Shown here: in pieces, positions 1-34,180 of the stretch | Numbering within the stretch: position 1 is the stretch's first letter | Layout of the letters: every line of letters starts with the position of its first letter | Assembly (NCBI RefSeq): GCF_900167465.1 | Contig: NZ_FUWR01000026.1 | Span: 1 to 34,180 of the forward strand | DNA length: 34,180 bases | DNA from: Trichlorobacter thiogenes | GTDB taxonomy: Bacteria; Desulfobacterota; Desulfuromonadia; Geobacterales; Pseudopelobacteraceae | Reading direction: 5' to 3' | The notes under the pieces: generated by a model | The model's input: only the letters and a program-made list of their open reading frames with translations | Told to the model about the DNA's origin: nothing | The model's database searches: none | Translations under genes and position numbers: made by a program

Positions 1-153
1 AATAAGTTCAGGTTCAATTTCAGACAGCCAGGAGATAAGCGCTTTGCAACCATCAGCATCATTGGTGAAACGTTTTACTTCTTCTGTTGGAATGACACCA
101 ACATCAAGAATAGCTTTAGAAACATCAATGCCGATAAACAGATTCTTTCCCAT
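1..153 (-). CDS. IS110-family transposase, N-terminal fragment
   Basis: Reading leftwards from ATG at 153-151, the product begins MGKNLFIGIDVSKAILDVGV. The FIGIDVSK stretch is the first strand of the RuvC-like DEDD domain of IS110 recombinases, and its Asp is the first metal ligand. A clear Shine-Dalgarno (AAAGGAG) sits 7-8 bases upstream. Only about 51 codons are visible because the gene runs off the window, so nothing can be said about its integrity. It is probably the same transposase whose C-terminus is at 33882-34180. Enzymes of this family act as recombinases directed by a structured RNA encoded in the element end. Confidence 0.85.
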   Translation of the reverse strand, partial: MGKNLFIGIDVSKAILDVGVIPTEEVKRFTNDADGCKALISWLSEIEPELI

Positions 154-154
154 A

Positions 155-325
155 GTCTTTCTCCTTTCCCGTTCTTGCAGAATGCGGGATCCAGATGGTC
201 CCCAGTCAACTGTTCGGGCTATTGGGAGGAAGGGAATGACGCCTTACGCTCTGTGACGGGCTTGGTGTCCCAAAACACGATCAAGCTGTCATTCCCTGGC
301 TACTTGAAAGAACATTAGATGCTAC
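155..325 (-). ncRNA. candidate IS110 bridge RNA
   Basis: This is the leader of the IS110 transposase. On the minus strand GGGAATGAC (296-288) and GTCATTCCC (240-232) form a perfect 9-bp stem. The enclosed loop holds GTGTTTTG (278-271) on its 5' side, a small GGG/CCC-type hairpin, and CACAGAGC (255-248) on its 3' side. A second domain follows: ACAGTTG (213-207), a capping hairpin at 202-186, and TGCAAGA (179-173), loosely closed by CCCG/CGGG. These four strands correspond to left and right target and donor sequences at the visible IS ends. The layout matches the published IS621 bridge RNA. The ends are approximate, placed from the proposed -10 at 332-337 to the transposase start. Confidence 0.7.
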
Positions 326-331
326 ACGCTG

Positions 332-337
332 AACATA
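332..337 (-). promoter_or_regulatory. -10 half of a circle-junction promoter (left end)
   Basis: The minus strand reads TATGTT just inside the left end. No -35 is present in the linear arrangement. If this end is joined through the CT core to the right end seen at 33851, the TTGACA there lies exactly 17 bases upstream. The joined form would then transcribe the candidate bridge RNA. Confidence 0.5.
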
Positions 338-341
338 CAAG

Positions 342-461
342 ACACAGAGGCACGGAGAAAAGCACAAAACCGAAGGGCAAAACAAGTCTTTAACTATATT
401 TTAAACTTTGATTTACCCCTAATTGCTTTTTGTCATTCTCTGTGTCTCCGTGCCTCCGTGT
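342..461. repeat. inverted ACACAGAG/CACGGAG repeat next to the IS end
   Basis: ACACAGAGGCACGGAG at 342-357 and CTCCGTGCCTCCGTGT at 446-461 are inverted copies matching at 15 of 16 positions, with about 88 AT-rich bases between them. The left arm abuts the proposed IS110 boundary and the right arm lies just beyond the 3' end of dapA. The rest of 154-473 holds only the IS leader and this repeat; no gene was seen. The motif resembles short repeats common near gene ends in many bacteria, and similar CACAGAG sequence flanks the other IS110 copy. Confidence 0.65.
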
Positions 462-473
462 TTCAACATGAAT

Positions 474-1346
474 TTAAATCAGCTTATACTCTTTCATAAT
501 GGCTTCCAGCTTCGCCTTGTTGGCATCGCTCATCGGCACCAGCGGCAGGCGGACCTCATCAGAACATTTACCCATCATCGCCAATGCGGTCTTGACCGGT
601 ACCGGGTTGCTCTCAATGAACATGGCGTTATTAATCTTGAGGGTCTGCAGATGCAGCTGGCGAGCCTTTTCAAGATCACCGGCAAAGAAAGCGTCGGTCA
701 GATCGCCAATCGCCTTGGGCATAATGTTGGCAGTGACCGAGATCACCCCTTTGGCACCACAGGCCATCATCGGGAAGGTGATGAAGTCATCGCCGGAAAA
801 GACATCAATCTGATCACCGCAGAGGGCCAACACTTCTGAAGCCTGTTGCAGAGAGCCGGTGGCCTCTTTGATGGCCACGATATTTTTGTGTCCGGCCAGA
901 CGTGCTACGGTTTCCGGCAGCAGGTTAACAGCGGTACGACCCGGCACGTTGTACAGGATCTGAGGGATTTCAACTGCATCGGCAATGGCAAGATAGTGGC
1001 GATACAGCCCTTCCTGGGTCGGTTTGTTGTAGTAGGGGGTTACCAGCAGCACCCCGGCCACACCAATCGCTTTGGCCTCGCGGGTCAGATGGATCGCCTC
1101 GGCAGTTGAGTTGGAACCGGTACCAGCGATGACCGGTACACGCCCTTTGGCCTGATCAAATACGATCTTGATGACGTTCAGGTGTTCTTCATTATCCAGA
1201 GTGGACGATTCACCGGTTGTCCCGCAGGCAACGATGGCATCGGTGCCGTTCTCGATCTGGAAATCCACCAATTCACGCAGCTTCTTCTCATCCACCGTAC
1301 CGTTGGTAAACGGCGTAACAATGGCAACAATACTTCCTTTAAACAT
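474..1346 (-). CDS. dapA: 4-hydroxy-tetrahydrodipicolinate synthase
   Basis: This enzyme condenses pyruvate with aspartate semialdehyde, the first committed step of the diaminopimelate/lysine pathway, in the cytoplasm. The 290-residue length is typical. The GTTGES motif is at residues 42-47, the active-site Tyr is in LYNVPGRT (Y132), and the Schiff-base Lys is in VAIKEATG (K160). The start is supported by a strong GGGGAGG ribosome site about 7 bases upstream. A DUF697-like gene lies upstream on the same strand. No dapB or lysA is adjacent, so the usual dap clustering is not seen to its left, where the IS110 end begins about 130 bp beyond its stop codon. Confidence 0.96.
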   Translation of the reverse strand: MFKGSIVAIVTPFTNGTVDEKKLRELVDFQIENGTDAIVACGTTGESSTLDNEEHLNVIKIVFDQAKGRVPVIAGTGSNSTAEAIHLTREAKAIGVAGVLLVTPYYNKPTQEGLYRHYLAIADAVEIPQILYNVPGRTAVNLLPETVARLAGHKNIVAIKEATGSLQQASEVLALCGDQIDVFSGDDFITFPMMACGAKGVISVTANIMPKAIGDLTDAFFAGDLEKARQLHLQTLKINNAMFIESNPVPVKTALAMMGKCSDEVRLPLVPMSDANKAKLEAIMKEYKLI

Positions 1347-1408
1347 AACTGCCTCCCCTGACGTAAATAAAAAACCAAGCTACTGAAACTATGTGGTTAC
1401 ACTCTAAA

Positions 1409-1903
1409 TCATGCAAAAGTATTGTCACGTTTGGTTATCAGCTGGCGAGCCAGCTGATAACAGGCCTCCACATGCTGATTACCGATATAGCGCATCATGC
1501 TGATACTGATGGCGGCTGCGGCCGCCTGCCCCACCAGCGGCACAAACCGGACCACACTTTTAACACCCACCCGTGCCCCCATTTTAGTAACCAGTGAGGT
1601 TACCAGGTTGGTGGTAACCGCCTTGCCAATCAGCCGGGAACCCAGGCGTTTGGCCAGATCAAAGGCCATAATCTTCAGCTCTGGGCTTAACTCTTCCACC
1701 TGCTCGGCTGAAAGGCCAAAGCGGGCATTGATCCGGGGTAACAACTGCATCAGCATCCCCACATCAGCCACCAGGTCGCTACCGGGTAACGGCACCAGCA
1801 CCGCCGCCCCGGAAACCAGCGCTCGCTTGGTGACCATTGTGCGACAATCGTTACGGGCCTGTTCAATTTCATCCAGCGTAGCTATGGCCAGGTCAAGGCT
1901 CAT
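1409..1903 (-). CDS. DUF697/EcsC-like hypothetical protein
   Basis: The product has 164 residues. It has two hydrophobic, Gly/Ala-rich stretches: around residues 31-55, containing VPLPGSDLVADVG, and around 118-140, containing VPLVGQAAAAAIS. These resemble the paired amphipathic helices of DUF697/EcsC-type proteins, which are thought to associate with membranes; the biochemical role is unknown. There is no signal peptide. The start has a GAGGTAGGG ribosome site. It is separated from dapA by about 62 bases, so co-transcription is possible but not shown. An AT-rich stretch at 2035-2062 upstream may hold its promoter, but no convincing -35/-10 pair was found. Confidence 0.7.
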   Translation of the reverse strand: MSLDLAIATLDEIEQARNDCRTMVTKRALVSGAAVLVPLPGSDLVADVGMLMQLLPRINARFGLSAEQVEELSPELKIMAFDLAKRLGSRLIGKAVTTNLVTSLVTKMGARVGVKSVVRFVPLVGQAAAAAISISMMRYIGNQHVEACYQLARQLITKRDNTFA

Positions 1904-2082
1904 GCCCTACCTCACAGACTGATTACAGAAACAAGGGAATCTGCTTCGTATGCTTATGTATCTCCACCAGACAGCCAGGATGACTCTACTGGCAGAGAAA
2001 ACGCCCTTAAATATCGGCTAATTCGTTGAAAACGGTACTATATATAAAAAGTGGAATTTTTTAACACAGCCCCCGTTAAAAG

Positions 2083-3111
2083 TCAAAACGTGTTTATACG
2101 GTTGATAAAGGCGATCAACAGACCGTAATGAAAGTGGTTAAAGGGGAAATTTATCCGGGGCAGCAGCGCAAGCTCCGGTTCATCATCCTCAACCAGCAGC
2201 GGTTCACAACTGACAATCCGCCCACCCGGCAGAATCAGCTCTGGGAACTCCTGCTCAAGCAGATCAAGCTGCTCTGGCTGCAGCTCTTTGGTCAGCCGGA
2301 CCACAATCAGATCATCATGGAAACGGATCGAGTGGTAGTTTTTGTAGAACCCTTCAATGACCGCAGCAGCCTCTGTTTCACTCTTGGTAATGGTAAATAT
2401 CGAAAAGTCTTCACCAGAGATCAGCCCCTTGGCCAGCAACTGCTCCTTCACAAACTCAAAGAACTGCTCCCAGAAGCCATCACCATCATCCACCAGCACC
2501 AGCGGCTTGGGCGAGGTCTTGCCGGTCTGCACCAGGGTAAAGACCTCCATCGCCTCATCCAGGGTGCCGAATCCACCGGGAAAAACCGCCACCGCATCAG
2601 ACTCTTTGACAAAGGCCACCTTGCGGTTAAAAAAGTACTTATAGGTAACCAGCCGGGGAGTGTTCTGCATGACCGGATTAGCACTCTGCTCGAACGGCAG
2701 CTTGATATTGACGGCAAAGGAGTTTTCGCTGCCTGCCCCTTCATTACCGGCCTGCATGATGCCGGGACCGCCACCGGTGATGATCATCCAGTTATGCTCG
2801 GCCAGCAGGCGACTGAAACGGATACAGGTCTGGTAGATAGGCTCCTCAGGTCTGGTGCGTGCAGAACCGAAGACGGTGACTTTTTTACGGTCACGGTAGG
2901 GACTAAAAACCCGGGTGGTATAGCGCATTTCCCTCAAAGTACGGTTGATCAGCTTCAGGTCTGGCAGATAGGTGGTCTCCTGCCCGATTTTAAGTGATGA
3001 AATAACCAGTTCGCGCACCAGATGGGGATGGGTGACTCCACCGGTGGCTGTTATCAGCCGATCAATCAGCTTATCCACTTCTTCATTGGTATGGGAAAAA
3101 CTTAACTCCAT
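2083..3111 (-). CDS. LOG-family (TIGR00730-type) Rossmann-fold protein
   Basis: The 342-residue product carries the LOG signatures: GGGPGIM at 113-119, the Arg-Lys pair in FFNRKVAF (163-164), and PGGFGTLDE at 178-186 with the catalytic-type Glu186. Characterised members are nucleoside 5'-monophosphate phosphoribohydrolases, releasing a base from the nucleotide. The plant LOG proteins do this for cytokinins; bacterial ones are thought to act in nucleotide salvage. It is longer than the compact LOG of about 190 residues, with about 75 extra N-terminal and 90 extra C-terminal residues, so its substrate cannot be assumed. It is divergent from the ppiD-like gene. The ribosome site (GGGGGTG) is only moderate. 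Confidence 0.85.
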   Translation of the reverse strand: MELSFSHTNEEVDKLIDRLITATGGVTHPHLVRELVISSLKIGQETTYLPDLKLINRTLREMRYTTRVFSPYRDRKKVTVFGSARTRPEEPIYQTCIRFSRLLAEHNWMIITGGGPGIMQAGNEGAGSENSFAVNIKLPFEQSANPVMQNTPRLVTYKYFFNRKVAFVKESDAVAVFPGGFGTLDEAMEVFTLVQTGKTSPKPLVLVDDGDGFWEQFFEFVKEQLLAKGLISGEDFSIFTITKSETEAAAVIEGFYKNYHSIRFHDDLIVVRLTKELQPEQLDLLEQEFPELILPGGRIVSCEPLLVEDDEPELALLPRINFPFNHFHYGLLIAFINRINTF

Positions 3112-3206
3112 GGCACCCCCGTCATAGCACTCAAACCGCGCAAATAGTGGCGCACACTAGCACAGTTCAAACCAGCTGTAAACCGCCGGACCTCGGGAAT
3201 CACAGC

Positions 3207-3236
3207 TTGATTTTATCTGAAGCGCTAGTGTAGTAT
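3207..3236 (+). promoter_or_regulatory. sigma70-type promoter for the ppiD-like gene
   Basis: TTGATT (3207-3212) and TAGTAT (3231-3236) are separated by 18 bases. They lie about 50 bases upstream of the chosen start codon, in the divergent gap between the LOG-family gene and the ppiD-like gene. Confidence 0.5.
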
Positions 3237-3287
3237 GCAACCTCTTTTGACAACTATTTGAGCTACAGAGACAAGGAGCCCGGCACC

Positions 3288-4883
3288 ATGCTTGATGTGA
3301 TACGTAAAAAGAAGGATTCGGTCGTTATCAAGGCCGTTTTCATCATCATTGTACTGTCGTTCATCGGCACCATCTTCCTGGTCTGGGGTAAAGGGGATGA
3401 GGGAATGGGCAGGTCAACCGGCTATGCTGCAAAGGTTGACCGCACGGTCATTTCCCTTGAGGCCTTTCAGAACGCCTACCAGAATATGACTGAAACCTAC
3501 CGTCAGATCTTTGGTGGCAATTTCACCCCTGAACTTGAAAAACAGCTTAATCTTCGCCAGCAGGTGATTGATCGCCTGATTGACAGCACCCTGATCATGA
3601 AGGCAGCCAAGAGCCAAGGCGTTACCGTCAGCAAGGAAGATATTTCTGCTGCCATTGCAGCCATGCCTGCCTTCCAGCAGAACGGCAGCTTTGATTTCAG
3701 CCTCTACCAGCAGATGCTGAAGGCAAACCGGATTACCCCGGAAGCGTATGAGGAATCAAAAAAGCGTGAGCTGCTGATTGATAAGACCCGCAAGGCCGTG
3801 ATGGATAAGGTGACCATCAGTGATGATGAGGCGTTGAAGCAGTTCCACAAGGAGCAGGACAAGCTGGAACTTTCCTATGTCTCCTTTGCAGCAGCAGATG
3901 TTGCGGGCGAAGTGAAACTTAGTGATGCTGACCTGCAGGACTTCCTGACTAAAAATGCCGAAAAATTCAGGACCCCCGAGAAGGTCGCGCTGTCCTGGTT
4001 TGTACTGGAAAACGCCAGCCAGACACACGCTCAACCGGTCACTGCAGAAGAGCAGAAAACCTTCTACGACAAAAACATGGATCGTTATCTTGACAAGGAC
4101 AATGCCCCGATCCCCTATGAGCAGGTTAAAGAGCGGGTCAAGGCTGACGCAGTCCGCCAGAAGGCATCCAAGGCCCTCTATGAAAAGGCTGCCGACACCC
4201 TGTTCCAGAACATCAAGTCCGGCGACCTTGCCCTGGTGGCCGGCAAGCTGGGTGCAAAAATTCAGGACACCCCGCTTTTCAGTGCAACCACCGCTCCGGC
4301 AGCCCTGGCTGGCGAAACAGCCCTGATCAAGAAGGCCTTTGAACTGAAGCAGGGCGAGCTGGGCGGCCCGGTTGAAACCGTAAAAGGGATCTACATCTTC
4401 AAGGTCAAGGAGAAGAAGGCTGCTGAGCTGCCGCCACTGGCCCAGGTTCGTGCCACGGTTGAGCAACAGGTACGCGCCATAAAAGCTGCAGAACTGGCAA
4501 AACAGAAGGCGGTTGAGGCACAAAAGGCGCTGGCTGCAGGCGGTGCAGGCCTTAAGCTGCAAGCGACCCCTGCCTTTGGGTATAATGCCAAAGGCGATCT
4601 GCCTGGCATCGGCAGTTCAAAACCGCTGATGGAAAAGGCCTTTGAGCTGACCACTGCCAGTGCAGCCGCCTCTGAACCGATACTGGTGGGCAACCGCTGG
4701 TACGCAGTACGGCTGAAGCAACGCATTGCCGCTCCCCAGACCGACTTTACCCCTCGCAAGGATGAGATCAAAAAGCGGATGCTGCCTGCCAAGCAGGAAG
4801 AGACCCTGCGTAACTGGCTGAAAGAGCTGCGCAGCAAGGCTAAAATCGTCATTAATCCGGCACTTACCGCCGCTAACCAGTAA
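3288..4883 (+). CDS. PpiD/SurA-N-type membrane-anchored periplasmic folding factor
   Basis: ATG at 3288 is preferred over an upstream in-frame start because AAGGAG lies 9 bases upstream; this gives 531 residues. The basic N-terminus (MLDVIRKKKDS) is followed by one transmembrane segment at about 12-33, so the body is periplasmic. Residues 50-200 match the SurA-N/PpiD N-terminal chaperone region (LRQQVIDRLIDSTLIMKAA). The C-terminal half has lysine-rich helices and a parvulin-like fold fragment around 350-385 (FELKQGELGGPVETVKGIYIF). The usual active-site histidines and the HIL-type opening of a parvulin domain were not found, so isomerase activity is doubtful and a holdase role is inferred. 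It is followed 24 bases later by purC. Confidence 0.8.
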   Translation: MLDVIRKKKDSVVIKAVFIIIVLSFIGTIFLVWGKGDEGMGRSTGYAAKVDRTVISLEAFQNAYQNMTETYRQIFGGNFTPELEKQLNLRQQVIDRLIDSTLIMKAAKSQGVTVSKEDISAAIAAMPAFQQNGSFDFSLYQQMLKANRITPEAYEESKKRELLIDKTRKAVMDKVTISDDEALKQFHKEQDKLELSYVSFAAADVAGEVKLSDADLQDFLTKNAEKFRTPEKVALSWFVLENASQTHAQPVTAEEQKTFYDKNMDRYLDKDNAPIPYEQVKERVKADAVRQKASKALYEKAADTLFQNIKSGDLALVAGKLGAKIQDTPLFSATTAPAALAGETALIKKAFELKQGELGGPVETVKGIYIFKVKEKKAAELPPLAQVRATVEQQVRAIKAAELAKQKAVEAQKALAAGGAGLKLQATPAFGYNAKGDLPGIGSSKPLMEKAFELTTASAAASEPILVGNRWYAVRLKQRIAAPQTDFTPRKDEIKKRMLPAKQEETLRNWLKELRSKAKIVINPALTAANQ

Positions 4884-4907
4884 CGCTGAAACCAAAGGAG
4901 AGCTGAC

Positions 4908-5798
4908 ATGTCCCAGCCTGTTAAACAAACCGATTTTCCCGGCCTGAAGCTGGTCGCCCGCGGCAAGGTGCGGGATATTTACGATCTGGGTGATGCCCTG
5001 CTGATGGTCACCTCAGACCGGATTTCCGCCTTTGATGTGATCATGAATGAGCCGATTCCTGACAAAGGGATCGTGCTGACCCAGATCTCAAAGTTCTGGT
5101 TCAGCCAGATGGAAGATATCATCCCTAACCACATCATCTCCACTGATGTGGCTGACTATCCTGCCGTCTGCCAGCCCTATGCTGATGTTCTGAAGGGCCG
5201 TTCCATGCTGGTCAAGAAGGCAGAACCGCTGGCTGCCGAGTGTATTGTACGGGGCTACGTCTCCGGTTCCGGCTGGAAAGACTACAAAGCAACCGGCTCC
5301 ATCTGCGGCATCAAGCTGCCTGAAGGGCTGAAGGAGTCTGACCGTCTGGCTGAGCCGATCTTTACCCCCTCAACCAAGGCAGAGCTGGGTACTCACGATG
5401 AAAACATCAGCTTTGAAGAGATGGCAAAGGTCTGCGGCAAAGAGCTGGCCGAGCAGGCCCGTGAAGCCACCATCAGGATCTACTGCCGTGCCCGTGAAAT
5501 TGCTGATCAGAAAGGGATCATCATTGCCGACACCAAGTTTGAGTTCGGTGTCTATGAAGGCAAGCTGATCATTATTGATGAATGCCTGACCCCCGACTCC
5601 AGCCGTTTCTGGCCCAAAGACCAGTACCAGCCCGGTGGCCCACAGCCCAGCTTTGACAAGCAGTTCCTGCGGGATTATCTGGAAACCCTGGACTGGGGCA
5701 AGACCGCGCCAGCCCCGCCGCTACCGGAAGAAATTGTGACCAAAACCGGCGACAAGTATAAGGAAGCACTGTTCAAACTGGCTGGAATTAAGCTGTAA
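4908..5798 (+). CDS. purC: phosphoribosylaminoimidazole-succinocarboxamide synthase
   Basis: This enzyme makes SAICAR from CAIR, aspartate and ATP in de novo purine synthesis. The 296-residue product starts with the [10 protein letters not shown] nucleotide-binding region, then SDRISAFDV, and has the family signatures SFEE and [13 protein letters not shown] (about 225-237). Length is that of the longer, eukaryote-like SAICAR synthetase subfamily rather than the short form of about 240 residues. AAAGGAGAG lies 6-8 bases before the ATG. It follows the ppiD-like gene at short distance, so read-through from that promoter is likely, and it ends at a strong terminator. No other pur gene is adjacent. 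Confidence 0.96.
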
Positions 5799-5819
5799 CC
5801 ATCTATTTTCACGAACGTC

Positions 5820-5852
5820 ATACCGCCGGCACATACCGGCGGTATTTTTTTT
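5820..5852 (+). terminator. rho-independent terminator after purC
   Basis: ATACCGCCGG (5820-5829) pairs perfectly with CCGGCGGTAT (5836-5845) over a 6-base loop and is followed by a run of eight T. Confidence 0.9.
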
Positions 5853-5861
5853 GCCGAAAAT

Positions 5862-5889
5862 TTGACCAGATCCCTAAAGTGTGTATACT
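5862..5889 (+). promoter_or_regulatory. sigma70 promoter for the SAP-motif gene
   Basis: TTGACC (5862-5867) and TATACT (5884-5889) with a 16-base spacer are close to consensus. They lie between the purC terminator and the small gene at 5923, so that gene probably has its own strong transcript. Confidence 0.7.
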
Positions 5890-5922
5890 ACCCATAAGAA
5901 CATGCGGGAAAGGAGCTTGACC

Positions 5923-6102
5923 ATGAAATTGGATGACGTCAAAAAGATTGCTGCAGAACTGGGAATTAAGGCGGGTAAACTGCGTAAGGCAGACCTGATT
6001 CAGCAGATACAGCAGGCTGAAGGTAATGACCCATGCTATGCCACCGGCAAGATGGCTGTCTGCGGTCAGGAGCAGTGCCTCTGGCGGGAAGACTGCAACT
6101 AA
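5923..6102 (+). CDS. small SAP/Rho-N-motif protein with Cys-rich tail
   Basis: This is a 59-residue protein. ATG at 5923 is chosen over an upstream ATG because AAAGGAG sits 7 bases before it. Residues 1-31 form a helix-extended loop-helix like SAP or Rho N-terminal motifs (VKKIAAELGIKAGKLRKADL), which usually bind nucleic acid. Residues 38-59 hold four cysteines (DPCYATGKMAVCGQEQCLW then DC), a spacing that could bind a metal or form disulfides. It is monocistronic between a terminator and a structured repeat, with its own near-consensus promoter. The function is unknown; a small DNA- or RNA-binding regulator is the most natural guess. Confidence 0.8.
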   Translation: MKLDDVKKIAAELGIKAGKLRKADLIQQIQQAEGNDPCYATGKMAVCGQEQCLWREDCN

Positions 6103-6121
6103 CTCATTTTTCCTACGTCTT

Positions 6122-6246
6122 ATCCCGATTCCAGTTCAAGGATGATATCAAGGCGGCGATGATTTCAGCGACGCAGGCGTACACGCAGTACGTTGAGGAG
6201 CCGAAGACGAGCCAACGAAGATAGCGCATTGAAATGGAACCGGGAT
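6122..6246. repeat. structured intergenic element, copy C
   Basis: Outer arms at 6122-6139 and 6229-6246 are complementary at 16 of 18 positions (ATCCCGATTCCAGTTCAA against TTGAAATGGAACCGGGAT). Inside lies a GTAC-ACGCA-GTAC hairpin followed by GTTGAGGAGCCGAAGACGAG. The interior shares the plan but only short words with copies A and B, so it is probably a related subfamily. No open reading frame was supported here. Confidence 0.6.
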
Positions 6247-6253
6247 TGCACAG

Positions 6254-6287
6254 AAAAACGCCCTGTCAGCATAGGCCAACAGGGCGT
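6254..6287 (-). terminator. rho-independent terminator for the ubiE-to-hemerythrin run
   Basis: ACGCCCTGT (6258-6266) pairs with ACAGGGCGT (6279-6287). On the minus strand the hairpin is followed by TTTTT (plus-strand A run 6254-6258). It lies about 40 bases beyond the hemerythrin stop. Confidence 0.8.
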
Positions 6288-6324
6288 AGTCTTGAACAGA
6301 CAGCAGTTCGCGTACTGCTTAGCG

Positions 6325-6738
6325 CTAGAGCCCTTCCTGACTCTTCAGGTGCTTACCCACCGCCCGATCTCTAACCGAGATATGCCGCAGCAACCAATCC
6401 AGCAACAGCTTGTTCGTATCCAGCACATGGTCAATCTGTACGCTACCGTCAGTACGCATCCGCTCTTTCAGCTCGGCAATCCGGGCGATAAACCCGACAT
6501 GCTCAGCATGGTGCGCTTCGTAGTCAGGAAAACCGCTCTTTTTCTGCAGCACCTCTTCATCACCAAAGTGGCTGATCACATACTCATCCAGGAACGACAG
6601 CAGGTGCAGCACCTCTTCACGCCCCTTGCCTTCCTTGCAGGAGTTTAACAGCAGATCAAAGCGGGCCAGCAGCTCTTTATGCTGGCTGTCAATCTGATCA
6701 ACCCCTATGGCAAGATCTTCTCTCCAGGTAATCCCCAT
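6325..6738 (-). CDS. bacteriohemerythrin
   Basis: The chosen ATG at 6738 has GGGAGG 6 bases upstream and gives 137 residues, the usual single-domain length; a longer reading frame has no support. It begins with the family-typical MGITWREDLAIGVDQID. All di-iron ligands are present: H20 in the first helix, H57 and E61 (HFGDEE), H76 and H80 (HHAEH), and H119 with D124 (HISVRD). It should bind O2 reversibly at a non-haem di-iron site in the cytoplasm, for storage, delivery or sensing. The start lies one base after the Lon-like stop codon and its ribosome site is inside that gene, so translation is probably coupled. Confidence 0.95.
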   Translation of the reverse strand: MGITWREDLAIGVDQIDSQHKELLARFDLLLNSCKEGKGREEVLHLLSFLDEYVISHFGDEEVLQKKSGFPDYEAHHAEHVGFIARIAELKERMRTDGSVQIDHVLDTNKLLLDWLLRHISVRDRAVGKHLKSQEGL

Positions 6739-6739
6739 C

Positions 6740-9217
6740 CTATGCCTCCCTGTCTGCTTCAGCAGACTTTTTCTTGTGTGCAGCTCCGGCCTTCTTTTTA
6801 TGACCGGCAGCCTTACTCGTATCCTCATCTTCATCATGCATCCGTGCGTGCATCTTCTTCAGGGTCTGCGCAACCAGATAAAAGACCGTGCCTTTGGGAA
6901 AGCTGCCATTCTTTCCAGCGGCTCCGGCCTTGACACCGGTCAGGATCTCAATCCCCTCTTCAATGGTCTCAATGCTCCAGAGGTGGAACTGACCATCGGC
7001 AATCGCCTCCACCACCTCTTCTTTCAGCATCAGGTGCCGTTCATTGGTCTTGGGAATTATAACCCCCTGCTCACCGGTCAGCCCTTTGGCCTTGCAAACG
7101 GCATAAAAGCCTTCAATCTTGTGGTTCACGCCACCGATCGGCTGGATCTGCCCCCGCTGGTTGACGCTGCCGGTCACCGCAATCCCCTGCTTGATCGGTA
7201 GACCGGACAGGGCTGAAAGCAGCGCGTATAGCTCGGTGGATGAGGCACTATCCCCTTCCACACCATCATAATTCTGCTCAAAGCAGATCGAGGCAGACAG
7301 GGAAAGGGGGTGGGTACGGGCAAACTGCCCCCCCAGATAACCAGTCAGGATCAAGACACCTTTGTCATGGATCGGACCGGACAGTTTGACCTCCCGCTCC
7401 ACATTCACCATACCGGCCTGCCCCAACCAGGTACGGGCGGTAATCCGTGAAGGCCGTCCAAAGACATGGTCCCCCAGGGAGATGACCGACAGTCCGTTGA
7501 TCTGGCCCACCACGGCACCTTCGGTATCCACCATGATGGTACCGTCATCAAACAGTTCCTGCATCCGCTCTTCAATCCGGTTGACCCGGTAGAGCTGTTC
7601 CTCCGCAGCCCTGCGGACATCGCTGCAGGTGATCACCTGGTGACCATCACGCTCGGCCCAGAAACTGGCCTCACGGACAAAGTCGGCGATCTCCATAAAA
7701 CGAGAGGAAAGTTTCTGCTGATCATCCACCATCCGGGCGGTATATTCCAGCAGACAGGCCACACCGGCCCGGTCAAAGTGCAGCAGCTTCTTGTCACGGC
7801 AGAGGGTGGCCACAAACAGGGCATATTCCTGCATGACCACCGGAGTACGGGAGACCGAGCTGTCAAACTCCGCCTTGACCTTAAAGAACTTGCGGTAGTC
7901 AGGGTCCTGATAATAGAGCAGATAGTAAATCCAGGGGGTGCCCACCAGCACTATCTTGGCTGAAAGCGGCACCGGTTCCGGCTTGAGCGACACCATGGTC
8001 ATGAAGCGATACTGCTCCAGCACATCCTCAATCCTGATTTCAGCGGTACGGATGCAGCGCTTGAGTGAATCCCAGACAAACGGGTTGATCAGCACCTCGC
8101 GCGCATCGATCACCAGGTAGCCGCCATTGGCCCGATGCAGGGCACCGGCCTTGATCATGGTAAAGTCGGTCACCGCCACGCCACCGTACTGCATGACATG
8201 CTCGATCCTACCAAACAGGTTGTTGTAGGTGGGGTTAGACTCAAAGACAATCGGCGCCCCTTCTGTCTCCTTGTTATCCACCAGCAGGTTGACCTCGTAG
8301 CGCTCAAAACTGGGCTCCTGGCGGGCGATCTTCAGGCCGGGAATCTGGGGCTGCGTCGGTTGCGGCTTAAAATCTTCAAGGTTTTTAAGGATATCCTCCT
8401 GCACGGTTTCAAGGTAGGCCAGCACCTTCTCCAGACCGGCATACTTTTCCCGCAACGGGTCCAGGCGATGCCCCAGGCAGGAAAGCCCCAGTTCACGGTC
8501 GGCCTGGGCCAGGGCATCCTTGGTGGCCTTCTCGTTGTCCCGCACCTGACGCAGGACATCATTCAGACGCTCCGTCAGCAGCTTACCCTGTTCCTCCAGC
8601 TTGGTCCGTTCCTCATCGGTCAGGGCATCGTACTCATCCTGGGTAAAGTTATGGTCATCCTTCTGGGGTACAATTACCAGCCCGGAAACGGTCCGCTGCA
8701 GCGCAAAACCATGCTTTTCCGATTCGGTTTCAAGGGTGTCAAACAGCTCATTGCTTTGGGTCTGATACTGCTCCAGCACCTCAGTGCGACGGGATTCATA
8801 CTCCTTGCTTTCCAGCGCCTTGGGGATATCCTTTTTGAACGCCTCCACCAGCTCCTTCATGTCAGCGGTCAGCTCACTGCCCCGGCCAGCCGGAAGCGAT
8901 AATGAGATCGGATTATCAGCATCCTTGAAGTTATAGACATAGACCCAGTCGTCAGGGGTCGGTTCATCCTTGGCCCGTTGACGCAGCAGGTTACGAATGG
9001 TTGAGGTGCGTCCGGTACCGGTCTGACCGGAGATATAGAGGTTAAAGCCGGTTTCCCTGACCCCCAGACCAAATTCGATAGACCGCAGGGCACGCTCCTG
9101 CCCCACCGCATCCACCAGATCCGGCAGATCAGCGGTAGTGGTAAAATCAAACTGATCCGGGTCGCAGGTCCAGCGCAGTTTTTCTACAGGCAGTTGACAC
9201 GACGTACGAACGGGCAT
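6740..9217 (-). CDS. Lon-like ATP-dependent protease (AAA_32/LonB-type)
   Basis: The 825-residue product joins a divergent AAA+ module to a Lon-type protease domain. The P-loop is GQTGTGRT (64-71), with Arg where Lys is usual. ANGGYLVIDA in the middle resembles Walker B of this family. The catalytic dyad is Ser657 (EGDSASS) and Lys700 (GVNHKIEG), 43 residues apart as in E. coli Lon. A long coiled-coil-rich insertion occupies about 110-290. There is no LAN substrate domain. The C-terminus ends in a Lys/Ala/His-rich tail (about 800-825) that may bind nucleic acid or be disordered. The start has GAGGAGGGGG. It is probably cytoplasmic; substrates are unknown. Confidence 0.92.
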   Translation of the reverse strand: MPVRTSCQLPVEKLRWTCDPDQFDFTTTADLPDLVDAVGQERALRSIEFGLGVRETGFNLYISGQTGTGRTSTIRNLLRQRAKDEPTPDDWVYVYNFKDADNPISLSLPAGRGSELTADMKELVEAFKKDIPKALESKEYESRRTEVLEQYQTQSNELFDTLETESEKHGFALQRTVSGLVIVPQKDDHNFTQDEYDALTDEERTKLEEQGKLLTERLNDVLRQVRDNEKATKDALAQADRELGLSCLGHRLDPLREKYAGLEKVLAYLETVQEDILKNLEDFKPQPTQPQIPGLKIARQEPSFERYEVNLLVDNKETEGAPIVFESNPTYNNLFGRIEHVMQYGGVAVTDFTMIKAGALHRANGGYLVIDAREVLINPFVWDSLKRCIRTAEIRIEDVLEQYRFMTMVSLKPEPVPLSAKIVLVGTPWIYYLLYYQDPDYRKFFKVKAEFDSSVSRTPVVMQEYALFVATLCRDKKLLHFDRAGVACLLEYTARMVDDQQKLSSRFMEIADFVREASFWAERDGHQVITCSDVRRAAEEQLYRVNRIEERMQELFDDGTIMVDTEGAVVGQINGLSVISLGDHVFGRPSRITARTWLGQAGMVNVEREVKLSGPIHDKGVLILTGYLGGQFARTHPLSLSASICFEQNYDGVEGDSASSTELYALLSALSGLPIKQGIAVTGSVNQRGQIQPIGGVNHKIEGFYAVCKAKGLTGEQGVIIPKTNERHLMLKEEVVEAIADGQFHLWSIETIEEGIEILTGVKAGAAGKNGSFPKGTVFYLVAQTLKKMHARMHDEDEDTSKAAGHKKKAGAAHKKKSAEADREA

Positions 9218-9245
9218 TCCCCCTCCTCATAGTAAACAGTTACAA

Positions 9246-10478
9246 CTAACGTTGGCCAGCCACGCAGACCTGGTTACGACCGCCATTTTTAGCACGATAC
9301 AAGGCGGTGTCTGAAGCCTTGATCACCTCTTCAGCAGAGGCATACCGACCACCTGACTCTGCTACACCGATACTGACAGTCACGGAGACATCCCTGCTTC
9401 CATACGGCTTGGCACGGGCCACCTGCCCCTTGGAATCGTCTTTAGGACGTTCATCAGAGCGCAAGGCCATTTTATATTCCTCAATCGCTTTACGCAGTTT
9501 TTCAAGGTGCGGTGCAGCATCTTTGGCCGTTTTACCGGGGAAAATGACGGTAAACTCCTCTCCTCCATATCTGAAGGGACGCCCACCGCCGGTAACCGCC
9601 ATCAGCCGACTTGCAACCACCTTCAGCACCTGATCCCCCACATCATGCCCGTAGGTATCGTTAAAGCGTTTAAAGTGATCAACATCCACCATGGCTATGG
9701 CGTAACTGCTCCCCAACCCGCGCAGCAGCTCATTCAAGGCCCGTCGAGAAGGGAGACCGGTCATATCATCCCGGAAGGCCATGTTATGGGAGTCCTGAAT
9801 AATGGCCAGGATAAAGATCAAGCCGATGGCACTGTTGAACACCGGAGCAATATAGGGTGTATCAGGCTGTGCCAGCAGCAGCCCAAAGGCGAGCGCCGCT
9901 CCGAAAAAAGCGCCGTCGAGGGGGGACTGACGCTGCCAGGCACGTGCGACAATGACTCCGACAGCCAGTAACAACAACAACAGGCTGATCTGAGGGAGCT
10001 GATACACCTCAAACAGCCGGGACTGAATAATTGGCCTGGTCAGTGCCGCCCACATGGTTTGGCTTCGCTGATGAAAGGTAATCCAGAAAATCAACAGCTG
10101 AAACAGCACAAAAGCCATCCGCATTCTACCGGCGCTGCCGATGATCCCCTTTTCACTCATCAGTGAGATGATCAGCAGATTGAACGGAAGTAGCACGGCA
10201 AAGCCGTGATACACCAGAAACGACTCAGGCGTTTCCAGGCCTTGAGCACCATAGTGTGATGCATAGTAATAGAATGAGGTTGACAGCAACAGCACCAGAC
10301 AGGTTCTGCCCCTCTTGAAATGGTAGGCTGAGGCCACGGCAACGATCGCCAAAAGATAGGGAGCAATGGCCAGCAGCTCCTGGTGGGTCGTTGAGAGTGT
10401 TGGCACACGGGAAAGAGACCAGCAGGAAAAGAGCAGGACCGTTACGGGAAGGAACAACGTTGAGAGGTTTCGGACCAT
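9246..10478 (-). CDS. membrane GGEEF diguanylate cyclase
   Basis: The 410-residue product has about seven hydrophobic segments in residues 5-228, resembling a 7TM sensor region. A cytoplasmic GGDEF domain follows, opening with RDDMTGLPSRRAL and carrying the signature GGEEF at 305-309. An active c-di-GMP synthase is expected. No RxxD inhibitory site lies at the required position before the signature, so product inhibition may be absent. A charged insertion of about 25 residues (340-365) precedes VTVSIGVA. The gene lies 19 bases after the HD gene and 28 bases before the Lon-like gene, in one leftward run. The sensed signal is unknown. Confidence 0.9.
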   Translation of the reverse strand: MVRNLSTLFLPVTVLLFSCWSLSRVPTLSTTHQELLAIAPYLLAIVAVASAYHFKRGRTCLVLLLSTSFYYYASHYGAQGLETPESFLVYHGFAVLLPFNLLIISLMSEKGIIGSAGRMRMAFVLFQLLIFWITFHQRSQTMWAALTRPIIQSRLFEVYQLPQISLLLLLLAVGVIVARAWQRQSPLDGAFFGAALAFGLLLAQPDTPYIAPVFNSAIGLIFILAIIQDSHNMAFRDDMTGLPSRRALNELLRGLGSSYAIAMVDVDHFKRFNDTYGHDVGDQVLKVVASRLMAVTGGGRPFRYGGEEFTVIFPGKTAKDAAPHLEKLRKAIEEYKMALRSDERPKDDSKGQVARAKPYGSRDVSVTVSIGVAESGGRYASAEEVIKASDTALYRAKNGGRNQVCVAGQR

Positions 10479-10497
10479 AGAACGCAGACCTTGTCAG

Positions 10498-11286
10498 TTA
10501 CGCCTGATCGGAACGGGCCATGAGCGATGCGACGGCACGTCCGACCGCCTGCTGTATCGGCGGAGTATCAGGCAGCGTTGCAGCCAGCTTCAGCAGATAC
10601 TCCCGCTCCAGCAGCAGCCGCCTGGTGGTGGCACAATTAAGATCATAGACCCAGGAAATCTGGAGCAGCTTGAAATCGTTCAGCACCCTGGCCTGATCCA
10701 GCTTGACAATCTTGCCAGCTGCCAGGGCATCAAGGCAGACCTGGGTAACCTCCGGCAGATCAGGGAATCCCAGCCCCACTGCCGAGGCACGCTCTGACTC
10801 GGGTAGCTGGTAAAACTCCAGAAAGACCCTCCAGATATCAAGTTTATCGGCATCACGGATCAGACGGATAAAGCGACCCGTAGGGGAACTGATCTGATCC
10901 GGCAGCTCCAGCAGATTGTGGAAGCGAACCGCTTCTTCTATCAATAGTCGTTCTTCAGCAGGCAGGTGATCCAGCAAGGTCTCACTACGAATTACCTCAA
11001 CAGACAGACGGGCGTGGTTGTCAGACTCGCTGTCACGAAAGGTACGCCAACGCCGGTACTGTGGAAAACGCCCGACATCATGCAGCAGGGCCACCGCAGA
11101 TGCCAATAACGTATCTGCTTCATTCAGTCCTTCACCAGCAGCCAACGCCTCCATACAGGCCACCACCTGTCGGGTATGCTCCTGTTTGAGACGAATATTC
11201 CTCAGACCTTCAGGATCCAGATCCTCAAAGCTGGCCACATAGCGATCAAACCACTGCTGCAGCTGGTGAAGATCTGCCACCTGCAT
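10498..11286 (-). CDS. HD-domain hydrolase
   Basis: The 262-residue product has the HD metal-site residues in order: H37 (EHTRQV), H69-D70 (LLHDVGRF), H123 (RFHN) and D146 (RDADKLDI). It is likely a metal-dependent phosphohydrolase acting on a nucleotide or similar phosphoester; the substrate cannot be told from sequence. There is no HD-GYP motif, so c-di-GMP hydrolysis is not indicated despite the neighbouring cyclase. Its ATG shares a base with the ubiE stop (TAATG), which implies translational coupling. Confidence 0.85.
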   Translation of the reverse strand: MQVADLHQLQQWFDRYVASFEDLDPEGLRNIRLKQEHTRQVVACMEALAAGEGLNEADTLLASAVALLHDVGRFPQYRRWRTFRDSESDNHARLSVEVIRSETLLDHLPAEERLLIEEAVRFHNLLELPDQISSPTGRFIRLIRDADKLDIWRVFLEFYQLPESERASAVGLGFPDLPEVTQVCLDALAAGKIVKLDQARVLNDFKLLQISWVYDLNCATTRRLLLEREYLLKLAATLPDTPPIQQAVGRAVASLMARSDQA

Positions 11287-11996
11287 TACTCTTTACTCCC
11301 GGTGTAGATGGATGCAATACCAAAGGTAAGTGGCTGACAGCGTACCGATTTGAACCCGATATCGGTCATGGTGGCGCAAAATTCCTCGCTGGAGGGGAAT
11401 TCCATAACCGAGTCCGGCAGATACTTGTAGGCGTTGTAGCTTGAGAACAGTCCTCCGACAAAGGGAAGAATCCGCTTGAAATAAAAGTGATATCCCCATC
11501 TGAACAGTGCCGAGCGGGGGGTTGAGAACTCAAGGATCACCAGCCGTCCACCAGGCTTGATCACCCGCCAGAGTTCTGCCAGACCAAGGCGACGGTCAAC
11601 CACATTACGGATACCAAAGGCGATGGTGACCGAATCAAAGGTACCGGCACCAAAGGGCAGATCTTCACAGGGGGCGACCTTGAAATCAATCCGATCAGCA
11701 TAGGCCGAGGCCGCAATCTTGGCCTGCCCCAGGGCAACCATTTCAGGACTGAAATCCGCTCCGGTAATCTTGAGCGAAGCTGGCGTTACCCGCGCAATCT
11801 CAAGTGCGACATCACCGGTACCGGTGGCAACATCCAGCACCCTACCCCCTTCAGGAGCCTTGATCAGCCTGACGGCGGTCCGCCGCCAACGTTTGTCGAT
11901 CCCGAAGCTAAGCAGATGGTTAAGGAAGTCATAACGGGGGGCGATGGCATCGAACATCTGCTGGATCTGCTCCCCTTTTTGCGATAGCCTGAACAT
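11286..11996 (-). CDS. ubiE: demethylmenaquinone methyltransferase (UbiE/MenG)
   Basis: This is the last step of menaquinone synthesis: SAM-dependent C-methylation of demethylmenaquinone. The 236-residue product has the SAM-binding motif LDVATGTGD (54-62), the UbiE family signature around NVVDRRLGLAELWRV, and KPGGRLVILEFSTP. MenG rather than ubiquinone work is inferred from the anaerobic delta-proteobacterial setting. The ribosome site is weak (GAAGGG about 14 bases upstream). It is the first gene of a leftward run that continues through the HD, GGEEF, Lon-like and hemerythrin genes, and it diverges from the diadenylate cyclase gene. Confidence 0.93.
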   Translation of the reverse strand: MFRLSQKGEQIQQMFDAIAPRYDFLNHLLSFGIDKRWRRTAVRLIKAPEGGRVLDVATGTGDVALEIARVTPASLKITGADFSPEMVALGQAKIAASAYADRIDFKVAPCEDLPFGAGTFDSVTIAFGIRNVVDRRLGLAELWRVIKPGGRLVILEFSTPRSALFRWGYHFYFKRILPFVGGLFSSYNAYKYLPDSVMEFPSSEEFCATMTDIGFKSVRCQPLTFGIASIYTGSKE

Positions 11997-12027
11997 GGTT
12001 TTTTTGTACCCTTCAGCGAATGTTTGA

Positions 12028-12054
12028 TGATATAAGACAAGGCCTTATCATCTA
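12028..12054. promoter_or_regulatory. imperfect palindrome in the ubiE/cdaA divergent gap
   Basis: GATGATATAAG (12028-12038) and CTTATCATC (12046-12054) form an interrupted inverted repeat in the short gap between two divergent genes. It could be an operator or part of overlapping promoters. No further support is visible. Confidence 0.25.
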
Positions 12055-12125
12055 CCATACTTTACGGCTCCATGCCAGCAGAAACGCCCCAAAACCCCGC
12101 TGCTACTGCAGGAGAATCGACCGCC

Positions 12126-13274
12126 ATGCCCCAGTTCAGAGTTCAGGACATCCTTGACATACTGATCATGAGTATTCTGATCTATCAGCTCTATTCATGG
12201 TTTCGGAAAAGCCGCGCCATACAGGTGATGGCAGGCCTTGGTACCATTACGGCCATCTATTTTGTCACCCGCCAGACCGGCCTGCATATGACCAGCTGGG
12301 TCTTGCAACAGCTGGGCACCGTCATCATCGTAGTGATCGTCGTCATTTTCCAGAACGAAATCCGCCAGACCCTCTACCGCTTCAGCAAGCTCAGGGAACT
12401 GGTGGGAGCTGACAGCAAACAGCACTGCTCCGGCCCCAACACCATTGCAGATTCAGCCTTTGCCCTGGCAAAGGCCCGCTGCGGTGCCATTATTGTCTTC
12501 CAGCGCGCCGACCAACTAGATGATCACCTGAGCAACGGCACTCAACTGGAGGCCCTGGTCTCTGCCCCACTCTTAAGCAGCATATTTCAGGACGGCACCC
12601 CGCTGCACGACGGGGCGGTTCTGATCCGCGATGAACGGATCGTACAGGCCGCCTGCCTACTACCGCTGTCCGATGCACAGCATCTTCCCCAACAGTATGG
12701 CACCCGCCACCGGGCAGCCCTGGGCCTGACAGAACGAACCGATGCCATAGTGCTGGTCGTATCAGAAGAACGGGGAGAGGTGTCACTGGCAGAAAGAGGA
12801 GAATTGACGGTCTTCCAAACTGCCGAACATCTCAAACGCAAGCTGGAAGCACTGTTCACCCCCGAGGACCAGCAGCAGAAACGTACCTTAGCAAGGCGTA
12901 TCTTTAGCGATCTGCTGCCAAAATCAGCAATACTGTTGGGCGTTACCGTTATCTGGTTACTGCTTTCAGCCAGACAGGGAGAAGTGGCCATTGTACCGGT
13001 ACCGCTTACCTTTCATGGCCTGCCCGAAGGAATGACCCTGACCCGGGTTTCCCCTGAAGAGGTAACGGTGCGTCTTCGCTCAAATTCCGGCCTCACCCCC
13101 TCTCCCCGCCTGCTCGACCTGACTGCCGACCTTGATCTTGGCTCTGTCCAGGAAGGACACAACACCCTGCGGGTTTCACTCTCCCACGTCCGCGTTCCGT
13201 CCGGCATGACAGTGGTAGGAATTGAGCCGACCTCCGTAAAAATCGTTGTGAAGGCGCCGCAAAAACCAAAATAG
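12126..13274 (+). CDS. cdaA: membrane diadenylate cyclase (CdaA-type) fused to a YbbR domain
   Basis: The start is placed at ATG 12126 because GGAGA lies about 10 bases upstream and the CdaA-like sequence begins there; an in-frame ATG at 12072 would add 18 residues. In the 382-residue form, three transmembrane segments (about 8-26, 32-48, 64-78) are followed by the DAC domain with DGA (162-164) and RHR (194-196), so it should make c-di-AMP from two ATP. A fourth membrane segment (about 266-283) leads to one YbbR domain (about 290-375), predicted outside the membrane. In Firmicutes the YbbR partner CdaR is a separate protein with several such domains, so this is a compact fusion. No glmM is adjacent. 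Confidence 0.92.
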   Translation: MPQFRVQDILDILIMSILIYQLYSWFRKSRAIQVMAGLGTITAIYFVTRQTGLHMTSWVLQQLGTVIIVVIVVIFQNEIRQTLYRFSKLRELVGADSKQHCSGPNTIADSAFALAKARCGAIIVFQRADQLDDHLSNGTQLEALVSAPLLSSIFQDGTPLHDGAVLIRDERIVQAACLLPLSDAQHLPQQYGTRHRAALGLTERTDAIVLVVSEERGEVSLAERGELTVFQTAEHLKRKLEALFTPEDQQQKRTLARRIFSDLLPKSAILLGVTVIWLLLSARQGEVAIVPVPLTFHGLPEGMTLTRVSPEEVTVRLRSNSGLTPSPRLLDLTADLDLGSVQEGHNTLRVSLSHVRVPSGMTVVGIEPTSVKIVVKAPQKPK

Positions 13275-13312
13275 TGGCACGCTTGCTGCATATAGACGAC
13301 AGACGCCAAAAC

Positions 13313-13339
13313 TTGACAAAAAAGAATATTTGTTATATT
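13313..13339 (+). promoter_or_regulatory. promoter for the NlpC/P60 gene
   Basis: TTGACA (13313-13318) is followed by TATATT (13334-13339) at 15 bases, with TATTAG at 17 bases as an alternative -10. It is AT-rich and lies about 45-70 bases upstream of the start codon. Confidence 0.6.
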
Positions 13340-13382
13340 AGCTATAAACCTGTTTCAAAAAAATCTTCAGGAAGGAGGACAC

Positions 13383-14426
13383 ATGACGCACCGCTTACGC
13401 CTGATACCAGCCATCTGCCTGCTACTGCTTGCCCTTCCCCTGTCGGCCATCGCCTCCAAGACCCACCAGGTCCGCACAAAAGAGACACTTCCCAGCATCG
13501 CCCGTAAATACCGTGTCTCGGTTGAAGAGCTGAAGGCCGCCAACAACCTGAGTAGCACCCGTATCGCCAAAGGGGCTACCCTGATCATCCCTTCCAGGGC
13601 AGCAGCACAACCACTCATCGAAAACTGCAGCACCTATACCGTTGCAAAAGGGGATACCCTTCCCAAAATTGCCAAAAAAACCGGCAAGAAAATGTCAGAA
13701 CTGCGCCGGATCAACAAGCTTAAGGCAAACAAGGTAAAGCCGGGACAGATCTTAGCCCTGGCTGATACTGCGGCCACCTGTGATCTTACCGCTGCCCGGC
13801 AGACACGTGGTAAACGTCTTGAGCTGGTAAACAGTGACCTGCTGAACGAGCAGGAAATGAGCAGCACCTTGGCTGAGCTGTCTGACATTGATGCAGACAC
13901 CCCGGTTGACCTTGCCAAAAACCTTGAAGAACGCTCCACCGGCTTTTCCACCCTGCAAAAATCAGCCTATGGATTTTTAGGAGCTCGCTACCGCTTTGGC
14001 GGTAACAGTCGCTATGCCCTGGACTGTTCAAGCTTCACCCAGCAGGTTTTCCGAGAACAAAAAGTCAGTCTGCCCCGTACTGCCCGTGAGCAGTTCAGGA
14101 TCGGCAATGAAGTTCCCCGTGGCGACCTGCGTCGCGGCGATCTGGTCTTTTTCCGTACCTATGCACCCTTTGCGTCACATGTCGGCATCTACCTTGGCAA
14201 CCGCAAGATGATCCATGCCTCATCAGCAGAACACCGGGTGGTTATCTCCTCCATGGATACCCCCTACTATCTGTCACGCTACCTGGGAGCCCGCCGGATA
14301 AATAAGGTTAGCTCCGACTCTATCGACATTAGTGAGTTGATGTACGGTATTGAAGAAGAGAAGGAAGCTGATGTGCTTGCCAATGACCATCTTGGCCTGA
14401 ACCTGCCGGAGCCACTTACTAAATAA
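13383..14426 (+). CDS. secreted LysM-NlpC/P60 peptidoglycan endopeptidase
   Basis: The 347-residue product has a signal peptide (residues 1-25, ending SAIASK). Two LysM repeats (about 28-71 and 84-127) bind peptidoglycan glycan chains. An NlpC/P60 domain follows (about 193-305). The catalytic Cys215 is in LDCSSF, with His266 (SHVGIY) and His278 (IHAS) as the partner residues. It should cut peptide cross-links or stems in the cell wall, probably as a D,L-endopeptidase. GGAAGGAGG lies just before the ATG. It has its own promoter and ends in a strong terminator, so it is probably monocistronic. Confidence 0.93.
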   Translation: MTHRLRLIPAICLLLLALPLSAIASKTHQVRTKETLPSIARKYRVSVEELKAANNLSSTRIAKGATLIIPSRAAAQPLIENCSTYTVAKGDTLPKIAKKTGKKMSELRRINKLKANKVKPGQILALADTAATCDLTAARQTRGKRLELVNSDLLNEQEMSSTLAELSDIDADTPVDLAKNLEERSTGFSTLQKSAYGFLGARYRFGGNSRYALDCSSFTQQVFREQKVSLPRTAREQFRIGNEVPRGDLRRGDLVFFRTYAPFASHVGIYLGNRKMIHASSAEHRVVISSMDTPYYLSRYLGARRINKVSSDSIDISELMYGIEEEKEADVLANDHLGLNLPEPLTK

Positions 14427-14449
14427 TTACCACGGACCAACAACACTTT

Positions 14450-14479
14450 ACGGGCTCAGACACTGAGCCCGTTTTTTTT
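14450..14479 (+). terminator. rho-independent terminator after the NlpC/P60 gene
   Basis: ACGGGCTCAG (14450-14459) pairs perfectly with CTGAGCCCGT (14463-14472) over a 3-base loop, followed by eight T. Confidence 0.93.
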
Positions 14480-14482
14480 GCC

Positions 14483-14632
14483 TTAACTGGTTGTTGAAAA
14501 ACGTTATGAGGAAGCACGGCTACAAGGCGTAGGTCGCACAGCGACTGAGGCATAACAACTAGTTAGACGAAAAAGCGAGCACCGCGCAACGCCGTAGACG
14601 GGCTCCGCAGTAGTTTTTCAACAGCCTGTTAA
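14483..14632. repeat. structured intergenic element, copy A
   Basis: Arms at 14483-14502 and 14613-14632 are complementary at 18 of 20 positions (TTAACTGGTTGTTGAAAAAC against GTTTTTCAACAGCCTGTTAA). The 110-base interior is closely similar to copy B at 21776-21922, especially GAGGCATAAC and GAGCACCGCGCAACGCCGTA. It lies between a terminator and the radical SAM gene, ending 21 bases before that start codon. Confidence 0.85.
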
Positions 14633-14653
14633 ACAGAACAGACCCTATTTTTT

Positions 14654-16210
14654 ATGCATACACTGCTCGCCTACACAACCAGATCTGCACACAAGAGCAG
14701 GCCAGATGAGTTCGAAAGCCTTCTGCCGATCGGCCTCTGTTCGCTCCATGCCCTGTTACGCTCACAGCAAATTCCGGTAACGTTAGCAAACTTAAGCAAC
14801 ATGACCAATCGCCAGATCATTGATCTGCTGGTACAGACACAGCCAACCGTTGCAGGTCTTTCCCAATGGACGCACAATCGTCATGCCACCCTGGAGCTTG
14901 CACGACTGATCAAGCAAACCTTGCCAGACTGCAGTATCCTGCTGGGGGGAGGACACGCAACCCATCAGGCAGAACTGATTCTGGAACAGCATCCCGAGGT
15001 AGACCTGATAGCCGTTGGCGAGGCCGAGCAGACACTGCTGGATCTGCTGGATGCCTTGCAAACCGACAAGCCACTGGCAGAGATCCCTGGGCTGGTTATC
15101 CGCACCACTGATGGCATTCTGCGCACAGCACAGCGGCAGCCCTGGCCCGATCTTGATTTTTTACCCTTCCCCACCACTTGGCTTCATGAAGCGATTAACG
15201 TTACCACAACCTTACAGGCCGAGTTCATCAGCAGCTCCCGTGGCTGCCCGGCCGCCTGCAACTTCTGCGCGTCCCCTGCCTTTTGGGGCCGCAAGATACG
15301 CTATCGATCAGCAGAGTCGGTAGCTGAAGAGATGTTGTCTATCCGTGAACAGTATGGTCTGATCTACCTGTCATTACGTGACGACACCTTTACTTCAGAC
15401 CGACGTAGAACCGTTGCCCTCTGCCAGGAGCTGATTGAAAAGCGGGTCAACATCTTCTGGAACTGCCAGTCCAGGGTTGAAGCGATTGATCAGGAAACGC
15501 TTGAATGGATGCGCCGGGCAGGCTGTGAGTGCGTACAGCTTGGGGTTGAGTCCGGCTCACCGGACATTTTAAAACTGCTGGGCAAGCGGATCCTGCCTGA
15601 TCAGATCCGTACCGCCGCCAACCTGATCAGGCAGGCCGGTATGCAACTTTCTGTCTACCTGATCACCGGTATCCCGGAGGAACGTGACAGTGACCGGCAA
15701 CAGACCATCAATCTGATCAAACAGATTCAGCCTGACGATCTGCAGGTGGCGCCTCTGGCCTACTATCCAGGCACCGCCTTGTTTGAAACAGCAGTCAACA
15801 CAGGAAGACTTCAGCAGAATCTGTTTGAAACCAGCCAGGAAGAGGCGGTACTGGCAGAGCAGGATGGCCAACGTAAAGTCACACAGCTACTCTCCCGCAC
15901 TGCCCGCTACCGCCAGAACGCCAGCATCAAACAGCTGCTCACTATTCAGGAAAAATCCGGCTACAGCGCCGTTACCGCCATGCAGGCAGGTGATGCCTAT
16001 GCCGCTGAAGGAGAACTGCAGCGGGCAGAAGAACAGTACCAACTGATTACACAAAAAGAACCGGATCACCCCTGGGGCTGGTTCTTGTTGGGAGAGCTGT
16101 ACGAACAGACAGATACGCACCGCAAAGCGGAAGCATGCTACCAAAAGATACTGCAACTGGTCCCTCGAAACGGGCCAGCTGCAGAGGCACTGCAGCGTCT
16201 AAGACAATAA
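14654..16210 (+). CDS. B12-binding-type radical SAM protein with C-terminal TPR
   Basis: The 518-residue product has an N-terminal B12-binding-like Rossmann region (about 20-150, with LLGGGHATH and VGEAEQTLLDLL). A radical SAM domain follows, with Cys198, Cys202 and Cys205 (SRGCPAACNFC) for the 4Fe-4S cluster. A C-terminal TPR-like stretch (about 437-515) suggests a protein partner. The substrate is not known. The N-terminal domain lacks an obvious DxHxxG cobalamin ligand, so corrinoid binding is uncertain. No good ribosome site precedes the ATG; the upstream DNA is the end of repeat copy A, so expression may be unusual or the start misplaced. Confidence 0.88.
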   Translation: MHTLLAYTTRSAHKSRPDEFESLLPIGLCSLHALLRSQQIPVTLANLSNMTNRQIIDLLVQTQPTVAGLSQWTHNRHATLELARLIKQTLPDCSILLGGGHATHQAELILEQHPEVDLIAVGEAEQTLLDLLDALQTDKPLAEIPGLVIRTTDGILRTAQRQPWPDLDFLPFPTTWLHEAINVTTTLQAEFISSSRGCPAACNFCASPAFWGRKIRYRSAESVAEEMLSIREQYGLIYLSLRDDTFTSDRRRTVALCQELIEKRVNIFWNCQSRVEAIDQETLEWMRRAGCECVQLGVESGSPDILKLLGKRILPDQIRTAANLIRQAGMQLSVYLITGIPEERDSDRQQTINLIKQIQPDDLQVAPLAYYPGTALFETAVNTGRLQQNLFETSQEEAVLAEQDGQRKVTQLLSRTARYRQNASIKQLLTIQEKSGYSAVTAMQAGDAYAAEGELQRAEEQYQLITQKEPDHPWGWFLLGELYEQTDTHRKAEACYQKILQLVPRNGPAAEALQRLRQ

Positions 16211-16245
16211 AAAAGGGCGCCTGAACCTACGTTCAGACGCCCCTT
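16208..16245. terminator. bidirectional terminator between convergent genes
   Basis: GGGCGCCTGAAC (16215-16226) pairs with GTTCAGACGCCC (16231-16242) with one internal mismatch. The minus strand gains a T run from the A run at 16208-16214, so it best ends the lipoprotein transcript. On the plus strand the trailing T run is interrupted. Confidence 0.8.
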
Positions 16246-16269
16246 CTGCTTCTTAAATACCAGTTAGAC

Positions 16270-16749
16270 TTACTTCACAACCTCTACCGCCTGGGTCAGC
16301 ACCAGCTGATCAAAGGTACGATTGAGAGCCTTGCTGGGGAAGTTCGGCAGGGCCGGTGCATCTGCGTACTTAACCTTGTCACCCTTGGCAACCTTCATCG
16401 GCAGGGCTGCAACCCAGATCTTCTTGCCATCATCATGCTGCACCTGCAGATAGATGTACTGGCCACCATCAAGAACTTCCAGCACCTTACCGGTCTTGGA
16501 AGGAACCCCTTGCGGTACTGACATCGGCTTCAGGCCTGCGTGGGGATCAGCCTGGGCACCAGCGTGGGCGGCATCTTTCGGCATACCGGGCTTGCCTTCA
16601 GCGGCTGGCGGCATACCACCCACCGGCGGATGGCCGGCTGGCAGCGCTGCTGCTGTCTGCTGATTGGTGGGGGCTTCGGTCTTTGGTTTGTCCTGACAAC
16701 CTGCCAGGGCAAGTGCAGCGATCATCAGTGTTACGATAGTTGCTTTCAC
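16270..16749 (-). CDS. NrfJ-like lipoprotein
   Basis: The start is set at GTG 16749, which has AGGAGGAGA just upstream and gives 159 residues opening with VKATIVTLMIAALALAGC, a lipoprotein signal with lipobox LAGC. A longer frame reading has no ribosome site. After a Pro/Ala/His-rich linker (about 25-80), the C-terminal part (about 86-159) contains GKVLEVLDGGQYIYLQV, KIWVAALP, GDKV and FPSKALNRTFDQLV. From memory this resembles NrfJ-type proteins found near cytochrome c nitrite reductase genes; no nrf gene is present here. The exact role is unknown. It diverges from the pap gene. Confidence 0.8.
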   Translation of the reverse strand: MKATIVTLMIAALALAGCQDKPKTEAPTNQQTAAALPAGHPPVGGMPPAAEGKPGMPKDAAHAGAQADPHAGLKPMSVPQGVPSKTGKVLEVLDGGQYIYLQVQHDDGKKIWVAALPMKVAKGDKVKYADAPALPNFPSKALNRTFDQLVLTQAVEVVK

Positions 16750-16833
16750 TGTCTCCTCCTGTGTAGTGGTGCGAATTATTGTTGGATAGTACCATACCAA
16801 ACCGATGGAGAACAAAGAAAAAAGCGTCCTTGC

Positions 16834-16861
16834 TTGCCCTTGACCGATTGTGTGGTATACA
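16834..16861 (+). promoter_or_regulatory. possible promoter for pap
   Basis: TTGCCC (16834-16839) and TATACA (16856-16861) have a 16-base spacer and lie about 28 bases before the pap start. AAGGAGG is at 16875-16881. Confidence 0.45.
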
Positions 16862-16888
16862 GCCAACAGCTCCTAAGGAGGTGCCACC

Positions 16889-18376
16889 ATGTTTGAATCC
16901 GCAGAGCTTGGCCATAAAATCAGTAAAGAGGTCTACAAAAAGGAATTGCCGATCCTGCGGGAGGCACTGCTGGATGCCCAGTTGGACCTGCTGCAATCGG
17001 CAAAGTTTCCGGTGATTATCCTGCTGGCCGGTGTGGACTGTGCCGGCAAGGGCGAAACCATGAACCTGCTGCACGAGTGGATGGACCCCCGCCATATAGA
17101 ATCCCACGCCCAGCGTGAGCTTACTGACGAAGAGCGTGAGCGCCCCCCCATGTGGCGTTACTGGCGTGATCTGCCCCCCAAGGGAAAGATCGGCATCTTC
17201 ATCGGTTCCTGGTACTCGGCCCCGCTGGTGGATAACGTCTATGGACGGACCAAAAATGCCGAGCTTGATCAGCAACTGGACCGGATTATCCGTTTTGAAA
17301 CCATGCTCTGCAATGAAGGCGCCCTGATCCTCAAATTCTGGCTACATCTGTCAGAAGTCCAGCAGAAGAAGAGACTAAAAAAGCTGGAAAAAGACCCAAA
17401 AACCAGTTGGCGGGTCAATGACAGTGACTGGAAGAACTACAAACAGTATGATCGCTTCAGGCTTGTGTCGGAACGGATGCTACGCAGCACCAGCACCCCC
17501 GAGGCCCCCTGGACTATTGTGGAAGGGGCTGATGACCGCTACCGTTCACTCTCAATCGGCAAAGCGATCAATGACGCCCTGCGTCGTCGCCTTGACGCCC
17601 CGGAAACACCACAGGCCAGTGAGCCACTGCCACCACTTTTCAGTTCCATTGATGGTCTGCAGATTCTACAAACCCTGGACATGACCAAAAAAATCATCAA
17701 GAAAAAATATGATGATGAACTTGAAACCCTGCAAGGCCGCCTGAACCTGCTTACCCGCCACAAGGATTTTGACAAGATTTCAGTGGTTGTCCTGTTTGAA
17801 GGCAATGATGCCGCTGGCAAAGGGGGCAGTATCCGGCGCATAACCCAGGCACTTGATGCACGGGCCTACCGGATCATACCGATTGCCGCCCCCAGTGAAG
17901 AAGAACGTGCCCAGCCCTATCTGTGGCGTTTCTGGCGGCACCTTCCCCGCCGGGGACGTTTCGCCATCTTTGACCGTTCCTGGTATGGCCGGGTACTGGT
18001 TGAGCGGGTAGAAGGATTCTGCAGTCAGGCAGACTGGATGCGTGCCTATAGCGAGATCAACGATTATGAAGAACAGATGGTTCGTAACCACACCGTCGTG
18101 GCTAAATTCTGGCTGGCCATCACCCAGGATGAACAGCTGAAGCGCTTTAAGGAGCGGGAAAAGATCGGCTTTAAACGGTTCAAGATAACTGAAGAAGACT
18201 GGCGTAACAGAGAGAAATGGCCACAGTATGAGCATGCGGTCTGCGATATGATTGATCGTACCAGCACCGAGATCGCCCCCTGGACACTGGTGGAGGCAAA
18301 TGACAAGAATCATGCTCGCATAAAAGTTTTAAAGACGCTTTGCACCCAGATCGAACAGGCACTTGCAAAACTGTAG
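16889..18376 (+). CDS. pap: polyphosphate:AMP phosphotransferase (two-domain PPK2)
   Basis: This enzyme transfers phosphate from polyphosphate to AMP, giving ADP. The 495-residue product holds two tandem PPK2 domains. Domain 1 has a P-loop AGVDCAGKGE at 47-56, and domain 2 has EGNDAAGKGG near 304-313. In domain 2 the Walker B region is intact (FAIFDRSWYGR, about 358). The matching site in domain 1 reads IFIGSWYSA and has lost the Asp, so catalysis is probably by the C-terminal domain, in keeping with what is known of two-domain class II PPK2. AAGGAGG lies 7 bases before the ATG. cheX follows about 63 bases later on the same strand. Confidence 0.94.
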   Translation: MFESAELGHKISKEVYKKELPILREALLDAQLDLLQSAKFPVIILLAGVDCAGKGETMNLLHEWMDPRHIESHAQRELTDEERERPPMWRYWRDLPPKGKIGIFIGSWYSAPLVDNVYGRTKNAELDQQLDRIIRFETMLCNEGALILKFWLHLSEVQQKKRLKKLEKDPKTSWRVNDSDWKNYKQYDRFRLVSERMLRSTSTPEAPWTIVEGADDRYRSLSIGKAINDALRRRLDAPETPQASEPLPPLFSSIDGLQILQTLDMTKKIIKKKYDDELETLQGRLNLLTRHKDFDKISVVVLFEGNDAAGKGGSIRRITQALDARAYRIIPIAAPSEEERAQPYLWRFWRHLPRRGRFAIFDRSWYGRVLVERVEGFCSQADWMRAYSEINDYEEQMVRNHTVVAKFWLAITQDEQLKRFKEREKIGFKRFKITEEDWRNREKWPQYEHAVCDMIDRTSTEIAPWTLVEANDKNHARIKVLKTLCTQIEQALAKL

Positions 18377-18439
18377 ACATCGCTGTATACACTGAACGTA
18401 ACTCTTTCCAACAGACCGCTGTTAAAAAAGGATTGTCCT

Positions 18440-18940
18440 ATGCCAATTCCAGTCGAGGTGCTGACCGCCCTCAACACTACCCCTGATCTGTTTGCAAAAA
18501 ATCTGATTGACGATACCCGCAGCGTCTACTCAACCATGCTGGGTCTTGATCTGATGCACCTGCCGTTGGAAGTTGATCCGATGGAGCACTTCAAGGACTG
18601 TGTTTCTGCCATGGTTGGCCTGGCCGGTACCTATAACGGACTGATTTCAATCCATCAGCCCTGTTCACTGGCCATGAAGCTTACTGAAGCGATGCTGGAC
18701 ATGGAGGTTACTGAGGTGGATCAGGATGTCTTTGACGCCCTGGGAGAGATCGCCAACATGGTGGCAGGTAACGTCAAACAGCACCTTTCAAAGGGTGGTC
18801 TGGATGTCCGGCTCTCAACACCGTCAGTGGCAACCGGAAGTGACTACATCATTTGCACCAAACAGGCCAATTCAATGAACCTGCTGTTTGATCTGGATGA
18901 AGAGTGGTTGTTGGTAAGTATTGTACTTGAGATGGACTAG
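18440..18940 (+). CDS. cheX: CheX-family chemotaxis phosphatase
   Basis: The 166-residue product carries the CheC/CheX phosphatase signature, Glu103 and Asn106 in LGEIANMVAGNVK, which positions water to dephosphorylate CheY-P. The C-terminal strand pattern ends MNLLFDLDEEWLLVSIVLEMD. No other che gene is nearby, so it may serve a distant pathway or a non-chemotaxis receiver protein. AAAGGA is upstream of the ATG. Its TAG overlaps the stop codon of the convergent HAD gene in the palindrome CTAG. Its transcript probably ends at the terminator at 19113-19144, inside the opposite gene. Confidence 0.85.
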   Translation: MPIPVEVLTALNTTPDLFAKNLIDDTRSVYSTMLGLDLMHLPLEVDPMEHFKDCVSAMVGLAGTYNGLISIHQPCSLAMKLTEAMLDMEVTEVDQDVFDALGEIANMVAGNVKQHLSKGGLDVRLSTPSVATGSDYIICTKQANSMNLLFDLDEEWLLVSIVLEMD

Positions 18941-19479
18941 GGAAGCGCAACAAAGCAACGCTCTGCCCGGCGCAACAGCATAAAGAAAAACTCTTTTACC
19001 GGATGGAGTTGATACGATCTGAAGGGGTTACGGATATAACAGGGACGTGAACCGGCCAACAGCGCAGACAGGCAGCCGGTCAGCAAACGATCATCAACCA
19101 TAAGAATCGATGACAGGGGAACTGAAGCCAGTTCCCCTGTTTTTATAAGACCATTAGGATATGGTTTTTTACGCACACCAGACACAAAACCTATGCCAGG
19201 GAAATGGGTAGCAAACCAATCCACCCTGGGACCAAAGGGACGGTTTGAGAGGATACAGACCCGTTCTGCACCAAACACCGCCACGGCACGCCGCAGCCAA
19301 TCCGTCACGTCAGGTAACGGCTGATCAGCCCCATGGTGAGCCAGCACCCCGTCAAAATCAAGGGCAAGAGCCTGCACGCCACACGCTGCCAACGCCGCCG
19401 GGTCCTGATCCAGCAGCGTACTGGTGACTGGCGTTTCCACAACCAGCTGCCTTAGCTGTTGCCGATACCGCCAGCCCAC
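18937..19479 (-). CDS. HAD-superfamily (YqeG-like) phosphatase
   Basis: The HAD nucleophile motif is ALDFDGVLAHHG, followed by ILSNRPFG (motif II Ser) and the Lys in KKPYPNGL. The acidic motif is ILMVDDRLL. These define a small class III HAD hydrolase like YqeG. The substrate is unknown. The start is uncertain: GTG at 19479 has AGGGG upstream and gives 180 residues, while a TTG at 19560 would overlap the upstream gene by 50 bases. An AAGGAG at 19514-19519 has no proper start codon at the right distance and simply encodes the end of the upstream protein. It is convergent with cheX. Confidence 0.78.
   Translation of the reverse strand: MGWRYRQQLRQLVVETPVTSTLLDQDPAALAACGVQALALDFDGVLAHHGADQPLPDVTDWLRRAVAVFGAERVCILSNRPFGPRVDWFATHFPGIGFVSGVRKKPYPNGLIKTGELASVPLSSILMVDDRLLTGCLSALLAGSRPCYIRNPFRSYQLHPVKEFFFMLLRRAERCFVALP
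19113..19144 (+). terminator. plus-strand terminator inside the convergent HAD gene
   Basis: ACAGGGGAACTG (19113-19124) pairs perfectly with CAGTTCCCCTGT (19129-19140) over a 4-base loop and is followed by five T on the plus strand. The minus strand has no T run after the hairpin. It is the only good terminator downstream of pap-cheX. Confidence 0.85.
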
Positions 19480-19510
19480 CGTTATCCCCTTCAGAATATG
19501 ACCGATGACA

Positions 19511-20413
19511 CTACTCCTTAAAGGGGCACTTCTGGGCCTTACTGACCAGGTAGTAGACAATCCCCAGCACCAGCAGCGTAACCGTCAGGAAGGCCTGGGT
19601 CTTCAGATCATCATGGCGCAGGGTAGAGATCAGAATCTCCCGCACCATCGCCACAATGATCACCCCCACAAAGACCAGAATATTGAAACTGCCCCCCTTC
19701 AGGTTCTTGATCTCATTATCAAGCAGCTCGATCATCATCCAGAGGATCAACATGGCACCCAGGGCTGACAGGATTCCCTTTTCAACATCACCATGAAATA
19801 TATTCATGATATCGCTGACAAACAGCCCTACCACACCGATTGAAACCCCGGCCAGAGCCAGCACAAGCACCAGATTCAGGCCATAGGTAAACCGTTCAGA
19901 AAGATGAATCAGGCCTGATTCCAGTGAGCGGGACACAAACACCTTGCGCATCTCTGCATCACGGTAAGAAGAGGTCATCACCGCCAGGTTCATATCCAGG
20001 ATCTTGTCCACAGATTCACGGAACATGCGGCGCTGATCACGATCTTCAAAAGTATCATGAATCATATGCTGGATGGCGTGACGCACATGACTCATGGAGG
20101 CGTTCACATAATGCACCGGCAGACCGACCCGCACATGGGCCTGACCGATCCGTTTCAGAGAACGAAAATACTCCTCATCATACTCGCCTGAAAACAGGGT
20201 GCGAAACCAATGGCGGTGAAAGGCCTCAAGCCGGTCTTTGTCTGAGCTTTTCAGAATAATCCGTTCTGTTTCAGGATTTTCATACAGATAATTCATGAAA
20301 TGCCCGGCCAGATTATTCAGATACTCCTCTGCAACCGGCAGCAGATCATGCAGGTTTGCTGCATCATCATCGGTAAAGTGGTATTGATCCCTCAGTTTTG
20401 CCATACTTTCCAT
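19511..20413 (-). CDS. protoglobin-domain sensor fused to a PsiE-like membrane domain
   Basis: Residues 1-155 of this 300-residue protein match globin-coupled sensors or protoglobins. The likely proximal haem ligand is His93 in RIGQAHVRVGLPVHYV, preceded by the FHRHWFRTLF helix. After a linker, residues 178-290 hold four hydrophobic segments with ELLDNEIKNLKGG and VREILIS, as in the PsiE family (phosphate-starvation-inducible E), whose function is unknown. The usual outputs of such globins (GGDEF, methyl-accepting, kinase) are absent. GAGGAGA precedes the ATG. It follows hypD by 28 bases and is probably co-transcribed with the hyp genes, which suggests an O2 or redox role near hydrogenase. 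Confidence 0.87.
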   Translation of the reverse strand: MESMAKLRDQYHFTDDDAANLHDLLPVAEEYLNNLAGHFMNYLYENPETERIILKSSDKDRLEAFHRHWFRTLFSGEYDEEYFRSLKRIGQAHVRVGLPVHYVNASMSHVRHAIQHMIHDTFEDRDQRRMFRESVDKILDMNLAVMTSSYRDAEMRKVFVSRSLESGLIHLSERFTYGLNLVLVLALAGVSIGVVGLFVSDIMNIFHGDVEKGILSALGAMLILWMMIELLDNEIKNLKGGSFNILVFVGVIIVAMVREILISTLRHDDLKTQAFLTVTLLVLGIVYYLVSKAQKCPFKE

Positions 20414-20442
20414 CAGTGTTCTCCTCTATATAACAAATCTTA

Positions 20443-21534
20443 TTACTGGCCATAGCGCCAGGCAGCAGAGCAACTTCCTTCACTGGAAACCATGCAGGCC
20501 CCCACCGGTGTCTCCGGGCTGCAGACCGTACCAAACAGCGGGCAGTCCGCCGGTGCAATCCGGCCGGTCAGCACCTCGCCGCAGCGGCAGCCAGCCGGTT
20601 CACTGGCATCCGGCAGCTCAATCTGAAATTTTCGGGCAGCATCAAAGGCAGCATACGCCTCACTCAGCACCAGACCACTGTCAGGCAGAACACCCAGCCC
20701 CCGCCAAACAGCATCAGCCGGTTCAAAGAGATGCCTGATCAACTCCTGAGCCTTGGTATTACCTTGTCGCGTGACTGCCCGGCTGTACTGGTTTTCAACC
20801 CGGGCCTGGCCAGCGCGGCATTGTCGCACCAACATCAGCACCCCCTGCAGCAGGTCCGCCGGTTCAAAACCGGTCACGACGCAGGGGATGCCGAATTTTT
20901 CAGCCAGGGGCAGATAGGCATCAGAGCCGATCACCGTACTGACATGGGCCGGACAGAGGTAGCCCCTGATCTTCAGCTCCGGGTCTGCAGACAAGGCCTG
21001 CATCGGGCCGGGCATGGTCTTGTGGCTGGTCAGCACAGAAAAATTACCAAGCCGCTGCTGTTGTGCCGCTAGAATCGCTGCTGCCACTGTGGGGGTGGTG
21101 GTCTCAAAACCGACCCCCAGAAATATCACCTGCTTCTCAGGCAGTTCGGTAGCCAGCTTGACCGCATCAAGTGCAGAATAGACGATCCTGACATCAGCCC
21201 CTTTAGCCCGCTCTGCCATCAGGGATGAGCATGAACCAGGCACCCGCAGCAGATCGCCAAAGGTGGTGATGACCGTATCCGGCAGGCCTGAAAGGGCAAT
21301 GGCATGGTCAATATAGCTGACCGGTGTTACGCAGACCGGACAGCCGGGACCAGATACCAGCTTGACCTGCTCCGGCAGCAATGATTTCAGGCCGAACTGG
21401 GCAATCGCCATGGTATGGGTGCCGCAGACCTCCATCAGACGCACCGGCTCCGGCAACTGCCGGGCCTCGTCTGCTATGGCGGCAGCCAGCCCCTGCACCA
21501 GCCCGCGATCACGGTATTCATCCTGAAACTTCAC
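20443..21534 (-). CDS. hypD: hydrogenase maturation protein HypD
   Basis: With HypC, HypD forms the scaffold on which the Fe(CN)2CO group of [NiFe]-hydrogenase is built. The 363-residue product has the iron-site Cys37 (EVCGTHTMAI), and Cys65 and Cys68 in GPGCPVC. The C-terminal 4Fe-4S ligands fall in GCRCGEVLTG, DCPLFGTVC and GACMVSSEGSC. The start is GTG at 21534, overlapping the hypC stop by 4 bases, the usual coupling in hypCD. All key cysteines are intact. Confidence 0.97.
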   Translation of the reverse strand: MKFQDEYRDRGLVQGLAAAIADEARQLPEPVRLMEVCGTHTMAIAQFGLKSLLPEQVKLVSGPGCPVCVTPVSYIDHAIALSGLPDTVITTFGDLLRVPGSCSSLMAERAKGADVRIVYSALDAVKLATELPEKQVIFLGVGFETTTPTVAAAILAAQQQRLGNFSVLTSHKTMPGPMQALSADPELKIRGYLCPAHVSTVIGSDAYLPLAEKFGIPCVVTGFEPADLLQGVLMLVRQCRAGQARVENQYSRAVTRQGNTKAQELIRHLFEPADAVWRGLGVLPDSGLVLSEAYAAFDAARKFQIELPDASEPAGCRCGEVLTGRIAPADCPLFGTVCSPETPVGACMVSSEGSCSAAWRYGQ

Positions 21535-21761
21535 GCCATATCCTCAGGGGTAAAGATCTCCCGCATTATCCGCAGGGTTTCTTCCGCCTCAGCCGGGTCG
21601 ATCCGCGAGATGGCGAATCCGGCATGCACGATCACATAATCCCCCACCGCCACCGGATCACCCAACATCATCAGACTGGCCTCACGCTGCACGCCATCAA
21701 TCTCGGCCACAACCATATCATCACGTATTTCAAGTACCTGCATTGGCACACCAAGACACAT
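21531..21761 (-). CDS. hypC: hydrogenase maturation chaperone HypC
   Basis: The 76-residue product starts MCLGVPMQVLEI. Cys2, exposed after loss of Met1, is the residue that binds the Fe(CN)2CO unit and the HypD partner. Length and the DYVIVHAGFAISRID core are typical of the family. AAGGAGG is 10 bases upstream, immediately next to structured repeat copy B. It overlaps hypD by 4 bases. Confidence 0.96.
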   Translation of the reverse strand: MCLGVPMQVLEIRDDMVVAEIDGVQREASLMMLGDPVAVGDYVIVHAGFAISRIDPAEAEETLRIMREIFTPEDMA

Positions 21762-21775
21762 TGTTATCCCCTCCT

Positions 21776-21922
21776 TAACAGGGCTTTAAAAACGTCATGA
21801 GGAAGGCCGGATACCAGGCGCGCGGAGCGCAACGACTGAGGCATAACGGACCGGTTAGACGAAGAAGTGAGCACCGCGCAACGCCGTAGACGGCCTCCGC
21901 AATAGTTTTTAAGGCCCTGTTT
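21776..21922. repeat. structured intergenic element, copy B
   Basis: Arms at 21776-21793 and 21905-21922 are complementary at 16 of 18 positions (TAACAGGGCTTTAAAAAC against GTTTTTAAGGCCCTGTTT), and one mismatch is a G-T pair. The interior closely matches copy A. The element sits inside the hypF-hypC interval: the hypF stop codon lies in one arm and the hypC ribosome site touches the other. Confidence 0.85.
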
Positions 21923-24152
21923 GTGCAGCTATTGCTGCCTGCCCCAGGGCAATACCACCATCATTAGGCGGCACCAATCTATGTATAAAGACTGAAAAAT
22001 GAGATTTTGCCAAGAAAGTATACACCAACTCGGTTAAAAGACGATTCTGAAACACACCACCGGACAGCACCACACGATCTAAACCGGTTTCCTTACGGAT
22101 CAGCGCACAGCCATCCACCACTGCCATAGCCAGACTGGCGTGGAAGGCCCAGGCCAATGATGCCACAGGCTCGCCTGTTTGCAGCCGCTGCAGCAGTCCC
22201 AGCAGCATCGGCAGCGGATCAAGCTGAAACGGCCTGCCCGGTTGCAGCTGATACGGCAGCAGATCTGTTGTTGCTGCCGTCTCTGCCAACGCCTCCAGCG
22301 CCATACCAGCCTGGCCGTCAAAGCTGTTACGGGTAGCCGCCCCGGTCAAAAAGGCAACCGCATCAAACAACCGACCGGCACTGGAGGTAAACGGCGCATG
22401 AATCCCCCGCTCCAGCATGGCCTCCAACAGTTGACGCTCTGTAGCGGAAAGTATCGGCATGCCTGGCAGTTGCCAGACAGCATCACCAAGCGATTCCCAA
22501 AGCCAGGCAGCAGCCATCCGCCATGGTTCACGGGCCGCAACATCGCCGCCGGGCAGGCGCACCTGTTTCAGATGGCCGGCCCGCTGCACAGCTGAATAGC
22601 CCCCCACCAGAAACTCGCCCCCCCAGACCGTGCCATCATCCCCCAGACCGGTGCCGTCAAAGATCACGCCGATCAGGTCGCCATCCAGACCGTTTTCAGC
22701 CATGCAGGAGGCCAGATGGGCGTGGTGGTGCTGGACTCGTACCAGCGGCAGCCCCAGTTCTTCGGCATAACGGGTGGAGAGGTAGTCCGGATGCTGATCG
22801 CAGACCACCCACTCCGGCCTGATCTCCATAATTGTGCTGAGATGACCAATCGTCTGGCGAAAGGTATCCAGAGTGGCCTCATTTTTCAGATCACCGATAT
22901 GCTGGCTGAGAAAAGCCTGCCTGCTGCGGGTCAGGCAGACCGTATTTTTCAGTTCTGCCCCCACTGCCAGAATAGTTCCAGACTCAAACGGCAGCAGCAC
23001 CGGTCGCGGTACATAGCCCCGTGAACGACGGTAAAAGAGCGGCCTGCCCTGAAAGACCCGCAGCACCGAATCATCGGTTCGCACCTGTATTGGCCGGTTG
23101 TGAGTCAGGATGGCATCGGCAATGCCGGACAGTTTTTTCTGCGCTTCCTGATCATCCGCAATCATCGGCTCATCAGAGGCATTGGCGCTGGTCATCACCA
23201 ACGCCTTCAACGTGGTATCGGCAAATAGCAACTGGTGCAGCGGCGTATAGGCCAGCATCAGACCGATCCAGCGGCTGCCTGGGGCAACCAGCCCGGAGAC
23301 CGGCGAATCAGCCCTGCTGCGCACAATCACCACCGGCGCCTCGGCTCCGGCCAGCAGCCGTTCTTCCATCTCTGAGAGATCTGCCAACTGCCTCGCCGTT
23401 GCCAGATCAGGCACCATCACCGCAAACGGCTTTTCATCCCGCTTTTTGCGCTGCCGCAACCGGGCCACCGCCTGATCATTGCAGGCATCCACTGCCAGAT
23501 GATAGCCGCCCAACCCTTTCACCGCCACAATCTTGCCCTGTTGCAGCAGGACAATCGCCTGCCCCAGCGGATCAGCATGTGGGGGAATCAAGGACAGCTG
23601 AGGACCACAGGCCGGACAGGCGATCGGTTGGGCATGGAAACGGCGGTCAAGGGGATTACTATATTCTTCTTCACATTCAGGACAGAGAGGAAAGCCAGCC
23701 ATGGTGGTCAGGGGACGATCATAGGGGATGCCGGTCACAATGGTCCAGCGGGGACCGCAGTTGGTGCAGGTGATAAAGGGATGCTGGAAACGACGGTCAG
23801 CAGGATCACACAGTTCTCTCAGGCAGTCAGCACACAAGGCGCTATCCGGGGCAATCTGGGGTTCACGCCTGCCATCGCTGCTGGCAAGGATCACAAAGCC
23901 GGTTTCTTCGTCAATAATCGGGATATCGCTTGAATCAAGCGAACTGATGACTGCCAGCGGCGGCAGCTCTGACTGCAGGCGGCAGCTAAACGCGGCAAGC
24001 TGTTCCTCCCCACCCTGCAGCTCAAGCTCCACCCCGGCCGGCGTATTGCGCACCCAGCCAGTCAGGCTCAGCTCAGTTGCCAGGCGAAAGACAAAAGGGC
24101 GGAACCCCACCCCTTGGACAATGCCGGTAATGATGGACTGCTGGCGGATCAT
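21909..24152 (-). CDS. hypF: carbamoyltransferase HypF
   Basis: HypF converts carbamoyl phosphate to a carbamoyl-adenylate and loads HypE, the source of the cyanide ligands of [NiFe]-hydrogenase. Domains in order are acylphosphatase (TGIVQGVGFRPFVFRLA, near residue 10), two Cys4 zinc motifs (CADCLRELC...CTNCGPR and CPECEEEY...CPACGPQ), a YrdC-like domain (about 200-380), and a Kae1-like domain with HHHAHLASCMAENG. Length is typical. ATG at 24152 or GTG at 24158 are both possible. Neither has a ribosome site, and the ATG overlaps the stop of a truncated DUF1016 gene (ATGA). The last residues are encoded by repeat copy B. Confidence 0.95.
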   Translation of the reverse strand: MIRQQSIITGIVQGVGFRPFVFRLATELSLTGWVRNTPAGVELELQGGEEQLAAFSCRLQSELPPLAVISSLDSSDIPIIDEETGFVILASSDGRREPQIAPDSALCADCLRELCDPADRRFQHPFITCTNCGPRWTIVTGIPYDRPLTTMAGFPLCPECEEEYSNPLDRRFHAQPIACPACGPQLSLIPPHADPLGQAIVLLQQGKIVAVKGLGGYHLAVDACNDQAVARLRQRKKRDEKPFAVMVPDLATARQLADLSEMEERLLAGAEAPVVIVRSRADSPVSGLVAPGSRWIGLMLAYTPLHQLLFADTTLKALVMTSANASDEPMIADDQEAQKKLSGIADAILTHNRPIQVRTDDSVLRVFQGRPLFYRRSRGYVPRPVLLPFESGTILAVGAELKNTVCLTRSRQAFLSQHIGDLKNEATLDTFRQTIGHLSTIMEIRPEWVVCDQHPDYLSTRYAEELGLPLVRVQHHHAHLASCMAENGLDGDLIGVIFDGTGLGDDGTVWGGEFLVGGYSAVQRAGHLKQVRLPGGDVAAREPWRMAAAWLWESLGDAVWQLPGMPILSATERQLLEAMLERGIHAPFTSSAGRLFDAVAFLTGAATRNSFDGQAGMALEALAETAATTDLLPYQLQPGRPFQLDPLPMLLGLLQRLQTGEPVASLAWAFHASLAMAVVDGCALIRKETGLDRVVLSGGVFQNRLLTELVYTFLAKSHFSVFIHRLVPPNDGGIALGQAAIAAQTGP

Positions 24153-24475
24153 ATCCACGATTGTGCAACAAGCTGTTGCACAAATTGTTCATCCGGCCAA
24201 GCTTCTGCAACCTTCCGCATATACGTTAGGTTTCTTGGAGAAAAACCCTTCATATCAGTAAACTCAGCACGCAGATCCTTTGCCAGTCGCTCAACGATCT
24301 TGGCCCCCCATCCTTCCCGTTCCTGCCGCTCCAAAATATCACGGCCAATCTGCCAGTAGAGCAGTACCAGCTCGCGGTTGGCTGCCAGAGCTGCCCGTAT
24401 TCTGGCAGAGCGAATGCGATGCTTCAGGTCTTGCAAAAACTTCCTGTAGCTTGTGGTGATCTCATTGGTGGTCAT
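24149..24475 (-). pseudogene. DUF1016 (YhcG) N-terminal fragment
   Basis: ATG at 24475 opens a 108-residue frame. It matches the N-terminal domain of DUF1016/YhcG proteins (LLYWQIGRDILERQEREGWG, then FSPRNLTYMRKVAEAWPDEQ and QQLVAQ). In the family the next residues are normally IPWGHN, followed by a PD-(D/E)XK nuclease domain. Here the frame ends SWI and a stop at exactly that point, where hypF begins. The nuclease half is missing, so it is a truncated gene. It may still be translated, since its stop codon overlaps the hypF ATG. It is distinct from the full-length DUF1016 gene at 24793. Confidence 0.8.
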
Positions 24476-24507
24476 GGTTTGACCCAAAACAGTTCGATTG
24501 CCAGCAT
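24472..24507 (-). other. 11-codon open frame overlapping the DUF1016 fragment start
   Basis: MLAIELFWVKP begins at ATG 24507, which has a strong AAGGAGG 8 bases upstream. Its TGA overlaps the ATG of the DUF1016 fragment (ATGA). It could act as a leader for coupled translation or be a chance remnant. No homology is claimed. Confidence 0.3.
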
Positions 24508-24522
24508 AGCAATTCCTCCTTT

Positions 24523-24681
24523 TCAGATTTCTCTTATGACCATTTCGGTGGCGTAGGGAGCAGTACTTTTTTCAGTCACTTTCAAACTGATGGCAGCTTC
24601 AAGTGCCTGTATTGGGGTTGCGTTGAATTGAGTGAGCTTGTAGGCGCTATCTTTGAGGAGTTCTGCAAGTGAGAAGGTCAT
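24523..24681 (-). pseudogene. 52-residue remnant resembling the N-terminus of a restriction-type protein
   Basis: ATG at 24681 opens MTFSLAELLKDSAYKLTQFN and runs 52 codons to TGA. The DSAYKLTQF and ALEAAI stretches recall the start of type I restriction-related proteins that carry an HsdR-N-like domain, but this is from memory and weak. The family would be several hundred residues longer, so this is probably a 5' remnant. It lies directly upstream of the DUF1016 fragment in the same orientation. The remaining 24682-24792 shows nothing recognisable. Confidence 0.4.
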
Positions 24682-24792
24682 GAATGTTCCCTGTAGGTAT
24701 TTTGGAGAATCAAGTCAGCGGAAGCGTGTAAAGCTTAAGCGCTGACACCGACATAATCGCTAAAAACATGGGGATTATGGAGTAGGATGGCA

Positions 24793-25860
24793 TTACGTTC
24801 TATCACGGTTAATATTTAAATCATCAATCCCAAGCAATTCCCGCTCACGATCCAACTCAGCCCTCAGTTCATCTTCAGTTGGCAGTACCAGCCGGTATTT
24901 ACTTGCAAAAAGCTGTTCATTCTCCGCCAGCACCGAATAACGCACCACTGAGGCATCTTTCTGGGCACAAAGGATAATGCCCACCGTCGGGTTGTCATCC
25001 TCCCCGCGCTTCAGGTCATCATACATCCGTACATACATGTCCATCTGGCCGATATCCTGATGGGCCAACTCATCTGTTTTCAGATCAAATAGCACAAAAC
25101 ACTTGAGCAGATAGTTGTAGAAGACAAGGTCAATATAAAAGTCCTTACTCTCGGTACTTATCCGCTGTTGCCTGGCAACAAAAGCAAATCCCTTGCCCAG
25201 CTCCATCAAAAACGACTGCAGATTGTCTATCAAAGCCTGCTCCAGCTTGACCTCTAAAAGCTTGCCGGGACTTGGCAGCCCCAGAAACTCAAGCAGTACC
25301 GGATCACGTACAAACTCCCGAGGCGAAGGAGGCAGAGCGGCAATATTCGTATCAGCTTCATCAATAACCGCCTTGCGGTCCTGGCTGGCCAGCAAACGCT
25401 CGTAATAAAGCGTGCCGATCTGCCGATCAAGGGCACGGGTAGACCAGTTTTGAGTGGCAGCTTCCAGCATATACCACTCACGGGCTTTCTCATTTTCAAC
25501 CCGTAAAAGCAGCCGGTAGTGAGTCCAGCTTAATTCGAGACGCAGTGCGTCTCGAATTGGAAACAGTTGATAGAACTGCCTCATTTTACGGAGGTTGGTC
25601 GTGTCAAAACCTGTTCCAAACTCAATTGTCAAGGCATCTGCCAAACGTGGAAGCAGGCGGGCTCCATATTCGGCACGACCAGCACCCCTCTGTTCAAATT
25701 CAACGATATGCCGCCCCATCTCCCAGCAGGTCTGCACCTGCACAACATCAACGGCACGCAGTACCTGCTGCCTGGCGGCAACAATCAGCTGCCGCAGGTT
25801 ATCCAGCAGGCTTGTGACTGGCGCATCGTCCTTATTGTTCTGTACAACGTTAGTGCCCAT
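24793..25860 (-). CDS. DUF1016/YhcG family PD-(D/E)XK nuclease-domain protein
   Basis: The full-length 355-residue product has the DUF1016 N-terminal helical domain (about 15-175, with CWEMGRHIVEFEQRG and TTNLRKMRQFYQLFP) and a C-terminal PD-(D/E)XK nuclease-like domain. Candidate active-site residues are Glu207 (KLEQAL), Asp244 (FYIDLVFYN), Asp259 and Lys261 (FDLK). Such genes are often found in mobile or defence-associated regions; the physiological role is unknown. GGAGC precedes the ATG. It sits between hypB and the broken genes before hypF, all in the same direction, so it interrupts the hyp cluster without reversing transcription. Confidence 0.9.
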   Translation of the reverse strand: MGTNVVQNNKDDAPVTSLLDNLRQLIVAARQQVLRAVDVVQVQTCWEMGRHIVEFEQRGAGRAEYGARLLPRLADALTIEFGTGFDTTNLRKMRQFYQLFPIRDALRLELSWTHYRLLLRVENEKAREWYMLEAATQNWSTRALDRQIGTLYYERLLASQDRKAVIDEADTNIAALPPSPREFVRDPVLLEFLGLPSPGKLLEVKLEQALIDNLQSFLMELGKGFAFVARQQRISTESKDFYIDLVFYNYLLKCFVLFDLKTDELAHQDIGQMDMYVRMYDDLKRGEDDNPTVGIILCAQKDASVVRYSVLAENEQLFASKYRLVLPTEDELRAELDRERELLGIDDLNINRDRT

Positions 25861-25905
25861 AGCATCTGCTCCGGCTGTTAATAGCTGCGGCTATTTAACT
25901 TCTAA

Positions 25906-26784
25906 CTATCTCCCCAGCTCCCGTTCCAGCCAGCCATACCACCCATCCAGCCCCTGCCCGCTGGTGGCTGACACCTCAAGGATAGCCAGATCATGGCTGA
26001 CCCGACCCGCATATTCCTTGCACTGGGGCACGTCAAAGGTCAGGTGCGGTAGCAGGTCCACCTTGTTCAACAGCATCAGGCCGGAGTTATGGAACATCTG
26101 GGGATATTTCAGCGGTTTATCTTCACCTTCGGTCACCGACAGCACCACCACCTTGTGGGCCTCCCCCAGATCAAAGGCAGCCGGACAGACCAGGTTGCCG
26201 ACGTTCTCGATAAACAGGATGTCCAACTGGTCCAGATCAAAGGCCTCGGTGGCATGCATCACCATGTGGGCATCCAGGTGACAGCCGGCCCCGGTATTGA
26301 TCTGCTTGACCGGCACACCGGTGGCGGCGATCCGGCGGGCATCGTTATCGGTCTGCTGATCCCCTTCTATCACCGCACAACGGTACTTCCCAGACAGATC
26401 CCGCAGGGTGCGCTCCAGCAAGGTGGTCTTGCCGGAACCGGGGGAAGAGACCAGGTTCAGCACCAGGATTCCCTTTTCCTTGAACAGGGCACGGTTAAAG
26501 GAGGCCAGCCGGTTGTTCTTGGCCAGGATATCCTCTTCAATGGTGATTTTTTTGCTGCGATGGGCCTCGTCATGGCTGTGCTGGTGTGGCTGAGCATCGT
26601 CATGCAGGTGATCATGGTGGTGATGCTGATCACCGTGGTCGTGATCATGGCTATGGGGATGAGGGTGACTATGGCTTTGATCGCCATGGGTATGTTCATG
26701 CTCATGGATATGTTCATGGTCATGGATATGTTCATGGTCGTGATGATGATCAGAATGAGGGCCGCAGCCGCAGGTTGTACACAT
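25906..26784 (-). CDS. hypB: hydrogenase nickel-incorporation GTPase HypB, His-rich
   Basis: HypB is a GTPase that, with HypA, delivers nickel to hydrogenase. The 292-residue product begins with the high-affinity nickel motif CTTCGCG (Cys2, Cys5, Cys7). A histidine-rich region follows, with 30 His among residues 10-75, probably for nickel storage. The GTPase part has the P-loop SPGSGKTT (114-121), the metal-site region GAGCHLD, and NKVDLL. AGGAGG lies just before the ATG. It is the first gene of the leftward cluster; hypA and hypE are not in the window. Confidence 0.96.
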   Translation of the reverse strand: MCTTCGCGPHSDHHHDHEHIHDHEHIHEHEHTHGDQSHSHPHPHSHDHDHGDQHHHHDHLHDDAQPHQHSHDEAHRSKKITIEEDILAKNNRLASFNRALFKEKGILVLNLVSSPGSGKTTLLERTLRDLSGKYRCAVIEGDQQTDNDARRIAATGVPVKQINTGAGCHLDAHMVMHATEAFDLDQLDILFIENVGNLVCPAAFDLGEAHKVVVLSVTEGEDKPLKYPQMFHNSGLMLLNKVDLLPHLTFDVPQCKEYAGRVSHDLAILEVSATSGQGLDGWYGWLERELGR

Positions 26785-26817
26785 GAGAAGCCTCCTGAAA
26801 CAGAGTTGATTGCGACA

Positions 26818-26846
26818 GTCTTACCGAGGCAAATAACGTTGGTCAA
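26818..26846 (-). promoter_or_regulatory. possible promoter for the hypB cluster
   Basis: On the minus strand TTGACC (26846-26841) and TAAGAC (26823-26818) have a 17-base spacer and lie about 35 bases before hypB. The -10 is weak. Confidence 0.4.
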
Positions 26847-26872
26847 GCGCTAAAAGGCTGCACCCTGTATAC

Positions 26873-28675
26873 CTAATCTGCCCTACAATCAAACTGCAGG
26901 CAGTACAGGCGGGCATACTCGCCGTTCAGTGTCAGCAGCTGGTCATGTCGCCCCTCTTCAACCACCCGCCCTTTGTTGATCACCACAATCCGGTCGGCAT
27001 CCCGCACCGTGGAAAGCCGGTGGGCAATCACCAGGGCAGTGCGTCCAGCCAATAGCCGCTCTACCCCTTCCTGAATCAGGCGTTCGCTCTCACTATCCAC
27101 GCTGGCGGTGGCTTCATCCAGGATCAGCAGTTCAGGATCAAAGGCCACAGCCCGTGCAAAACAGAGCAGTTGCCGTTCACCTAGAGACAAGTCCCCGCCC
27201 CGCTCAGCCAACTGGGTGTCGTACCCCTGCGGCAGCTGTTCGATAAAGCGATCCGCACCCACCGTAACCGCTGCCTGACGCATCCGCTGTGCAGCCTGTT
27301 GATCCCCCAGGCAGATGTTAAAACCAACTGTGCCTGCAAAGACAAACGGTTCCTGCGAAACCAGTGCCATACGTCGGCGCAGCTGATCCCGTTGCAACTG
27401 ACGGATATCAACCCCATCAACCAGAATCTGCCCGCTATCCAGTTCATACATCCGGGACAACAGCCTGATCACGGTAGTCTTGCCGCCGCCGCTCTCCCCC
27501 ACCAGCGCCACCCGCTCCCCCCTCTGCAGGGTCAGGCTGAAATCAGTCAGCGTCGGTTCATCAGGACGGTAGGAGAAGCTGACATTGCGAAAGGCAACAA
27601 AGGGGAAAGAAATCCCCCCTTCCCCGCTTTGGCAAAGGGGGGTGCCCACTTGAACGGGGAGATTTGCGTCTTCTTCCTTTTCATCCAACAAAGCAAAGAT
27701 CCGCTCCAGCGCAGCCATAGCCCCCTGCATGATACCGTACTTGGCCGAGAGATCCCGGATCGGGCCAAAGAACTTTTCAATGTACTGGATAAAGGCCACC
27801 AGGGTACCGAAGGTCAGGATACCGTGCAGCATCTGACCGCTGCCGTACCAGATGATCAGGGCGATGGCCAGGGAGGAGAACATCTCCACAATGGCGTAGA
27901 GCGAGGCGTCCCAGGTGATGACCGGCCTGTTGGCCTCACGGTGGGCGTAATTTAATTCTGTAAAGCGGGCCTGCTCCTCACGCTCTTTGCTAAAGGCCTG
28001 TACGACGGAGACCGCGCCAAGCACCTCGGACAGGTGACCATTCATCTTGCCCAGCCGGGAGCGGACCTCACGAAAGGCCTGTCGCATATTGCGCCGGAAC
28101 AGCCAGGCCACAAAGATCAGCGGTGGCAAGACCGTAAAGGTCACCAGCGACAGCTTGATATCCATCCAGAGCATGGCGGCCACGATCCCGGCCAGCAGTA
28201 GAAAATCACCGATTACCGACACGATCCCGGCGGCAAACATCTCCCCCAGCGCCTCAACATCACTGGTCAGGCGGGTAACCACCCCGCCGGTGGCAGACCG
28301 GTCAAACCAGGGCACCGGAAGCCGCAGCAGGTGTTGAAACAGGGTGGCCCGTAGATCCGCCATTACCCGCTGTCCAACCATCTGCAGTCCATAGACCTCG
28401 CCCCAGGTCAGCAATGCCTCAAGTAACAACAGCAGCAGAAACAGGGCAGCCGGACCGGCCAGCTGATCCAGACGGCCGGGGGTGATGGCATGGTCAATGG
28501 CGTATTTAAGTAGTAGCGGCTGTGCCAAACGACAGAGGGTGGTAAGGGGAAGCAGCAGCAGAATCCAGCCCACGGTCAGGCGATACGGCACCAGATAGCC
28601 CAGAAACCGGCGCAGTAATCGCCCGTCGTAGGCCTTGCCAGCTATGGCATCTTCATGCAGACCACCGTGGTGCAT
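26873..28675 (-). CDS. MsbA-type ABC exporter (fused membrane and ATPase domains)
   Basis: The 600-residue product has six hydrophobic segments (about 25-320) of the type-1 exporter membrane domain. The ATPase domain has Walker A GESGGGKT (about 395), the signature LSLGERQLL, Walker B LLILDEATAS, and the switch His in AHRLS. It should act as a homo- or heterodimer exporting a lipid, peptide or drug; the substrate cannot be told. The linker at about 343-356 (VGTPLCQSGEGGIS) is encoded by a palindromic C/G-rich repeat that seems inserted in frame. GGAAGGAG precedes the ATG. A second exporter half is not adjacent. Confidence 0.93.
   Translation of the reverse strand: MHHGGLHEDAIAGKAYDGRLLRRFLGYLVPYRLTVGWILLLLPLTTLCRLAQPLLLKYAIDHAITPGRLDQLAGPAALFLLLLLLEALLTWGEVYGLQMVGQRVMADLRATLFQHLLRLPVPWFDRSATGGVVTRLTSDVEALGEMFAAGIVSVIGDFLLLAGIVAAMLWMDIKLSLVTFTVLPPLIFVAWLFRRNMRQAFREVRSRLGKMNGHLSEVLGAVSVVQAFSKEREEQARFTELNYAHREANRPVITWDASLYAIVEMFSSLAIALIIWYGSGQMLHGILTFGTLVAFIQYIEKFFGPIRDLSAKYGIMQGAMAALERIFALLDEKEEDANLPVQVGTPLCQSGEGGISFPFVAFRNVSFSYRPDEPTLTDFSLTLQRGERVALVGESGGGKTTVIRLLSRMYELDSGQILVDGVDIRQLQRDQLRRRMALVSQEPFVFAGTVGFNICLGDQQAAQRMRQAAVTVGADRFIEQLPQGYDTQLAERGGDLSLGERQLLCFARAVAFDPELLILDEATASVDSESERLIQEGVERLLAGRTALVIAHRLSTVRDADRIVVINKGRVVEEGRHDQLLTLNGEYARLYCLQFDCRAD
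27609..27648. repeat. C/G-rich palindromic repeat inside the ABC exporter gene
   Basis: The plus strand has CCCCCC-TT, then CCCCGCTTT-GGC-AAAGGGGGG, which folds into a hairpin. The sequence resembles short intergenic palindromes of the CCCCCTTT-AAAGGGGG kind common in bacteria. It lies in the linker-coding part of the gene and keeps the frame open. Confidence 0.6.
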
Positions 28676-28901
28676 TGCTTACTCCTTCCAAGTCTGAAAA
28701 GCTTCGCAGAGCCCCCGATGATTGTCAACTCATTAGCAGGCGCACACCAGCGGTAGAACTCATTTACAACCAAAATTGTGTATTTTGGACAGATGAAGTT
28801 CTTTACTGTTTTATCTGTTTTTCAGATTGACGACTAAAACAGCAATAACGTAGGCTATGTGGTATCAGGTTAGGTTAAATGGCTTCGAAAGGATGAGAAT
28901 C

Positions 28902-29852
28902 ATGGCACCTATCTTTAGCGACAACTCACAATCAATCGGCAACACCCCTCTGGTGAGGCTGAACAAGGTAACCGACGGCGCAGCAGCAACGGTACTGGCA
29001 AAGATTGAAGGGCGTAATCCGGCCTATTCGGTCAAGTGCCGCGTTGGCGCCAATCTGATCTGGGATGCGGAGAAGCGGGGGATCCTGAAGCCGGGGGTGG
29101 AGATTATCGAACCAACCAGCGGCAACACCGGGATCGCCCTGGCCTATGTGGCAGCTGCACGGGGCTACAAACTGACCCTGACCATGCCGGAAACCATGAG
29201 CATTGAACGCCGTCGCGTACTGGCTGCCCTGGGGGCAAATCTGATCCTGACCCCCGGATCAGAAGGAATGAAGGGGGCCATCACACGGGCCGAAGCAATG
29301 GCTGTTGCTGAACCAGAGCGTTACTTTCTGCCACAACAATTTAAAAACCCGGCCAATCCACAAATTCATGAACTGACCACCGGCCCTGAAATCTGGAATG
29401 ACACTGACGGCAGCATTGATCTGCTGGTCTCTGCAGTTGGTACCGGCGGCACCATCAGCGGTATCTCCCGCTATATCAAACAGCAAAAGGGTAAGCAGAT
29501 TATCTCAGTGGCGGTGGAACCGGCAGAAAGTCCGGTTATCAGCCAGCAACTGGCAGGCAAACCGCTGCAGCCGGGCCCCCACAAGATCCAGGGGATCGGC
29601 GCCGGTTTCATACCAGAAACCCTGGACTTAAGCCTGATTGACCGGGTTGAACAGGTAACCGGTGATGAGGCGATCTCCTTTGCCAAACGGCTGGCCCGTG
29701 AAGAAGGGATGCTGGTTGGCATCTCCAGTGGTGCTGCGGCAGCAGCAGCGATACGACTGGCTCAACGAGCAGAGTTTAGTGGCAAGACCATTGTGGTTAT
29801 ACTGCCGGACGGGGCAGAGCGCTACCTCTCAACCCCGCTGTTTGAGGACTAG
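28902..29852 (+). CDS. cysK: cysteine synthase A (O-acetylserine sulfhydrylase)
   Basis: This PLP enzyme makes cysteine from O-acetylserine and sulfide. ATG at 28902 is preferred, with AAGGA 8 bases upstream, giving 316 residues. The PLP lysine is in [14 protein letters not shown], the substrate-binding loop is [15 protein letters not shown], and the phosphate-binding loop is GTGGTISG. The C-terminal [11 protein letters not shown] and the asparagine loop favour CysK over CysM. It is divergent from the ABC exporter across a 226-base gap in which no confident promoter was found. It heads a rightward series with cobU, cobT and a SulP transporter. Confidence 0.95.
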
Positions 29853-29908
29853 CGCCTCGGAACAGCTCCTGTTTTGCACCACCACACTGGCCTTCACAAG
29901 GAATACGC

Positions 29909-30433
29909 ATGCGGCTTAAGGTAACCGTTCCGGTTGATCTCACAACATACCCGAAACTGACATTTAACGGGCTTTTCTATTTTATTGCAGATTCTCTACG
30001 GGTTGAGCAGGTTAGAACCACGGTCTACGACGAAAATCAGATCAATTTTTCAACCGGCCTTTTTCGCCTGTTGTGGGATTGGGCACCGCTCTCCACGATC
30101 TTTGGCGGAGAAATCCGTTTTCAAACAGATACTCAACGGATACTTATCATAAGCCGCCTGAGCTTTATTGATACCGCAGTTATAGCGTCTGTACTGGTAG
30201 GATTGATGGCCTACGTGAACTATCGCGTCTTTTTACTTGGTAAAGGCGATCAGATCTTTTACGTTGTCGCCTGGCTTGGGATTTTAGGCGGAAACATGCT
30301 TTTCTCAATCAGCAGGTGGCGACAGTTTATCCGGCAATGTGTCAAAGACGCGGCTGATCGGGTCTATCTGTCAAAAGAGGATATACTTGCCTCACCCGTT
30401 AATCGGAGGGATGAATGCCCAACAACACCCTGA
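29909..30433 (+). CDS. unknown membrane protein
   Basis: The 174-residue product is not recognised. The N-terminal 80 residues look soluble (MRLKVTVPVDLTTYPKLTFN, and IRFQTDTQRILIISRLS). Two hydrophobic segments follow (about 86-106 and 116-135), then a basic C-terminal tail. CAAGGAATACGC precedes the ATG. Its last 19 bases overlap the start of cobU in another frame, so it is probably translated just before cobU. A link to cobalamin is suggested only by this overlap. Confidence 0.75.
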   Translation: MRLKVTVPVDLTTYPKLTFNGLFYFIADSLRVEQVRTTVYDENQINFSTGLFRLLWDWAPLSTIFGGEIRFQTDTQRILIISRLSFIDTAVIASVLVGLMAYVNYRVFLLGKGDQIFYVVAWLGILGGNMLFSISRWRQFIRQCVKDAADRVYLSKEDILASPVNRRDECPTTP

Positions 30434-30948
30434 TCACCGGAGGCGCACGCAGCGGCAAGAGCCGTTTTGCCGAAGAGCTGACCCTCAGTTTAGGCCCGTC
30501 ACTCTGCTATCTGGCCACGGCCCAGCCTCTGGACGGCGAGATGGATGACCGCATCCATCGCCACCGCCTGCGGCGCGGTACTGCCTGGGAGACCCTTGAA
30601 GAGCCGTTGATGATCCCCCAGACCCTGGCCCGGATTGATGGCATCTACAGCGCCATCTTACTGGATTGTGTCACTCTCTGGCTCTCAAACCTGCTGCTGT
30701 CCTGTGACGAAAACGATCCTGGCTGCGAAGAGCGGGTTTTAAGCCATGTCCACCGTCTGGCCACCACCCTGCGGGGGATGTCTACCCCGGTGATACTGGT
30801 GACCAACGAAGTCGGTCAGGGGATTGTGCCGGAAAATCGTCTTGCCCGGCTCTACCGTGATATTGCCGGACAGGCCAACCAGATACTGGCTGCCAGCTGT
30901 GACAGCGTCTATGTCGCCATCAGTGGCATTCCGCTAAAACTCAAATAA
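30415..30948 (+). CDS. cobU: adenosylcobinamide kinase / guanylyltransferase
   Basis: CobU phosphorylates adenosylcobinamide and adds GMP, giving adenosylcobinamide-GDP in cobalamin loop assembly. The 177-residue product has the P-loop GGARSGKS at 9-16, the DDRIHRHRLRRG stretch with the likely guanylylated His, LDCVTLWLSNLL, and VTNEVGQGIVPENRLAR. GGAGG lies 4-5 bases before the ATG. It overlaps the upstream membrane-protein gene and is followed by cobT after 15 bases. No cobalamin riboswitch was recognised upstream. Confidence 0.95.
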   Translation: MPNNTLITGGARSGKSRFAEELTLSLGPSLCYLATAQPLDGEMDDRIHRHRLRRGTAWETLEEPLMIPQTLARIDGIYSAILLDCVTLWLSNLLLSCDENDPGCEERVLSHVHRLATTLRGMSTPVILVTNEVGQGIVPENRLARLYRDIAGQANQILAASCDSVYVAISGIPLKLK

Positions 30949-30963
30949 CGTGAAGGACTGACC

Positions 30964-32022
30964 ATGACCCTGCTTGAAACCACACTTGCCCGGATTGCCC
31001 CCCTTGACACCGATCTACTGCAACAGACCCAGGTCCGGCTGGATAATAAGACCAAACCACTGGGTTCACTGGGCCGTTTGGAAGAATTTGCCCGCAAGGT
31101 GGTTACCATCAGCGGCAACCCAACCCCTGATCTCTCAAAAAAGGTGATCTTCACCTTTGCCGGTGACCATGGCGTGGTGGAAGAAGGGGTCTCTGCCTTT
31201 CCCAAAGAGGTGACGCCCCAGATGGTTTTGAACATTCTGCGCGGCGGGGCCGGGGTAAATGTGCTAGCCCGCCATGCCGGGGCAGAGGTGCGGATTGTTG
31301 ATGTGGGGGTTGATTTTGATTTTGAGGACTGCCCCGGCCTGATCCACAAAAAAGTGGCCCGTGGCACCCGCAACCTGGCCAAGGGACCGGCCATGACCCG
31401 TGATGAGGCCCTGGCAGCCCTGGCGGTCGGGATTGAACTGGCTGACCAGTGCAAACAGGATGGGATCGGACTGGTGGGGACCGGTGAGATGGGGATCGGC
31501 AACACCACCCCTTCATCAGCCATCATCGCCGCCATTGGCGGTTTCTCGCCGGAGCAGGTTACCCATCGCGGTACCGGTATCAATGACCAGACCCTGCAGA
31601 TCAAGATTGCAGCTATCCGGAAAGGACTTGATCTCAACCGTCCCGATCCGGCTGATCCGCTGGATCTGCTGACCAAGGTAGGCGGGCTGGAGATCGCCGC
31701 CATTGCCGGGCTGGTGCTGGGCTGCGCTGCCAACCGGATTCCGGTGGTGGTGGATGGCTTCATCTCCACTGCCGGGGCGTTAATCGCCTCCGAGCTGCAC
31801 CCCCAGGCACGTGACTACCTGTTTGCCGCCCACGAGTCGGTTGAAGTGGGGCACCGCTTCATGCTTGACCGGATCGGCTGCAGACCGATTCTTGATCTTG
31901 ACCTGCGCCTTGGTGAAGGAACCGGTGGTGCCCTGGCCATGCACCTGATTGAGGCCGGGGTCAAGATCCTGCTGGAAATGGCCACCTTCGAGCAGGCCGG
32001 AGTCTCGGAAAAACAGGAGTAA
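30964..32022 (+). CDS. cobT: nicotinate-nucleotide:dimethylbenzimidazole phosphoribosyltransferase
   Basis: CobT activates the lower-ligand base, making alpha-ribazole phosphate for cobalamin. The 352-residue product has [15 protein letters not shown] near the start, [33 protein letters not shown] and [11 protein letters not shown], the last carrying the catalytic Glu known in this family. Length is typical. It follows cobU by 15 bases with GAAGGA before the ATG. cobS and the cobC phosphatase are not in the window. Confidence 0.97.
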
Positions 32023-32031
32023 TCCCGGATA

Positions 32032-33825
32032 ATGCAAACGGACCGAACCAGCCCTGCACCCCTGCTTCGTCACACTCGCACACATGGATTGCGGCGCTGG
32101 CTCCCCTGCCTGTCAGCCTTCAGTCATTACAAAGGCGCGACCTTCCTGCAGGATCTGGGGGCCGGGCTGGTGCTTGCCACCCTGCTGGCACCGGTTGGGA
32201 TGGGCTACGCCGAGGCTTCGGGCCTGCTGCCGATTTACGGCCTGTACGCCACCATCATACCACTGATGGCCTACGCCATTTTTGGACCAAGCCGGATTCT
32301 GGTGTTGGGACCGGATTCTGCCCTGAGCGCGTTGATTGCGGCCACCGTCCTCCCCCTTGCCGCCGGTGATCCACACCGCGCCGCCGGTCTGGCCGGAATA
32401 CTGGCGGTGATTACCGGCGTTATCGCCATTCTGGCAGGCCTGTTCAAATTTGGTTTTGTCACCGACCTGCTCTCCAAACCGATCCGCTACGGCTACATGA
32501 ACGGCATTGCGCTCACGCTGCTGTTCAGCCAACTTCCCAAACTGCTTGGCTTCTCAGTGGACGGCAGCAGCCTCTTCAGTGCCGCCCAAGGCCTGTACCG
32601 CGGCCTTTCCGCAGGCAGGCTCAACAGTACCGCCTGTATCATCGGTGTTTGTTGTCTGATCATCATTCTGTCGGCAAAACGCTGGTTCCCGCGCCTTCCA
32701 GGGGTATTGATCGCCGTGGTGGGGGCAACCCTGGCAGTGCTGCTGCTTGATCTGGCAGCAACCGCACATATTGCGGTGGTGGGTGCATTGCCACAGGGCC
32801 TGCCAGGCTTCAGGGTTACTGCTCTCTCGCTGAATGAATTTCTGACCCTCTGCTCGGGAGCAACCGCCATCGCTCTGGTCTCCATTGCAGACATGAGCGT
32901 CCTCTCCCGGATCTATGCAACGCGGGGAAACTATTACGTTGACGCCAATCAGGAGCTGGTGGCCCTTGGTGTTGCCAATGTGACAACCGGATTTTTACAG
33001 GGCTTCCCGGTTAGTAGCAGCTCATCCCGCACCCCGGTGGCGGAATCTGCCGGTTCCAAAACACAGGTAACCGGGCTGGTGGGGGCCGCCTGCATCGTGC
33101 TGCTGCTGCTCTTTGCCCCTCGCCTGCTCTATTATCTGCCCATTGCGGCCTTGGGAGCCGTAGTCATATCGGTCTGCACCTCCATTATTGAGATAAAGGA
33201 AGTTCGCAGACTTTACCAACTAAGCCGCGCCGAGTTCGTACTCTCCATGGTCTGCTTTCTGGGGGTGGCGGTGCTGGGGGTGGTACAGGGGATCTTCATC
33301 TCGGTCGGGCTGGCACTGGCCGGATTTATCTGGCGGGCCTGGCGTCCCTACGCGGCTGTTCTGGGACGGGTTGACGGACTGAAAGGGTATCACGACATCA
33401 GCCGCCACCCCGAAGGAAGACGGATTCCGGGACTGGTACTGTTTCGCTGGGATGCCCCGCTCTTCTTTGCCAATGCCGAGATCTTCCGGGAACAGGTCCT
33501 GAAAGCGGCAACTGAGGCGCCTACCACCACCAGCTGGCTGGTGGTGGCCGCTGAACCGGTAACCGACATCGATATTACCGCCGCCGATATGCTGGCTGAA
33601 CTGGACAACGAACTGCTGCAGGCCGGCATTACCCTCTGTTTTGCCCAGATGAAAGGGCCGGTCAAAGATCGCCTGAAATCCTATGATCTGTTCTGCAAGC
33701 TGGGTCAGGAGAACTTCTTTCCCACCATCGGCCAGGCGGTTGACCATTACCTGCAGCAACATCAAGTGGCGTGGATTGACTGGGATGAACGGGTGATTTC
33801 AGACGCCAGCCATGACGCACTTTGA
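32032..33825 (+). CDS. SulP-family anion transporter with STAS domain
   Basis: The 597-residue product has 10-12 hydrophobic segments (about 40-430) with the SulP signature region APVGMGYAEASGLLPIYGLY. A C-terminal STAS domain (about 460-575) includes DIDITAADML and LCFAQMKGPVKDRL. SulP members move sulfate, bicarbonate or other anions; sulfate would fit with cysK upstream, but this is inference. The ribosome site is AGGAGT 11 bases before the ATG, inside the end of cobT. No terminator follows; the IS110 end begins 26 bases beyond the stop. Confidence 0.92.
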   Translation: MQTDRTSPAPLLRHTRTHGLRRWLPCLSAFSHYKGATFLQDLGAGLVLATLLAPVGMGYAEASGLLPIYGLYATIIPLMAYAIFGPSRILVLGPDSALSALIAATVLPLAAGDPHRAAGLAGILAVITGVIAILAGLFKFGFVTDLLSKPIRYGYMNGIALTLLFSQLPKLLGFSVDGSSLFSAAQGLYRGLSAGRLNSTACIIGVCCLIIILSAKRWFPRLPGVLIAVVGATLAVLLLDLAATAHIAVVGALPQGLPGFRVTALSLNEFLTLCSGATAIALVSIADMSVLSRIYATRGNYYVDANQELVALGVANVTTGFLQGFPVSSSSSRTPVAESAGSKTQVTGLVGAACIVLLLLFAPRLLYYLPIAALGAVVISVCTSIIEIKEVRRLYQLSRAEFVLSMVCFLGVAVLGVVQGIFISVGLALAGFIWRAWRPYAAVLGRVDGLKGYHDISRHPEGRRIPGLVLFRWDAPLFFANAEIFREQVLKAATEAPTTTSWLVVAAEPVTDIDITAADMLAELDNELLQAGITLCFAQMKGPVKDRLKSYDLFCKLGQENFFPTIGQAVDHYLQQHQVAWIDWDERVISDASHDAL

Positions 33826-33865
33826 ACCTTAAAACGGCAGTTAGCCACAGAGCAACTGTGTTCTC

Positions 33866-33871
33866 TGTCAA
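33866..33871 (-). promoter_or_regulatory. -35 half of a circle-junction promoter (right end)
   Basis: TTGACA on the minus strand points out of the element. When joined through the CT core to the left end seen at 341, it lies 17 bases from TATGTT. In the linear form no -10 is in place. Confidence 0.5.
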
Positions 33872-33881
33872 GTAGTAACAT

Positions 33882-34180
<299 letters not shown>

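Follow-up and report, generated by a model that had tools for sequence, protein, structure and literature searches.

A MITE family with IS5-type ends and a conserved, covarying hairpin interior in Trichlorobacter thiogenes and its relatives

Small palindromic or mobile intergenic repeats are described from several bacterial groups. In the related bacterium Geobacter uraniireducens, 38 copies of the MITE Chunjie are reported, one of them within a phosphate-uptake operon (PMC10969869). Geobacter genomes are also described to contain palindromic intergenic 'multicopy nucleotide sequences' (PMC2996986, PMC2700814). ERIC of the enterobacteria is presented as a MITE of ~127-140 bp with a predicted single long stem-loop and an effect on Yersinia transcripts (PMC2267715, PMC10969869). 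For the Bacillus cereus group, bcr1-bcr3 are characterised as MITE-like and often located within transcripts, and conserved secondary structures are reported for bcr10 and bcr18 (PMC3446304).

The element of this study is present in two copies, A and B, in a window of 34,180 nucleotides, the whole stretch of Trichlorobacter thiogenes DNA that was analysed (assembly GCF_900167465.1, contig NZ_FUWR01000026.1, positions 1 to 34,180). As far as the descriptions in these sources allow a comparison, it resembles ERIC in size, in the single stem-loop and in being a MITE, and the bcr repeats in being MITE-like or structured; both belong to other host groups. It is palindromic and intergenic like the 'multicopy nucleotide sequences' of Geobacter. 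Chunjie is likewise a MITE of a related bacterium, but differs in its length of 178-235 bp. The general features of the present element are those of IS5-related MITEs: it is short, encodes no transposase, has terminal inverted repeats and short target duplications, and shares its ends with a transposon of relatives. Unlike IS5-related MITEs in general, the interior is a conserved covarying hairpin, and several end types occur across the phylum. Spread and structure are unusual for such a small genetic parasite. No earlier description of the family was found in a literature search that left supplements and most subscription papers aside, and short core and end strings retrieved nothing relevant from full-text papers, as judged by their titles.

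Architecture, insertion and related IS5 transposons

The initial annotation had placed two matching intergenic stretches at 14483-14632 and 21776-21922, and both were confirmed there (Table 1). For copy A the location held, but the element proper is shorter than the noted span, and the outermost bases are two 4-bp target repeats. In an intact copy, CAGG-type terminal repeats form the two ends; between them, a structured core of ~124 bases is preceded by an A-tract and followed by a T-tract. Both copies have the size of a MITE, and 142 bp and 141 bp leave no room for a transposase gene. Copy B is located between hypF and hypC. Searches with copies A and B detected ~19 copies in the T. thiogenes genome (G000; 3.57 Mb, 42 contigs). 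The repeat was also found on contigs of Trichlorobacter sp. MAG11 and Geobacteraceae bacterium MS_R1_2.

Table 1. Element copies, their parts and adjacent genes in the window
Feature	Position	Strand	Remarks
NlpC/P60 protein gene with LysM domains	13383..14426	+	upstream of copy A
Copy A target duplication TTAA, left	14483..14486	.	sequence flanking copy A (row L001)
Copy A, complete element	14487..14628	+	142 bp; ends CTGG...CCTG, TTAA on each side
Copy A structured core	14497..14620	+	R1 match, 143.9 bits
Copy A tip hairpin	14553..14565	+	TAAC-AACTA-GTTA; the loop is the hypervariable part
Copy A target duplication TTAA, right	14629..14632	.	sequence flanking copy A (row L001)
B12-binding radical SAM protein gene	14654..16210	+	downstream of copy A
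hypD	20443..21534	-	adjoins hypC
hypC	21531..21761	-	GGAGG ribosome-binding site at 21770-21774, just beyond copy B, intact
Copy B, complete element	21779..21919	+	141 bp; flanks TTAA and TTTG
Copy B structured core	21788..21912	+	R1 match, 142.6 bits
hypF	21909..24158	-	stop codon within the right arm of copy B

Terminal inverted repeats, a MITE trait, were recognisable at both ends of 78 genus copies, and a subset of the genus copies had no recognisable terminal repeats. The genus has three subtypes, namely CAGGCTGTTG, CAGGGCTTTG and GAGCCTCKTGC. The ends of copy A belong to the first and those of copy B to the second. The outer arms, described in the initial annotation as different between the copies and complementary within each, are real and do differ, but those of copy B contain one mismatch (GGGCTTTAAAAAC versus the complement of GTTTTTAAGGCCC). 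The reading of this difference as a paired change was not borne out: the arms represent two terminal-repeat subtypes. Because terminal repeats are inverted copies by nature, the outer arms are uninformative on the fold. Arms matched better within than between copies, with a mean local score of 6.95 compared to 4.67 after shuffling (maximum 5.35 of 200), in a test on 84 genus rows including two weak R1 matches. These two (L012:2052-2174 and L057:1273-1396) were left out of the pairing, ortholog, target-repeat, loop and strand analyses. Their ends are TCCAGTTT...ACTGGAAT and TCCAATTC...ATTGGAAT; they are located near true copies and possibly represent another hairpin repeat.

A non-autonomous mobile element had been one of three suggestions for the repeat. 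It is strongly supported by the terminal repeats, target duplications, empty sites and IS5 elements with the same ends. A flank comparison across the 15 genus genomes, including the own genome, revealed empty orthologous sites for both A and B in G014, G002 and G011. In these genomes, 6-17 bases separate the flanks, compared to at least 151 in the window. Exact 4-bp flanking repeats are present in copy A and altogether in 21 of 78 copies (shuffles: mean 5.5, maximum 15 of 5000), and 45 of 78 have flanks with at most one mismatch (shuffles: mean 25.5, maximum 37 of 5000). The other 57 copies, copy B with TTAA/TTTG among them, lack an exact repeat. This count does not include copies that lack recognisable ends, nor up to four rows of orthologs. 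TA is central in the left flank of 41 and in the right flank of 58 of the 78 copies with both ends. In genome G139, copies near contig ends (L118-L122) have one flank in common and the other not, a pattern that either assembly joins or recombination between copies would produce.

An end-pattern search in four genomes led to an IS5-family element in G014 (G014:C148:5187-6506) with the ends CAGGCCTTTGAAAAAC / CAGCCCTTTGAAAAAC and the flanks GTAA/CTAA, which are not an exact repeat. Its 364-aa protein matches NCBIfam IS5_4 and Pfam DUF772 and DDE_Tnp_1. Genome G002 contains nine copies of one IS5-family element, identical over 1325 bases, with the ends CAGGCTGTTGAAA / CAGGTCGTTGAAA. Exact 4-bp nTAn duplications border six of the nine; the remaining three have one left flank in common. 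In the G002 transposase, one internal TGA precedes a plausible start, and the frame is open for 364 codons thereafter. G014 and G002 each contain an IS5-family element that is autonomous and agrees with the MITE in its ends and target. Since the ends and the nTAn target are common to the element and the IS5 elements of relatives, an IS5-family transposase likely moves the element in trans. Only the CAGG-type ends were tied to a transposon in this analysis. Related transposases were present in three of the 15 genus genomes. With one transposase as query, none was detected in T. thiogenes at E <= 1e-20; the helper of its copies may have been lost, be more distant or be another one. The classification as a new IS5-type MITE family in the genus is well supported.

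Fold, covariation and constraint of the core

None of 200 dinucleotide shuffles folds as well as the copy concerned, with z-scores of -4.7 for copy A and -7.5 for copy B. Two interior differences between them had been read as paired changes. GGAAGC/GCTCC in copy A and GGAAGG/CCTCC in copy B proved to be a true double change: of 81 distinct cores, obtained from 82 genus copies by merging identical cores, 51 have G-C and 26 have C-G at this pair. The replacement of ACTAGT by ACCGGT is present, but is not a paired change. It concerns the tip loop, which has 59 sequences in 82 copies and a palindromic 6-mer in just four of them. The claim of a fold under selection was supported by the further copies, but not by the three changes cited for it, which comprise a subtype difference, loop variation and one true pair. 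The number of ~82 analysed genus copies compares to 110 BLAST matches, some of which are fragments of one copy.

Across the 81 distinct cores, Watson-Crick pairs occupy 2510 of 2666 pair cells (94%); 69 cells are G.U, 46 A.C and 41 others. Covariation was strong over more members. In an unconstrained alignment of 34 cores (A2; two partial copies of 36 were left out), 97.5% of cells pair and nine of 33 pairs have double changes. The covariation score of 0.184 compares to 0.091 after shuffling, was reached by none of 500 shuffles and was at most 0.058 when slid. Further pair types were at the shuffled level (330 of 500). Whether changes break pairing as often as they keep it has a mixed answer once orthologs are included. 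Within orthologs, one-sided changes keep pairing 17 times, mostly as G-U, and break it 14 times. The four two-sided rows in 13 overlapping ortholog comparisons amount to two independent events. A mismatch is conserved as well: GA opposite GA, a tandem G.A in columns 51,52/75,76, is present in 75 of 82 copies.

Orthologous copies common to several species were recognised by flank comparison. In seven ortholog pairs, differences affect 42 of 822 core positions outside the tip loop (5.1%), 14 of 44 positions within it (32%) and 464 of 4453 in the flanks as a whole (10.4%). For six of the seven pairs, that is all except L057/L064, codon positions were available. First and second positions differ at 40 of 1722 (2.3%) and third positions at 214 of 861 (24.9%), the latter figure being somewhat raised by the choice of reading frames according to the placement of differences. 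The comparison of 5.1% in the core with 24.9% at third positions suggests that the core is constrained in place. The tip loop drifts like a silent site; the rest of the core does not. For four of the seven groups, an ortholog is closer by a clear margin than any other copy, which makes gene conversion unlikely in those four. Other copies are about equally similar in the remaining three groups; gene conversion is possible there and may add to the conservation.

Covariation could also originate from template switching in replication, in which an imperfect palindrome has the sequence of one arm copied to the other and pairing is restored in a single step, without selection on the fold. The process is described as able to make and maintain hairpins (PMC8794818). 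Double transversions (G-C to C-G, A-T to C-G) are frequent and G.U and A.C intermediates are few, in agreement with such a process. Between the orthologs L006 and L292, a clustered change at a single place produces a local perfect hairpin and looks like template switching or gene conversion. However, template switching should erase mismatches, yet the tandem G.A persists, and fixed copies alter little outside the tip loop. Template switching may be behind part of the paired changes. The conserved mismatches are not readily explained by it, and as a replacement for selection on the fold it is possible, but not probable.

Distribution across the phylum and possible role of the core

The search of relatives detected the element in 11 of 15 genus genomes, including the own genome. 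The model R1 matched 31 of the 76 genomes of the family and 56 of the 141 of the order, again including the own genome (E <= 0.001), as well as 48 of 395 sampled phylum genomes (E <= 1e-4). The broader model R2, applied within the phylum only, recognised at least 153 of the 395 sampled genomes and at least 98 of 246 genera (E <= 1e-6), lower bounds at this cut-off with at most eight candidates per genome scored and rough E-values. Twenty R2 matches were fetched, 19 of them from genomes outside the R2 building set, and all 20 align with the same core. The distant members have the islands GATRCAAGGCG and CGCAACGCNGYAGA in common and carry other ends: GACGGC...GCCGTC, TTGACGC...GCGTCAA, GAGGCTGTCG...CGACAGCCTC and GGTGGTGGAGACGGGC...GCCCGTATCCGCCACC. 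In the alignment of 30 diverse members from which R2 was built (A7), double changes affect nine of 11 helix pairs, a number also reached by 34 of 500 shuffles. The cells with double changes are 88 compared to 26.6 after shuffling. The covariation score of 0.728 compares to 0.254, was reached by none of 500 shuffles and was at most 0.184 when slid. A structured core that recurs across the phylum, has differing ends and is constrained where inserted is supported by these data.

Further observations concern the ends and the carriers. In many distant members (L343-L361), the core match is preceded, at a distance of ~10-25 bases, by a stretch resembling TTGAAAAAGTC or TCGTAAAAAG. It lies upstream of the left arm, as if it were a second, outer left end. 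Genome G346 has 236 matches to a TGANGGCNTCG-type end (TGANGGCNTCGTAAAAA) and probably ~100 or more copies of a related element. Plasmid records searched with three elements and phage records searched with one gave no match. Among viral contigs, eight pattern matches were obtained, of which R2 scores L334 well and L329 weakly. The well-scoring copy is located on an IMG/VR viral contig (L334:4166-4292, 66.8 bits). Rfam had no match on the element at gathering cut-offs (6 loci), at E <= 1 (6 loci) and at E <= 0.5 (14 loci).

Strand asymmetries provide indications for the folded entity. In the + strand of distant members, 25 of 359 cells are G.U and three are A.C; the reverse-strand consensus, in another register, has 20 G.U and 11 A.C. 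The consensus stability of the distant members is -13.2 for the + strand versus -10.3 for the reverse. At the genus level, the lean in the G.U and A.C cells is weak. With DNA parameters, the + strand folds better in 74 of 82 genus copies and 45 of 53 other copies; with RNA parameters, it does so in 39 of 82 and 37 of 53. One folded strand is favoured over a cruciform by these comparisons, which are not decisive and do not separate RNA from DNA.

The position relative to genes was analysed in the T. thiogenes genome with a simple ORF script that measured distances from the core plus 20 bases. The 3' end of a gene was at most 25 bases away for 11 of 19 copies. This closeness is consistent with the nTAn target, since a stop codon is often part of that sequence. 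Relative to the neighbouring genes, the element has the same direction as both in six cases and the opposite direction to both in seven; the neighbours differ in direction in six. The balanced orientation argues against an orientation-specific cis RNA.

Taken together, the element is a MITE, probably mobilised by an IS5-type transposase in trans, with a hairpin core that is probably selected as one folded strand and with some copies probably useful to the host. The interior is one long conserved hairpin in which pairs covary, internal loops such as the tandem G.A are conserved and the tip loop drifts freely. The selected entity would be one folded strand in the CAAGGCG...CGCAACGC orientation. 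It may act, most likely as RNA, in read-through transcripts at gene 3' ends and between the genes of operons. There the hairpin could contribute to the tolerance of insertions, for instance if it shields the host transcript or leads to its processing, and part of the copies may since have become useful to the host. This role of the core is inferred.

In a related scenario, the core would be of ancient origin in the phylum, a structured RNA or a single strand in folded form. It would travel with the ends of different transposons, swapping them repeatedly while the core itself persists, and many copies would be kept by the host as useful at gene ends. This scenario is considered tentative and somewhat improbable. 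The core could also be primarily a functional host RNA, either a small RNA or an RNA-processing signal, with mobility as a secondary trait. The constraint in place, the retention of copies without recognisable ends at the same loci in different species and the joining of a phylum-wide core to differing ends agree with a host RNA. Its distribution is patchy, however: under the cut-offs applied, four of the 15 genus genomes and 242 of the 395 phylum genomes lack the element. Many copies are at species-specific places, the orientation relative to genes is not fixed, and an Rfam family is lacking. A primary host function is unlikely. A protein-binding DNA cruciform, as proposed in the initial annotation, is very improbable: the sequence is near-palindromic and the + strand folds better with DNA parameters, but a cruciform would use both strands alike, and the strands differ in predicted stability and, at the distant level, in G.U versus A.C, an asymmetry that leans against a symmetric cruciform without being decisive.

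If the MITE with a selected hairpin is the true reading, the interior of a MITE, and not its ends alone, is under selection. The hairpin module is present in about two fifths of the sampled phylum genomes, has no Rfam family and is conserved in place, and its transposon-like ends vary. It offers a tractable system for telling selection from template switching as the source of covariation, and for asking how small parasites grow tolerated or useful at gene ends.

Three other readings were also considered. A riboswitch or leader RNA is not favoured by the variable orientation to genes and the lack of an Rfam match. A terminator as the main role is not favoured either; several bases separate the inner stem from the T run. 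The tip motif GCATAAC...GTTAGAC is reminiscent of the core sites of integron attC, but the motif here is a small tip hairpin with a loop of 3-7 bases, and an attC site was rejected. Near one element copy, a molybdenum/tungsten cofactor riboswitch (RF01055, 63.4 bits) is located on the minus strand of L115:1315-1436.
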